64,000 nucleotides of DNA from positions 1 through 64,000 of the forward strand of contig JAGWIJ010000002.1 in assembly GCA_028873535.1 (NCBI GenBank), written 5' to 3'. Shown piece after piece: positions 1 to 64,000 of the stretch. The DNA comes from Pseudomonadota bacterium (GTDB taxonomy: Bacteria; Pseudomonadota; Gammaproteobacteria; Burkholderiales; Ferrovaceae). The notes beneath the pieces were generated by a model. That model was not told the origin of the DNA and did not search any database. It was given only the letters and a program-made list of their open reading frames with translations. The translations under genes and the position numbers were made by a program. Every line of letters begins with the position of its first letter. Within the stretch, counting starts at the first letter, position 1.

Positions 1-2756
1 GGTCCTTGCGGAAAGTCTGCCGCCGCCGTCGCCAGCGCACGCAATGCCGCCGCATCGCTGTCCGGTGCCGCCAGCAGCAGCGGCAGCAGACGCCGCGCGA
101 GCGCCTCTGGCGCCGGCCAGGGTGGCAGGAAGGCCTCGTCATCGAGCCCGTCGATCTCGCGCTCGGGCAGCCGCAGGCCAAGGCGCTCGCGCAACAGGGT
201 CCGGCCGGGATGCTGCAGGAAGCGCGCCAGACGCTCGACCTCGACCACCTGCCACTCCGGGCCGGGCGGCGCCAGCGGCACTGCGAGGAAAGGCGACTGG
301 CTGGCACTGGTCAGGCTGGCATCGTCGATGTCGGCGGCCTCGAGGTCATCGTCGCCGGCGTCAGCGGCGCTGCCACCCGGTGTCGACAACAGCGCCGGCA
401 CCGCAGCGGCGCGCGCGCGCAGCGCCGCTGCGAGGTCGGCGCGGTGGCTGCGCGGCAGCCGGTCCACGGAGCCATCGAAATAGGCCTGGTCGAAAGGCTG
501 CAGCGGATGCTGGCAGACCAGACGGGCGCGCATGCGCTCGCGCTCGCGGCCGTCCGCGCCGGCAGGGCACAAGGCTGCCGCCAGGGTGTCGACCAGGTCG
601 GCGACCAGCACCGAGGGCGGGCGCTCGGCATTGTCGCGTGCGCTGCGTCCGCTGTAGCTCAGGTACAGGCCGTCGCGCGCGGCGAGCAGCAGGTCGAGGA
701 ACAGGTTGCGGTCATCGTCATGGCGCTGGCGGTCACCGGCCCTGGGGCTGCGCGCGATCAGGTCGAACTCCAGCGGACGCGCGGCGGCCGGGAACACGCC
801 GTCGTCGAGTCCCAGCACGCACACCATGCGGTAGGGGAGCGAACGCAGGCTGGGCAACGCCGCGAAGGTCACCGCCCCGCCCGGAACGCCGCCGCTGGCG
901 CCGCCCTGCAGGCGCTCGCGCAGGGCCTGCAGCAGCACCGGCACTTCGAGCGCGCCTGCCACACCGGCGTCGGCGAATTCGAGTGCATGTGCGCGCAGGT
1001 CGGCGCGCAGCGCAGCGCGCGCCGCCAGCCAGCCGCGCGCGTCGTCCAGGAATCCGACCATGGTGGCTTCGAGCAGATCCAGCCAGTCTGCTGGCGCCAG
1101 GGGCTGTGCCAGCCGCTGGCGCAGCGTGTCGATGCCGGCGAGGAATTCGTGCAGGCTGTTCAGCAGGTCGGGATCCGGGTAGCTGCCAGCCGCCGGCAGA
1201 CGTGCCTGCCAGGGCTGCTGCGCCCCTTCCGGCAGCGCGAAGTGCAGCCACAGGCGTTCCAGTCCGTCGCGCAGGCTGCTGCGTTCGGTGGCCGGCAGCC
1301 CCAGCGTGGCGCGGTGGCCGGCGTCCAGACCCCAGTGCACATCGGCGTCGCGCAGCAGGCCGGCCAGATCCTCCAGGGCGCCGTCCGCCAGGCCGAAGCG
1401 TGCGGCGACCGGCGGCTCCTGCAGCACGGCCAGCAGCCCCGACAGCGGCATGCGGCCGCTGGCGAACTCCAGCACGGCCAGCAGCGCACGCGCCATCGGA
1501 TTGGCAGCCGTCGCCGGCAGCCCGGTGATCGACCAGGGCAGCGCCAGCGGCCTCGGCGCGGTTCCGAACACCTGTTCGATCAGCGGCGCGGCCGCCAGCA
1601 GATCCGGCACCACCACCAGGATTTCATGCGGTGCCGGCGCGCCGGCGCCGGCAAGGCGGGTCAGCAGACAGTCGTGCAGCACTTCCAGTTCGCGCAGCAG
1701 GGAATGACAGCAGTGGATCTGCAGGCTGGCATCCGGGCCCGCCAGATCGGCCAGCGTTCCCGGAGCGGGATCGTGCAGGGCGTGCACGCCGTCCTGCAGC
1801 CGCGCGAGCAGCGACGCCGGAGCCTGGGCCGGCGCCGGGTCCGGCGGATCCAGTTCGTGCAGGTCGAAGCCCTCGTCGCGCGCCAGCAGCAAGGCCAGCC
1901 AGGTCTGGGTCTGGCGCCCCCAGGCCGACAGCAGCCGGTGGCCCACCTCGAGATGCGCGGCGTCGCCGCGCACCACGCGCCGCGCATGCTCGCGCTGGCT
2001 GGCGAGGTCGAACCAGAACTCGCGGCAGGGATTGAGCACGAAAAGCTCGATCTCTACGCGGCGCGACAGTCCGCACAGCAGTTCCAGGTAGAGCGGCGGC
2101 ATCGCAGGCACACAGAAGACGCGCACCACGCCAGGCAGTCCCGCCGGCGTCACGCCGCGCGCCAGCGCCGCCAGGAAGTCCTGCACCGGCGCGCGGCTGC
2201 TGCCCTGCGGCGCCGCCAGGCCGGCTTCGACCATGCGCCACAGCGCGGCCTGCCAGAGTTCGTCGGCACGCCCGTCGACGTCTTCGGCAGCCGTGGCGCG
2301 CACGCCGCCGCCCGACCAGGCAGCGAGCCAGTCGGGGCGGTAGGTCAGATACTGGTCGAACAGTCCGGCCAGACGGTCGGCCAGCGCGAAGCGCATGGCG
2401 GCATCCGCGCCCGCCAGCCAGCCAGCCAGGCGCGGATGCGCGCGCTCGTGTGCCAGCGTCGCCAGACAGGCGTCGATGCGCCAGCGCAGTGTCGCCGGAT
2501 CGTAGGGTGAACGCTCCGCGACGTCGGGCAACAGCGCGCCGATCTGGCGCCACAGCCACTGCGCCAGGAAGGCGAACTCGATCTGGGCGCACACGCCGTG
2601 CCGGTCGGCCACGGCCAGCGCCAGGCGCTGGCGGATCGCCGCGCTGGGGACCAGCACGGTGGCCGCCGCGAACGGGTCGCCGTCGGGCTGCATCAGGCTT
2701 TCCAGCAGCCGGTCTTCAAGCAGCTCGAAGCGTGTGGCGGAAATCAGGGTGAGCAT
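1..2756 (-). CDS. recC: Exodeoxyribonuclease V gamma subunit (RecC), 3' end beyond window
   Basis: Reverse-strand reading from ATG at 2756 is open to the window edge: MLTLISATRFELLEDRLLESLMQPDGDPFAAATVLVPSAAIRQRLALAVADRHGVCAQIEFAFLAQWLWRQIGALLP..., with RecC-type motifs (VLGLDDGVFP, SYSGRSARDNAERPPSVLV). Absent from the ORF track because it has no stop inside the window. Confidence 0.9.
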   Translation of the reverse strand, partial: MLTLISATRFELLEDRLLESLMQPDGDPFAAATVLVPSAAIRQRLALAVADRHGVCAQIEFAFLAQWLWRQIGALLPDVAERSPYDPATLRWRIDACLATLAHERAHPRLAGWLAGADAAMRFALADRLAGLFDQYLTYRPDWLAAWSGGGVRATAAEDVDGRADELWQAALWRMVEAGLAAPQGSSRAPVQDFLAALARGVTPAGLPGVVRVFCVPAMPPLYLELLCGLSRRVEIELFVLNPCREFWFDLASQREHARRVVRGDAAHLEVGHRLLSAWGRQTQTWLALLLARDEGFDLHELDPPDPAPAQAPASLLARLQDGVHALHDPAPGTLADLAGPDASLQIHCCHSLLRELEVLHDCLLTRLAGAGAPAPHEILVVVPDLLAAAPLIEQVFGTAPRPLALPWSITGLPATAANPMARALLAVLEFASGRMPLSGLLAVLQEPPVAARFGLADGALEDLAGLLRDADVHWGLDAGHRATLGLPATERSSLRDGLERLWLHFALPEGAQQPWQARLPAAGSYPDPDLLNSLHEFLAGIDTLRQRLAQPLAPADWLDLLEATMVGFLDDARGWLAARAALRADLRAHALEFADAGVAGALEVPVLLQALRERLQGGASGGVPGGAVTFAALPSLRSLPYRMVCVLGLDDGVFPAAARPLEFDLIARSPRAGDRQRHDDDRNLFLDLLLAARDGLYLSYSGRSARDNAERPPSVLVADLVDTLAAALCPAGADGRERERMRARLVCQHPLQPFDQAYFDGSVDRLPRSHRADLAAALRARAAAVPALLSTPGGSAADAGDDDLEAADIDDASLTSASQSPFLAVPLAPPGPEWQVVEVERLARFLQHPGRTLLRERLGLRLPEREIDGLDDEAFLPPWPAPEALARRLLPLLLAAPDSDAAALRALATAAADFPQG

Positions 2757-2927
2757 CAGGTCGGGCGGATCCGGCAGCGTGCGGATGTCCTGGCAGGGAT
2801 GGCGACAGCGATCTTAGCAGGCCGGCGCCGGCAGGCCGAAAGCACGATCGACGGCATCGGCACGCTCTGGCATCCTGCACGCGTGGCGCGCGCGGTGTGC
2901 GCACGATGGCAGCGGAGTGGCGCAAGC

Positions 2928-3224
2928 ATGAGTCTGAGCGAAGAACTGGCAAGGCTGGAGACCCTGTTCCGCAGCGGCGGTCTCAACGAGCAGGAATTCA
3001 ACGCTGCCAAGGCGCGCGTGATCGCCGACGCCGAATGCCGTGCGCCGCTGCGCCTGCGCCGCAGCCGCGACGACCGCTGGATCGCCGGGGTCTGCGGCGG
3101 CTTCGCCAAGGCCACCGGCACCGAGTCCTGGATGTGGCGCCTGCTGCTGGTGCTGCTGTTCCTGGTGGGCGGCGCCGGCGTGGTGCTCTACGTGCTGCTG
3201 TGGATCTTCGAACCCGAGGAATGA
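2928..3224 (+). CDS. PspC domain-containing protein
   Basis: MSLSEELARLETLFRSGGLNEQEFNAAKARVIADAE...RRSRDDRWIAGVCGGFAKATGTESWMWRLLLVLLFLVGGAGVVLYVLLWIFEPEE: short SHOCT-like N-terminus, then PspC (GVCGG..., TM helix, LLWIF.P). Confidence 0.85.
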   Translation: MSLSEELARLETLFRSGGLNEQEFNAAKARVIADAECRAPLRLRRSRDDRWIAGVCGGFAKATGTESWMWRLLLVLLFLVGGAGVVLYVLLWIFEPEE

Positions 3225-3249
3225 GCGGTCGCCTGCCCGCACGTGGCGC

Positions 3250-3882
3250 TCAGCCGGGACGCGCCGCGCCTTCGCCAGGCTGCTGATCCCACACCACGCG
3301 TCCCTGGCCGGTCTCGTTGAGCTGCGCCACCAGCGCCGCCGCGTCGGGTGCGCGCATCACGAAGCGGAAGCGCACGTCGTCGGCATGCTCCACCACCACG
3401 CTCTCGGCACCGCCGTGCGCAAGTGCACGCCGCAACAGGCCCTCCATGGCATATGGCACCCGGCACGCCAGCGCGCAGCGCGCGACGATCGGCACCTTCT
3501 CGGCGCCCAGCAGCGCCTGCGCGACGGCGTCGGTGTAGGCACGCACCAGGCCGCCGGCGCCCAGCTTGATGCCGCCGTAGTAGCGCACCACCGTCGCCAG
3601 CACGCCATCGAGATCCTGGTGACGCAGCACCTCCAGCATCGGACGTCCCGCCGTGCCGCCGGGCTCGCCGTCGTCGACGGCGGCCGACTGGCCGCCGGCC
3701 AGCAGCGCCCAGCAGATATGGGTGGCCTGCGGATGCTGCTGCCACAGGCGATGCACCGCCTGCTGGGCCGCGGCACGATCGGGCATGGCCTGCACGCAGC
3801 CCAGGAAACGGCTCTTGCGGATCAGCAGCTCGCTGTGCGCCGGGCTTGCGAGAGTGGAAGGCATGGCCGGAATCTGCCGCAT
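3250..3882 (-). CDS. yigZ: YigZ / IMPACT family protein (UPF0029)
   Basis: SRFLGCVQ...WALLAGGQSAAVDDGEPGGTAGRPMLEVL...GVLATVVRYYGGIKLGAGGLVRAYTDAV is the YigZ/IMPACT signature. Start may be 3864 or 3882. Confidence 0.85.
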   Translation of the reverse strand: MRQIPAMPSTLASPAHSELLIRKSRFLGCVQAMPDRAAAQQAVHRLWQQHPQATHICWALLAGGQSAAVDDGEPGGTAGRPMLEVLRHQDLDGVLATVVRYYGGIKLGAGGLVRAYTDAVAQALLGAEKVPIVARCALACRVPYAMEGLLRRALAHGGAESVVVEHADDVRFRFVMRAPDAAALVAQLNETGQGRVVWDQQPGEGAARPG

Positions 3883-3913
3883 CCGCCGCCGGCTGGCAAG
3901 ACAGGCAGCGCCC

Positions 3914-5077
3914 TCAGGGGCCGAGCTGCGTCACGGCGGCGGCGATGCGGTCCAGCGCCTGATCGAGCAGTGCGCGACGGACGCCGAAGTTGAGGCGTGC
4001 AAAGCCGGCCTGACCGAACTGCCGCCCCGGCGACAGCGCCACGCCATGCGCCAGGAAGTGCGCAGCCGGATCGTCGAGCCCCAGCGCCGTGCAGTCCAGC
4101 CAGGCCAGATAGGTGGCCTCGAGACCGTCGCAGCGGATGCCGGGCAAGGCGGACAGCCGCGCCAGCAGATGGTCCCGGTTGGCGCGCAGATAGGCCAGCA
4201 GTTCCTGCCGCCACGGCTCGCCGTCGCGCAGCGCGGCGAGGGTCGCGACCGCACCGAACAGGGAAGGCTCGGGAATGGTGGCATGCAGATCACGCGCCAG
4301 CGCCCGGCGCAGGCCGGCATCCTCGGCCACCGCCCAGGCCAGGCTGCAGCCGGCAAAATTGAAGGTCTTGCTGAGCGACATCAGGGTCACCGTGCGCCGC
4401 CCGATCTCGCGGCCAAGGCTGGCCACCGGGATGTGCCGCAGACCGGTCTCGAGCACCAGGCCGGCGTGGATCTCGTCCGAACACAGCAGCAGGTCATGGC
4501 GGCAGCAGAAGTCGGCAAGCTGCTGCAGCTCGGCGCGCCGGAACACGGTACCGCCCGGGTTGTGCGGGTTCGCCAGCATCAGCAGACGAGTACCCGGCAG
4601 CACGTGGCGATCGAGTTCATCCCAGGGCAGGATCCAGCGCCCGCCGTCGAGCACCATCGGCAGTTCGGCGAAGGGCCGCGGCGCCTGCTCGGCTGCAAGG
4701 CGCAGGTGATGGTAGACCGGCCGGGGCATCAGGACCGGCTGCCCGGGCTCGGTCAGGCCGCGCACCGCGGCGTGCAGGCCACTGACCACGCCGGGCAGGA
4801 ACACCAGCCATTCGGGGTCGATCTTCCAGCCATAGGCTCGCGCCAGATATGCGGTGATCGCCTCGCGCAGCTCGGCATGGGCACTGGCATAGCCGAACAC
4901 CCCGTGGGCGACCCGGGCCGCCAGCGCGTCGACCACGCAGGGTGGCGAACGGAAATCCATGTCGGCCACCCACAAGGGGATGACGTCGCGTCCGCGGTAG
5001 TGCCGCCAGCGCAGCGAATCGCTGGCGCCGAGGTCAAGCTGAAGATCGAAGGGCGAAACGGGTTCTGGGTCGGGCAC
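3914..5077 (-). CDS. MalY/PatB-type PLP-dependent aminotransferase (cystathionine beta-lyase family)
   Basis: WVADMDF, GVVSGLHAAVRGLTEPG, NPHNPGGTVF, CSDEIHAGLV, SLSKTFNFAG motifs. Confidence 0.88.
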   Translation of the reverse strand: MPDPEPVSPFDLQLDLGASDSLRWRHYRGRDVIPLWVADMDFRSPPCVVDALAARVAHGVFGYASAHAELREAITAYLARAYGWKIDPEWLVFLPGVVSGLHAAVRGLTEPGQPVLMPRPVYHHLRLAAEQAPRPFAELPMVLDGGRWILPWDELDRHVLPGTRLLMLANPHNPGGTVFRRAELQQLADFCCRHDLLLCSDEIHAGLVLETGLRHIPVASLGREIGRRTVTLMSLSKTFNFAGCSLAWAVAEDAGLRRALARDLHATIPEPSLFGAVATLAALRDGEPWRQELLAYLRANRDHLLARLSALPGIRCDGLEATYLAWLDCTALGLDDPAAHFLAHGVALSPGRQFGQAGFARLNFGVRRALLDQALDRIAAAVTQLGP

Positions 5078-5086
5078 GGCGTCGCA

Positions 5087-8000
5087 TCAGGCTGAAGGCA
5101 GGGCGATTCCTGCCGTCCGATTATCCGGCATGGCGGCAGCAGGCGCGAGCGGCTGCGGACCACCATAGCGGTAGCCTTGCGCATGCGTCACGCCGAGCGC
5201 GCGCACGGCACGGTCCTGGGCGTCGGTCTCGATGCCCTTGGCCACCGCCGGCACCCCCAGCACGCGCGCCACTTCCAGACATCCGCGCAGCACGGCGCGA
5301 TCCAGCGCCGTGCCCGGCAGGCAGGCGCACAGCAGGCGGTCGATCTTCACCAGATCCACCGGAAAATTGCGCAGATAGCCGAACGCCGCAGTGGCACCGG
5401 CAAAGTCGTCGATGGCGATGCGGGCGCCGGCGCCATGCAGCACGACCGCCAGGGCGCGCGCGGCGTCCAGGTCGGTCAGCACCGCCTCCTCGGACATCTC
5501 GAAGCACAGCCGTCGCGCCGCCTTCGGCGCCGCGCCCAGCCAGTTGCCGACGTCCTCGCGGAATGCGGCATCGCCGATGGTCTGCACCGACAGGTTGAGC
5601 GAAGCGCGTCCGTCGACGCCCCAGGGGCCTTCGCCGCGTTCCAGCAGGCGGATGACCTCGCGCACCACCCAGCGGTCGATGCGTGCCAGCAGGTGGAAGC
5701 GCTCGGCCGGTGGCAGGAATCCCCCCGGGAAACTCAGGTTGCCGAACTCGTCGCGCAGGCGCAGCAGCACCTCCCAGCCGAGCGCCGGCGCGCCATCGAC
5801 CAGGGTCTCCACCGGCTGCGCGTGCAGCACGAAGGCGTCGTCCTCGAGCGCCTGTTCGAGCCGGGTCGACCACGAACGCACCACGCGGTGGCGCGCGTGG
5901 TTGCGTTCGGACTCCCGCCACTGGTGGACGCGATTGCGTCCGGCTTCCTTGGCCGCGTAGCAGGCCTGGTCGGCCGCTTCGAGCAGCGCGTTGACGTCGC
6001 GCCAGCGGCCATCCAGCGGAACCAGGCCGATGCTGGCGCCAACGCGGAAGCGGCGCCCCTCGAAGTGGAAGCGATAGCCTTCCATGTCGGCGCACATCTG
6101 TTCACCCAGCCGGCGCGCCTGTTCCAGCGTGCGCTGGCGCACGATCACACCGAATTCGTCGCCGCCCAGACGTGCCACCACGTCGTCCTGGCGCACGCTG
6201 AAGCGGAACATGGCGGCGATCTGCCGCAGGATCTGGTCGCCGACCAGGTGGCCGCAGTTGTCATTGAGCAGCTTGAACTGGTCGAGGTCGATGTACATCA
6301 CCGCATCGCCAGCGCCGGCCTCGCCCGGGCCGGCGGCCTTGCGTTCAGCCAGCAGGCCGGCCAGGCGGCTCTCGAAATCGGCGCGGTTGGACAGGTCGGT
6401 CAAGGCGTCGTGGGTGGCGCGGTAGGCCACGTCGCGCGCCACGCGCCGCTGCTCGCTGACGTCGCGGAACACCAGCACGGTGCCGATGGCGTCGCCGTCC
6501 TCGTTGCAGATCGGCGCGATCGAATCCTCCACCGCGTGTTCGCGCCTGCCGCGCGCGACCAGCAGCGTATTGCGCGCCAGCCCGACGATCTTGCCTTCGC
6601 GCAGTGTGCGCGCCACGGGATCGGCCAGGGGTGAGCGGTCGACCTCCTCGATCGCGCGATAGACCAGCCCCAGGGCCTTGCCCTGTGCCGCTTCCCTGTC
6701 CCAGCCGGTCAGGGTCTCGGCCACCGGGTTGAGCCAGTTCACGCAACCGGCGGTATCGGTGGTGATCACGGCATCGCCGATCGAGGCCAGGGTCACCTGC
6801 AGCAGTTCACGACTGGCCGACAGCTCCTGCTCCATGCGCCGACGCGCGGTGATGTCCTGCACCGCGCCGACCAGACGCACCACCCGGCCATGTTCGGCCT
6901 CGACCGTGCCGACCGTGCGTGCCCAGAAGCGGCGGCCGGAAGCCGCCACCATCGGCAGTTCCAGATCCCACGGCGCGCCGAAGTCGGTGGCCTCGCGCAC
7001 GGCCTGCTCGATCACGGCGCGGCACTCGGGGGCGTGGAATTCCAGGAACACGTCCAGGGTCAGCGTGGACCCCGGCTCCACGTCGTGCAGACGGCAGGTC
7101 TCGTCGGACCACTGCACGCGTTCCGTGAGCACATCGATCTCGAAGCCGCCGACGCCGGCCACCGCACCGGTCCTGGCCAGGAAGGACTGGCTGGCGCGCA
7201 GCGCGGCTTCCGCCTGGCGGCGTGCACTGATGTCGGTGAACAGCCACAGCGTCTCGTCGCCATTGGGGTCGAAGGTGATCGCACGCGCCTCCACCCACAG
7301 CTGGCGGCCGTCGGCATGCAGCGCGGCGATCTCGCCGCGGAAGCGTCCTTCGGCGCGGAAGCCGGCGTAGGCGGCCGCGCCGATCTCCAGGTAGTCCTGC
7401 TCGAAGGCAAACAGGGTGCGCGTGGGCATGCCGGTCAGGTCATCGCGCGGATACCCGAACACGCGCGACATGCCGGAACTCACCCAGATCAGGGTCTGGT
7501 TGCGGATGCGTGCAATGCCCAGCAGGTCGCTGTCGATGATGGCGCGCTGCTGCGCATTGACCTGCTGCAGGGCACGTTCGGCTTCACGCTTGAGCGTGAT
7601 GTCGAACAGCACCACGTGCAGGGCGCGCAGCGCCCCGTCGGCATCGCGCTCGGCAGCGGCGGTGATGCGCACCCAGCGCCCAGGCGGACGGCGCGCAGGC
7701 AGGAAGACATCGAGGGGGCCGAGTTCGGCGCCCGGCGCCAGAACGTCGAGCGCCTGATGCCAGCGCTGGCGCGCCTCGGGTACCAGCAGGTCAGGCAGGC
7801 GCCGCTGGCCGACCAGCGCCTCGGCATCCTGGCCCAGCCAGCCCAGGGCGGTGCCGTTGACGCGCTGGATCAGGCCGGCCGCGTCGAGCGACAGGTAACC
7901 ACAAGGCGCTGCATCATACAGGCGCGCGAGGTCGGCCTTGCTCGCGGCCAACACTTCTTCCAGCGCCTTGTTCCTCAGCACCTGCCGTTCCAGCGCCTGC

Positions 8001-8239
8001 TGCGCGAGCATGCGGCCACGCAGCAGCCACAGCAGCGGAACCACGGCCAGCAGCAGCACGGCCAGCCAGGCCGGTCCGGCCACCAGCAGCCAGACGCCCG
8101 CCACCAGCAGTGCCGCAGTGGCGGTCCACGCCGCGACCGGACGCAAGTGTGCGTGATCGGTGCTGCTGGCGGCCTGCAGCGGGTCTGGCATGGGAGAAGA
8201 CGGCATCTGATGTTGGCGACGGACTGGTGGGAATTCCAC
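5087..8239 (-). CDS. Membrane-anchored multi-PAS GGDEF/EAL protein
   Basis: N-terminal TM helices, several PAS segments, RLGGDEFGVIV (intact GGDEF), C-terminal EAL-family domain with non-canonical motifs (WEVLLRL, DDFAGA, AKGIET). Confidence 0.88.
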   Translation of the reverse strand: MEFPPVRRQHQMPSSPMPDPLQAASSTDHAHLRPVAAWTATAALLVAGVWLLVAGPAWLAVLLLAVVPLLWLLRGRMLAQQALERQVLRNKALEEVLAASKADLARLYDAAPCGYLSLDAAGLIQRVNGTALGWLGQDAEALVGQRRLPDLLVPEARQRWHQALDVLAPGAELGPLDVFLPARRPPGRWVRITAAAERDADGALRALHVVLFDITLKREAERALQQVNAQQRAIIDSDLLGIARIRNQTLIWVSSGMSRVFGYPRDDLTGMPTRTLFAFEQDYLEIGAAAYAGFRAEGRFRGEIAALHADGRQLWVEARAITFDPNGDETLWLFTDISARRQAEAALRASQSFLARTGAVAGVGGFEIDVLTERVQWSDETCRLHDVEPGSTLTLDVFLEFHAPECRAVIEQAVREATDFGAPWDLELPMVAASGRRFWARTVGTVEAEHGRVVRLVGAVQDITARRRMEQELSASRELLQVTLASIGDAVITTDTAGCVNWLNPVAETLTGWDREAAQGKALGLVYRAIEEVDRSPLADPVARTLREGKIVGLARNTLLVARGRREHAVEDSIAPICNEDGDAIGTVLVFRDVSEQRRVARDVAYRATHDALTDLSNRADFESRLAGLLAERKAAGPGEAGAGDAVMYIDLDQFKLLNDNCGHLVGDQILRQIAAMFRFSVRQDDVVARLGGDEFGVIVRQRTLEQARRLGEQMCADMEGYRFHFEGRRFRVGASIGLVPLDGRWRDVNALLEAADQACYAAKEAGRNRVHQWRESERNHARHRVVRSWSTRLEQALEDDAFVLHAQPVETLVDGAPALGWEVLLRLRDEFGNLSFPGGFLPPAERFHLLARIDRWVVREVIRLLERGEGPWGVDGRASLNLSVQTIGDAAFREDVGNWLGAAPKAARRLCFEMSEEAVLTDLDAARALAVVLHGAGARIAIDDFAGATAAFGYLRNFPVDLVKIDRLLCACLPGTALDRAVLRGCLEVARVLGVPAVAKGIETDAQDRAVRALGVTHAQGYRYGGPQPLAPAAAMPDNRTAGIALPSA

Positions 8240-8299
8240 GCTATCCCGACATCAACGGCTGCCATGCCGCAAACCTTGACCCGACGCAGGTTTTCTCAA

Positions 8300-9085
8300 T
8301 CAGCCAGTGTCGCCGCCGCCGACCGGCAGCACCGTCCCGGTGATGTAGGACGACGCTTCCGAGGCCAGGAACAGGATCGGCGCAATCTGTTCCTCGAGGG
8401 TGCCGTAGCGGTGCATCAGGCTGCTTGCCAGCGTCTGATCGACGATGGCCTGGTACCAGCGCCGCTCGCGTGCGGACGGCATACCGGGATGGCGCGGGAT
8501 GCGCCGCTGCGGTGCCTCGGTGCCCCCGGGCGCCGTGGCATTGATGCGGATGCCGTGGTGGGCGTGCTCCATGGCCAGCGAAGCGGTGAGCGCATTGACA
8601 CCACCCTTGGCGGCCGCATAGGGCACCCGGTGAATGCTGCGGGTGGCAATCGACGAGACATTGACGATGGTGCCGCGCCGGCGCCGGATCATGGACGGGA
8701 GCACTGCGCGGCAGCACCACAGCGTGGGGAACAGCGAGCGCCGGATCTCGCGCTCGATCTCGTCCTCCTGGTAGTGCTCGAAGGGCTTGGTCCAGATCGT
8801 GCCGCCGACATTGTTGATCAGCACGTCGACGCGCCGGAAGACGCCCAGGGCGTGCGCCACCATCGCCTCGGCGCCGGCGAAGGTCTCCAGGTCGGCCTCG
8901 AACGCCAGCACCTGCCCAGCGCCCGCTCCGGCAGGCCCGGCAAGGTCGTGCACCAGGGGCGAGCGGTCCACCGCCAGCACCGTGCCGCCCTCGGCTGCCA
9001 CGGCGGCAGCGACGCCGTGCCCGATGCCCTGCGCCGCCCCGGTGACGATCACAGTAAGGTCCCGGAAGCGCGCTGGCGCGCTCAT
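8300..9085 (-). CDS. benD: 1,6-dihydroxycyclohexa-2,4-diene-1-carboxylate dehydrogenase (SDR family)
   Basis: MSAPARFRDLTVIVTGAAQGIGHGVAAAVAAEGGTVLAVDRS...NNVGGTIWTKPFEHY...YAAAKGGVNALT; last gene of a benABCD array, ATGA overlap with benC. Confidence 0.85.
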   Translation of the reverse strand: MSAPARFRDLTVIVTGAAQGIGHGVAAAVAAEGGTVLAVDRSPLVHDLAGPAGAGAGQVLAFEADLETFAGAEAMVAHALGVFRRVDVLINNVGGTIWTKPFEHYQEDEIEREIRRSLFPTLWCCRAVLPSMIRRRRGTIVNVSSIATRSIHRVPYAAAKGGVNALTASLAMEHAHHGIRINATAPGGTEAPQRRIPRHPGMPSARERRWYQAIVDQTLASSLMHRYGTLEEQIAPILFLASEASSYITGTVLPVGGGDTG

Positions 9086-10101
9086 GCCGCAGGCTCCACA
9101 GCCGCCACGAACTTCTCGGCATGGAAGCCGCCAGGATTGACGCCGGTTGAAGCAATCCAGCGGCGCACGCCTTCGACCATCGGCGGCGGCCCGCACACGT
9201 AGACGTCGACGGCACCGTCGTGCAGGTCGGCAGCATCCAGGTGGTCAGTCACGTAGCCCTGGCGAACGCCCGCACCGGCACCAGCAGCATCGACGACCAC
9301 CGTGAAGTAGTCGAAGTCCGGCAGCCGACAACGCAGCTGGTCGAGGGTCGCGGTCTCGACCAGGTCAATGGCACGATTGACGCCATACGCAAGCCGCACC
9401 GGAAATGCCGGCGGGTGATCGGCCAGCCAGTGCAGCATCGAGAGGAACGGTGCCAGTCCGGTCCCGCCGGCCAGCATCAGCACCGGACGCTCGACCGGCC
9501 GCAGGTAGAAGCTGCCATATGGCCCGCTCAGCGCGACCGTGTCGCCGGGCACTGCACGTTCGCGCATGTAGCCGCTCATGAGTCCGCCCGGCACGTCACG
9601 GATCAGGAACGACAATTCGCTGCGGTCGGGTGGCGAACTGAAGGAGTAGGCACGGCTTTCAGAGCTCCCCGGCACCGTGATCCGGACGTACTGCCCTGGC
9701 AGGAAAGCCAGCGGCTGCTCCGCCTTGAGCGAGAACGCGACCGTGCTGGCGCAGTCGCGCGCGATCCAGTCGATGCGCGCGCTCAGGCTGCCGGCCTGGA
9801 TGCGGCAGGCCTGCGCGGACGCCGCAATGCGCACCACGCAGTCGCTGGAAGGGCGCATCTGGCAGGTCAGGACCCCGCCGGCGGCGGCTTCCTCGGCAGA
9901 AAGGGCATCCTCGATGTGGTCGCCGAGCACATAGCTTCCACCCTCGCAGTGCGACTTGCAGGTGCCGCAGGCGCCGTCGCGGCAGTCCAGGGGAATGTTG
10001 ACGCGCGCTCGGTAGGCGGCGTCCGCAACGGTCTCGCCGGGTGCGCAGGGGACGATGCGGGTCACCCCGTCGTCGAAGCGCAATGCAATCCGATAGGTCA
10101 T
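9082..10101 (-). CDS. benC: Benzoate 1,2-dioxygenase electron transfer component (2Fe-2S ferredoxin-FAD reductase)
   Basis: 2Fe-2S motif CRDGACGTCKSHCEGG...LTCQMRPSSDCVV, FAD/NAD domain RAYSFSSPP...LMLAGGTGLAPFLSML...YVCGPPPMVEGVRRWI. Confidence 0.9.
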   Translation of the reverse strand: MTYRIALRFDDGVTRIVPCAPGETVADAAYRARVNIPLDCRDGACGTCKSHCEGGSYVLGDHIEDALSAEEAAAGGVLTCQMRPSSDCVVRIAASAQACRIQAGSLSARIDWIARDCASTVAFSLKAEQPLAFLPGQYVRITVPGSSESRAYSFSSPPDRSELSFLIRDVPGGLMSGYMRERAVPGDTVALSGPYGSFYLRPVERPVLMLAGGTGLAPFLSMLHWLADHPPAFPVRLAYGVNRAIDLVETATLDQLRCRLPDFDYFTVVVDAAGAGAGVRQGYVTDHLDAADLHDGAVDVYVCGPPPMVEGVRRWIASTGVNPGGFHAEKFVAAVEPAA

Positions 10102-10158
10102 TTGCAGATCCTTCGCAGGACGGCCAGCAGCGGTGCAATCGCGCCGCCTCGCCGGCAA

Positions 10159-10644
10159 TCAGATGTGATAGATGTCGAGCATCTGGTGGATGTAGTCGTT
10201 CTTGATCACGACGGTCTTGGCAGTGATCCTGGGCCGTCCGTCGCGCGCCTCGATGCGGTAGCGAGCCGTTCCGAACCAGGTGTCCACCAGCTGGTAGCGG
10301 AAGCTGTGCGTGGTCCAGTTGAAGCAGACCTCGATGCCCGCGTCGTCGCGTGCGAGGATCTCGACATTGCTGATGTCGCGGTTGTAGCGCGTATCGGGCA
10401 CGGTCGCACTCGAACGCTCAGTCTCGATGCGGAACACGCGATCCTCCAGGCCCTGCCGACTGGGGTAGTAGATCAGCGAGACCTCGCGCTGCGGATCGCT
10501 GGTCAGGCGGTCATCGTCGTCCCAGGCGGGAACGTGGTATCGGACCTGTTCATCATAGAGGTCCAGCCAGTCCTGCCAACGCCGTTCCGCCTGCGCGCGC
10601 GCCTCGCGATACAGGAAGGCGCGGACCTCTTCGCAGCTCATCAT
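10159..10644 (-). CDS. benB: Benzoate 1,2-dioxygenase small (beta) subunit
   Basis: Ring-hydroxylating beta subunit: [41 protein letters not shown]...[41 protein letters not shown]. Confidence 0.92.
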
Positions 10645-12017
10645 GACTGGTCCTCCCGGGTGGCGGCGTCCGCCTGCAGTCCACGGCGCAGCGCCTCGAT
10701 CCAGTAGCGGTGCTGCACCGTATACAGGCCTTCATCCTCGGTCATCACCCCGGACAGTTCAGGCCGCAGTCCGATCGCCTCGGCATTGGCGTCGGGCCCA
10801 TGCACCCAGTGGGTCGCTCCGCGTGTCATGTCATTCCAGCGCGTGGCGCGCCCTTCGTAGCCGCGCTGGCAGGCACGGAACTCCTCCAGGTCGTCCGGCG
10901 TCGCCATCCCGGTGGCGTTGAAGAAATCCTCGTACTGACGCAAGCGGCGTGCGCGCGACTCGGCGGACTCGCCCTTGGGTGCAATGCAGTAGATGGTGAC
11001 CTCGCTGCGGTCCACCGACAAGGGACGTACCACCCGGATCTGCGAACTGAACTGGTCCATCAGGTAGACGTTGGGATACAGGCACAGGTTGCGCGATTTG
11101 CGCAGCATCCAGTCAGCACGCGCCTCGCCGAAACTGGCCACCCATTGCTCGCGCATTGCGTGCAGCGGCCGGTCCTCGGGATTGGCCCAGTTGCTCCACA
11201 ACAGCATGTGGCCATTGCGGAAGGAATACGAACCCCCGCCCTGCCGGGCCCAGCCACCGGCGCTCATGGCCTTGACAGTGTCGACCTTGCCGTCGGCAGC
11301 GCGCTGTGCCGTGGTGGCCGCATAGTTCCAGTGCACCGCACTCACGTGGTAGCCGTCGGCGCCATTCTCGGCGTGCAGCTTCCAGTTGCCGTCGAAGGTA
11401 TAGGTGGACACGCCACGCAGCACCTCGAGCCCTTCCGGCGCCTGGTCGACGATCATGTCGATGATCGCCGCGGCCTCGCCAAGATGCTCCTCGAGCGGCA
11501 CCACATCCGCACGCACGCTGCCGAACAGGAACCCGCGATAGCTGGCAAATGCGCCGAGCCGCACCAGATCGTGACTGCCATTGCAGTTGAAACCGGCCGG
11601 ATAGCCGGCATCGGGTCCCTGGTCCTTGACCTTGAGCAGCTTGCCGGCATTGCTGAACGTCCAGCCGTGGAAGGGACAGGTGAAGCTGGACTTGTTGCCC
11701 TTGCGGAAACGGCACAGCAAGGCACCGCGATGGGTGCAGCTGTTGATCAGGGCGTTGAGATTGCCGTCCTTGCCGCGCGTGATCACCACCGGCTGGCGGC
11801 CGACCTGGACGGTGAGGTAGTCGTTGACCTCGGGGATCTGGCTTTCATGGGCCAGGTACACCCAGTTGCCTTCGAACAGGTATTTCATCTCCAGCTCGAA
11901 CAGCTCCTGGTCGGTGAAGGCCCTGCGGTCGAGCCGGTAGCGCTGTTGCGCGGGATCCTCGTCCAGCAGGCCTTCCAGCCTGGCGAGCGGGTTCGGCGCT
12001 TGTCCTGATTTCTGCAT
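10641..12017 (-). CDS. benA: Benzoate 1,2-dioxygenase large (alpha) subunit
   Basis: Rieske motif [29 protein letters not shown]; mononuclear iron [22 protein letters not shown]; overlaps benB by ATGA. Confidence 0.93.
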
Positions 12018-12079
12018 GCCTGATCTCCTCTGCGTGGTTCTTGTCGTCACCGCCATGCCGCGGTCCCGTACCTTGCCTT

Positions 12080-12095
12080 AGCAGGCAGCGTGCCA
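12080..12095 (-). promoter_or_regulatory. Sigma54 (-24/-12) promoter upstream of benA
   Basis: Minus strand reads TGGCAC-GCTGC-CTGCT: GG and GC elements at correct 12-nt register versus TGGCAC-N5-TTGCW; about 63 nt upstream of the benA start. Confidence 0.7.
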
Positions 12096-12413
12096 GTCGG
12101 CCCAACGGCGGCCTGCCGCTCGATCGGCAAGGCCGCGCCCCAGGTGTTCGCAGGCAGCCCGATGGTCGGCGTGTTCGCTGGCGCCCGGCGCGGGCCCTTG
12201 GCGTGGGTGCCGGATTGCATCAATTCGTCGAAGCGCCGCATCGGCATCGCAACGCAGCATGCTGCAAATGGTCGAGTGCACGGACGCAGCGGTGCGTGGC
12301 AAGGTGCGCACCAGCGGTGGGAAGCGGTATGCTCGGCGAGGCGGGGACGCCGGGTGCGGCGATGCATGTCGATCGCGGGACCGCGGCCCCGATACGTTCG
12401 CCAGCAGGCGGCA

Positions 12414-14201
12414 ATGCGGAGGAAGCCAGCCTTGAATCCAAACGTCCAGTCCAGCGCCGTCGAGGAGCAGCCCAAGCGTCTGCCAGGCTTCGATGACCTG
12501 CGCGCACGCCTGGTGTTCTCGTCCAGCGACGGCCGCATCTGGCTGGGCGATCAGCGCATGCTGCTGATCCACGCCAAGGCGCTCGGAAACCTGCGCCGCG
12601 AGATGGTGGAGACGCTCGGACTGGAGGTCGCACGCGGCTTCATCACACGCATGGGCTACTATGCGGGCGCCCAGGATGCGCGCATGGCGCGCAGCCTGCG
12701 CACCGGCGCCTCGCTGCAGGAGATGTTCCTGGCAGGGCCGCAGATGCACTGCCTGGAAGGAGTGGGCCTGTCGCAGCTGGTGCGCCTGGAGTTCGATGTC
12801 GCCAGCGGCCGGCACTACGGCGAGTTCGTCTGGACCAGCCCTGTCGAGGACGAAGAGCATCTGCGGCACTTCGCCATCGGCACCGAGCCGGCCTGCTGGA
12901 TGCAGATCGGCTACGCGTCGGGCTATGCCACCGAATTCATGGGCCTGCCGGTCCTGTATCGCGAGGTCGAATGCCAGGCGATGGGCCAACCGTGGTGCCG
13001 CATCGTGGGCAAGCCGATCGCCGAGTGGGGTAGCGAGGCCAGCGAAGACCTGCGCCACCTGGCGTACCATCCGCACGAAGCCGCCCCTGGCGCATCTGCC
13101 GCGTCGCCAGCCGTGCGCTGCGCGGTGGCCCCGGCAGCTTCGGAGGCGGACGAGTCGGTCGGCATCTCACCGGGTTTCAATGCCGCCATGCACATGGTGC
13201 GCAAGGTGGCTCCCACCCAGGCCACGGTGCTGTTCCTGGGCGAAAGCGGCGTCGGCAAGGAAGTGTTCGCGCGTACGCTGCATAGGCTCAGCACGCGCCG
13301 CGAGGGTCCGTTCGTGGCCCTCAACTGTGCGGCCATTCCGGACAACCTGATCGAGTCGGAACTGTTCGGCGTCGAACGCGGTGCCTTCACCGGAGTCCAG
13401 CAGGGCCGGCCGGGCCGTTTCGAACGTGCCGAAGGCGGCACGCTGTTCCTCGACGAGGTCGGCACCCTGACGGCCGAGGCGCAGGGCAAGCTGCTGCGCG
13501 TGATCCAGGAGCGCGAAGTGGAGCGCCTGGGTGACACTCGCACGCGCAAAGTGGACGTGCGTCTGGTCGCTGCCACCAACCTCGACCTGCGGGATGCCGT
13601 GGCGCGCGGAACATTCCGCGAGGATCTCTACTTCCGTCTCAATGTGTTCCCGATCCGTATCCTTCCGCTGCGCGAGCGACGCGAGGACATCCCTCTGCTG
13701 ATGGCGCATTTCCTCGCCGCATTCAACGAGCGCCATTGCCGTCAGCTCAGCGGCTTCACGCAGCATGCGGTGGATGCCATGCTGTCATACGACTGGCCTG
13801 GCAACGTGCGCGAACTGGAGAATGTGGTCGAGCGCGGCGTGATCCTGGCAGCCGACGACACGGCCATCGACACGCCGCACCTGTTCACCAGCGGCGAAGT
13901 GGTTCACACACCGCACTTCTCGCTCGACGCCTACGGACATCTGGTCGACCGCCGCACGGCAGAGGCACCGCCCGAGGCGGACCATGCCTCCGTCGAGCGA
14001 CGCATCGTGCAGCTGCTGCGCGGCGAGGGCGGCCACGAGGGCGGCGTGTCACTGGACGATATCGAGACGCTGCTGTTGCGGCGCGCGATCGAGCAGACCC
14101 ATGGCAACGTCTCCGCCGCTGCGCGCGTACTCGGCATCACACGCCCGCAGATGGTGTATCGGCTGAAGGCGCGCGGAATCGCGGAGACTGGACCGACCTA
14201 G
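12414..14201 (+). CDS. Sigma54-dependent activator, XylR/DmpR type (XylR_N + V4R + AAA+ + Fis HTH)
   Basis: V4R region [44 protein letters not shown]+ [59 protein letters not shown]-like; C-terminal HTH. Divergent from benABCD. Confidence 0.92.
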
Positions 14202-14228
14202 TGCGCCGGTCCGTCTCGATGTGCCGTC

Positions 14229-14243
14229 CCGCCTGAAAGGCGG
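14229..14243. terminator. Short hairpin between convergent genes, possible weak bidirectional terminator
   Basis: CCGCC-TGAAA-GGCGG in the 55-bp convergent gap; no clear T-run. Confidence 0.3.
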
Positions 14244-14256
14244 TCCGGCATCCTTC

Positions 14257-15576
14257 TCAGTCCCCCCCACGCATGTACTGGACCTGGAACATCTGCGGCG
14301 GGTTGGACTTGAACTCGACCTCGCCGCGGAACTGGCCGGTGGTGCAGTGACGTGCCTGCAGGTCCACCACCGAGAAGGCGTCGTCGATCCCGATCCCCGC
14401 GCCCTTGTTCAGCGCCAGGTGATGGTCGGCATGCGACTTGCCCACCGAGAAGGTCTTCCACAGCTCACCCTTGCGGTCGTAGATCTCCTCCGCACCGTTG
14501 ATGTTCTGCAGCTGCGCGTCCATGTACATCACGCGCTTGCTGATCGGGTGGTTCGGGTTCACCGGCACCGCCTCCAGCACATACGCCTTGCGCAGCTGCC
14601 ACGTGCCTTCGAAGAAGCACCCGCCCTGCCCGCCGAAATTCACGTACTGGTAGCCGTCCGCCTCCTTCGGCATGTCACCCGCCAGCTTCAGGTCGTTGTG
14701 GTTCCACATCGGCAGCAGCACGTTCTTCGTGCCCTTGTACGTCCACTTCATGTCCGAGACCCGGCCGTTGTAGCCCTCGAAGTCCTCGATCATCAGGTCC
14801 GCTCCCAGGAAGGCATCCGTCGCCTGGCCCGTCGACAGCCGCCGCACGCGGCGCTGGAAGCCCAGGTAAAGGTAGGCATCGTCCAGCTTCTGGTCGTCCT
14901 CGTAGCGCTGGATCAGCAGCTGCGTGTTCTTCAGGTCCTGCGGCTCCTGCACATGCACGTAGATCCCGCGGTACAGGTTGGCCGGGTTCGGCGTCACCTC
15001 CGGCACCGGCGCGTCCTTCACGCGGTGCTTGATGTTCAGGAAGTGGAAGTCGAACTTGATCGTGCGCTCCACCTGGCCCGTCGCCATGTTGCGGTACTTC
15101 CAGTAGAACGGGTTGATCTGCGCGTTGTCGCCCCAGTTCACGCCGTACTTGTAGTTCCACGCCAGCTTGTCGCCCGCGTGCGGATCGTCCAGCTTCGGCT
15201 CCTCCGGGAACGGCCGTCCGGCCACATAGCCCTCGAGCTCGCCCGTCCTGGCGCCCAGCTTCGCCTTGTTCAGGTTCTTGCGCGTCGCCTCGATGTAGCC
15301 GCTCGACAGCGCGAAGTCCGTCGTCGCCCCCACCTTCAGCTCGAACATGCCGTCCTTCAGCAGCTTGTACGTCCCCGCCGCCAGCGCATCCTTGAACTGG
15401 TCCGCATTGGCCTTGTTGATCACCATCCCCGCGCTCAGTCCGGGGAAGCTCGGGAAGCCGCCCTTGTACGGGCTGAAGGTGCTTTCCACGTCCGCGTCGG
15501 TGGCAGCCTGCGCCGCCAGGCTCGCGCCGGCCGCGAAGAAGGCCGCCGCCATCACCTTGAAGTATGTCTTGTGCAT
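14257..15576 (-). CDS. DUF1329 domain-containing periplasmic protein
   Basis: Signal peptide (MHKTYFKVMAAAFFAAGASLAAQA); ...WNYKYGVNWGDNAQINPFYWKYRNMATGQVERTIKFDFHF...RGIYVHVQEPQDLKNTQLLIQRYEDD...RRVRRLSTGQATDAFLGADLMIEDFEGYNGR typical of DUF1329. Confidence 0.88.
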   Translation of the reverse strand: MHKTYFKVMAAAFFAAGASLAAQAATDADVESTFSPYKGGFPSFPGLSAGMVINKANADQFKDALAAGTYKLLKDGMFELKVGATTDFALSSGYIEATRKNLNKAKLGARTGELEGYVAGRPFPEEPKLDDPHAGDKLAWNYKYGVNWGDNAQINPFYWKYRNMATGQVERTIKFDFHFLNIKHRVKDAPVPEVTPNPANLYRGIYVHVQEPQDLKNTQLLIQRYEDDQKLDDAYLYLGFQRRVRRLSTGQATDAFLGADLMIEDFEGYNGRVSDMKWTYKGTKNVLLPMWNHNDLKLAGDMPKEADGYQYVNFGGQGGCFFEGTWQLRKAYVLEAVPVNPNHPISKRVMYMDAQLQNINGAEEIYDRKGELWKTFSVGKSHADHHLALNKGAGIGIDDAFSVVDLQARHCTTGQFRGEVEFKSNPPQMFQVQYMRGGD

Positions 15577-15605
15577 TGCTTGCTCCTGTAGATTCGATTC
15601 GATGC

Positions 15606-17654
15606 TCAGAACTTGTAGCGCAGGCTGACGTAGACCTCGTTCTCACGCCACGCCGCCCCGATCGGGCCGGCACGGAAGATCCCCAGCGGCTCCAGCCCCG
15701 ACAGACCCGCCGACCCCACCGTCTGCCCCGGATAGGTCGTGAACGGCGGATACGGATTGCACGAGCGGCAGTCGTCCGCCTTCCAGTTGCTGATCCCGCC
15801 CTGCACCTTCACGTTGGCCCCGAACGAGAACTTCAGGTCGTCGCTGAAGATCCAGTCCACCTGCGGGCTCAAGGCCGTCGCGTCCGCCTGGAAGTCGTGC
15901 GCGATGATCAGCTGCGGACTCAGCCGGTCGTTGTTCAGGAAGGCCTTGATCAGCAGCGTCCCGATCTCGTTGTTCTCCCAGTCCGGCATCCCCACCGTCC
16001 CGTACAGTCCCTGCTGCGACTCGTGCTGGAAGATGTGCTGGAAGAACAACTGGCCCGAGATCAGCGTCGTGCGGTTCGGGTTGATCCACGGGATGAAGGT
16101 CGGACGGTCGATCCCGATCACCGAGCGGAACACCGGATTGCGCGAGAACAACTGGTCGCGCAGCGAGTTCGCGAACTCCTCGCCCTGCGTGAACGCGCCT
16201 TCCAGGCGCACCGCCGCCTTGGCCGATTCCCACTGCAGGTCCAGCGAACCCCCCAGCAGGTTCACCCGCGGGTAGTACACGTCGAACGCGATCAGCCGCG
16301 CCACCGCGGGTCCTCCCGGCAGGTTGCCCGGCACCCCGAGGAAGGGATTGGTCGCCGCGCCGTTGATCGAGTGCAGGCTCGGCAGTTGCGAGCGGTAGCT
16401 CAGCGCGTTGAGCGAGAACGAGGTCCCGCCCTGCGTCACCCCTTCGAACTTCAGGCCCAGCTGGGTGTTGTCCAGCTTCCAGTCCGGCAGGTTCACGTTG
16501 CGGATGCCGATCTGGTGCGCCCCGAAGTTGGTCGCGAACCACGGGCCCGCGCCGCTCTGGCTGAAGTTGGCGAAGTTCGCCACCGTGCCGCCGTTGTCCC
16601 ACAGGTTCGCCATGCCGCGGAAGAAGCACGACGCATCCAGGATCACGTTCGGCTGCCCGCACTGGCCCAGGTTGTTGGGGCGGAACTTGTCGAAGTTCCA
16701 CACCACCTGCAGGTTGCGCTCCTGCAGGCCCTCGCTGCCACCCATCCGGTACTCGCCCTGCGCGATCCACATCGGGATGCGGATGTCCTGCAGTTCGTCG
16801 TAGATGTTGTTGCGCGAGTAGTCCACCGGGTTGATCACGTCCAGCACCCGGAACAGGTCCGTGCGTCCCCACACCACCTGCTGCTTGCCGACCTTCAGGA
16901 ACAGCGAACGCGTGTCGTCGAGGTCGATCGTCTTCTTCACATAGGCTTCGCGCAGCACGTCCAGCCGGTTGTTGAACTCCGGCGCCTCCAGCTGCTGCAG
17001 GTCCTCGTTGCCGTAGCCCCCGAAGTCCCGGCAGCCGCGCGAATCCGTGTCGCACGGCCGCACCGGAACCCCGAACTCCACTCCGCCCTGCGCCGTCGCG
17101 TGCCAGTTCTGGCCCAGTACGATCATCCCGCTGTTCGGATTGTTGGCGTAGCTGTCGACGAAGGCGTTGTTGCTCAGCCCGAACGCGCCCGCCACGAAGG
17201 TGTGGCCGATGCCGCCCCCCTGCGGCACCATGCCCTGCGCATACGCCGGCGGCAGCGGCACGCCGGCCGCCGCAGCGGCAGGTCCGGCGCTGTTCTGCAG
17301 TTCCACCGGCCCGCCCGCCTTGTTGCCGAAATGCGTGTCGTTGAGCACGTAGGCGCCGTCGAAGGTGCCGCGCAGGATGCCGTGGAAGGCCCAGCCGCCG
17401 CTCAGCTTGCGGTCCGTCTCCAACTGCAGCGTGTTGCGGAACTTCGACAGCCCCACCGACCTGCCGGTGTAGTCCGCGCCGCGCACATGGGTGTCGTTCT
17501 CGTAGTAGACGTCGGTCTTCCACGTCTCGCCCCCCGCCACGGCCTCGCCCAGCGCCGGCAATGCCTCCTCCGCCGCCACCACCCGCGCCAACGCGCACAG
17601 CGCCACCAGCGCCGCCACGCGCGCGATGCTCCTGCTCCAGGTCTGCTGCATCAT
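15606..17654 (-). CDS. DUF1302 domain-containing outer-membrane protein
   Basis: Signal peptide, ETWKTDVYYENDTHVRG..., LFLKVGKQQVVWGRTDLFRVLDVINPVDYSRN, C-terminal YVSLRYKF beta-barrel end. Confidence 0.88.
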   Translation of the reverse strand: MMQQTWSRSIARVAALVALCALARVVAAEEALPALGEAVAGGETWKTDVYYENDTHVRGADYTGRSVGLSKFRNTLQLETDRKLSGGWAFHGILRGTFDGAYVLNDTHFGNKAGGPVELQNSAGPAAAAAGVPLPPAYAQGMVPQGGGIGHTFVAGAFGLSNNAFVDSYANNPNSGMIVLGQNWHATAQGGVEFGVPVRPCDTDSRGCRDFGGYGNEDLQQLEAPEFNNRLDVLREAYVKKTIDLDDTRSLFLKVGKQQVVWGRTDLFRVLDVINPVDYSRNNIYDELQDIRIPMWIAQGEYRMGGSEGLQERNLQVVWNFDKFRPNNLGQCGQPNVILDASCFFRGMANLWDNGGTVANFANFSQSGAGPWFATNFGAHQIGIRNVNLPDWKLDNTQLGLKFEGVTQGGTSFSLNALSYRSQLPSLHSINGAATNPFLGVPGNLPGGPAVARLIAFDVYYPRVNLLGGSLDLQWESAKAAVRLEGAFTQGEEFANSLRDQLFSRNPVFRSVIGIDRPTFIPWINPNRTTLISGQLFFQHIFQHESQQGLYGTVGMPDWENNEIGTLLIKAFLNNDRLSPQLIIAHDFQADATALSPQVDWIFSDDLKFSFGANVKVQGGISNWKADDCRSCNPYPPFTTYPGQTVGSAGLSGLEPLGIFRAGPIGAAWRENEVYVSLRYKF

Positions 17655-17775
17655 TCCCCTCCTCTTCGTGGTGTTGTAGGTGCTTCCCGGCAGGCTTCCC
17701 TCATGGGTGTGGAAGTCCCGCCCCTGCCCGTGTCCGGCGCGCCCGCGCGCGCCGGCACTCGAACCCTGGCGCCGC

Positions 17776-20205
17776 TCACGCCGATGCCGTGCTCACCCCT
17801 CCCGGCTGCGGCTCGTCGTCCTCCTGCAGCACGCCCTCCTCGTCGTAGTGCGTCTTCACCACGAAGTGCGGCCGGAACACCATGCACCACGACGGCACGA
17901 TCAGCATCGCCGCCACCGCGTTCACCACCAGCATGAAGCTCAGCAGCACCGCCGCATCCGACTGGAAGCGCAGGTCCGACAGGAAGATCCAGCTCACCAC
18001 CCCTGCCACCAGCGTCGCCGCCGTGAAGCTCACCGCATATCCCGTCGTCGCCACCGCGTTCACCACCGCGCGCGCGAGGTCGTGCTCGCCCGCCATCTCC
18101 TCGCGGATCCGGTCCATGAAGTACACCGCGTAGTCGATCCCCACCCCGACCCCCACCGCGATCACCGGCACCGTGTTCACGCTGATCCCGATGTGCTTGA
18201 ACCCCATGTACGCGTATGTCAGCAGCGTCGAGAACAGCATCGGCAGCACCATCAGCCAGCCCGCATGCACCGACTGGTAGTAGGCCATCACCAGCAGGAA
18301 GGCCAGGATCATCACCGCCGGGATGATCTTCATGTGGTCGCCGTGCAGCGCCTGGTTGGCTGCCGCCGTCACCCCAACGATCCCGCCGCCCAGCTCGATG
18401 TGCAGTCCCGGCACCTGCGCCACGATCTCGCGCGACGCCTCTTCCGCCAGCGCCACCGCGCGGTTGATCGTGTCGGCCTGGTGGTCCTTGTAGAAGAACA
18501 CCAGGTCCGCCTCGTTCTCGTCCGGCGTGATGAACTCCTTCAGCGCCCCAGGGATCGGGCTTGCCGCCATGTACGCGAACATCAGTCCGCCCACTTCCTC
18601 GGCGTTGTCCGGCAGCTGCATCCAGCGCGGATCATCGTTGTGCGTCAGCCGGTTCACCACCCGCACCACGCCCGGCAGCGCCTTGGCGCCGCCCACCGCC
18701 GGATCGGCCAGCATGCGTGCCTCGAACTGCTCGATCGCCGCCATCACGCGCGGATCCTTGATCCCGCCCTTGGCGTCCGTGCGCGCCGCCACGTGCAGCT
18801 CCTCCGAGCCCGGGAAGCGCTCGTTGATCGCCTTGGTCGAGCGGTTGTAGTCGTGGTCGCGCTGCAGCAGCGGACTGCCGGGCTCCGACTCGCCCAGCTG
18901 CACCTGGGTCACGAACCAGCTCGCCGCCACCACCGCCAGCAGCGCCGCCACCAGGATCACGCGCGCGCCCGTCAGCGTCCCGCCCGTCGCCGCCATCGCG
19001 CGTCCCAGCGCGTTGCGGATGCCCTGGTTCTTGTTGTCCAGCGCCTTCGGCTGCGGCAGCAGCGTCAGCGCCAGCGGCACCATGAAGTGCACCGTGAAGA
19101 TCACCGAGAAGCCCCAGAAGCCCGCCGAAATCCCCAGCTTGGTGTTGAACGGCGCCGCCCCCAGCACCAGCACCGCGATCCCGATCGCGTCCACCGTGAT
19201 CGCCAGCGACCCCGGCCGGAACAGCGCGTCCAGCGCATTGCGCGCCGCGCGCTTGCCGTCGCGCACCACCGCCAGTTCCTCGTAGTAGCGCACCACCAGC
19301 TGCACCCCGTGCGAGGTCGCGCGCGCCGCGATCAGGAACGGGATCGGCATGCTCAAGGGCTCCAGGTTGATCTTCATCAGCGCCATGAAGCCCAGACCCC
19401 AGATCGTCGACAGCGCGATCCCCAGCAGCGGCAGCGCGATCCCGTACAGCCGCCGGAAGTACAGCACCAGCAGCGCGCTGATCAGCGCCAGCGTCACCAC
19501 CAGGATCTGGAAGATCTGCCCCAGGTAGGTGTATACCCAGCCCACCAGCACCGGATTGCCGGTCAGGTACACGTGGTGGCCCGCCACCGTCGCCGCCTGC
19601 CGCACCGCCTGCAGTCCCGCAAACGTCGCGCGGTAGTCGAGTCCGCTCTCGTTGAGCTGCGCGCGGATCACCGCCGCCTTCAGGTCCGGCGACACCAGCA
19701 GACCGTAGACCGCCGGGTTCGCCACCACGTCCTGCTGCAGCCGCTTCAGCGCCTCGCCATCGGCCGGCGGGTTCTGCGGGTCGTAGTAGGGCTTCGACGC
19801 GAAGGTGCCCTGCTCGTCGATGAAGATCTTGCGTGCCGTGCGGTGGGTCAGGCTCGACACCAGGTTGTGGTTCACGCCGGCCACGCTGTCGATCCCCTGC
19901 GTCGCGGTGTGGATCAGCTTCAGCGTGTCCGGATTGAAGATCGTGCCCTGCTCGACCTCGATCGCCATCACCACCAGGTTGGCGCCGCCGAAGTTCTGCT
20001 TGAGCCGGTTGTACACCTTCACGTAGGGATGCGACTGCGGCAGCAGGTCGTCGAAGTCGGAGTCGATGCGCAGCCTGGGCAGCGCGCTGGCGAACAGGAT
20101 CGTGATCACCAGCACCAGGCCCAGCACCACCTTGGGATTGGCGAAGATCCATTCCTCGCCGCGGTGCAGGGCGTGCGTGATCTTGTTGCGGAGGGCGTGA
20201 ACCAT
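17776..20205 (-). CDS. RND superfamily (MMPL-type) transporter
   Basis: MVHALRNKITHALHRGEEWIFANPKVVLGLVLVITILFASALPRLRIDSDFDDLLPQSHPYVKVYNRLKQNFGG; two repeated TM blocks, GVGVGIDYAVYFMDRIREEM. Confidence 0.9.
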   Translation of the reverse strand: MVHALRNKITHALHRGEEWIFANPKVVLGLVLVITILFASALPRLRIDSDFDDLLPQSHPYVKVYNRLKQNFGGANLVVMAIEVEQGTIFNPDTLKLIHTATQGIDSVAGVNHNLVSSLTHRTARKIFIDEQGTFASKPYYDPQNPPADGEALKRLQQDVVANPAVYGLLVSPDLKAAVIRAQLNESGLDYRATFAGLQAVRQAATVAGHHVYLTGNPVLVGWVYTYLGQIFQILVVTLALISALLVLYFRRLYGIALPLLGIALSTIWGLGFMALMKINLEPLSMPIPFLIAARATSHGVQLVVRYYEELAVVRDGKRAARNALDALFRPGSLAITVDAIGIAVLVLGAAPFNTKLGISAGFWGFSVIFTVHFMVPLALTLLPQPKALDNKNQGIRNALGRAMAATGGTLTGARVILVAALLAVVAASWFVTQVQLGESEPGSPLLQRDHDYNRSTKAINERFPGSEELHVAARTDAKGGIKDPRVMAAIEQFEARMLADPAVGGAKALPGVVRVVNRLTHNDDPRWMQLPDNAEEVGGLMFAYMAASPIPGALKEFITPDENEADLVFFYKDHQADTINRAVALAEEASREIVAQVPGLHIELGGGIVGVTAAANQALHGDHMKIIPAVMILAFLLVMAYYQSVHAGWLMVLPMLFSTLLTYAYMGFKHIGISVNTVPVIAVGVGVGIDYAVYFMDRIREEMAGEHDLARAVVNAVATTGYAVSFTAATLVAGVVSWIFLSDLRFQSDAAVLLSFMLVVNAVAAMLIVPSWCMVFRPHFVVKTHYDEEGVLQEDDEPQPGGVSTASA

Positions 20206-20207
20206 GA

Positions 20208-21182
20208 TCAGGATCCTTGTTGCGTCGTCGGGTGCACCACCTGCAGCAGCCCGCCCGGACCACCGCTCAGCACCACACTGCCGGCACTGGTGGCGGCGAA
20301 CAGCGGCGCCGGCGAGCCCTGCGGCCGCGCCACGGCCACCCAGCCGGCACCGGCGTGGCGCGCCAGCGTGCCGTTGGCGCCCGCTGCCCACACTTCGTCG
20401 CCATGCACGAACAGCCGGTACAGCGCGGCGCCGCTGGCGTTGTCTTCGCGCACCCAATGGTGGCCGCCGTCGTGGGTGGCCAGCATGGTGCCGGCCAGGC
20501 CGCTGGCGTAGCCTTCACGGCCGTCGCGGAACCACGCCGCATAGGGATAGAAGTCGCCTTCGATCTTGGCCAGGCGCTGCCAGCTGGCACCGCCGTCGCC
20601 GCTCTCCAGCACCGTGCCGAACTCGCCCAGCGCGAAGCCGTGCCGGGCATCGACGAACTGCAGCGTGGTGATCTGGGTGTCTTCCTTGAGCGACGTGAGC
20701 TGCCAGGATTCACCCTGGTCCGCGCTCACCGCCAGCGTGGCGCGGCTGCCGGCCACCCACCAGCGCCCAAGCGGGTCGCAGTGGATCGCCAGCGGATTGG
20801 CCGGGTCCTTGAGCGCGTGCGCGGTCCAGCGTCCGGCATCGGCCGGCGCCGACCACACGCGGTGGTAGAAGTCGAGCGCGATGAAGCTGCCGTCGCGGCA
20901 GCGTTCCAGGCCGATCAGCGAGGCGCCGGCCAGCGCGGTGCGCGTCCAGCGCGTGCCCTGGTCGGTCGAACGCAGCACGGCGCCCGACTGGGTGCCCGCC
21001 ACCACCAGCGTGGCATCGCCGGCCAGCGCCTGGATGGTGTCGTAACGCTGCACCGGTTCGGCTGCGCGCGCACGCGCCGCAGCCAGGTCCGGCGCATGCT
21101 CGCAGGCCGCGAGCAGCAGGGTGGCGGCCAACAGCGGGCAAGCCCACCCCACGCGCCCCATGACGGGTGCTTGAGTTTCCAT
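20208..21182 (-). CDS. YCF48-related / BNR-repeat lipoprotein
   Basis: Lipobox CPLLAATLLLAAC; repeated beta-propeller blades (STDQGTRWTRTAL, SADQGESWQLTSL, SGDGGASWQRLAK, THDGGHHWVRED). Confidence 0.82.
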   Translation of the reverse strand: METQAPVMGRVGWACPLLAATLLLAACEHAPDLAAARARAAEPVQRYDTIQALAGDATLVVAGTQSGAVLRSTDQGTRWTRTALAGASLIGLERCRDGSFIALDFYHRVWSAPADAGRWTAHALKDPANPLAIHCDPLGRWWVAGSRATLAVSADQGESWQLTSLKEDTQITTLQFVDARHGFALGEFGTVLESGDGGASWQRLAKIEGDFYPYAAWFRDGREGYASGLAGTMLATHDGGHHWVREDNASGAALYRLFVHGDEVWAAGANGTLARHAGAGWVAVARPQGSPAPLFAATSAGSVVLSGGPGGLLQVVHPTTQQGS

Positions 21183-21282
21183 TGCATTCCTCCTGTTCCG
21201 GTCCCGCTGTGCCGGGGATCCGGCCCGCCATGCGGCGGGTGGTGCTGAACTCGAATTGACGCTGCGGCGAATGCCGCCGACG

Positions 21283-21474
21283 CTAGCGCCCGCGATCCTT
21301 GGCCGTCTGTCCGGCGATTCCCCAATTGCTGGCAGGCACTTCACTGATCAACACACGCACGCTGGCGATCGGCGCATCCACCGCCTCGCACAGCGCCTGG
21401 GTGACTTTCTCGATCACCGCCCGCTTCTGTTCTTCGGTGCGGCCTTCGATCATGTAAATCTGGGCAAACGGCAT
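21283..21474 (-). CDS. dmpI: 4-oxalocrotonate tautomerase
   Basis: MPFAQIYMIEGRTEEQKRAVIEKVTQALCEAVDAPIASVRVLISEVPASNWGIAGQ; Pro1 catalytic residue, last gene of meta-cleavage array. Confidence 0.9.
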   Translation of the reverse strand: MPFAQIYMIEGRTEEQKRAVIEKVTQALCEAVDAPIASVRVLISEVPASNWGIAGQTAKDRGR

Positions 21475-21490
21475 GGTGTCGTCCTCTTGA

Positions 21491-22279
21491 TCAGGCGAAG
21501 CGCACGGCGCAGCTGCCGATGCCCTGCACCCGCAGTTGCACATGGTCACCGGGCTTGACGGCCACCGCTTCGGTGACGCCGCCGGTCAGGATCAGCGTGC
21601 CGGCGGGGATCGCCTCGCCACGCTCCGCCAGGAAGTTGGCCAGCATCGCGACCGAGGCTGCGGGATGGCCGAGCACCGCGGCGCCGGCGCCGATGGCGCG
21701 CACCTCGCCGTTGATCTCCATCACCACGCCGGCCGTGCGCAGGTCGAGGCCTTCAGCGGGCACAGCGCTGCTGCCGACCACAAAGCGCGCCGATGAGGTG
21801 TTGTCGGCGACCACGCTTTTCAGGTCGAACTTGAAGTCGCGGTAGCGCGAGTCGATCACCTCGATCGCCGGAATGACGAAATCGGTCGCCGCCAGCACGG
21901 CGCCGATGTGGCAGCCCGGTCCGCGCAGCTCATGCTTGAGCACGAAGGCGATCTCGGGCTCGACCTTGGGATGGATCAGCTCGGCGTGCGTGATGACGCC
22001 GCCGTCGGCGACCGCGAAGGATTCGCTGAGAAAGCCGAAGACCGGACTCTCCACCCCCATCTGCTTCATCTTGGCGTGCGAGGTGAGCCCCGCCTTGAGC
22101 CCGACCACGCGGTCGCCACGTGCGAGCTTGCGTGCGCGGATGGTGTCCTGGATGGCATAGGCGTCCTCCCAGTCCATCTCCGGGTGTGCGTCGGTGATCT
22201 TGACCACGTCGTGGCCCTGCAGCTGGGCCTGCTCGAGGTGCTCGGCGAGTCCGGCGATGACGTCAGCGGCGAGCTTCAT
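21491..22279 (-). CDS. dmpH: 2-oxo-3-hexenedioate (4-oxalocrotonate) decarboxylase
   Basis: Hydratase/decarboxylase family ([26 protein letters not shown]...[16 protein letters not shown]); position between aldolase and tautomerase. Confidence 0.88.
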
Positions 22280-23319
22280 GCTGCACTCTGCGCGGCTTGC
22301 GCGCGCGCCTTGGCCATGGTGATCGCGGTGTCTTCGATCATGTCCTCCTGGCCGCCCACCATGCCCTGGCGGCCCAGCTCGAGCAGGATGTCGCGTGCCG
22401 GCACGCCGTACTTCTTCTCGGCACGCTTGGCAAACAGCAGGAACGAGGAATACACGCCCGCGTAGCCGATGGTCAGCGAATCGCGGTCGACACGCACCTG
22501 GTGCTCCATCATCGGCACCACCAGGTCCTCGGCCACATCCATCAGCTTGAACAGGTCCACGCCGGTCTCGATGCCCATGCGGTTGGCCACCGCCACGAAC
22601 ACCTCCAGCGGCGTGTTGCCGGCGCCGGCCCCCAGGCCCGCCGTCGAGCCGTCGATGCGCGTCGCACCCGCCTCGATCGCGGCCAGCGAATTCGACACCC
22701 CCATCGACAGGTTGTGGTGGCCGTGGAAGCCCACCTCGGTCTGCGGCGACAGCGCCGCGCGCACCGCCGCCACGCGCACCGTCACGTCGTCGGGCAGCAG
22801 GTAGCCCGCCGAGTCGGTCACGTAGACCACGTTGGCGCCGTAGCTCTCCATCAGCTTGGCCTGCTTCACCAGGCCTTCCGGATCCAGCCGGTGCGCCATC
22901 ATCAGGAAGCCCACGGTGTCCATGCCGAGCTTGCGCGCGGCACCGATGTGCTGCTCCGACACGTCGGCCTCGGTGCAGTGCGTGCACACGCGCACGCACG
23001 ACACGCCCAGGTCGTGCGCCATCTTCAGATGGTCGACGGTGCCGATGCCGGGCAGCAGCAGCGCCGAGATCTTCGCGCGCTTGACCACCTTGAGCACGGC
23101 CTTGAGGTATTCCTCGTCGCTGTGCGCCGGAAAGCCGTAGTTGACCGAGGCGCCGCCCAGGCCATCGCCGTGGGTGACCTCGATCAGCGGCATGCCGGCC
23201 TCGTCCAGGGCGCTCGCCACCGCCACCATCTGCTCGATGCTGATCTGGTGGCGCTTGGGGTGCATGCCGTCGCGCAGGGTGTTGTCGTGCAGGGTGACTT
23301 GCTTGCCGCGCAGGTTCAT
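22276..23319 (-). CDS. dmpG: 4-hydroxy-2-oxovalerate aldolase
   Basis: [24 protein letters not shown]...[17 protein letters not shown]...[25 protein letters not shown]. Confidence 0.93.
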
Positions 23320-23333
23320 GGCGGTTCTCCGGT

Positions 23334-24254
23334 TCAGGCCGTGACGGCTTCGAGGGTGAGCGAACCCGCCAGGATCTCGCGCGCGAACATCTCGGCGGTG
23401 CGTGCGGCGGCGGCGGTCATGATGTCGAGGTTGCCGGCATAGCGCGGCAGGTAGTCGCCCAGGCCGGCGACCTCCATGAAGATCGAGACGCGGTTGGTCT
23501 CGAGGTCGATGACCGGACCGTTGACCAGGCGGTAGCCCGGCACGTACTGCTGCACTTCCTCGATCATGGCGTGCACCGAAGCCTCGATCTCGGCGGCACG
23601 CGGCGTGTCGACGGTCAGGCAGTGGATGGTGTCGCGCATGATCAGCGGCGGCTCGGCCGGGTTGATCACGATGATCGCCTTGCCCTTGGCGGCGCCGCCC
23701 ACCTTCTGCACCGCACCTGCGGTGGTGCGCGTGAACTCGTCGATGTTCTTGCGCGTGCCGGGACCCACCGAGCGGCTCGACACCGTGGCGACGATCTCGC
23801 CATAGCTCACCGCCTGCACGCGCGAGACCGCGTACACCATCGGGATGGTGGCCTGGCCGCCGCAGGTGACCATGTTGACGTTCATCTCGCGCTTGCCGAC
23901 GTGCTCCCGGAGGTTGACCGGCGGCACGCAGTAGGGGCCGATGGCGGCCGGCGTGAGGTCGATCATCATCACGCCGAGGGCATTGAGCTTGCGGCTGTTC
24001 TCGGCGTGCACGTAGGCGCTGGTGGCGTCGAAGGCGATCTGGATGCCGTCCTCGCGCACATGCGCCAGCAGGCCGTCGACCCCGTCGGCGGTGGTCTTGA
24101 GGCCCATCTCGCGCGCACGCGCCAGGCCTTCCGAGGCAGGGTCGATGCCGACCATCCACACCGGCTCCAGCACCTCGCTGCGCTTCAGCTTGTACAGCAG
24201 GTCGGTGCCGATGTTGCCGGGCCCGATCAGGGCGCACTTGATCTTCTTGCTCAT
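23334..24254 (-). CDS. dmpF: Acetaldehyde dehydrogenase (acylating)
   Basis: [39 protein letters not shown]...[21 protein letters not shown]...[12 protein letters not shown]. Confidence 0.93.
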
Positions 24255-24280
24255 ATCGCTTGTCTCCGGAATGGGGTCGG

Positions 24281-25063
24281 TCAGTAGAAGCGCACCGAAC
24301 AGCTGCCGATGCCGCCGATGGCGACGCGCAGGCTGTCGCCGGCCTTGACCGGGATCAGCGCGGCGAGCGAGCCGGACAGAATCACCTCGCCGGCCTTGAG
24401 CGGAATGCCCAGGCGGCCCAGGGTGTTGGCCAGCCAGGTCATGGCATTGACCGGCGAGCCCAGCGCTGCGGCACCGGCACCGGTGCCGACGATCTCGCCG
24501 TTCTTCTCCAGCACCATGCCGCACAGCGGCAGGTCGAGACCACGCGGCGAGACCAGCCGGTCGCCAAGCACGAACACGCCGCACGAGGCGTTGTCAGCCA
24601 CGGTGTCCTGGATGCGGATCTTCCAGTCCTGGATGCGCGAGTCCACGATCTCGAAGCAGGCCATCACGCCTTCGGTCGCCGCCAGCACATCGGCGTTGGT
24701 GACCCCCGGCCCCATCAGGTCGCGCTTGAGCACGAAGGCGATCTCGCCCTCGGCACGCGGCTGGATCAGGGTGTCGGCCGGGATCGCCTGCCCTTCGTTG
24801 TAGAGCATGCCGGAAGTGAGGTAGCCGAAATCGGGCTGGCGCACGTCCAGCATGTCCTGCACCACCTTGGAGGTGACACCGACCTTCTTGCCGATCACGG
24901 CCTCGCCGGCCGCCAGCCGGCGCTCCAGGATGCGGGTCTGGATGCGGTAGGCATCGTCGATGCCGATGTCGAGGCCGCGCGAGGTGAGCGGGCTCACCGT
25001 GCGACGCTCGACCAGCGCCTGGTAAAGTTCCGCCCCGAGGGCGTCGATCTGTTTTTCGTCCAT
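24281..25063 (-). CDS. dmpE: 2-hydroxypenta-2,4-dienoate hydratase
   Basis: [88 protein letters not shown]. Confidence 0.9.
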
Positions 25064-25929
25064 CACTGCGCCACCTCGGCTTCCTTGAGGAAATCCGCCA
25101 CCAGCCGGTTGAAGCGGGCGGCATGTTCGATCTGCGTCCAGTGCCCGCACTCGCCGAAGACGTGCAGCTGGGCGTGTGCGATCCAGTCCAGCAGCGTGGT
25201 CGCGTTGGACAGCGGGATGATCCGGTCCTCGCGTCCATGCACGATCAGGGTGTGATTGCGCAGGCTGCGGATATCCGCCTCGCGACTGGCCAGGGCGTCG
25301 ACGCCGGCCTGGCGCGGCGCCGGGAACATGCGCGCGAAGCTCTCCTGGAAGCCCGCGCGGATGCTGGCGCGATAGCGCAGTTCGGCGAGTTCGTCGGTGA
25401 CCAGCGCGCGGTCGTGGGCGAACAACTGCACCAGCCGCTTCATGTTGTCGATCGACGGCGTGTAGCCCCACACCGCGTCCAGTCCCGGCGTGATGGCGAA
25501 CGGCACGCCCGCCGACCCCATCAGCACCAGGCGGTCGACACGCTGCGGATGCGCGATTGCGAGCGCCAGCGCCAGCGCGCCGCCGAAGGAGTTGCCGACC
25601 ACGTGGGCGCGCGGGATATCTAGCGCGTCGAGCAGTCCGACCGCCTGGGCCACCCAGTTCTGCATGGAGTAGACGTCGTCGGGCTTGCGTTCGCTGAAGC
25701 CGAATCCCGCCATGTCGGGCGCGATGACACGGAAATCCTGCGCCAGCGCAGGCATGGTCAGGCGCCAGTTGGCCCACGCGCTCACGCCCGGCCCCGATCC
25801 GTGGATCAGCAGCACCGGCTGACCCTGCCCCTGATCGTGGTAGTTGGTGCGCACGCCGCCGGCCAGCAGCGAACGCGCGATCTCGGGATTGGCCGGCGCA
25901 GCGGCCTGGATCTTGTTGTCGGCGCCCAT
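25063..25929 (-). CDS. dmpD: 2-hydroxymuconic semialdehyde hydrolase (alpha/beta hydrolase)
   Basis: LLIHGSGPGVSAWANWRLTMPAL...VVGNSFGGALALALA...LIVHGREDRIIPL...GHWTQIEHAARFN. Confidence 0.92.
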   Translation of the reverse strand: MGADNKIQAAAPANPEIARSLLAGGVRTNYHDQGQGQPVLLIHGSGPGVSAWANWRLTMPALAQDFRVIAPDMAGFGFSERKPDDVYSMQNWVAQAVGLLDALDIPRAHVVGNSFGGALALALAIAHPQRVDRLVLMGSAGVPFAITPGLDAVWGYTPSIDNMKRLVQLFAHDRALVTDELAELRYRASIRAGFQESFARMFPAPRQAGVDALASREADIRSLRNHTLIVHGREDRIIPLSNATTLLDWIAHAQLHVFGECGHWTQIEHAARFNRLVADFLKEAEVAQ

Positions 25930-27467
25930 CACAGTTTCACGCACACGTTCTTGGCTTCGGTATAGAACTCGAGGGAGTGCACGCCGCCTTCGCGGCCGAT
26001 GCCGGACTGCTTGGCGCCCCCGAAGGCGGTGCGCAGGTCGCGCAGGAACCAGGAGTTGATCCACACCAGTCCGGTCTCGAGCGCCGCGGCCATGCGGTGC
26101 GCGCGCTCCAGGTTCTGCGTCCACACGGCGGCGCACAGGCCGTACTCGGTGTCGTTGGCCAGCGCCAGCACTTCCTCCTCGCTGTCGAAGGGGCGCACAT
26201 GGCAGCAGGGACCGAAGATCTCCTCGCGCACCACGCGCGCGTCGTCGGCCAGACCGGTCCAGATGGTGGGCTGCACCCAGGCACCCTCGCCCAGCGCGCC
26301 CGGCATGGTCGGCACACCGCCGCCGGTGACCACGGTGGCGCCTTCCTCGCGCGCCAGCGCATAGTAGGACAGCACCTTCTGGCGGTGTTCCTGCGAGATC
26401 AGCGGCCCGATCCCGGTGGCCTCGTCCTGCGGCACGCCGGGCCTCAGCGCTTCGGCACCGGCCTTGAGCGCCGCCACGAAACGCTCGAAGATCGGGCGCT
26501 CGACGTACACGCGCTCGGTACCCAGGCAGACCTGTCCGCAGTTGGCAAACGCCGACCGCAGCGTGGTGCTCACCGCAGCGTCGAAGTCGGCGTCGGCGAA
26601 CACAATGGCCGGATTCTTGCCGCCCATTTCCAGCGACACCGGGCGCGCTCCCACCGCGGCGGCACGCATGATGGCGGCACCGGTGCGCGTCTCGCCCGTG
26701 AAGGTGATGGCATCGACGCCCGGATGCGTGGTCAGGAATTCGCCGGCCGAGTCGGGCCCGAAGCCGTGCACCACGTTGTAGACGCCGGCCGGAATGCCCA
26801 CCGCGTTCATGACTTCGCCCAGCAGCGCCGCGGTCTGCGGCGTCTCCTCGGAGGGCTTGACCACCACCGCGTTGCCGCACGCCAGCGCCGGCCCCACCTT
26901 CCAGGTCATCAGCAGCAGCGGCAGGTTCCACGGACACACCACGCCGACCACGCCGACCGGCTTGCGCAGGCCGTAGTTGAGCGCGCCGCGGCCATCCGGA
27001 GTGGCCATCTCGAAGCATTCGGTGGCCACGTTCTTCACCACGTCGGCGAAGATCTCGAAGTTGGCTGCACCGCGCGGAATGTCGAGCTGGCGCGCCAGGC
27101 TCATGGGCTTGCCGGTGTCGGCCACTTCGGCCGCCAGGAAGTCCTCGAAGCGGCGATTGATCTCCGCCGCCACGGCATACAGCAGCTTGACGCGTTCGGC
27201 GACCGGCATGCGACCCCAGGGGCCCTTGACCGCTGCGCGCGCGGCGCGCACGGCGGCATCGACCTCGGCGCGTCCGGCCTCGGCCACCTTGGCGATCAGC
27301 CGGTTGTCGAGCGGCGAGCGCTTGTCGAAGCGGCGCCCGTCAGCGGCCTCGACAAACTGCCCGGCGATGAAATTGCGGACCAGCGCGACGTCGCTGCCGG
27401 CTTCGCCGGCGCCGACGCCCGAGCGCTGGTGCGCACCGGACACCTGGCCCGGAACAGCTGCATTCAT
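25929..27467 (-). CDS. dmpC: 2-hydroxymuconic semialdehyde dehydrogenase
   Basis: ALDH motifs SLEMGGKNPAIVFADAD, FANCGQVCLGTERVYVERPIFE, EEIFGPCCHVRPF; first gene of dmpCDEFGHI array. Confidence 0.93.
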   Translation of the reverse strand: MNAAVPGQVSGAHQRSGVGAGEAGSDVALVRNFIAGQFVEAADGRRFDKRSPLDNRLIAKVAEAGRAEVDAAVRAARAAVKGPWGRMPVAERVKLLYAVAAEINRRFEDFLAAEVADTGKPMSLARQLDIPRGAANFEIFADVVKNVATECFEMATPDGRGALNYGLRKPVGVVGVVCPWNLPLLLMTWKVGPALACGNAVVVKPSEETPQTAALLGEVMNAVGIPAGVYNVVHGFGPDSAGEFLTTHPGVDAITFTGETRTGAAIMRAAAVGARPVSLEMGGKNPAIVFADADFDAAVSTTLRSAFANCGQVCLGTERVYVERPIFERFVAALKAGAEALRPGVPQDEATGIGPLISQEHRQKVLSYYALAREEGATVVTGGGVPTMPGALGEGAWVQPTIWTGLADDARVVREEIFGPCCHVRPFDSEEEVLALANDTEYGLCAAVWTQNLERAHRMAAALETGLVWINSWFLRDLRTAFGGAKQSGIGREGGVHSLEFYTEAKNVCVKL

Positions 27468-27631
27468 GATCAATGCCTCCTTCTTGACTGGAGCACGCCG
27501 TGCGGGCGGACCTGGAACATCCGGGCGTACCGAGATTTGTTGTGTTGAACGATATACTCTGGTGATCTCGATGTAAATACCAAATCTCGATATTTTTGAA
27601 GATCTCCAACATTCGAACAATCGGTCGTAGA

Positions 27632-28423
27632 ATGGCTGCAACATTCCGCTCGGGAACAGGCATGGTCCAGCAGGGCATGAACGGCAGCAGCGACGGCAGC
27701 AGTGCGGGCGAGGAGCCCAAGACCCTGGTGCAGGGTGCGTACCTGCAGCTGCGCCGCGACATCATCGAGGGCCGCCACGCACCCGGCACCAAGCTGCGCG
27801 TCGAGCACCTCAAGGACCACTATGCAGTTGGGGCCGGCACGCTGCGCGAGGCACTGGCGCTGCTGGTGTCCGACGCCCTGGTGATCGCCCAGGGCCAGCG
27901 CGGCTTCACGGTGGCGCCGATCTCGGTCGCCGATCTCGAAGACATCACCCACACCCGGGTGCTGCTCGAATCCGAAGCGCTGCGCCAAAGCATCCGGCAC
28001 GGCGACGAGAGCTGGGAAGCCGCCGTGGTGAGTGCCTTCCACCGCCTGACGCGCGCCGAGGAGAAGCTCTCCAACGATGTCGAGGCCAGCGTCAACGAGT
28101 GGGAAGAACGCAACCGCATGTTCCACGAAACGCTGATCGCAGCCTGTCCCTCGCGCTGGACGCGCCAGTTCCTTGGCGTGCTGTACCAGCAGTCCGAGCG
28201 CTACCGGCGCCTGTCGGTGCTGCGCCGGCCGATCCCGCGCGATGTCCACAACGAGCACGAGGCGATCTGCAATGCCGCGCTGGCGCGCGACACGCGCCTC
28301 GCCACGCGCCTGATCAGCGGCCACATCCTGCGCACGCTGGAGTCGATCCGTGCGCTCGAAAGCCTGGAGTTCCCGCCGGCCGGCAAGGCTGCGCGCAGCC
28401 GCAAGGCCGCCAGCCGCACTTAG
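27632..28423 (+). CDS. GntR/FadR-type transcriptional regulator (AphS/PhcS-like by position)
   Basis: YLQLRRDIIEGRHAPGTKLRVEHLKDHYAVGAGTLREALALLVSDALVIAQGQRGFTVAPIS, FCD-type C-terminus; divergent from dmpC, the arrangement I recall for aphS/aphC of Comamonas. Start could also be 27662 or 27677. Confidence 0.87.
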   Translation: MAATFRSGTGMVQQGMNGSSDGSSAGEEPKTLVQGAYLQLRRDIIEGRHAPGTKLRVEHLKDHYAVGAGTLREALALLVSDALVIAQGQRGFTVAPISVADLEDITHTRVLLESEALRQSIRHGDESWEAAVVSAFHRLTRAEEKLSNDVEASVNEWEERNRMFHETLIAACPSRWTRQFLGVLYQQSERYRRLSVLRRPIPRDVHNEHEAICNAALARDTRLATRLISGHILRTLESIRALESLEFPPAGKAARSRKAASRT

Positions 28424-28824
28424 GGCTTGGGGGCGGTATCCGGGGCTTCCCATGGCATCCGGCATACGGCCTTGACCATCTTGCCCAGCACGCGCAGGCG
28501 CAGGTCGCTGTCCGGCCACACGCAGCAGGCCAGTACCCGGCCCTGCGCCTCGTCCTCCTCGCTCACGTGTGCCCGGCTCATCACGCGCGCGTGCCAGCGT
28601 CCCTCCAGGATCTCGATCTTGCACACGCCGCAGCCGCCTTCGCGGCAGCCCACCGGGATGTTGCGGCGGCCCAGGTTTTCCATGCCGCGCAGCACGGTCT
28701 GGCCGGCTGGGCAGCTGTAGGTGCTGGTGCAGTTCTCGATGAACACCTGGTGACGCGGTGACGCCGGCGGCGCCCCTTCCGCTGCGGCGGCAGCAGCGGC
28801 GTGTTCCCGCCCGGTCTCCACCAC
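28420..28824 (-). CDS. dmpQ: XylT/DmpQ-like 2Fe-2S ferredoxin with N-terminal extension
   Basis: GCREGGCGVCKIEILEGRWHARVMSRAHVSEEDEAQGRVLACCVWPDSDLRLRVLGK; directly after phenol hydroxylase reductase. Confidence 0.85.
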   Translation of the reverse strand: MVETGREHAAAAAAAEGAPPASPRHQVFIENCTSTYSCPAGQTVLRGMENLGRRNIPVGCREGGCGVCKIEILEGRWHARVMSRAHVSEEDEAQGRVLACCVWPDSDLRLRVLGKMVKAVCRMPWEAPDTAPKP

Positions 28825-28827
28825 GGC

Positions 28828-29886
28828 TCAGATCCTCCGGAACAGCGGGCTGCGCACCTGCTGTGCGTCGGCCGCGGACAGGAACTTCTCCATGTAAATG
28901 TCGCGCTCGAACAGCCGGCCCTTCATCAGCGTGTCGATGCAGGCGTCGATCATCGCGGGCGGTCCGCACAGGTAGGCCTTGCAGCCGCGGAAGTCGCCGT
29001 CGTACAGGCGCAGCGCCGCTTCGTGCGCGAAACCGCGCGCCCCCTGCCAGGCGCTGCCGTCGGGCTCGTGCGACAGCACCGGCAGATAGCGCAGCTGCGG
29101 GTGACGCGCCACCAGATCGACGAACTCCTGGTGGTAGTAGAGCTCCTCGCTGCTGCGCGCACCGTAGACCAGGGTCACCGGCGTGGTGTCGCCGGCGGCC
29201 AGCATCTCGTGCAGCATCGCGCGCGGGCTCGACAGCCCCGATCCACCGGCGATCAGCAGCACGGGCAGACCCGCCGAGCGGCGCAGGAAAAAGCGTCCGT
29301 AGGGTCCGGCCAGGCGCACGCGGTCGCCCGCCGCCAGCGTGTCGTGCACCCAGCCGGTGCCCAGGCCGCCCGGCACCCGGCGCACGTCGAGTTCGATCAG
29401 CCGCCCGTTTCCAGGCGGATTGGCGATCGAGAAGGCGCGCGTGGTGCCAGGGTGGCTGCCGATCTCCAGGTTGACGTACTGACCGGCCTGGAAGTCGATC
29501 GGCTGGTCGAGTTCGATGAACACGCCGCGGATGGTCGGCGTCAGCGCCTCCACGCGCTGCACCGTGCCGTCGAAGTCGCGCACCGGGATCACGCGTGCAT
29601 CCGGATCCTCGTCGAGTTCGGCGTGGATGGTCACATCGCTTTCCAGGCGCGCGCAGCAGGCCAGCGCCTTGCCTTCGTCGCGCTCGAAATCCATCAGCGC
29701 GAAGCTCGAGGCCTCGCCGTGGTCGATCTCGCCGTCGAGCACTTCCACCTTGCAGGTGGCGCACAGCCCGTGGCAGCAGGCGTGCGGCAGCCAGACGCCT
29801 GCGCGCAGGCAGGCATCCAGCATGGTCTGGCCCACGGCGACCTCGACCACCTCCCCGGTTGGTTCGATGGTCAGGCTGTGGCTCAC
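28828..29886 (-). CDS. dmpP: Phenol hydroxylase reductase (P5), GTG start
   Basis: VSHSLTIEPTGEVVEVAVGQTMLDACLRAGVWLPHACCHGLCATCKVEVLDGE...RAFSIANPP...LLIAGGSGLSSPRAML...YLCGPPAMIDACI. Confidence 0.92.
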   Translation of the reverse strand: MSHSLTIEPTGEVVEVAVGQTMLDACLRAGVWLPHACCHGLCATCKVEVLDGEIDHGEASSFALMDFERDEGKALACCARLESDVTIHAELDEDPDARVIPVRDFDGTVQRVEALTPTIRGVFIELDQPIDFQAGQYVNLEIGSHPGTTRAFSIANPPGNGRLIELDVRRVPGGLGTGWVHDTLAAGDRVRLAGPYGRFFLRRSAGLPVLLIAGGSGLSSPRAMLHEMLAAGDTTPVTLVYGARSSEELYYHQEFVDLVARHPQLRYLPVLSHEPDGSAWQGARGFAHEAALRLYDGDFRGCKAYLCGPPAMIDACIDTLMKGRLFERDIYMEKFLSAADAQQVRSPLFRRI

Positions 29887-30242
29887 GAGCAGCTGCCTCC
29901 GATGCCGGCCAGGCCGGGAGTACGGAAGCGGATCACATCCTTGTGGCCAAGGCCGTTCTCGGCCAGGCTGCGGTTGAAGTTGGGCGTCCACGGCTGACCC
30001 GACTTGAACCACTCCACCTTCGACCAGTCGACGCGCGCCCAGTCCGGGTGGTAGCCGTAGGTGCCGGGCAGCACCTTCTCGATCACGTCGCCGAAACGCA
30101 TCTGCGGCGGGAACGGGAAGGCGAACGGCGCGCAGAACATCAGATGGTCCTCCCAGCCGATGTACAGCAGTTGCGCACCGTGGAAGTTCTCCACGCGATC
30201 CTTGTTCTCGCCCTTGTATTCCTTGATTGCTGAGACCGCCAT
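29883..30242 (-). CDS. dmpO: Phenol hydroxylase P4 subunit
   Basis: MAVSAIKEYKGENKDRVENFHGAQLLYIGWEDHLMFCAPFAFPFPPQMRFGDVIEKVLPGTYGYHPDWARVDW. Confidence 0.93.
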   Translation of the reverse strand: MAVSAIKEYKGENKDRVENFHGAQLLYIGWEDHLMFCAPFAFPFPPQMRFGDVIEKVLPGTYGYHPDWARVDWSKVEWFKSGQPWTPNFNRSLAENGLGHKDVIRFRTPGLAGIGGSCS

Positions 30243-30317
30243 GGCGGTGTCCTCCTCACGATCTGTTTGACCGGCCCGCCTCGCCCGGGCGGGATCCCGG
30301 TGTGCCACGACGGCGGA

Positions 30318-31880
30318 TCAGCCGACCTGGTTGCGCGTCACCGCGCCCTTCCAGGCGGCAAAGTTGCGCTGGTCCTCGGAACCCTCGAAATCCAGGTTGT
30401 CGCGGCCGAAGTTGAGGTGGTAGTGCTGCAGCACCGCCGCCAGCGGATCGAAGCCGGGTGCGGTCGGATCCGTGCCGGGCTCGAAGCAGTTGCCCTGGTA
30501 GATCTGGTGCACCGGCAGCCAGGCCTGGATGTACTTTTCCGGCTCGTACTCGAAGATTTCCTTGCAGTGGTCCGAGCAGAAATGGAACTTGTCGCCCAGG
30601 TAGCTGGTTTCGCGGTAGCAGATCTTGGTCGGATCACCGGGCTCGGTGAACAGCATCGGGATCTGGCAGGTCTGGCACAGCATGGGCAGGGTCTTGTTGT
30701 AGTAGCGGTTGCCGAGCGCGGCCTGCTCGCGCCAGTACTCCATGCGCGGGCGGTAGTACTTGTCGAAGCTCTCGGGATACTTCTGCGACAGCCAGTCCAT
30801 CTCGTCGGCGTCCGGAATCCAGGTGTGGAAGGCGGCAGCGGCACCGTAGTTGTAGAAGGTGGTCCACACCTGATGCGACAGGTGGTCCTTCTCCAGCCGC
30901 ACCTGCTGCATGCACTTCGGCTCGCGGATGCCATAGCGCGCCAGATCCTTGAACAGCGCGCCGCCCGCCTCCTCGAAATACATCTCCCAGGCTTCCTTCC
31001 AGCTCATCACGCGCTTGGGCAGCATATAGTCCATCATCATCGCGACCAGCGACAGCAGGCGCACGCCGCGCCAGCACCACTTGTCCAGCCAGCGCTGCAC
31101 GATGGGCACATTGGCCGGGTCCTGCTCGAGCAGGAACTTGATGCATTCCAGGCCGAGCGTCATGTGGCGCGCCTCGTCGGACTGCGCCGAGAAGCCGAAG
31201 GTCATGGTGTTCATGTCGCCGTTGTAGGCGGCGCCCGACACGAAGGGCACGAACAGCAGGTTGGTCAGCACGTACTCGAAGGAGAAGCCGACCGCCACCA
31301 GGAACTCGAAAGGTCCGGCGCTGACCGCGTCCTCGAAGAAGGACTTGGGCACCGACAGGTACCACACGCGCTCGTACATGTGCCGCCAGTCGTGCAGGCC
31401 GTTGTAGTAGCGGTTGTAGTTGCTCATCGCATGCACCTGCGTCTGGGCATGGCGCAGCTCGTCGAGCGCCTGCATCTGGCACGCGATGCGCGGGCCGGGC
31501 CCGCGCAGGGCACGGCCCACATGGGCGAAGCCGCGGTGGGCCATGTACTCGAGCGGCGTCACGCCCTGCAGGAACAGCTTGACGGTGTTGATGTAGCGCG
31601 CGTCGGTCACGTTGAGGTGGCCGTTGTTCTGCGCATAGGCGTCGATGATCGCGTACAGCTTGCGCTCCTTCTCGGCCTGGTATTTCCAGTACGCATCCAT
31701 GGTCAGGCGGAAGGGATCCTGCCACTTGTCCCAGTCGTGGATGACGATGCCTTCGTACTTGTCGAAGGGATAGACCTTGTCCATCGGCTGGTAGCTGGTC
31801 TCCCAGTCCAGGCCGCGGGTCATGGCGGCGTAGCGTTCCTTGAGGCCCATCTTGTGTTTCGGGGCGGCTTTCATGTCCAT
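30318..31880 (-). CDS. dmpN: Phenol hydroxylase P3 large oxygenase subunit
   Basis: Diiron sequences ALDELRHAQTQVHAM and SDEARHMTLGLECIKFLLEQD; MKAAPKHKMGLKERYAAMTRGLDWETSYQPMDKVYPFDKYEGIVIHDWDKWQDPFRLTMDAYWKYQAEKE. Confidence 0.95.
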   Translation of the reverse strand: MDMKAAPKHKMGLKERYAAMTRGLDWETSYQPMDKVYPFDKYEGIVIHDWDKWQDPFRLTMDAYWKYQAEKERKLYAIIDAYAQNNGHLNVTDARYINTVKLFLQGVTPLEYMAHRGFAHVGRALRGPGPRIACQMQALDELRHAQTQVHAMSNYNRYYNGLHDWRHMYERVWYLSVPKSFFEDAVSAGPFEFLVAVGFSFEYVLTNLLFVPFVSGAAYNGDMNTMTFGFSAQSDEARHMTLGLECIKFLLEQDPANVPIVQRWLDKWCWRGVRLLSLVAMMMDYMLPKRVMSWKEAWEMYFEEAGGALFKDLARYGIREPKCMQQVRLEKDHLSHQVWTTFYNYGAAAAFHTWIPDADEMDWLSQKYPESFDKYYRPRMEYWREQAALGNRYYNKTLPMLCQTCQIPMLFTEPGDPTKICYRETSYLGDKFHFCSDHCKEIFEYEPEKYIQAWLPVHQIYQGNCFEPGTDPTAPGFDPLAAVLQHYHLNFGRDNLDFEGSEDQRNFAAWKGAVTRNQVG

Positions 31881-31927
31881 CGTGCGGTTCTCCTCGTTCC
31901 AGCCGTGCCGGCAGGCGTGTGCCCGGC

Positions 31928-32203
31928 TCAGCTGTTCCAGCTCAGGGTGAATTCATCGTCGGTCTCGTCGATGTGGCCCGAGAGCGAGATCAGGTTGAGG
32001 TGCAGTTCCTGCAGGTCGAAGGCGTGTCCGATGCGTTCGGAGATGCTGTCGCGGCGCACCGTCAGGTGGCCCTCGGCGTCGATCTTCACCATCGCGGGCG
32101 ATTCGCTCACGCGCGCATGCGGGTTGTCCGCCATCACCGCCTCGACGATCGGGCGCGCGTCCTCGTTGGCCTGCAGGATCAGGAATACGTTCGACATGGC
32201 CAT
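31928..32203 (-). CDS. dmpM: Phenol hydroxylase P2 regulatory subunit (MmoB/DmpM family)
   Basis: MAMSNVFLILQANEDARPIVEAVMADNPHARVSESPAMVKIDAEGHLTVRRDSISERIG. Confidence 0.93.
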   Translation of the reverse strand: MAMSNVFLILQANEDARPIVEAVMADNPHARVSESPAMVKIDAEGHLTVRRDSISERIGHAFDLQELHLNLISLSGHIDETDDEFTLSWNS

Positions 32204-32208
32204 CCTCC

Positions 32209-33204
32209 TCAGGCGCTCAGACCGAGCTTGGCGATCCGCGCGCGGAACTGGCTGTCGCAGTCGTCGAGCATGGCGTCGGCCTGCGCCGGCGACGCACGCC
32301 GCGCCAGCCCTGCCAGCGCATCCCGCGCGCGACCCCGATAGCGGTCCAGCCAGCCCTGCACCAGCGCCTTGTTGGCCTCCGACTCGCCCACGGCGGTCCT
32401 GATCTGGGCGTCGACCCAGCGCAGCGTCTCGGCGTGCCAGTCGCGCATGAAACCCGTGAGCATGGACAGCGCGATGCCGCCGCGACCGGCGAAGTCGCCC
32501 TCGACCAGCGATCCGTAGACCAGCGGGTAGAGTTGGCCGTCGATGGCCAGGTTCTGCGCCACGAACATCTCGAACCAGTCCTCGATCACCAGGCAGTCCT
32601 CGACCAGATGGCGCAGCGGCTGCCACTCGGCGCCTTCGATCCACGCCTGCTTGCCGGCGTCGAGCAGCGCGGGCCCGCCGAGCAGCAGGCCGGTACGCGT
32701 GAGGTACTGCGCGATCCCGAGCTGGTCCATGGCCTGGAACAGACAGGGCTGGGTGATCGCGGTGCCGTAGCCGTAGGCGCACATCGAGGAATGGTTCATG
32801 TTGGCGCCCCAGGCGACGTGGCGCAGCGGCACCAGCAGGTCGCGTGCAGCCGCGGCCAGGCCGGCGTCGAGCGCGTCGCACAGATTGCGTTCCTCGACGA
32901 ACTCGAAGGCCGATTCGGCGGCCTCCTGCTGGCGTGCGCGCGCGAGGGTGTAGCTGCCGTAGTAGTACTGGCGCGGATCCTTGAAGGCGTACCAGTCGGC
33001 CATCACCAGCGCGGTGCGGCTGGCGTCGAAGATCTCGTGGTCGGGATCCCAGCTGGGACGGTAGTGGAAATTGCTGGTCGGCTGGAGGCCGAGGGTCGCC
33101 TCCTGGTAGCGCGTGGCGGGCTTGTCGCCGCCGATGTGGCGCGCCACGTTGTCGTAGGTCTGGCGCAGCGGCTTGATGTTGATGGTCTGCAGGTCGATAT
33201 GCAT
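32209..33204 (-). CDS. dmpL: Phenol hydroxylase P1 subunit
   Basis: MHIDLQTINIKPLRQTYDNVARHIGGDKPATRYQEATLGLQPTSNFHYRPSWDPDHEIFDASRTALVMADWYAFKDPRQYYYGSY. Confidence 0.93.
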   Translation of the reverse strand: MHIDLQTINIKPLRQTYDNVARHIGGDKPATRYQEATLGLQPTSNFHYRPSWDPDHEIFDASRTALVMADWYAFKDPRQYYYGSYTLARARQQEAAESAFEFVEERNLCDALDAGLAAAARDLLVPLRHVAWGANMNHSSMCAYGYGTAITQPCLFQAMDQLGIAQYLTRTGLLLGGPALLDAGKQAWIEGAEWQPLRHLVEDCLVIEDWFEMFVAQNLAIDGQLYPLVYGSLVEGDFAGRGGIALSMLTGFMRDWHAETLRWVDAQIRTAVGESEANKALVQGWLDRYRGRARDALAGLARRASPAQADAMLDDCDSQFRARIAKLGLSA

Positions 33205-33287
33205 GGGGACTCCGAAGGCGAAGCGGAACTCTGTGGAAGGCCGTCAGCGGCCTTCGCTCTTGTCGGCCGCGGCGACCGGCCGGGTGC

Positions 33288-33527
33288 CTAGGACGTGGCT
33301 TCGGGGAGGAACTCGACTGCCTGTGTCCGGCAGAACTCCTCGAAGGCGGCGGCGGGCAGCAGGAGCTCGGCAAACAGCTCCGGCTCGCCCAGCGCGAAGT
33401 CGAACGCGATGAAGCCGTCCGACCGCCGCGCGGTGACACGCACGAAGCGCCGGCTCAGGTCGAGCACCGGCGCTGCGGGCGTGCCGCCCGCGCTGTCCTG
33501 GGCGCGTGGTGGCTCAGGTGTAGACAT
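33288..33527 (-). CDS. dmpK: Phenol hydroxylase assembly subunit P0
   Basis: 79-aa protein (RRFVRVTARRSDGFIAFDFALGEPELFAELLLPAAAFEEFCRTQAVEFL) upstream of dmpL; overlaps the C23O gene by 14 nt. Confidence 0.88.
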   Translation of the reverse strand: MSTPEPPRAQDSAGGTPAAPVLDLSRRFVRVTARRSDGFIAFDFALGEPELFAELLLPAAAFEEFCRTQAVEFLPEATS

Positions 33528-34440
33528 TCAGGAAGGCCTCGTTGAGTTTGCGGTCGTGATAGAAGATCGCGCGCCCCAGGTCCTCGGCATCCCAGGTGAT
33601 GGTGGGCTTGTCGGGGTAGTAGATGTAGCCGCCCGAAAACACCTCGTTGCGGTTGCCGCTGGGATCGAAGAAGTAGATCGTCTCCCCGCGCGTGATGCCG
33701 TGGCGCGTCGGCCCGATATCGAGCGAGACCTTGTTCTTGGAGATGATGTCGGCCGCGCGCAGCACGTCACCCCAGTTGTCGAGGATGAACGAGCAGTGGT
33801 GGAACTTGTTTTTTTCGGGATTGCGGATGAAGGCCACGTCGTGCGCCTTGGTCGAGCAGGTCAGGAAAGCGGCCACACGCAGCTCGCCGGCCATCACCTG
33901 TTCGGCCATGCGGAAACCCAGGATGTCCTCGAACACCTTCACCGTGCCGTCGAGGTCATCGCCGTACAGCAGGCAGTGGTCGAAGCGCGTCGGCGCCATG
34001 CCGATCAGTCCGTCCGGCCAGGGATCAGGGTTGCTGGTCGGCAGGCCGTTGCCCACCTTGTCCTTGTCGCAGAAGATCTCGATGGCGTGGCCGGTCGGCA
34101 CGGTGAAACGGAAGCGCGCACCGGTATGCAGATGTTCACCCGCGGCGATCCAGCGCTTGTCGCTGGTCAGCGGACTGGCCTCGAGCTTGCCGGCCAGGTC
34201 GCGCAGGGTGTCGGGACCGTCGACCACGAAACCCATGTAGTCCATGCCGGGACTGTCGGCCTTGCGCAGCACCACGCTGTGGTGGTCATGCTCGTCCCAG
34301 GCCTTGAGGTAGACGCGCCCCTGATCGTCCCGACCGGTCTCGATCAGACCGAGCACCCGCGTGTAGTGGTGGACGGCCTTCTCGACGTCGAGCACGCGCA
34401 GTGCGACGTGTCCGGGCCGGATAACACCTGTCATTGCCAT
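33514..34440 (-). CDS. dmpB: Catechol 2,3-dioxygenase (extradiol, VOC fold)
   Basis: MAMTGVIRPGHVALRVLDVEKAVHHYTRVLGL...RFDHCLLYGDDLDGTVKVFEDILGF...FFDPSGNRNEVFSGGYIYYPDKPTITW. Confidence 0.94.
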   Translation of the reverse strand: MAMTGVIRPGHVALRVLDVEKAVHHYTRVLGLIETGRDDQGRVYLKAWDEHDHHSVVLRKADSPGMDYMGFVVDGPDTLRDLAGKLEASPLTSDKRWIAAGEHLHTGARFRFTVPTGHAIEIFCDKDKVGNGLPTSNPDPWPDGLIGMAPTRFDHCLLYGDDLDGTVKVFEDILGFRMAEQVMAGELRVAAFLTCSTKAHDVAFIRNPEKNKFHHCSFILDNWGDVLRAADIISKNKVSLDIGPTRHGITRGETIYFFDPSGNRNEVFSGGYIYYPDKPTITWDAEDLGRAIFYHDRKLNEAFLNVYT

Positions 34441-34569
34441 GTGATCTTCCTCCTTGGATTGTTGGAGCGTGCCGCGGTCGTTCGTGCTGCGGTGCAACGA
34501 CCGACGCCTTGCGCACCGTCACCGGAACCCTGCTGGCGACGGCCGCCGCTGCGGCCACGCAAACCCTTA

Positions 34570-34585
34570 CTCAAGATCCGTGCCA
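34570..34585 (-). promoter_or_regulatory. Candidate sigma54 promoter for the dmpB-dmpK operon
   Basis: Minus strand TGGCAC-GGATC-TTGAG; -24 perfect, -12 has GA instead of GC; about 130 nt upstream of dmpB. Confidence 0.55.
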
Positions 34586-34659
34586 ATGTCGAAATTCACA
34601 TAAAATCTCGATAAAATAGGTACAGGTCAGCTAGATGACCGGGCGTCGGCGGTGCGGGC

Positions 34660-34675
34660 ATGATCAAATGATCGA
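34660..34675 (-). promoter_or_regulatory. XylR/DmpR-type upstream activating sequence
   Basis: Minus strand TCGATCATTTGATCAT matches TTGATCAATTGATCAA at 13/16; located about 75 nt upstream of the -24 element and between the operon and the divergent DmpR-type gene. Confidence 0.6.
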
Positions 34676-34820
34676 GTTCTGTGCGACCGATTCACGAAAT
34701 CATTCAAGCCCGGCGGACTGGCTTGCGCGGGCCAGGGCGCCCAGATTTGCGACGTGCAGTGCAACATGACAGCGTCGACGCAGCTGCGCGAAAGTGCCGC
34801 TGCCGCCGGCAGGAGACGCG

Positions 34821-36488
<1,668 letters not shown>

Positions 36489-36536
36489 GCGGCGGCCACG
36501 CCGTTCACGGCGTCACGCCCGGCGCCGGCGTGCGCA

Positions 36537-37376
36537 TCAGCGCGGCGCAAGCCCCTCCACGCCCACCTGCACGCCCAGGTACACCTGGTAGCGCGTCGGG
36601 TCGATGCCGGTAGCCAGCGCCGAGCCCGCCGCCAGCAGCAGCTGCAGGTGTTCGCCCAGGCGGCGCCGCAGGCCCAGATTCAATAGCAGGTCATGACCGC
36701 CACGCGCCACATCCCGCGTGTAGCGTGCCTCGGCCATCAGCTCCAGTTCGCGATCCAGGCGCCAGCCGCCCAGGACACCGGCCAGCCATTGATTGCCGCC
36801 GGTGCGCTGCGTCTGGTAGCCGGCATCCGTCACCAGCGTGCATGCCCCCAGATTCAGGCTGGCCTCGAGCGGAAGGAACAGGGCCGGCGCCGGTGCCGCT
36901 TCGCCGTCGCGCACCGCGCGCGCCGACGCCTGCAGGCGCAGTTGGGGATAGGTCGAGACATGCCATGCCTGCTCGCCGGGATCGATGAAGCGCCACTTGG
37001 TTCCGACCAGCAGGTCATCGACGCCGGCGTGCTGGCCGGCGGGACCGCCAATGTCCGCCACGCCCCCCTCCACCTTGAGCTGCAGACGCTCCCCATAGCC
37101 GTAGTTGGCATCGACATGGGCCGGGTTGCGCAGGCGCTGCACGCCCAGCCGGATGGCGCTGGTGGACAGGTTGATCTCCCAGTTGCCGTCACCGGGCGTA
37201 TCGGGATCGTCGGTGATCATGGGCGGTCCGCCCTGTGCCAGGGCCAGCAGCGGCAGCAGCAGCGGCAGCAGGCCGGCCGGCTGCCAGGGGCGCCGGCGTG
37301 CATGGATGCTTTCGCTGCGGCTGTGTTGATGCTTAAATCCGGTTTCAAATACAAAACGGTACATATGAAAGTGCAT
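36537..37376 (-). CDS. Phenol_MetA_deg-like outer-membrane protein ('transporter')
   Basis: Hydrophobic signal (PAGLLPLLLPLLALAQ) then GPPMITDDPDTPGDGNWEINLS..., VDDLLVGTKWRF, alternating beta-barrel pattern. Start uncertain (overlaps divergent gene). Confidence 0.7.
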   Translation of the reverse strand: MHFHMYRFVFETGFKHQHSRSESIHARRRPWQPAGLLPLLLPLLALAQGGPPMITDDPDTPGDGNWEINLSTSAIRLGVQRLRNPAHVDANYGYGERLQLKVEGGVADIGGPAGQHAGVDDLLVGTKWRFIDPGEQAWHVSTYPQLRLQASARAVRDGEAAPAPALFLPLEASLNLGACTLVTDAGYQTQRTGGNQWLAGVLGGWRLDRELELMAEARYTRDVARGGHDLLLNLGLRRRLGEHLQLLLAAGSALATGIDPTRYQVYLGVQVGVEGLAPR

Positions 37377-38297
37377 TCAATCGGGCAACAGGGCGCAGCG
37401 TGCGTGCGGCGGACGGCGATCGCGGCGGTGTCAGCCTTGCTGGCCTGGGCGCTCCCGGGCTACGGCGCGGCGGGCGAACCATGGCACGAGACGGTGCTGC
37501 ACGTCTATCCAGTAGGACCGCGCTTCGACGATCGCTGGCGTCTGCTCGAAATCGCCCTGTCGCATGTTGCCGAGCACCCCGGCCAATACCGCCTGCTGCC
37601 GTATGAAGGCGAACCGACGCAGCGGCGCGCATTCGCGCTGCTGGCGGACAGCGAACTCGACGTGCTGAGCTACGGCAGCACGCCCGAACGCGAGCAGGGC
37701 TTCCGTCCGGTGCGCATCGACCTGCTGCGCGGCATGCTGGGCTATCGTGTGTTGCTGGCGCGCAGCAGCGAGCTCGACCGCATTGCGCACCTCGACCTTG
37801 ATGCCCTGCGCAAGACCGTGCGCTACGGCGGCGCCAGCGACACCCAGCAGGCCAACCTCGCCGTCATGCAGGCCAACGGCTTCACGACTGACGCCAGCGC
37901 GCGCCGCGAGCGCATGTACGACATGCTGGCGGCCGGCCGCTTCGACGCCTATCTGACCGGCCTCAACGAACTCGCGACCGAGAGCCGGGAGCTGCAGGAG
38001 CACCACAATGACGTGGCACGCGTGCCCGGTCTGGCTTTCTTCTATCCCTTTCCGGTCTATTTCTGGGTGCGCCGCGACAATGCGGCGCTGGCGCGGCTGA
38101 TCGAGCGCGGACTGCGTGCCAGCCTGGCCGACGGCAGCTTCCGCCGCGAATTCGAAGCCAGCCACGCCGACGCGATCGCGCTGGTGCGCAGTGAACCCCA
38201 GCGCGTGATCCGCCTCGACAATCCGCTGCTGCCGCCGGCCGCCAGCGAAACCGTCGATCCCGCCTGGTGGTGGCCGACGGCGGCCGGATCGCACTGA
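37365..38297 (+). CDS. Periplasmic substrate-binding-like protein (PBPb fold)
   Basis: Signal peptide (RTAIAAVSALLAWALPGYGAAG), then VLHVYPVGPRFDDRWRLLEIALSHV...ELDVLSYGSTPEREQG...LRKTVRYGGASDTQQANLAVMQANGF... typical type-2 SBP segments; the track ORF starting at 36693 is an N-terminal overextension. Confidence 0.7.
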   Translation: MKVHSIGQQGAACVRRTAIAAVSALLAWALPGYGAAGEPWHETVLHVYPVGPRFDDRWRLLEIALSHVAEHPGQYRLLPYEGEPTQRRAFALLADSELDVLSYGSTPEREQGFRPVRIDLLRGMLGYRVLLARSSELDRIAHLDLDALRKTVRYGGASDTQQANLAVMQANGFTTDASARRERMYDMLAAGRFDAYLTGLNELATESRELQEHHNDVARVPGLAFFYPFPVYFWVRRDNAALARLIERGLRASLADGSFRREFEASHADAIALVRSEPQRVIRLDNPLLPPAASETVDPAWWWPTAAGSH

Positions 38298-38317
38298 GCG
38301 CGCGCGGAACAACACCG

Positions 38318-39883
38318 ATGACCGCCCGCCGACCGCTGGCCCGCCGCCTGCTGTTCACCATGCTGCCCTGGTACCTGATCCCGGCCATGGCGCTGACCGG
38401 CGCCCAGATCGCGCTCCAGTACCACAGCGAACGCGCCGCCGTGCGGGCCGATCTGGCTGCGTTGGCACGCACCATCGAACCCGGTGTGGCGGCGGCCTTG
38501 TGGCAGCTCGACCGTCCCCAGCTCGAACTGATGGCAAGCGCGCTGCTCGGCAGCTCGCGCATCAGCGGCGTGATGATCGAGGACGAGCGTGGCGCGGAAC
38601 TGGCACGCAGCGGCCAGCTGCCGGCGCTGCCGGGTGCCGCTGCAAGCGCCATCGAACTGCCGATCTGGTACCAGCCGACCGCACCATCGTCGCGCCTGAT
38701 CGGCCACCTGCACCTTTACGCCAGTGACGACCTGCTGTGGCGGCGCATCCGCTACAGCGCGCTGTCGGTGGTGGCGCAGTCGCTGCTGATGGCCGCTGGC
38801 CTGTGGCTGATCGTGACCCTGACCGTGCGTCTTCAGCTGGTGCGCGATCTGCAGGCGCTGGCGCGTGCCGTGTCCGGACGCCGCTTCGATGTCCACTCGG
38901 CGCCGCCGGCACCGATCGCGTATGGGCACGACGACGAGCTGGGCGACCTGGTGCAGGCCCTCAACCGCAGCGAGTCCGGCCTGCACGCTGCCATGAGCGA
39001 GGTCGACGGCCTCAATCGCAGCCTCGAGGCCAAGGTCGCGCAACGCACCGGCGAACTCCAGCTGGCCAAGGACGTCGCCGAATCCGCCGATCGCACCAAG
39101 TCGGCCTTCCTGTCCACCATGAGTCACGAACTGCGCACGCCTCTGAATTCCATCATCGGCTTCACCGGAATCCTGCTTCAGGGACTCGCCGGGCCGCTCA
39201 ACGCCGAACAGGGCAAGCAGCTCGGCATGGTGCGCGGCAGTGCCCGGCACCTGCTGGCCCTGATCAACGACGTGCTCGACATCTCCCGGATCGAAGCCGG
39301 CCGTCTGGCCGTCGCCCACGACACCTACGACCTTGCCGCCATCCTGCAGCAGGCCGTCGCCACCATCACCCCGCTGGCCGAACGCAAGGGCCTGGTGGTG
39401 AGCGCCGACATCGCGCCGGAACTCGGCACGGCGCAGGGTGACGCGCGACGCGTCCGGCAGGTCCTGCTCAACCTGCTCGGCAATGCCGTGAAGTTCACCG
39501 AAACCGGGGGCATCCGCCTGCAGGCGCGGCTGCAGGTGGATGCGCACGGCAGCAGCACTGCCGCCGACAGCGATCCGGGCGCACACTGGACCATCTGCCA
39601 GGGCAATCCGGCCGGCGTGGCGCGTCCCGCGGCGCTGGTCCTGGTCGAGGACAGCGGCATCGGCATCCGCCAGCAAGACCTGGGCAGCCTGTTCCAGCCT
39701 TTCCAGCAGATCGACGCCACGCTGGCGCGCAGCCACGAAGGCAGCGGACTGGGGCTGGCCATCTGCGCCCGGCTGGTGGTACTCATGGGAGGCGCGATCG
39801 CCGCCGACAGCCGCTGGCAGTCCGGCACGCGTTTCCAGGTCTGGCTGCCGCTCCAACCGTCACCTGAAGAGACAAGGGCATGA
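38318..39883 (+). CDS. Membrane sensor histidine kinase
   Basis: Two TM helices, HAMP-like region, H-box FLSTMSHELRTPLNSIIGFTGIL, N-box NLLGNAVKFTETGG, VEDSGIGI, GSGLGLAI. Confidence 0.93.
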   Translation: MTARRPLARRLLFTMLPWYLIPAMALTGAQIALQYHSERAAVRADLAALARTIEPGVAAALWQLDRPQLELMASALLGSSRISGVMIEDERGAELARSGQLPALPGAAASAIELPIWYQPTAPSSRLIGHLHLYASDDLLWRRIRYSALSVVAQSLLMAAGLWLIVTLTVRLQLVRDLQALARAVSGRRFDVHSAPPAPIAYGHDDELGDLVQALNRSESGLHAAMSEVDGLNRSLEAKVAQRTGELQLAKDVAESADRTKSAFLSTMSHELRTPLNSIIGFTGILLQGLAGPLNAEQGKQLGMVRGSARHLLALINDVLDISRIEAGRLAVAHDTYDLAAILQQAVATITPLAERKGLVVSADIAPELGTAQGDARRVRQVLLNLLGNAVKFTETGGIRLQARLQVDAHGSSTAADSDPGAHWTICQGNPAGVARPAALVLVEDSGIGIRQQDLGSLFQPFQQIDATLARSHEGSGLGLAICARLVVLMGGAIAADSRWQSGTRFQVWLPLQPSPEETRA

Positions 39884-40266
39884 ACCGACGCATCCTGCTG
39901 ATCGAGGACAACGAGGAAAACCGCTATCTGGCGACTTTCCTGCTTGAGACCCACGGCTGGAAGATCGTGCACGCCGCCGACGGTCCGCTGGCGCTGACCA
40001 CGGCCGCCGGCATCGCACCGGCACTGATCCTGCTCGACATCCAGCTGCCGGGCATGGACGGCTATGCCGTGGCGCGCGCACTGCGCAGCCAGCCCGCGCT
40101 CGACGGGGTGCCGATCATCGCCGTGACCAGCTATGCCATGCCGGGCGACCGCGAGCGCTGCATGGCGGCCGGCTGCAACGGCTACATCGAGAAGCCGATC
40201 GATCCCGACACCTTCGTGCGCGATATCGAGACCTTTGCACCGGGCACCAGGGGGGACGCTGCGTGA
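39880..40266 (+). CDS. Single-domain CheY-like response regulator
   Basis: MNRRILLIEDNEENRYLATFLLETHGWKIVHAADGPLAL...LILLDIQLPGMDGYAVARAL...IIAVTSYAMPGDRERCMAAGCNGYIEKPI. Confidence 0.93.
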   Translation: MNRRILLIEDNEENRYLATFLLETHGWKIVHAADGPLALTTAAGIAPALILLDIQLPGMDGYAVARALRSQPALDGVPIIAVTSYAMPGDRERCMAAGCNGYIEKPIDPDTFVRDIETFAPGTRGDAA

Positions 40267-42461
40267 ACCGCGTGCTCATCGTCGATGACAAGGCCGAGAA
40301 CCTGTATCTGCTGCGCATGCTGCTGCAGGGGCATGGCTACCAGGTGCAAGAGGCGGCACACGGCGCGGCAGCGCTGGCACTCGCGCGGCATGCGCCGCCC
40401 GATCTGGTGATCAGCGACCTGCTGATGCCCGAGATGGATGGCTACACCCTGCTGCATGCCTGGAAGAGCGACGCGCGCCTGCGCGTGGTGCCGTTCATCG
40501 TCTACACCGCCACCTACACCGACCATCAGAACGAACAGCTCGCACGCGAATTTGGCGCCGACGCCTTCATCGTCAAGCCGAGCGACCCGGCGGAATTCAT
40601 CCGCCAGATGGAAGGCGTGCTCGAGCGCGCGCGGCGCGGCGAGCAGAACCTGCCCAGGCAGCAGGCCGAACAGGACGCGGTGGTGCTGCGCAGCTACAGC
40701 GAAGTGCTGATCCGCAAGCTCGAGCGGCGCTCGGCCCAGCTCGAACAGAGCGAGCGCGAACTCGAACACGCGATGCGCGCCATGCATCTGCACAGTCGCG
40801 CCCTGCACGCGTCCGCCAACGGCGTCATGATCGCCGAGGTCCGGAAGCCGGAAAACCGCATCATCTACGTCAACCCGGCCTTCGAACGCATCACCGGGTT
40901 CGCGGGGGATGAGGTGCTGGGTGCTTCGCCGCAACAGCTGCTGGGCCAGGACCAGCAGCAGTCCGGCGTGGAGGAGCTGCGCGCCGCGATCCGCGAACAC
41001 CGCGACGGGCGCGCCGTGCTGCGCAGCCGCCGCCGCGACGGCAGCGCGTTCTGGATCGAACTGACGCTGTCACCGGTCATGGACGACAGCGGTACCACCA
41101 CCCATGTGATCGGCATCCTCGATGACATCAGCGACCGCAAACGCTTCGAGGAAGAACTCTCGCGCCAGGCCACCGTCGACGCCCTGACCGGACTCGCCAA
41201 CCGCAACCTGCTGGAGGACCGCGTCGGTGTGACCATCGCGTTCACCCAGCATTCCGCGCGCGTGATGGCGCTGCTGTTCATCGACCTCGACCAGTTCAAG
41301 CGCATCAACGACAGCCTGGGCCATCTGTTCGGTGACGCCGTACTGCGCGAGGCGGCGCGCCGCATCCTGGCCTGCCTGCGCGACCGCGACACGGCCGCAC
41401 GCCTGGGTGGTGACGAGTTCGTGGTGGTGCTGGCCGACCTCGCGCGTGCCGAGGACGCTGCGGTGGTGGCGCAGAAGATACTGCAGGCGCTGACGGCGCC
41501 GATGACCATCGAGGGGCGCACCCTGACTGTCTCGGCCAGTATCGGCGCGGCGGCCTATCCGCAGGACGGCACCTGCTACGCGACACTGCTGCGCAACGCC
41601 GATTCGGCCATGTACCGGGCCAAGGAAGCGGGACGCGACTGCTACCGTTTCTACACGGCGGACATGAATGCCGAAGCCATGGCAAGGCTGGAGCTCGAAG
41701 CCGGACTGCGCCAGGCGCTGGAGAACGACGAGCTGGTGCTGCACTACCAGCCGGTATTCGACTGCCAGTCCGGCGCCCTGCGCGGCCTGGAGGCCCTGGT
41801 GCGCTGGCAGTCGCCCGGCGGGCGCCTGGTGCCGCCCAGTGAATTCATCCCGATTGCCGAGGAGACGCGGCTGATCGGCAAACTCGGCAGCTGGGTGATC
41901 GAGGAAGCGTGCCACCAGGTGCGCCGCTGGGCCGACCAAGGCCTGGACGGATTCACCGTGGCGGTGAACCTGTCACCCCAGCAGTTCCGCGACCGCCAGC
42001 TGGCGCGCGAAATCGACGACATCCTGGGGGTGTACCGGATTCCGGCCAGCCGGCTGCAGCTCGAGATCACCGAGTCGGGCATGATGGAAGACAGCACGGG
42101 CGCCGCTGCCATCATCGCCGAGCTCAATGCCCTGGGCGTGAGCGTCTCGGTGGACGATTTCGGCACCGGCCATTCCTCGTTCGGCCGGCTGCATCAGATC
42201 GCCCTGTCCGAGATCAAGATCGACCGCAGCTTCGTGCAGGCAGCCCCCGACAATGCGGCCGTGGCCGCCATGGTCGGCATGATGATCAACCTGGCGCGCA
42301 CGCTGCGCCTGCGTTCAGTGGCCGAAGGGATCGAGACTGCAGGACAGCGCGCCCTGATCGCGTCGCTGGGCTGCGACCATATGCAAGGCTACCTGCTGGG
42401 GCACCCGCAGGCAGCGGCCGAACTGGAAGCGCTGCTGCGCGCGCACCATCCGGGCGACTGA
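40263..42461 (+). CDS. REC-PAS-GGDEF-EAL response regulator (GTG start)
   Basis: VNRVLIVDDKAENLYLLRMLLQGHG...; RLGGDEFVVVLADL; LEALVRW, VDDFGTGHSSFGRL, AEGIET. Confidence 0.93.
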   Translation: MNRVLIVDDKAENLYLLRMLLQGHGYQVQEAAHGAAALALARHAPPDLVISDLLMPEMDGYTLLHAWKSDARLRVVPFIVYTATYTDHQNEQLAREFGADAFIVKPSDPAEFIRQMEGVLERARRGEQNLPRQQAEQDAVVLRSYSEVLIRKLERRSAQLEQSERELEHAMRAMHLHSRALHASANGVMIAEVRKPENRIIYVNPAFERITGFAGDEVLGASPQQLLGQDQQQSGVEELRAAIREHRDGRAVLRSRRRDGSAFWIELTLSPVMDDSGTTTHVIGILDDISDRKRFEEELSRQATVDALTGLANRNLLEDRVGVTIAFTQHSARVMALLFIDLDQFKRINDSLGHLFGDAVLREAARRILACLRDRDTAARLGGDEFVVVLADLARAEDAAVVAQKILQALTAPMTIEGRTLTVSASIGAAAYPQDGTCYATLLRNADSAMYRAKEAGRDCYRFYTADMNAEAMARLELEAGLRQALENDELVLHYQPVFDCQSGALRGLEALVRWQSPGGRLVPPSEFIPIAEETRLIGKLGSWVIEEACHQVRRWADQGLDGFTVAVNLSPQQFRDRQLAREIDDILGVYRIPASRLQLEITESGMMEDSTGAAAIIAELNALGVSVSVDDFGTGHSSFGRLHQIALSEIKIDRSFVQAAPDNAAVAAMVGMMINLARTLRLRSVAEGIETAGQRALIASLGCDHMQGYLLGHPQAAAELEALLRAHHPGD

Positions 42462-42473
42462 CGCCGCCCGCGC

Positions 42474-42683
42474 TCAGGCTGCGTGGTGATGGCCTCCGCC
42501 GTTGCCGACGGCGCGCAGCGCGTGGCTGACAGCGTCCAGACCGTCAGCCAGGGTATTGGCGAGGCTGCCCAGGCCGTGGACGCGGCCGCCGAAAGGCTCG
42601 CCATGGGTTTCGTAGAAGCGCTGCTCCTCGGCGAGACGCAACTTGAGCTCGTAAGGGGTATGCGGAGCGGGACGGGCGTTCAT
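42474..42683 (-). CDS. 69-aa hypothetical protein with C-terminal GGGHHHAA
   Basis: Minus strand ATG at 42683 preceded by CACGAGGTAATTATC (RBS GAGGT); MNARPAPHTPYELKLRLAEEQRFYETHGEPFGGRVHGLGSLANTLADGLDAVSHALRAVGNGGGHHHAA. Confidence 0.55.
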   Translation of the reverse strand: MNARPAPHTPYELKLRLAEEQRFYETHGEPFGGRVHGLGSLANTLADGLDAVSHALRAVGNGGGHHHAA

Positions 42684-43075
42684 GATAATTACCTCGTGCA
42701 ATGAAATTCTGTAGGCCGGAAACAGCCGTTGCGCGACGCACCAAACCACCCCACCGTTCACTCCACGAAGCAGCGGAGAATTTCCGCCACCGTTTATAAG
42801 CTGCTGTTTTTATTCCCGCAGCCGGGTGAGCCTGGGGACGGTTTCGTGCAATCGCTCAACACTTGAAGCTATGATGCGCCGCACCAAATCTGATTGCAAG
42901 ATTTTCGTGACCCGGAGTCATCAGACTTTTTCGACGCGCCTGCGAGGACAATTTATGGTTCATGCGGCAGCTGCGGACACACAAACACTCTGCACGCGCG
43001 CGCCGCCGCGTTACAATTTCGGCCATGCCCGGGGGGGCCGGTCAGGCGGCGCCTGTCCTTGGTTCAGGCCCACGC

Positions 43076-43471
43076 ATGGACACTAGACACCTTCCCAAAG
43101 CCACCGCCGCGCTGCTGCTGGCCGGCGTGCTCCTGGCGGATGCCATCCCGGCATCGGCCGCGCAAACGCTGCGCAGCGTGCCGCGCGCCACCGACCTGTC
43201 GGTGCGACTGACCATCGACAGCTTCGACGGCCAGAATGGCCGCCGCATGCCGGTATTCGACGGCTACCGGCCACACATCGTGTTCTATCCGCCCGACGGC
43301 GACGTCAACTGTGCCGTCCGCCTGGCAAGCGCCGAAGCGCAGATCGAACCGGGCAGCACGGCCGAGGTCACACTGAGTTGCGCCAGCGATATCCGCATCT
43401 ACGCTGATTCCGGGCGCTTCACCGTCTACGAGGGTGGCAGGGTGATCGGGCACGGCGTGGTGGCGCACTGA
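43076..43471 (+). CDS. Small exported protein with EF-Tu domain III-like sequence
   Basis: Signal peptide MDTRHLPKATAALLLAGVLLADAIPASA; remainder contains GRRMPVFDGYRPHIVFYPPDGDVNCAV...IEPGSTAEVTL...RFTVYEGGRVIGHGVV, resembling EF-Tu domain 3 ([25 protein letters not shown]...[12 protein letters not shown]...[16 protein letters not shown]). Confidence 0.7.
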   Translation: MDTRHLPKATAALLLAGVLLADAIPASAAQTLRSVPRATDLSVRLTIDSFDGQNGRRMPVFDGYRPHIVFYPPDGDVNCAVRLASAEAQIEPGSTAEVTLSCASDIRIYADSGRFTVYEGGRVIGHGVVAH

Positions 43472-43498
43472 GCATTCCGCCACCGGATGGCGCCTTGC

Positions 43499-44407
43499 TC
43501 AGTCCTTGTCCGCGACGCCCATCTGCTTCTGCAGCGCGCGGCTGCTGCTGAGCGCCGAACGCACCACACCCAGCAGTTCTGGCGGCTGCAGCGTGCTGGG
43601 CGCGGTGACATTCGGCGCACACAACAAGGCTTCGAGCACACCGGGCTCGGAGGCAGTCCACAGCGCGCTGCGAAGCGCGAGCCTGATCGAGATCCAGTCG
43701 GCGTCGTGCAGCAGTCCGATCAGCGCGCTACTGGCTGGCGCAAGGCCGGCAGGCAGCGGCGGCCGATGATGGTGGTAGCGCACAACGTCGGCAAGCGGCG
43801 TGGCGACGCCCCACCTGCGCAGCGCGAGGTAGCCCAGTTCCGCGTGGGTGAAGCCGCACAGGCGCAGTTCCGTTTCCGCCAGCGCTTGTGGCGAACCCCA
43901 CCCGGTCTCGTCGACGCGCCGCAGTTCATCCGGCGCCTGCAGATAGAGCACGAAGCGCCCGACATCGTGCAGCAGTCCCGCCAGATAGGCCTGTGCCGCA
44001 TTGATCGCAGGCCCGACAAGCCACGGCGCCAGTGCCTCGGTCAGTAGCGCGACATCAAAGGCGTGGCACCAGAGCGCGCGCTGCCACGGCAGGCGCGGCA
44101 GGAAGATCTGGATCGCCGAGCGCGCGAGTATCAGGCGCACAGCCCGCTGGCACCCGATCAGGTACAGGGCCTGCTCCAGGGAATCGATCGGGCTGGCCGG
44201 CGCAACGGCGGCGGAATTGGCAAAATTGAGCACGCGAACCGCGAAACCCGGGTCAGATCTCAGCAGGCGCTGCACGTCCTCAAAATAGTGTTCATCGGCG
44301 GGATCGAGCTGCATCAGGTGCATGACCATATTGGGGAGCACCGGCAGCTGCCGGATCCGTTCCTCCATTTCCTGCAACGTCGCATGCGGTGCAGATTTGC
44401 CGGTCAT
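43499..44407 (-). CDS. HDOD domain protein
   Basis: QLPVLPNMVMHLMQLDPADEHYFEDVQRLLRSDPGFAVRVLNFANSA...YLAGLLHDVGRFVLYLQAP...RYHHHRPP. Confidence 0.88.
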   Translation of the reverse strand: MTGKSAPHATLQEMEERIRQLPVLPNMVMHLMQLDPADEHYFEDVQRLLRSDPGFAVRVLNFANSAAVAPASPIDSLEQALYLIGCQRAVRLILARSAIQIFLPRLPWQRALWCHAFDVALLTEALAPWLVGPAINAAQAYLAGLLHDVGRFVLYLQAPDELRRVDETGWGSPQALAETELRLCGFTHAELGYLALRRWGVATPLADVVRYHHHRPPLPAGLAPASSALIGLLHDADWISIRLALRSALWTASEPGVLEALLCAPNVTAPSTLQPPELLGVVRSALSSSRALQKQMGVADKD

Positions 44408-44622
44408 GCGGCCTCCAGGTTCAGGTGATCGCCCGTCACGACCACCACGGACACCCCACGCGTCCACCACGAGCATACCCCGCGCGCCCTGCTGCTGCCG
44501 ACATTGCGATCACGGACAGGCCATGGCATCATGACTAACGCGCGTCAGATTGGCCTGATTCGCAGCTTTTGAGCGCAGCGTTGCTGTGCGCGCCACCGCC
44601 CCCCCCGGATCGACATCCCGCC

Positions 44623-46797
44623 ATGCGCCCTGCCCCGAACTTCCTGACTCTGCACAGCCAGCGCAGCAGCGTGGTGCTGGAACTTTTCGCCGACGAGGCG
44701 CCGCAATGGCGCTATTGGGGGCCACGCCTCAATGAATCGACCACCCCCGGCATGGCCCTGCGGGATACCCGCCCCTTGCCCAGCTTCACCCTGGACTTCG
44801 ACCAGCCCTTGACCCTGGTGCCCAGCTTTGGCGTCGGCTGGTTCGGCCAGAGTGCCCTGCTGGCCCATCGCGATGGGCGGGACTTTGCCCAGGCATTTGA
44901 TCACTGTGCCGTCGAATGGCTGACGCCCGCGCGTTCGCTGCGGCTGCACCTCAGCGACAGCGTCGCAGCCCTGCGTGTCAGCGTGACGCTGACGCTGGAT
45001 GCGGACAGCGACGTGCTGGTGATCCGCAGCGAATTGCACAATCTCGGTGACGCTCCGCTGGACGTCCAGTGGCTGGCGGCCGCCACCCTGCCGCTGCCAG
45101 GGCAGTGCGACAGCGTGCGTTCCTATGCCGGACAGCACATGCACGAGTTCCTGCTGCAGACCGACCGGCTCTCGCGCAGCCTCTGGCGGCGCGAGAGCCG
45201 GCGCGGCCGCACTTCGCATGACTGCTTTCCGGGGGCCGTGGTCACCACCCCGGGCGCCGGCGCCGACAGCGGATTGGTGTTCGGCGCCCACCTCGCCTGG
45301 TCAGGCAACCATCAGCAAACCATCGAGCAGCTGCCCGATGGCCGCTATCAATGGCAGTTCGGCGAGTGGCTGGCGCCCGGTGAAGGCCGCCTGGCCGCCG
45401 GGGCGTCAATTGTCACGCCCGAGTTGGTGGCGAGCGTGTCGGACGCCGGATGGAACGGACTGGCTGCCAATTTCCACGCCGAGCTGCGCGCCCGTCTGCC
45501 ATGGCCGGGGGGCGCCATGCGGCCGCGCCCGGTGCATCTCAACACCTGGGAGGCGATGTATTTCGATATCGAACCCGGGCAGGTGCTGGCCCTGGCGGAC
45601 GCGGCAGCCGCGATCGGGGTCGAGCGCTTCGTGCTCGACGATGGCTGGTTCCACAGCCGTCACCATGATCGCGCCGGCCTCGGTGACTGGTGGCCGGACC
45701 CCGACAAGCTGCCCGATGGCCTGGCACCGCTGGTGGCGCACGTGCGTGGGCTGGGCATGGAATTCGGGCTGTGGGTCGAACCCGAGATGGTCAATCCCGA
45801 CAGCGATCTGTTCTGCGCGCACCCCGACTGGGCACTGCAACTCAGCGGAAGGCCGCTGCTGACAGCGCGCAATCAGCTGGTGCTCGACATTTCGCGCCCC
45901 GAGGTCGCTGACTACCTGTTCGAGCACCTCTCCGCGCTGCTCGCCGAGCATCCGATCGCCTACCTGAAATGGGACCACAACCGTGATCTCACTACGGCCG
46001 GTCTGCAGCCTGGCCTGCCCGGCTATCGCGCCCAGGTGCTCGCCCTTTACGCCCTGCTGCAGCGGCTGCGCAGTGCGCATCCTGCGGTGGAAATCGAAAG
46101 CTGCTCAGGCGGTGGCGGACGCATCGATTTCGGCATCTTGCGCCATACCCACCGCGTCTGGACCAGCGACTGCATCGATGCCGTGTCGCGCACGGACATC
46201 CAGCGCGGCTTCCTGCAGTTCTTCCCGCCCGAGATCATGGGCTCGCACGTCGGCACTGCACCGGCCCACACCACCGGCCGCACCCAGTCGATGGATTTCC
46301 GCGCAGCCGTGGCGCTGCCAGGCCACTTCGGCGTCGAACTGGACGTGCGCAGACTCGATCCGCTGCAGCGCCAGACACTGGGAGGCTGGATAACGCTCTA
46401 CAAGCAGTTGCGGCCGCGCTTGCACCACGGCCGGACCTGGTGCGGCCAAGGCGACGACGGGCTGGTCTGGCAGGCGCATGGCGACGTCGATGCCCAGGAT
46501 GTGCTCCTGCTGGTCTACCGGATGCAGCCGGGCAGCCTCCGTCATGCGCCGCCCTTGCGCCTCGCGATGCTGGACACGCAGGCGCACTACCGTGCCTGGC
46601 AAGTCCTTCCGGCGGGCGCTGAACGGCCTGACGGGCCGCATCACACTGCGCCATTTTTTGACGCCCTCAATCGGCCCGAAGGTCTGTTGCTCGACGGTGC
46701 CTGGCTCGTCCACAGCGGGCTGCCGACCCCGCGCGCTCAGGCCGAAACGGCCTACATCGTCCGCCTGCAACGCAGCGGCGCGGTCGCCGCGCCCTGA
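44623..46797 (+). CDS. Alpha-galactosidase, GH36 family
   Basis: RFVLDDGWFHSRHHDRAGLGDWWPDPDKLPDGLAPLVAHVRGLGMEFGLWVEPEMVNPDSDL; YLKWDHNRDLT; ESCSGGGGRIDFGIL; MGSHVGTAPAHTTGR. Confidence 0.93.
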   Translation: MRPAPNFLTLHSQRSSVVLELFADEAPQWRYWGPRLNESTTPGMALRDTRPLPSFTLDFDQPLTLVPSFGVGWFGQSALLAHRDGRDFAQAFDHCAVEWLTPARSLRLHLSDSVAALRVSVTLTLDADSDVLVIRSELHNLGDAPLDVQWLAAATLPLPGQCDSVRSYAGQHMHEFLLQTDRLSRSLWRRESRRGRTSHDCFPGAVVTTPGAGADSGLVFGAHLAWSGNHQQTIEQLPDGRYQWQFGEWLAPGEGRLAAGASIVTPELVASVSDAGWNGLAANFHAELRARLPWPGGAMRPRPVHLNTWEAMYFDIEPGQVLALADAAAAIGVERFVLDDGWFHSRHHDRAGLGDWWPDPDKLPDGLAPLVAHVRGLGMEFGLWVEPEMVNPDSDLFCAHPDWALQLSGRPLLTARNQLVLDISRPEVADYLFEHLSALLAEHPIAYLKWDHNRDLTTAGLQPGLPGYRAQVLALYALLQRLRSAHPAVEIESCSGGGGRIDFGILRHTHRVWTSDCIDAVSRTDIQRGFLQFFPPEIMGSHVGTAPAHTTGRTQSMDFRAAVALPGHFGVELDVRRLDPLQRQTLGGWITLYKQLRPRLHHGRTWCGQGDDGLVWQAHGDVDAQDVLLLVYRMQPGSLRHAPPLRLAMLDTQAHYRAWQVLPAGAERPDGPHHTAPFFDALNRPEGLLLDGAWLVHSGLPTPRAQAETAYIVRLQRSGAVAAP

Positions 46798-46798
46798 C

Positions 46799-47926
46799 TC
46801 AGACCGCGCAGGGTGCGCTGGCGGGGGGGCGCGCGCGCGTCGAGGCGCGCGTGACCAGGCTGGGTACCAGCGTACGCGGCTCGGCGCGTCCATTCTGGAT
46901 CAATTCAAGCAAGGTCGCGACCAGCAGCCGTCCCCCCTCTTCGATCGACTGATGCACGGTGGTCAGCGCCGGCTGGAAGTTCTGCGCCAGCGCCACGTCG
47001 TCATAACCAACCACCGAAACCTGCTCCGGAACCGCGATGCCATGCTCGCGCAAGGTTGCAATCACGCCCATGGCGATCAGGTCGCTGCAGGCAAACACCC
47101 CGTCAAAAGCCGGACCATCGGCCAGCAGACGCGCCACGGCCGTGCGGCCGCCATCGCTGAGAAACGATACCGACAGGCAGAGATCAGGGTCAGGCCGGAT
47201 TCCCGCGCGTTGATGGGCCAGAAGGTAGCCCTGGTAGCGATGGGCCACTTCGGCCAGATCGCGTTCTCCCATGAAGGCAATCCTGCGGCGTCCTTCATCG
47301 AGCAATGCTGCCGTGGCCAGCAGTCCGCCGGTCTGGTTGTCGCCGCCGACCGTGCAATACAGCTGGCGCGGCAGTTGCGCGCCCCACACCACGATGGGCA
47401 GGCGGCGCGCCGCAAGGCTGTTGAGTTGTTCGTGGTGGTGCCATTGGCCGACCAGGATCACGCCGACGGCGCGGCCGTTGTCGACATAGCGCCCGGCCTG
47501 CTCGATGTTGTCAGCATCGATGCGCGACAGCAGCATGTCGTAGCCCTGATCCGTCAGGGCATCGGCGAGGCTGCCGACCAGGCTCAGGAAGAACGGGTCG
47601 GACACCGCCTGGCGTCGTTCACCCTCGTAAGGCACCAGCACCGCCACGGTCCGGTTCTGGCCCAGGCGCAGACTCTGCGCGCCGACATTGATGGTGTAGT
47701 TGAGCGAGCGCGCAAGGTCGACAATGCGTTGCCGGGTCTCGGCATTCACCAGCGGCGAACCGTTCATGGCGCGCGACACCGTGGCAGTGGACACCCCGGC
47801 CAGTCGCGCGATGTCGGTCATTTGCAGGCGGCGTTGCGCGGGGCTGGCATCCCGGTACGCGGCCACAGGGGATTCGCCGTCGGCAACATTCGCGCGGGCG
47901 TGCTCGGGTTTGGGTGCTTGGGGCAT
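46799..47926 (-). CDS. LacI-family transcriptional regulator
   Basis: MTDIARLAGVSTATVSRAMNGSPLVNAETRQRIVDLARSLNYTINVGAQSLRLGQNRTVAVLVP; periplasmic-binding-like effector domain. Confidence 0.93.
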   Translation of the reverse strand: MPQAPKPEHARANVADGESPVAAYRDASPAQRRLQMTDIARLAGVSTATVSRAMNGSPLVNAETRQRIVDLARSLNYTINVGAQSLRLGQNRTVAVLVPYEGERRQAVSDPFFLSLVGSLADALTDQGYDMLLSRIDADNIEQAGRYVDNGRAVGVILVGQWHHHEQLNSLAARRLPIVVWGAQLPRQLYCTVGGDNQTGGLLATAALLDEGRRRIAFMGERDLAEVAHRYQGYLLAHQRAGIRPDPDLCLSVSFLSDGGRTAVARLLADGPAFDGVFACSDLIAMGVIATLREHGIAVPEQVSVVGYDDVALAQNFQPALTTVHQSIEEGGRLLVATLLELIQNGRAEPRTLVPSLVTRASTRARPPASAPCAV

Positions 47927-47988
47927 GATCGGTCAGTTTCCCGTATTCTGGCCATCATTGGGCCGAATGTAAACGATCGCCCGGATCG

Positions 47989-49335
47989 CTAGAGCGCAGC
48001 GCCTGCCACCGCCGGCGCTGCGAGGGCCGGCGCCGCGAGGCGGATGCGCAGCGTTGCGGCAGCCGCACACAACATGAGCACACCCGCCATCGAGAGCACG
48101 TGGCGCGGATCGGCGCCGAAAAGCGGCCCATAGAGCAGCGGAAGCGTGAAACCGTTGATCAGCATCGGGATCACGATGAACATGTTGAAAATGCCCATGT
48201 AGACGCCCGTGCGTTCCGGCGGGATGCTGCCCGCCAGCATGATGTAGGGGTTGCCCATGATGCTGCCCCAGGCCAGCCCCATCCCGACCATGGGCAGGAA
48301 CAGCAGGGCCTTGCTCGACACCAGCGGAATTCCGAGCATCGCCAGGCCGCCCGCCATCAGGCAGACGGCGTGCACATGCTTGGCGCCAAAGCGCCGGGTG
48401 GCGGGGATCAGCAGCAGCGTGGCAGCGAACGCGATGCAGTTGTAGAAGGCTCCGGCCTGGCCATTGGTCAGTACCGCCTCGCGGAATGCCGCACTGTGCG
48501 GATCGCTGCTGGCGTAAAGGCTGCGCGCGATGGCGTAGGTGACATAGGTCCAGTAGGTCCCCATGGCATACCACTGGAACAGCTTCATGACCGCCAGCTG
48601 CCGCATCGCGGTCGGCATTTCCCGGATCGCATCGCGAATCTCGATCAGGGCCGTGCCGAAGGTGTGGGTTTTGGCGCGAATGGCGGCAACGGTCCGCGCA
48701 TCCAGCGGCAGTTCACGCACTCGCCAGACCGACCACACGATGGTGGAAAACGACAATAGCGCGCCGATCACGAAAGCCACGCGCGTGATGATCGGGATGT
48801 GGTTGGCATCCATGGCATCGCGGCTGATGCCAAAGGCCACCAGCAGCGTCGGCGTCAGGTAGGACAGGGTCTGCGCGGCACCGGTGAAGGCACTCTGGAT
48901 CAGGAAACCGTGGGCGTGCTGGTCGGCGTTCAGACGGTCACTGACATAGGCGCGGTAGGGCTCCATGGTGATGTTGTTGGCAGCGTCGAGGATCCACAGC
49001 AGGCTGGCAGCCATCCAGATCGCCTGCGCGTAGGGCATCGCGAACAGGGCCAGGCTGCACAGCACCGCACCGATCAGGAAGTAGGGCGTGCGCCGCCCGA
49101 AGCGCGACAGGGTGCGGTCGCTCAGCGCACCGATGATCGGCTGCACCAGCAGGCCAGTCATCGGTCCGGCCAGGGACAGCAAAGGCAGCGAAGCCTCGTT
49201 CGCCCCAAGATAGCTGTAGATCGGCCCCATGTTGCTCTGCTGCAGGCCAAAGCTGAATTGCAGGCCCAGGAAGCCAAGATTCATCTCGAAGAGCTGGCGC
49301 AAGCTCAGATGGGGCTTGCGCACGATGCTGTTCAT
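47989..49335 (-). CDS. MFS/GPH-type sugar transporter (sucrose:H+ symporter-like)
   Basis: [45 protein letters not shown]...[40 protein letters not shown], multiple TM helices. Confidence 0.87.
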
Positions 49336-49397
49336 GCCGGGATTCTCCTCGTTGTTGTCTGGTCTTGCAGGGATGCCGCCTTGCCTTGCACCCGGAC

Positions 49398-49445
49398 GTT
49401 GCGGTGTTGCGGTGTTGCGGTGTTGCCGTGTTGCCGTGTTGCCGT
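49398..49445. repeat. 8-bp tandem repeat, (GTTGCGGT)3(GTTGCCGT)3
   Basis: Six contiguous octamers read directly; lies between the GH32 stop and the transporter start. Confidence 0.97.
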
Positions 49446-49466
49446 GCCGCTGCGGCGGAACGCCGC

Positions 49467-51128
49467 TCACGCATCCAGGCGATACACCTGCAGGCGCTGC
49501 AGCACGGCTTCCCCCTGTTCGGACCAGAGGCCAAGACCCAGGCTGCCGGCGCCCGGCACGATGCGTTCCGACAGCCAGCAGCTGCCGTCGAGGCTCAACA
49601 GCTCGATGGAACTCGAATCGAGCAGCAGCCGCAGCCGCACCACCCCGTCCGCCGGCAGCGGCCACGGCGCGTGGCGCCGACCCGCATAGGGCGCGAATGC
49701 GGGCAGGAATCCGGAGGCCGAGCGGTCCAGAAACAGGGCTCCGCGCACTGCGTCATAGCCCACCACGGTGCGCTCGGACAGCCCTGCTTCCGGGCGACCG
49801 ACGCGCAGCAGCAGACCGCAGCTTCCCTGCGGGGGCGGGATCAGTTCGACTTCGATGTCGAGCGCGCGATGTTCGCCCGGACCGGGCCAATCGATCAGAC
49901 GTTCGCCGCTGGCAATCACGCAGGCTGCTTGCGTCAGCAGCGGCTGGCGCAGGGCGCGCAGGCCCGGCACCGGTTGCTGCACCAGCGCCATCCCGACTGG
50001 CCCTTCAGTGCGGCACAGGGACAGCATGCGCGGCAGTGACATCTGGCCGCGCCAGGGCGCCGTCGGGAGCTCCTTGGCGTAGACATGGTTGTCCAGCCAG
50101 CCCAGCCAGATCGCTTCGGCTGCCAAGGCTGGATCGCCATCGGCACCTGGCAGGTTGGACCACGAGGCACTGGCATAGAAATCCATGCCCCAGTCCACCC
50201 ACTGCCAGGCGTGCGCCGGTGCATGGAAAGCGTTGCCGTCGAAGTCACCGAAATACACGCGTGCGCCAGAGCTGCCGGCCACGTGATTCTCGAACACATC
50301 GACCTTGAACATCCACACCGTGCGTGCGGCTGCGCCGTCCTGGGCCGGCAGCGTCAGCGGGATCAGGTCCGGACACTCCCAGATGCCATCGCCATCGTGG
50401 GTCGGCCCGAAGTCGCTGAGGTGGCGCCAATGGCGCAAATCAGACGAAGCGTAGAAACGCGCGCGGCGCAACTCCGACAGCACCACCACCATGATCCAGC
50501 GCGCACTCGGCGCGTGCCAGAACACCTTGGGATCGCGAAAACTGGCGGCGCCAATGTCGAGCACCGGGTTGCCCGCGTATTTGACCCAGGTGCGCCCGCG
50601 ATCCAGGCTGAACGCCAGCTGCTGGTTCTGCAGGCTGCGCGGTGCCTGGGCCGCCCCCGTGTAGATCGCAACCAGGGCCGTCTGCCCTGGACCGGCAAAC
50701 CCTGCGGTGTTGTCCTTATCGACCACGATACTGCCGGAAAAAATCATGTAATCCGGGTCTTCCGGAATTGCCAACGGCAATTCCTGCCAGTGGATCAGGT
50801 CGGTGCTCACGGCGTGTCCCCAACTCATGTGCCCCCAGACGTCGCCGTGGGGGTTGAACTGGAAGAACAGGTGGTACTCGCCGTCGAACCAGACCAGACC
50901 ATTGGGATCGTTCATCCAGTTGCGCCGGGGCGCAAAGTGAAAAAGAGGACGCAGGGCTTCAGAAGGCGTGGCGTTCAATCGGATGCAGTCTCGAGTGGAA
51001 TCAATTTGCGAACGGTCTGATCGTGCTGCTGCCGGCGGTATTGCGTGGCGATGCGAGCCGTTCCGGGTGGCCTGCCGGAGATGACGGCGCCTGTCGGCGC
51101 GCGCTGAGGCCAGCAGATCCGGTGTCAT
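49467..51128 (-). CDS. GH32 glycoside hydrolase (sucrose hydrolase/levanase-like)
   Basis: FHFAPRRNWMNDPNGLVWFDGEYHLFFQFNP, ASFRDPKVFW, GIWECPDLIPL. Start set to the ATG at 51128 (MTPDLLASA, upstream GGAG) because the longest-ORF ATG at 51203 lies in a predicted promoter. Confidence 0.92.
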   Translation of the reverse strand: MTPDLLASARADRRRHLRQATRNGSHRHAIPPAAARSDRSQIDSTRDCIRLNATPSEALRPLFHFAPRRNWMNDPNGLVWFDGEYHLFFQFNPHGDVWGHMSWGHAVSTDLIHWQELPLAIPEDPDYMIFSGSIVVDKDNTAGFAGPGQTALVAIYTGAAQAPRSLQNQQLAFSLDRGRTWVKYAGNPVLDIGAASFRDPKVFWHAPSARWIMVVVLSELRRARFYASSDLRHWRHLSDFGPTHDGDGIWECPDLIPLTLPAQDGAAARTVWMFKVDVFENHVAGSSGARVYFGDFDGNAFHAPAHAWQWVDWGMDFYASASWSNLPGADGDPALAAEAIWLGWLDNHVYAKELPTAPWRGQMSLPRMLSLCRTEGPVGMALVQQPVPGLRALRQPLLTQAACVIASGERLIDWPGPGEHRALDIEVELIPPPQGSCGLLLRVGRPEAGLSERTVVGYDAVRGALFLDRSASGFLPAFAPYAGRRHAPWPLPADGVVRLRLLLDSSSIELLSLDGSCWLSERIVPGAGSLGLGLWSEQGEAVLQRLQVYRLDA

Positions 51129-51174
51129 GACCATGGGCTCCAGGCACACCCGGGGGCAGGGCTGGTCACGAGAA

Positions 51175-51203
51175 ACGCTAGCATGCACGGCAATCGATTG
51201 CAA
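51175..51203 (-). promoter_or_regulatory. Predicted sigma70 promoter plus LacI-type operator for GH32
   Basis: Minus strand TTGCAA-N17-TAGCGT with GCAATCGATTGC palindrome (51190-51201) overlapping -35/spacer. Confidence 0.65.
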
Positions 51204-51218
51204 CGCGCAGCTTGCGCT

Positions 51219-52403
51219 TCAGCCAGAATCCAGCTGGCGCAGGGCGGGTCGCGCCATCGGAACCGACAGGACCGTGCTGCCTACCGCCATCAGCAACAGC
51301 GCCGTGAAAGTCGCCTCGCTGATGATCCGCCGGTCCAGCAGCACGTTGACAAAAAGAATCATGATCAAGGCCTTGGTCTGCAGCAGCCAGCCGATCAGGC
51401 GGGCTTCGGCCGCAGACCAGCCGAGCATGCGGCCAGCAAGATGCACGCCCAGCAGTTTGCCGCCCACGGACGCCAGCAGCAGCAGCGCCGCAACCCCCAG
51501 CACGGACAGTCCACCGACACCCCACTGGGTACGCAGCCCGGTGCTCAGGAAAAACACCGGCATCAGGACCAGCAGCAGCAGGTGGCGCAATTGATCGAGG
51601 TCTTTCCGCGCGAACCATTCGGCTTCGAGTGTGGCGCCCGCAAGGAAGGCACCCACCATGAAATGCAGACCGCACCAGTCTGCGGCAAAAGCCACCAGCA
51701 GCAGCCAGGTCAGTGCCAGATGCCAGCGGTCGCGCGCTGCCCAGCGCCGCATCAGGGCGCGACAGGCCAGCGCCGCGAGTGCGAAAACGAGCAGGAAGGC
51801 AAGCTGCCGCCCGACCCGCTGCCAGTCCATCAGGATCACCGCCAGCACCCCCCAGATGGCGACATCATCGAGGCTGGCATAGCGCAGGATGCGCTGGCCG
51901 AGCGGCTGGCGCAGGATTCCGAGATTTTCCAGGAACAGGATCAGGATCGGCAGGGCCGTCACCGCGCACGCCATGCCGATGCCTGCGACGAACTGCCACG
52001 GCTGTGCCTGCGCGCCCATCCAGCCCGGCCACCGCATCAGCAGCACGGCGAGCAGCGCCCCGGCGAGCAAGGGCACCCCCAGCGCCAGTGCCGCTGTCAC
52101 GCCGGTTTCCCGACGTCGACGCCAGGTCGCGCGCAGATCGAGTTCCAGACCGGCGATCCACACGAACAGCATGACGGCCCACCAGGCGATACCCGTGAGC
52201 GCCTGCACCACCAGCGGCCGGAATACCAGCGCGTGAAGTTCTGGAAACGCGGCTCCCAGGACGCCAGGGCCCAGCGCAATCCCGGCGAGAATCTGCACCA
52301 CCACCAGCGGCGCCATGTCATCGGCAGCCACGGCCCGCCACGCCAGGTAGGGCACGCTGAAGATGATGATCATGGCGAGCAGGAAGACTTCACTGGTACT
52401 CAA
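51219..52403 (-). CDS. Cation:proton antiporter (CPA2/KefB-like membrane domain), TTG start
   Basis: LSTSEVFLLAMIIIFSVPYLAWRAV...LVVVQILAGIALGPGVLG...; multiple TMs; TTG preceded by AGGAGG. Confidence 0.82.
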   Translation of the reverse strand: MSTSEVFLLAMIIIFSVPYLAWRAVAADDMAPLVVVQILAGIALGPGVLGAAFPELHALVFRPLVVQALTGIAWWAVMLFVWIAGLELDLRATWRRRRETGVTAALALGVPLLAGALLAVLLMRWPGWMGAQAQPWQFVAGIGMACAVTALPILILFLENLGILRQPLGQRILRYASLDDVAIWGVLAVILMDWQRVGRQLAFLLVFALAALACRALMRRWAARDRWHLALTWLLLVAFAADWCGLHFMVGAFLAGATLEAEWFARKDLDQLRHLLLLVLMPVFFLSTGLRTQWGVGGLSVLGVAALLLLASVGGKLLGVHLAGRMLGWSAAEARLIGWLLQTKALIMILFVNVLLDRRIISEATFTALLLMAVGSTVLSVPMARPALRQLDSG

Positions 52404-52623
52404 GACTGTCCTCCTGAAGGAAATGCGGCGCCGCGCGGCCACCCGGATTCCAGGCAGGCACCGCGCCGGCACGCAGAGGGCGGCACCGCTCCATGACGGG
52501 CCGTGCCCTCTCGCTGACTCGCGATTGTCGCCGAGTTCGGGCGGTCAGGTGCTCCCGGCATCGCCGGAGGGCGGCGCGCAAATCCCCGCTGCAGCCCATC
52601 CCGGCCATGCTGCAGCGCATGAT

Positions 52624-52651
52624 TGCAATCGATTGCATGCCGGGCTATCTT
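52624..52651 (+). promoter_or_regulatory. Predicted sigma70 promoter plus LacI-type operator upstream of tonB
   Basis: TTGCAA (52623-52628)-N17-TATCTT (52646-52651); perfect 14-bp palindrome TGCAATCGATTGCA at 52624-52637 overlaps -35/spacer. Confidence 0.7.
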
Positions 52652-52724
52652 AGACCTGCCCTGAGTGGCCACGCGAACGGCCGCATCGCGCAGAACGATA
52701 ATCACAGCACAGAGGAGGTTCCCA

Positions 52725-53423
52725 TTGAGCGCCAGCTCGCCTTACCTGGAAGCCAGCAACAGCGGAAAACGCCCGATCGGTCTCGCCATCGCGGTGCTGG
52801 CCCACGTCATTCTGATTTACGGCTTGTTGAACGGCCTGGGACGCAAGGTCATCGAGGTCATCAAGCAACCCCTCGAAACCAAGATCATCGAGGAGGTCAA
52901 ACCGCCCCCGCCCCCGCCGCCGGAAGCCCCGCCCCCGCCGCCCAAGCTGGCGGCACCGCCACCACCGTTCATTCCGCCGCCGGAAATCAAGATCAGCGCC
53001 CCGCCACCCCCGGCACCCACCATCACAGCCGTGGTGCAGGAGCCGCCACCGGCACCGGTCGCGCCGATCATCCAGAAGCCGGCGCCGGTCGAAGTCCAGG
53101 CGGCACCCAAGCCGGCCCCGCCGCCACCGCCACCGGCACCCAAGCCACGCTTTCGGACCAACGTGCGGCCGGTCTATGTGCCGCCGGTGGAAGAACTGGT
53201 GGCGGCCTATCCGCGCCAGGCTGCGCGTGAAGGCATCACCGGGCGGGTCATCGTCCACATCACGGTGGCGCCCTCGGGCGACGTCAAGGACGCCGTGGTC
53301 AAGGAAAGCCAGCCCAAGCGCACCTTCGACAAGGTCGCCCTGGAGTACGTCAAACGCTACAAATTCGAAAAGGGCGACGACGAATTCGAGACCGAACAGG
53401 AAATCGTCTTCAAGCTCGACTGA
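52725..53423 (+). CDS. tonB: Energy transducer TonB (TTG start)
   Basis: N-terminal TM, long Pro-rich linker (KPPPPPPPEAPPPPPK...), C-terminal YPRQAAREGITGRVIVHITVAPSGDVKDAVVKESQPKRTFDKVALEYVKRYKF; RBS GAGGAGG before TTG. Confidence 0.92.
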   Translation: MSASSPYLEASNSGKRPIGLAIAVLAHVILIYGLLNGLGRKVIEVIKQPLETKIIEEVKPPPPPPPEAPPPPPKLAAPPPPFIPPPEIKISAPPPPAPTITAVVQEPPPAPVAPIIQKPAPVEVQAAPKPAPPPPPPAPKPRFRTNVRPVYVPPVEELVAAYPRQAAREGITGRVIVHITVAPSGDVKDAVVKESQPKRTFDKVALEYVKRYKFEKGDDEFETEQEIVFKLD

Positions 53424-53484
53424 GGTCCAGCCCTGCCAGAGTGTCTGCAGTTCCACAAAATCCCTACACAGCGAGGAGTCTGAC

Positions 53485-54339
53485 ATGTCCCTGAAGCACA
53501 TCCTTGGCGGCCTGGCCGCCGCCCTGATCCTGGCGTTTGCCGCCGCCCCGGCCGTCCGCGCCGATGACACCCCGGCTGCCGCGGCGACCGCCGCTGCAGC
53601 GCCCGCCACGGCGAGTGCGCCGGCCGCGCCGAGCGACGCCCCGCCGGGCAGCACCGCCCACGAAACCGTCGACAACCCCTATGGACTGCAGGCACTGTGG
53701 AAAGGCGGCGACTTCGTGGCCCACGGAACGCTGACCATCCTGATGATCATGTCGCTGGGAACCTGGTACATCCTGGTCACCAAACTGATCGAACAGTCGA
53801 AGGTGCTCAAGGCGGCGCGGGAAGCGCAGGACAGCTTCTGGAGTGCCGCCACGGTCACCGAAGGTACCGCAGCGCTTGCCGAAGCCAGCCCCTTCCGCTA
53901 CATCGCGGAAACCGGACTGTCGGCCAATGACCACCATGAAGGCAAACTGGTCGAGGCCATCGATCGCCACAGCTGGGTGACCATGAGCATCCAGCGCGCC
54001 GTCGACCTGATAGCCGCACGCAGCTCGGAAGGCCTGACCTTCCTTGCCACGGTCGGTTCGACCGCGCCCTTCGTTGGGCTGTTCGGCACCGTGTGGGGCA
54101 TCTACAACGCGCTCACCGCCATCGGCATTGCCGGCCAGGCCTCGATCGACAAGGTGGCCGGTCCCGTTGGTGAAGCGCTGATCATGACCGCCATCGGTCT
54201 GGCCGTTGCCGTGCCGGCGGTGCTCGGCTACAACTGGCTGGTCCGTCGCAACAAGACGGCCATGGAGAAGGTGCGCACCTTCGGCGCGGACCTGCATTCG
54301 ATCCTGATCGCCGGCGCCCGCGTCGGCGCGCGCAGCTGA
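53485..54339 (+). CDS. exbB: ExbB/MotA/TolQ proton channel with N-terminal periplasmic extension
   Basis: Signal peptide + Ala/Pro region; LTFLATVGSTAPFVGLFGTVWGIYNALTAIGIAGQASIDKVAGPVGEALIMTAIGLAVAVPAVLGYNW. Confidence 0.92.
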   Translation: MSLKHILGGLAAALILAFAAAPAVRADDTPAAAATAAAAPATASAPAAPSDAPPGSTAHETVDNPYGLQALWKGGDFVAHGTLTILMIMSLGTWYILVTKLIEQSKVLKAAREAQDSFWSAATVTEGTAALAEASPFRYIAETGLSANDHHEGKLVEAIDRHSWVTMSIQRAVDLIAARSSEGLTFLATVGSTAPFVGLFGTVWGIYNALTAIGIAGQASIDKVAGPVGEALIMTAIGLAVAVPAVLGYNWLVRRNKTAMEKVRTFGADLHSILIAGARVGARS

Positions 54340-54349
54340 GCCAGCCGCC

Positions 54350-54784
54350 ATGGCGATGACGATAGGCGCGCCCGAAGGGGGCGGCGAAGACGAAGCCATC
54401 AGCACCATCAACACCACGCCGCTGGTGGACGTGATGCTGGTGCTGCTGATCATCTTCCTGATCACCATCCCGGTGGTCACCCACACGGTGCCCGTCAAGC
54501 TGCCCAAGGAACGCAACCTTCCAACGCAGACCAAACCGGAAAACATCCTGATTTCGGTCACCCAGGATGGCGACGTTTACTGGAATGCCACCTTGATCCC
54601 GGACAATCCGACCCTGGTCGAGCGCCTCAAAAAGGAGGCCGTGAAGGTGCCGCAACCCGAAGTGCATATCCGCGGCGACCAGAAGGCACGCTACGAAGGG
54701 GTCGGGAAAGTGGTCATGGCTTGCCAGCGGGCCGGCATTGCCAAGGTCGGCTTCATTACCGAACCGCCGCCGCGCGGCCAATAA
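54350..54784 (+). CDS. exbD: ExbD/TolR biopolymer transporter (copy 1)
   Basis: ISTINTTPLVDVMLVLLIIFLITIPVVTHTVPVKLPKE. Confidence 0.92.
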   Translation: MAMTIGAPEGGGEDEAISTINTTPLVDVMLVLLIIFLITIPVVTHTVPVKLPKERNLPTQTKPENILISVTQDGDVYWNATLIPDNPTLVERLKKEAVKVPQPEVHIRGDQKARYEGVGKVVMACQRAGIAKVGFITEPPPRGQ

Positions 54785-54797
54785 GGGAGAAACGAAC

Positions 54798-55220
54798 ATG
54801 GCCATGCAAGTGGGAAGCCAGGGCGAAGACGAGCCGATCATGGAGATGAACACCACGCCACTGATCGACGTGATGCTGGTATTGCTGGTGATGCTGATCA
54901 TCACCATCCCGATCCAGACCCATGCCGTGAAGCTCAACATGCCCAATGGAGCGCCGCCGCCGCAGCACAAGGAGCCCGTCGTGGTGACGATCGATGTCGA
55001 CTTCGACGGCACGCTGTATTGGAACGGCACGGCGGTGCCCGACCGCGCCAGTCTGGAGGCCAGATTCCAGCAGGTGGCGGCCGAAACCGACCAGGACGAG
55101 ATCCACCTCAAGCCGAACAAGCTGGTGACCTACGACCATGTCGCGGCGGTCATGGCGTCCGCCCAAAGGCTGGGCGTCACCAAAATCGGATTGGTCGGCA
55201 ACGAACAGTTCATCGAATAA
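54798..55220 (+). CDS. exbD: ExbD/TolR biopolymer transporter (copy 2)
   Basis: MEMNTTPLIDVMLVLLVMLIITIPIQTHAVKLNMP. Confidence 0.92.
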   Translation: MAMQVGSQGEDEPIMEMNTTPLIDVMLVLLVMLIITIPIQTHAVKLNMPNGAPPPQHKEPVVVTIDVDFDGTLYWNGTAVPDRASLEARFQQVAAETDQDEIHLKPNKLVTYDHVAAVMASAQRLGVTKIGLVGNEQFIE

Positions 55221-55241
55221 TCCAGACGGACACCGCGCACC

Positions 55242-56462
55242 ATGACACTTTCCAAGCAAAGCACGCTGCTGGCATTGGGGCTTGGCCTGGCGTTTGCCAG
55301 CGTCTGCGCCGAGGACAGCCTGCGCCCGGAGATCGGCCGCCACCTGCAGCAGGCCGCCGACCTGGCGCAGAAAGGCAAGGCCAGGGAAGCCCTGGGACAG
55401 ATCGGCGAGGCCGATGCCCTCACTGGCAAAAGTGCCTACGAGAACTTCACCATCGAACGCATGCGTGCCTCGGTCGCCGCCGCCGCCGGTGACAATGCCA
55501 CCGCCGCCAAGTCCTTCGAGGCCGTGGTCGCGGCCAACAGGTTGCCGGCCGCGGACCAGATCAAGGCGGTCGAGGCCCTGGGCGGGATCTATTACCGCCT
55601 CAAGGACTATCCCAGGAGCGCCAGCTGGGTGGCTCGCTATGTCAAGGATGGCGGCAGTGACCCGGCCATGAAAGCGCTGCTCGCGCAGGACTATTATCTG
55701 GCCGGCGACTACGCCGCCGCAGCCAGCGAACTGCAACGCGAGGCGGCCGCGGCCGAAGCGGCTGGCAAACCACCCGCCGAGGAACGGCTGCAGATGCTGC
55801 TGGCCTGCCAGCGCAGCCTGAAAGACAGTAGTGGCTATGTCCACACCATGGAACTGCTGGTGCGCTACTATCCGAAAAAGGAATACTGGTCGGACTTTGT
55901 GCACCGGGTCGAGATCCGCGCCGGCTTTGCGGACCGCTTGCAGATCGACCTGTACCGTTTCAAGTATGCCCACGGTTTTCTCACCCAGCCTGCCCAACTG
56001 ATGGAAATGGCGCAGCTTGCGCTGCAGGCGGGTTTTCCCACGCTTGGCAAGAAGGTCATGGACCAGGGCTTCAGCGCTGGCCTGCTCGGCCGCGGCAGCC
56101 AGGCCGACCGCGAAAGGCGGCTGGCCAGGCTGGTGGACGAGCGCCTGGCCGCGGCGCACACCGATGCTGAGAAGTCCGTGGCGGAGGCCCGCGACAACCG
56201 TGATGGCACCGCACTGATCAACCTGGGCATGCAGGTTGCCGATGCCGGCGACGCCCGGCAGGGCATCGCGCTGGCAGAGGAAGGCTACCGCAAGGGCAAC
56301 TTCCGTCATCCTGACGATGCGCGTCTGCGCCTGGCCGAGGTCTACATCGATCAGAAGCAGGATGGCAAGGCGGTGGGCCTGCTCAAGGGCGTCACGGGCA
56401 GCGATGGCGCCGCCGACGTCGCCCGCCTGTGGCTGCTGCAGGCGCATGCGGCGCAGCCCTGA
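55242..56462 (+). CDS. Exported TPR-like protein of TonB operon
   Basis: Signal peptide (LLALGLGLAFASVCAEDS), helical TPR-like repeats; contiguous with exbD. Confidence 0.75.
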   Translation: MTLSKQSTLLALGLGLAFASVCAEDSLRPEIGRHLQQAADLAQKGKAREALGQIGEADALTGKSAYENFTIERMRASVAAAAGDNATAAKSFEAVVAANRLPAADQIKAVEALGGIYYRLKDYPRSASWVARYVKDGGSDPAMKALLAQDYYLAGDYAAAASELQREAAAAEAAGKPPAEERLQMLLACQRSLKDSSGYVHTMELLVRYYPKKEYWSDFVHRVEIRAGFADRLQIDLYRFKYAHGFLTQPAQLMEMAQLALQAGFPTLGKKVMDQGFSAGLLGRGSQADRERRLARLVDERLAAAHTDAEKSVAEARDNRDGTALINLGMQVADAGDARQGIALAEEGYRKGNFRHPDDARLRLAEVYIDQKQDGKAVGLLKGVTGSDGAADVARLWLLQAHAAQP

Positions 56463-56477
56463 GCCCGGGCGCAAGCC

Positions 56478-57989
56478 TTGACCGCAGCGCTGGCCGCCCT
56501 GATCGAACAGGCCGTCCATTCCGGTCCGGGCGCACCGGAATGGACGCGGATCGAGCAGGACCTGCTGGCCAGCCATGGCCAGGGGCGGGCGGACGCCCTG
56601 ATTCCTGGGCTGCAGCGCATGGTCGAGGCCTGGCCGCAGTCGGCGCAGGCCCACTGGCTGCTCGGTGTCGCGCTGCATGACACCCAAAAGCATGAGGAGG
56701 CGCTGGCCGCCATGGCGCAGGCGGCGGCCCTGGCGCCGCGGCCGGAGATCCTGCTCGGACAGGCCCAACTGTGCCATGAGACCGGGCGTCCGGCGGCCGC
56801 CCGCTTTGCAGCCCTTTGCGCCAGGACGCCCGACGATCCGAGGCTGGTGTGCAAACTGGCCGCCTCGCTCGCTGCGGAAGGCCAGCCGCAGGCCGCCGAA
56901 CAGGTCCTGGTGGCGGCGCTCGAGCGCCATCCGGCATGGCTGGATGGTCAACGGCAGCTCGCCAGCCTGCGCCAGACGGGCGGCAAACCGGACTTCGATC
57001 GCGCTTATGCCGAGGCCGTGCGCCGCGCACCGGACCATGCCGGCCTGCGCCTGGGCTGGTTCACCGAACTCGCCAAGGCGCGCCAGTGGGCATCGGCACG
57101 GCGCGTGATCCAGGACGCCCGGCATACCCTGGGCGAGTTGCCGGCACTGCAGATCGCCAGCGCCTATCTCGATGCCGAATCCGGCGCCGCCGACCACGAT
57201 CCCACGCTGTTCGATGATTTCGGTGTCAGCCTCGATCCCGGCCTTGGCCTCGCACGGGTGCGGCACGCCCTACGCTGCGGCGACGCGGAAAAGGCGGCAC
57301 GCCATGCTGAAGCCTTCCTGTCGACAGCCGCGGCCACCGCCTTCTGGCCCTATCTGTCGATCGCCTGGCGTCTGCTGGGCGACGCGCGTGCCGAGTGGCT
57401 GGATCGCCCGGACCAGTTCATCCGTGTGGCCAGCCTGGGACTCGGCAGCGGGCAACTGGAGGAATTGGCGGTGCTGCTGCGTTCCCTGCACACCATGGCC
57501 GAACCCTATCTGGAACAATCCGTGCGGGGCGGCACCCAAACCGACCGGCCCCTGCTGTTCCGCCATGAACAGCCCATCGTCCGCCTGCGCCAGGCGATAC
57601 GTGAAGCAGTCGCCGAATATGTCGCGGCCTTGCCGCCGCCCGACCCTCGCCATCCACTGCTTGCACCCCAGCGCCAGTCGCTGCGTTTTGCCGGCAGCTG
57701 GTCGGTACGCCTGCGCGACCAGGGTTTCCATTCATGCCACACCCATCCAATGGGCTGGATCAGCTCGGCTTGCTACATTGCATTGCCACCGGCTCCAGGT
57801 GAACCACCTGCCGGCTGCTTGCGCCTGGGGACCCCGCCGCCCGAACTTCGGCTGGATCTCGCGCCTTATCGCGAGATCGCGCCGCAAGCAGGTCAGCTGG
57901 TGCTGTTTCCCGCCACCATGTGGCACGGAACGGTCCCCTTCAAGGGCGAGGAGCGACTCACCGTCGCCTTCGACATGCGGCCGATGTAG
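56478..57989 (+). CDS. TPR protein fused to putative 2OG-Fe(II) oxygenase domain (TTG start)
   Basis: TPR-like N-terminus; C-terminal SWSVRLRDQGFHSCHTHPMGWISSACYIALPP...GQLVLFPATMWHGTVPFKGEERLTVAFDM. Confidence 0.8.
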   Translation: MTAALAALIEQAVHSGPGAPEWTRIEQDLLASHGQGRADALIPGLQRMVEAWPQSAQAHWLLGVALHDTQKHEEALAAMAQAAALAPRPEILLGQAQLCHETGRPAAARFAALCARTPDDPRLVCKLAASLAAEGQPQAAEQVLVAALERHPAWLDGQRQLASLRQTGGKPDFDRAYAEAVRRAPDHAGLRLGWFTELAKARQWASARRVIQDARHTLGELPALQIASAYLDAESGAADHDPTLFDDFGVSLDPGLGLARVRHALRCGDAEKAARHAEAFLSTAAATAFWPYLSIAWRLLGDARAEWLDRPDQFIRVASLGLGSGQLEELAVLLRSLHTMAEPYLEQSVRGGTQTDRPLLFRHEQPIVRLRQAIREAVAEYVAALPPPDPRHPLLAPQRQSLRFAGSWSVRLRDQGFHSCHTHPMGWISSACYIALPPAPGEPPAGCLRLGTPPPELRLDLAPYREIAPQAGQLVLFPATMWHGTVPFKGEERLTVAFDMRPM

Positions 57990-58013
57990 CGCGTCCGCGC
58001 CTGTGGCGCCTCG

Positions 58014-60410
58014 TCAGGGTCGCACGGACAGCCGCACGGTGGTGGCCGCAGGCATGTCAGGCAGATCCTGCCGGACCAGCGCGCCCGGTCCATGCAGCTC
58101 CAGGGTGATGCCCGTCCACCAGGGCTGCCAGCTGCCCTGGCGGGCCCCGAACCGCACCGTGACGGCATCATCGCCCTCCTGCTGACAACTGATCGATTGC
58201 CGCAGGAAGGCGCCGCGCGTGAAGGCCATGCTGACGCCATCATCGAGGTACAGGCTGCCGCGACAGTCCGGTCCGGGATAGATGGCGAGAACGAGGCGAC
58301 CACGGGGTGTCTCGCTGGTGCTTTGCACCAGTGGCTGGCGCGGCAGGATGGCCCCCGGCCGAACAAACACCGGCAGGCGTGCGAGCGCGGCGTGCTCGTG
58401 CGCGACACTGCCGGACACAGGACTGCCCGACCAATAGTCATACCAGCCTTCGCCGGGCAAACGCACGTCGAAGGCTGCGCTCGATTCGGGCGTAGGCGGC
58501 GGCGCGATCAGCAGATCCGGGCCCAGCATGAACGCGGTTTCCAGACTGCTGAAGACCGCGCCGTCCGACAGCACGGACGGAAACTCCAGGAATACCGGGC
58601 GCATGAGTGGCAGTCCGCTGCGGCTGTGTTCCTCCGCAAGCGCGTAAAGGTAGGGCAGCAGGCGATAACGCTCTTCGATGTAGTGTCGGCGGATCGCCTC
58701 GTGTTCCGCGCCGCCTGCCCACACTTCCTGCGCCGGCTTGTCCTGCATGTAGTGATCGCGGAAGATCGGATTGAAAGCCCCCACTTCGATCCAGCGCGTC
58801 AGCAGGTCCGGCGTGGGCGCATCGCCGGCAAATCCGCCGATGTCGTCGCCAGCGAAGCCAAAACCGCTCAGGCCCAGATTGACCAGCATGGGCACCGACA
58901 AGCGCAGGTGCTCGTAAGTCGAGAGATTGTCCCCGGTCCAGGTGGCGGCGTAGCGCTGACCGCCGGCATAGCTCGCGCGTGTGAGCACGAATGGGCGTGT
59001 GTCCGGTGCAGCCGCCAGCAGACCTTCGCGTGTCGCCTTGACGTTGAGCATGCCGTAGACGTTGTGCATTTCGGCGTGGCTGGCCTGGCGTGGCCTGAAC
59101 CCGGGTTCTTCGATACGGTGCATCACGTCAAGCGGCATGGTCTTGCTGCGGACCTGGAACAAGGCAGGCTCGTTCATGTCGTTCCAGAAGCCCGCCACAC
59201 CCATCCCCACGAAGCCCCGATACTGCTCGCCCCACCACGTCCGCACAGCCGGCCGGCTGAAATCCGGAAACACCGAGGCGCCTGGCCACACCTCACCGCT
59301 GAAAGTGGAACCGTCGGCGTTGTGCACGAAGGCGTCGATGGCCATACCGCTGTCGTAGGGCCCATAGCCCTGCCCTGCGGCCTTGGCGATGTGAAGATCC
59401 GTGATCAGGACCAGACGGAATCCCTGCGCGCGCAGCGTGGCAACCATGCCTGGCATGTCAGGGAAGGCTGTGGTGTTGACCGTGAAGGGACGGTTGCGAT
59501 CCTGGTAGTCGATGTCACAGTACAGCACGTCCGCCGGAACGTGATCCGCACGCAGGTGATGCGCGACGTCCTGCACTTCCGCCTGCGACATGTAACTGTA
59601 GTGGGATTGCTGAAAGCCCAGTGCCCACAGCGGAACCAGCGGCGCTGTGCCGGCCAGGATGGCGTACTGGCGCACCACATCAGCGGGCGCTGGGCCTGCC
59701 ATGACATAGTAGTCGAGCGGCCCGCCTTCCGCGCTGACCGTGAGGACGTCGCGTGCCGCCTTGCCGAAATCGAAGTTGGTGCGCCAGGTATCGTCGACGA
59801 ACAGCCCGAAGGCACTGCCGCTCTCGCGCGCGCCGATCAGGAACGGGATCGACTTGTAGAGTGGATCCGACGCAGGACCGAATCCGAAGTGGTCGGTGTT
59901 CCAGAGCGTGAACGATCCGTCGCGACGATCCAGCCCGCCCGTCTTGTCACCCAGACCGAAATAGCGCGCATCGGCCGGCATGCGTTTGCGGATCTGGAAG
60001 CCCCCGTCCGTGAAGCGCAGGCCTTCCCCGGCATCCGCCAGCAGCACCTGTCCGCCGGCATCTTCGATCCGGGTCGCGAGCGTGGCGCGGTTCAGGGTGA
60101 TCCGCATGGCGGTAGTCGAAAGCACCACTTCGGTGCTGCCTTCCTGGACCGCCAGGGGCACGGTGGACTGGCGCACCGATGCGGGCACCGTCCAGGAAGC
60201 GTCTTCCGGCAGCCCGCGCTGTCCAGCACGAATGCGCAGGATTTCGGGACGCGGCGCGCTGACTTCCAACTGCACGTCGCCAGCCTGAAGGACGTAGCGC
60301 TGGACCGCCGTCCCGGCCGCGCAGGCGAGCCTGCCAGCTCCGGCCGGGACCAGAATGGCCAGCGCCGCGAGGATTGCGTGGCACACCGACAGGTTCGCGC
60401 GGGTGGCCAT
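58014..60410 (-). CDS. GH31 alpha-glucosidase-like, exported
   Basis: Signal peptide; GFWNDMNEPALF nucleophile motif; RYFGLGDKTGGLDRRDGSFTLWNTD; FAGDDIGGFAG. Confidence 0.92.
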   Translation of the reverse strand: MATRANLSVCHAILAALAILVPAGAGRLACAAGTAVQRYVLQAGDVQLEVSAPRPEILRIRAGQRGLPEDASWTVPASVRQSTVPLAVQEGSTEVVLSTTAMRITLNRATLATRIEDAGGQVLLADAGEGLRFTDGGFQIRKRMPADARYFGLGDKTGGLDRRDGSFTLWNTDHFGFGPASDPLYKSIPFLIGARESGSAFGLFVDDTWRTNFDFGKAARDVLTVSAEGGPLDYYVMAGPAPADVVRQYAILAGTAPLVPLWALGFQQSHYSYMSQAEVQDVAHHLRADHVPADVLYCDIDYQDRNRPFTVNTTAFPDMPGMVATLRAQGFRLVLITDLHIAKAAGQGYGPYDSGMAIDAFVHNADGSTFSGEVWPGASVFPDFSRPAVRTWWGEQYRGFVGMGVAGFWNDMNEPALFQVRSKTMPLDVMHRIEEPGFRPRQASHAEMHNVYGMLNVKATREGLLAAAPDTRPFVLTRASYAGGQRYAATWTGDNLSTYEHLRLSVPMLVNLGLSGFGFAGDDIGGFAGDAPTPDLLTRWIEVGAFNPIFRDHYMQDKPAQEVWAGGAEHEAIRRHYIEERYRLLPYLYALAEEHSRSGLPLMRPVFLEFPSVLSDGAVFSSLETAFMLGPDLLIAPPPTPESSAAFDVRLPGEGWYDYWSGSPVSGSVAHEHAALARLPVFVRPGAILPRQPLVQSTSETPRGRLVLAIYPGPDCRGSLYLDDGVSMAFTRGAFLRQSISCQQEGDDAVTVRFGARQGSWQPWWTGITLELHGPGALVRQDLPDMPAATTVRLSVRP

Positions 60411-60414
60411 GATC

Positions 60415-61917
60415 TCAATCGGCCTTGCAGTGGCGATCGACGTAGGCCTGGTGCGTGGGCATCATCCGGGCACTGTTCGCCATGGTGCCGCGCAGCCGCT
60501 CGATGTAGTCGCTGCCATCCAGGGTGCGGTAGTCCAGGAAGGGGTCGGCACGCTCCGGCATCAGGCCCTGCCCGATCATCACGGCGAGCCAGCTGGGGGC
60601 GCCGAACAGGTCCATCTCGCCAGGCACGATGCGCCCGAAGCGGCGGAAGTGCTCCATCTTGTAGTGCAGGCTGTCCGGGATCGCCATCGCCCGGCAATAG
60701 CGCCACAGCTCGCTGTCGTCACGCGCGCCCAGGTGGTAATGCAACACGATGAAGTCGCGTATGCGCTCGTATTCGAGCGCACCGACCCGATTGTATTCCT
60801 GCACCACACAGGGATCGAAGTCGAGGTCGGGGAAGTAGGCAAGCAGTTTGGAAATGCCGGCCTGAATCAGATGGATGCTGGTCGACTCCAGAGGCTCCAG
60901 GAAGCCGCTGGAAAGCCCGATGGCGATCACATTCTTGTTCCACATCTGCCGGCGCCGGCCGGTGCGGAACCGGATCAGCCGCGGATCGGCAAGCGGCTTG
61001 CCTTCGAGGTGCCGCAGAAGCAGGGTGGCGGCTTCGTCTTCCCCCATCAACTGCGAGCTGAACACATGGCCGTTGCCGGTGCGGTGCTGCAGGGGAATCC
61101 GCCATTGCCAGCCCGCTGCATGGGCAACGGAGCGCGTGTAGGGCGTGAACTCGCCACGTTCGCTGGGCACGGCCAGCGCGCGGTCGCAGGGCAGCCAGTG
61201 GCTCCAGTCGTCAAAACCGGTCTTGAGCGTGTCTTCGATCAGCAAGGCCCGCATGCCGGAGCAGTCGATGAACAGATCGCCTGCCACGACCTCGCCGCTT
61301 TCCAGCGTCAGCGCGCGCACGTGGCCGCTGTCAGGATGCTGCTGCACCGAAGCCACCTTGCCCTCGATCCGCCGGGCGCCGCGCTGTTCGGCATGGCTGC
61401 GCAGGAAGCGGGCGTAAAGGCTGGCGTCGAAGTGGTAGGCATACAGATAGGTGGAGCGCACTTCGCGCGGATCGGACAAGGGCCGATCAAAGCGCCCCTC
61501 CTTGGCCGCAGCCCAGGCCATGCAGTATTCCTCAAAGGCGCCGGCGTGCCCGGCGCGCGCCGCGCGCTGCCAGTAGTGCTGGATCTGCACCAGGTCGAAG
61601 GGACGGCCATAGGCGCCAAAGGGATGGAAATAGCGATGTCCCTGCCGGCCCCAGTTGACAAACTGGATGCCGAGCTTGAATGAACCCTGCGTGCGGCGCA
61701 GGAACTCGTTCTCGTCGAGGCCGAGCATGTCGTTGAACTGCCGGATCGGCGGGATGGTCGCCTCACCTACGCCGACGATGCCGATTTCGTCGGATTCGAC
61801 CAGGGTGATGGTGCATTCGCGCTGGATGTTCGCGCACAGGGCTGCGGCGGTCATCCAGCCGGCGGTCCCACCGCCCAGGATGACAACCTTGCGGATCAAT
61901 CGGCTTTGCGTGTTCAT
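60415..61917 (-). CDS. Flavin-dependent (tryptophan-type) halogenase
   Basis: VVILGGGTAGWMTAAAL, FKLGIQFVNW (catalytic Lys context), GWQWRIPLQHRTGNGHVFSS (WxWxIP), GFLEPLESTSIHLIQ. Confidence 0.92.
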   Translation of the reverse strand: MNTQSRLIRKVVILGGGTAGWMTAAALCANIQRECTITLVESDEIGIVGVGEATIPPIRQFNDMLGLDENEFLRRTQGSFKLGIQFVNWGRQGHRYFHPFGAYGRPFDLVQIQHYWQRAARAGHAGAFEEYCMAWAAAKEGRFDRPLSDPREVRSTYLYAYHFDASLYARFLRSHAEQRGARRIEGKVASVQQHPDSGHVRALTLESGEVVAGDLFIDCSGMRALLIEDTLKTGFDDWSHWLPCDRALAVPSERGEFTPYTRSVAHAAGWQWRIPLQHRTGNGHVFSSQLMGEDEAATLLLRHLEGKPLADPRLIRFRTGRRRQMWNKNVIAIGLSSGFLEPLESTSIHLIQAGISKLLAYFPDLDFDPCVVQEYNRVGALEYERIRDFIVLHYHLGARDDSELWRYCRAMAIPDSLHYKMEHFRRFGRIVPGEMDLFGAPSWLAVMIGQGLMPERADPFLDYRTLDGSDYIERLRGTMANSARMMPTHQAYVDRHCKAD

Positions 61918-61973
61918 GGATTCTGCCTCTGCCGGAGCGGCCATGATGCCCTCGCCTCCCCAGGAAAGAAAAG

Positions 61974-62001
61974 GCGCGACGGGACCAGGGTCCCGCCGCG
62001 C
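61974..62001 (-). terminator. Hairpin with downstream T-rich tract after the TonB-dependent receptor
   Basis: Stem of 5 bp, one mismatch, then about 6 bp around loop CAGG (GCGCG-A-CGGGAC/GTCCCG-C-CGCGC), followed on minus strand by CCTTTTCTTTCC. Confidence 0.65.
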
Positions 62002-62029
62002 GCAAGGCTGCTGCGTTGCGTTCAGCCGA

Positions 62030-64000
62030 TCAGAACTTGAAGGTCACCGAACCCACCACGGTACGGCCGTACGCCACCGTGGCCGTGCTGGTGTAGGTGC
62101 CCTGCGCCATCCCGGCCGAGAGACCGTTGATGTACGTCGAGGCAATCGAGTTGAACAGATTGTTCACATGCAGGGAAAAGGACGTGTTCGCATCCCAGGC
62201 ATAGCTTCCCACCAGACTGACCAGGGTATACGGCTCAAGGTAGACATTGGCCGTGCCGACATTGATCGGTGTGGCGTTGGCCCCGGTGATCACCAGCGCA
62301 CCGTAGTAAGGTCCGGTGCGGTAGCTGGGTGACAGCATGTAGGTCACCGAAGGCACGCCATTCGGCTGGATGCCCGTGGTGCCCGTGCCGCAGCCGGTCT
62401 GCGGATAGCAGGTGTTGGCGGTATCGAGGCTGCCATCGCTGTAGGTGACCTGGCCGGTCAGCGCGAAATTGCCGATGCCGTAGGTGCCATCCCATTCGAA
62501 ACCGCGCGCGGAATAGGCATTGTTGGTCGATTGTCCGCAGTTGGTGCTGCCCGTCGGATTGCACAGGGTCAGGTCATAGCCCAGGTAGCTGAACTCGTCA
62601 TGGAACAAGGTGAACTCGGTCGAGTAGCGGCCCCACTTGCCATCGGCAAAATCACCCTGGCTCTTGAAACCGATTTCCTGCTGCAGAACCACCGAATAGC
62701 TGGTCGGCACGGCCGCCGGATTGAGGGCACCGGTGATGGCATTGACGTTGTTGTTGGGCAGGAAGCGGTCGAAGTTCGCGCGACCGCCGCGGCTTGCCCG
62801 GGCAAACACACTGTTGTTGTCGTCGAGCAGATACAGGGCACCGGCGGACCAGCTGTTGTAGCTGATACCGTAGTTCGCCGGTTGCGTGGTGGCGGGATCC
62901 AGGGTCAGCAGTCCTACCTGGCTGCTGGTCGTGCCCGGAATGCTCGAAGGCCCGGTCACGGTCTGCAGGGTATTGGCGCTGCCGGTTTCGGTGATGCCAG
63001 TGACCCGGATCAGGTCGCGGCGTACGCTGGCATCCAGCGACAGGCTGCCGTGATCCCAGCCCAGGGTCAGATAGGGCGCGGTATCCGGCGCCTGGATGTC
63101 ATAGATCCGCCCGGTGCCGTTACCCCAGTTGCCGTTGTAGCCCGCGACACCGTTCTGTGCCAGGGCCACGCTGCCCGACACCGGATTGACCGGCACGCCT
63201 TGCGGGCCGGAAGTCAGGAAGGTGTAGTTCGGGTGCCAGTCGGCGGCGTAGTGCTGGTTCATGTAGAACACGCCGGCCTTGGCGTTCACGTCGTTCTTGC
63301 CGAACACCGAGAACTGCCGCGACAGCGAAGCGTCATTGGCCAGACTGCCGGCATCGCTCACGTTGGTGTAGACCTGCACGCTGTTCGACAGCATGGTGGC
63401 CGGGCTGACCGTCTGGCCGTTGTTGTAGCGGAAGCCGGTGACGGTGCGGCCGGAGCCATTGGCGGCGCCGATCGGGTTACCGATGTAGGAACTGGCCGGA
63501 TTGAAGCCGAGGAAGTAGGTGGAGAACGTGCCGCTCATGTTGGTGTAGCGGAACTTGTCGTCCAGCACCCAGCCGCCACCCGGCAGGTAGTGCAACTCGG
63601 CGCCGAAGGCTTCGGCCTTGGGATGGATGCCGCTGGCCTGCACCTGTTGCAGTTGGCCGTTCGACAGATTGGCCACGTTGAAGTACTGCGAGGCGGGACC
63701 GGTGGTGGCGAAGGTACCTGCGCTGTAGCCGGGGTAGGAGTGCACGCCGGTGACGTTGCCGCCACTGCCCACCGTGTAGGTCACGGGAGCCTGGTTCTGG
63801 TAGGGCTCCTGGTCGTCCAGCAGCTTGATGTAGCCGCGGATGTAGCCCTTGCCGCCATCCAGATCATGGGTCACATTGGCCTTGATCTGGTAGCCCTTCT
63901 CGGCCTGGAAGCCAGGATCCTGCAGGCCATTGCCCTGCACCAGATAGCCGTCGGTATGGAAGCGCCAGCCTTCGGCAATCGGCCCGCCAACCGCGAAATC
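62030..64000 (-). CDS. TonB-dependent receptor, 5' end beyond window
   Basis: Frame continues past the track's M at 63940 (DFAVGGPIAEGWRFHTDGYLVQGNGLQDPGF); long beta-barrel, C-terminal GRTVVGSVTFKF. Confidence 0.92.
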   Translation of the reverse strand, partial: DFAVGGPIAEGWRFHTDGYLVQGNGLQDPGFQAEKGYQIKANVTHDLDGGKGYIRGYIKLLDDQEPYQNQAPVTYTVGSGGNVTGVHSYPGYSAGTFATTGPASQYFNVANLSNGQLQQVQASGIHPKAEAFGAELHYLPGGGWVLDDKFRYTNMSGTFSTYFLGFNPASSYIGNPIGAANGSGRTVTGFRYNNGQTVSPATMLSNSVQVYTNVSDAGSLANDASLSRQFSVFGKNDVNAKAGVFYMNQHYAADWHPNYTFLTSGPQGVPVNPVSGSVALAQNGVAGYNGNWGNGTGRIYDIQAPDTAPYLTLGWDHGSLSLDASVRRDLIRVTGITETGSANTLQTVTGPSSIPGTTSSQVGLLTLDPATTQPANYGISYNSWSAGALYLLDDNNSVFARASRGGRANFDRFLPNNNVNAITGALNPAAVPTSYSVVLQQEIGFKSQGDFADGKWGRYSTEFTLFHDEFSYLGYDLTLCNPTGSTNCGQSTNNAYSARGFEWDGTYGIGNFALTGQVTYSDGSLDTANTCYPQTGCGTGTTGIQPNGVPSVTYMLSPSYRTGPYYGALVITGANATPINVGTANVYLEPYTLVSLVGSYAWDANTSFSLHVNNLFNSIASTYINGLSAGMAQGTYTSTATVAYGRTVVGSVTFKF

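Follow-up and report, generated by a model that had tools for sequence, protein, structure and literature searches.

Sugar import through TonB-dependent receptors is common in environmental bacteria, and it is mostly unknown which TonB-ExbBD powers which receptor. The best comparison for the locus considered here is the sux locus of Xanthomonas campestris, in which SuxR represses the sux genes and sucrose relieves the repression, and where it was left undecided which TonB powers sucrose uptake (PMC1790865). Predicted sites of the ScrR-II regulon of Shewanella stand before genes for a sucrose permease, a sucrose phosphorylase and a TonB-dependent receptor (PMC2996990), and LacI-type regulons with a TonB-dependent receptor for sucrose among their members are already known (PMC1790865, PMC2996990). 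The wider catalogue of LacI-family regulons describes local regulons with palindromic operators that are conserved with the regulator, and it distinguishes 11 non-orthologous groups of sucrose regulators (PMC4052901). In Teredinibacter turnerae, TonB is needed for carbohydrate use and is not clearly iron-regulated (PMC10734418).

The window, by which is meant the whole 64,000-nucleotide stretch of DNA that was analysed, resembles the SuxR/sux locus with its receptor SuxA in that a LacI-family regulator has as its neighbours a TonB-dependent receptor, a transporter of the inner membrane and an enzyme that cleaves sucrose (PMC1790865). As in a SuxR-type regulon, a predicted site stands before the receptor gene and before the GH32-MFS genes, and Massilia and Ideonella are alike in this respect. 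The order tonB-exbB-exbD1-exbD2 also occurs in X. campestris. Unlike the situation proposed here, however, control of tonB-exbBD by SuxR has not been reported (PMC1790865), the ScrR-II paper has no exbB and treats tonB as general background only (PMC2996990), and the main text of the catalogue does not mention TonB (PMC4052901). The accessible part of the Teredinibacter report likewise describes no sugar repressor of tonB, and in Teredinibacter the same TonB proteins also serve iron uptake (PMC10734418). The likeness of the window to the SuxR locus, and to the ScrR-II regulon of other genera, is one of layout. A literature search that left aside subscription papers, figures and supplements found no report of a LacI-family sugar regulator controlling tonB-exbBD. 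In the window, palindromes that are very probably operators of the neighbouring LacI-family protein would bring receptor, energizer, transporter and hydrolase under common control.

Genes of the locus

The proposed repressor is encoded on the minus strand at 46799-47926. The earlier note had called this open reading frame a LacI regulator, and it is a genuine one: Pfam matches above cut-off to PF00356 (LacI, 55.5 bits) and PF13377 (Peripla_BP_3, 109.6 bits) correspond to an N-terminal helix-turn-helix and a periplasmic-binding-like ligand domain, and its homologues with solved structure belong to the LacI family. A named equivalog was considered and dropped, since all 17 NCBIfam models that match the protein do so below cut-off. 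Next to it, also on the minus strand, are genes for an MFS transporter (47989-49335; Pfam MFS_1; NCBIfam TIGR01301 at 79.9 bits, below cut-off), which has weak similarity to the GPH sucrose/proton symporters, and for a GH32 enzyme of the invertase/fructosidase type (49467-51134; Pfam GH32N, 281 bits), whose true start may be the TTG at 50978, since relatives show homology only from about residues 40-60 onward (tblastn). The gap between these two genes holds tandem 8-bp repeats, GTTGCGGT/GTTGCCGT, at 49405-49445. GH32, MFS and LacI may form one transcription unit behind the operator that precedes GH32, and a GH36 alpha-galactosidase gene, convergent with lacI, has no clear site.

The energizer operon lies on the plus strand. 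It begins with tonB (52725-53423; Pfam TonB_C), which has a TTG start after AGAGGAGG, and continues with exbB (53476-54339), an open reading frame whose exact start is not settled and which is 58-84% identical to exbB of relatives, exbD1 (54350-54784), which has homology to conserved tonB-exbB-exbD1-exbD2 operons, and a second exbD, exbD2 (54798-55220), in the same order as in relatives. Both the TonB C-terminal domain and the conserved order tonB-exbB-exbD1-exbD2 thus mark it as an energizer operon. It is followed by a gene for a TPR-like protein (55242-56462, plus), which matches no NCBIfam model and which relatives conserve as the final gene of their tonB-exb operon (tblastn, 37-43% after exbD2 in Ideonella, Rubrivivax and Massilia), and then by one for a TPR protein with a C-terminal 2OG-Fe(II) oxygenase domain (56478-57989, plus; Pfam 2OG-FeII_Oxy_5 and TPR), which probably closes the tonB transcription unit.

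On the minus strand beyond these genes is the TonB-dependent receptor (62030-64000 within the window, with its start at contig position 64633; L009 10030-12633; Pfam beta-barrel). Downstream of it come a gene for a tryptophan-halogenase-like flavoprotein (60415-61944, minus; Pfam Trp_halogenase, 638.6 bits) and one for a GH31 glycosidase (58014-60410, minus; Pfam GH31, 370 bits). The halogenase-like gene adjoins the receptor in Massilia, Ideonella and Rubrivivax too, at 57-75% identity, and its product retains a WxWxIP-like motif (GWQWRIP). Between GH32 and tonB, and divergent from the latter, is a gene for a CPA2-type Na+/H+ antiporter (51219-52403, minus), found also at L056:6739-7956. In the sister genome G001 the antiporter gene is again divergent from tonB and starts some 40 bp past the operator, so that it may be under the same regulation.

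Sugar-gene neighbours in relatives include GH13, a pfkB-type kinase, phosphoglucose isomerase and galactokinase. Taken with the GH32, the GH36 and the GPH-like transporter of the window, these suggest that sucrose and raffinose-type sugars are handled here. Sucrose itself is suggested as inducer and substrate on account of the GH32, the GPH-like MFS transporter and the GH13, pfkB kinase and phosphoglucose isomerase neighbours.

Operator sites and promoter register

Both palindromes had been correctly located in the earlier note. Operator 1 (51188-51203, minus; TTGCAATCGATTGCCG), which contains the palindrome TTGCAATCGATTGCC at 51203-51189, stands ahead of GH32-MFS-LacI, and operator 2 (52623-52638, plus; TTGCAATCGATTGCAT), with the palindrome TTGCAATCGATTGCA at 52623-52637, stands ahead of tonB-exbB-exbD1-exbD2. 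The promoters read from them proved correct by sequence as well: at operator 1 the first TTGCAA, as a -35 element, is followed after 17 nt by TAGCGT (51180-51175), and at operator 2 TTGCAA is followed after 17 nt by TATCTT (52646-52651). A third site, operator 3 (minus; TTGCAATCGTTTGCT), precedes the receptor start in the same register, with TTGCAA, 17 nt and then TAAGTT. The earlier note did not have it because it lies 744 bases beyond the end of the window, with its 14-mer core at contig 64744-64757.

How distinctive are these sites? The genome of the window (3.43 Mb, 193 contigs, 92.9% complete) has two matches to the 14-mer TGCAATCGATTGCA at up to 1 mismatch, namely operator 2, which is exact, and operator 1, with 1 mismatch, where the dinucleotide composition of the window would give 0.02 exact matches and 0.74 at up to 1 mismatch genome-wide. 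Operator 3 has 2 mismatches. At up to 2 mismatches the 14-mer is found in 8 places in the genome against about 13 expected, which is chance level, and 2-mismatch matches taken alone are uninformative; those elsewhere in the genome were for this reason not counted as further sites. A 16-position matrix built from 25 site sequences returned, at E values up to 10 and with 150 of 1410 first-look candidates in the genome scored, operators 1-3 only, with operator 2 as the top match among the candidates scored. The motif is thus not abundant and scattered across the genome, an outcome that the earlier note had named as contrary to its reading: among these scored candidates there are three sites, all in the cluster. 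A weak fourth site, TGATAATCGATTGCAT, with 4 mismatches, lies at L009:13134-13149 (contig 65134), some 390 bp upstream of the receptor operator, and could be an auxiliary operator or chance.

Across the aligned sites, whose consensus is TTGCAATCGATTGCAA, the central CG is present in 36 of 37, and the palindrome is even, as for operators of the LacI/GalR family. Overlapping tandem operators with a common half-site (for example TTGCAAACGTTTGCAATCGTTTCC) occur ahead of GH32 or MFS genes at L024:13863-13888, L028:13927-13952 and L085:13177-13202. When six promoters from three sister species are aligned (GH32, tonB and receptor of the window genome, tonB of G002, and tonB and receptor of G001), each has the operator, a 7-nt gap and then a TAnCnT-like -10. 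Beyond the operator, conservation centres on the block GCTAnCnT (positions 22-29), and in the hexamer 17 nt past TTGCAA the -10 positions T1, A2 and T6 are invariant in all six. The claim that the operator covers -35 and spacer is, by virtue of this conserved hexamer, well supported within the genus. An exact 17-nt register for all genera was rejected; it holds in the genus of the window, and the GH32 promoters of Massilia are similar. A strict sigma-70 scan did not call the window promoters, its criteria being too strict for the weak -10s of such promoters.

That two unrelated palindromes fell by chance into a 64-kb window is scarcely credible, for although the motif is at chance frequency at 2-3 mismatches, it is unique genome-wide at 0-1 mismatch, keeps its promoter register and is conserved across genera, and footprinting, within the limits of sequence evidence, refutes the idea.

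The regulator and its regulon in other genomes

The assignment of the operators to the LacI protein of the window comes from comparison across genomes. Scanned genome contigs gave 12 close relatives of the protein at 54-59% identity in Massilia, Ideonella, Rubrivivax and metagenome-assembled genomes, mostly of the Burkholderiales; sister species have orthologues at 72-76%, and a further nine, at 45-62%, came from surveying 399 genomes of the order. The recognition helices of these orthologues are near-identical, mostly VS[TV][AS]TVSRA. In that survey the 16-mer is present at up to 1 mismatch in 7 of 11 genomes with the LacI against 20 of 388 without it (Fisher p = 8e-7). Sites of the TTGCAATCGATTGCAA type occur in most genomes with a LacI orthologue, ahead of MFS, receptor, GH13 or GH32 genes, and about two dozen Burkholderiales genomes combine the orthologue with sites before MFS, receptor, GH13/GH32 or tonB. 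The presence of sites before MFS orthologues makes the transporter a conserved member of the regulon. Among distant relatives outside the order (37-43% identity) the motifs have drifted, L086, for instance, having an ACCGGT-centred pair ahead of a receptor. Identification of the palindromes as predicted operators of the LacI at 46799-47926 is strongly supported by these comparisons. In the promoter of lacI itself the nearest thing to a site is a degenerate match, GCGATCGTTTACAT (minus strand, near 47975), which suggests that self-control would be exerted mainly via operator 1.

The genome encodes four other clear LacI-family proteins, and since related LacI proteins can read similar motifs, the palindromes might belong to one of these and not to the adjacent LacI. 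This is very unlikely, as the recognition helices of the paralogues differ from the type shared by the orthologues, and the motif follows the orthologues of the adjacent LacI from genus to genus and seldom occurs where that LacI is absent.

The link with tonB extends beyond the window. Among LacI-bearing genomes a site at up to 2 mismatches was found at the tonB/exb promoter in 8 of the 17 inspected, a non-random sample in that some genomes were opened for their pattern matches. Those with a site upstream of tonB or exbB are the window genome, G001, G002, Ideonella paludis, I. aquatica, I. alba (with tonB at a contig break), Ideonella MAG2 and Rubrivivax 53601_E5. In the remaining nine LacI-bearing genomes whose tonB/exb promoter can be read there is no site within 2 mismatches, so the tonB link is not universal in the regulon. 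When 299 scrambled, composition-matched palindromes were applied to 13 of these promoters, none of the promoters was matched at up to 2 mismatches. G003 and G004, sister genomes without the LacI, contain matches to the motif, none of them near their tonB operons. The clearest example of the link is G002, where the LacI, the site, tonB-exbB-exbD1-exbD2, a pfkB kinase, an MFS transporter and phosphoglucose isomerase follow one another in a row. Footprinting thus predicts control of tonB-exbBD by the sugar regulator, and comparative genomics strongly supports placing tonB-exbBD in one regulon with the genes for sugar uptake and hydrolysis; the earlier note had proposed the tie to hydrolysis.

Fundamental to the proposed mechanism is that the first half-site of each operator would double as the -35 element, such that a bound LacI dimer would cover -35 and spacer and so block RNA polymerase. 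Three units would be shut off in this way, GH32-MFS-LacI, tonB-exbB-exbD1-exbD2 with the TPR and 2OG genes, and receptor-halogenase-like-GH31. Entry into the cell of the substrate or a breakdown product, such as sucrose or a fructo- or raffinose-type oligosaccharide, would release the repressor and lead to joint induction of the receptor, the energizer, the inner-membrane transporter and the hydrolase. LacI binding, repression, the inducer and the extent of the transcription units are predictions of this scheme, and for repression as opposed to activation, and for the inducer, it draws on family precedent.

The LacI might instead bind at tonB mainly as an activator or insulator, with tonB not truly repressed together with the sugar genes. 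The site lies 250-620 bases upstream of tonB or exbB in several genomes (618 bases from tonB in G002 and 445 in G001, which is long for a leader), and outside the genus of the window the -10 register is lost. Such a role is nevertheless unlikely, given that in the window the site sits on -35 and spacer of the tonB, GH32 and receptor promoters alike, and that SuxR, the nearest characterised counterpart, is a repressor (PMC1790865).

The energizer operon and its paralogue

Is the energizer reserved for the sugar receptor? The window genome has a second operon of the type tonB-exbB-exbD1-exbD2-TPR on contig C177 (L062:1522-5305), the products of which are 82% (TonB), 81% (ExbB), 91% (ExbD1), 87% (ExbD2) and 78% (TPR) identical to those of the window copy. 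No site within four mismatches was found there in 11 kb, and nucleotide similarity between the two operons begins just inside tonB, so that their upstream regions are unrelated. Sister genomes G003 and G004, which lack the LacI, have the operon without operator, whereas G001 and G002 have, of this operon type, only the operator-bearing copy.

Through the common operator a single energizer is tied to a single sugar pathway, while the paralogue that lacks the operator provides a built-in control; elsewhere, energizers could be assigned by searching for the site of a sugar regulator upstream of tonB. With this paralogue present, a division of labour between the two operons of the window genome is plausible, and the sugar receptor may preferentially use the TonB of the window. 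It is a tentative proposal, somewhat short of an even chance, that a LacI regulon of the sucrose/raffinose type has taken in the four-gene TonB-ExbB-ExbD1-ExbD2 motor, which in the window genome has split by duplication into sugar-switched and operator-less copies and constitutes an energizer specialised for carbohydrate receptors.

The alternative that best holds its ground accepts the co-regulation and takes TonB-ExbBD as a general energizer that is topped up on sugar and not dedicated to the receptor. This is possible to much the same degree, a little below evens, and it is compatible with control by the LacI, touching only the last step of the argument. Since the operator-bearing copy is the sole one of its type in G001 and G002, where it may work for further receptors as well, the evidence stops short of use for sugar alone, and here the earlier note, which had called the energizer sugar-dedicated, went further than the comparison allows. 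In Xanthomonas, sucrose was still transported when a single tonB gene was mutated, which suggests redundancy (PMC1790865), and in Teredinibacter the same TonB proteins serve both iron and carbohydrate uptake (PMC10734418). Against this, the operator-less paralogue of the window genome could be the general energizer.

In an unrooted tree of ExbB, ExbD1 and ExbD2 the two window-genome copies form a group of their own, separate from the rest of the copies sampled (support 81%), which makes the duplication look lineage-specific and suggests repeated gain or loss of the operator. This tree tags the I. alba C32 copy as 'nosite', but its contig ends inside exbB and its promoter is unread. In I. alba (L047/L071, C30 and C32) exbD1-exbD2 is likewise present in two closely similar copies, as if the energizer operon had recently been duplicated there a second time, independently.
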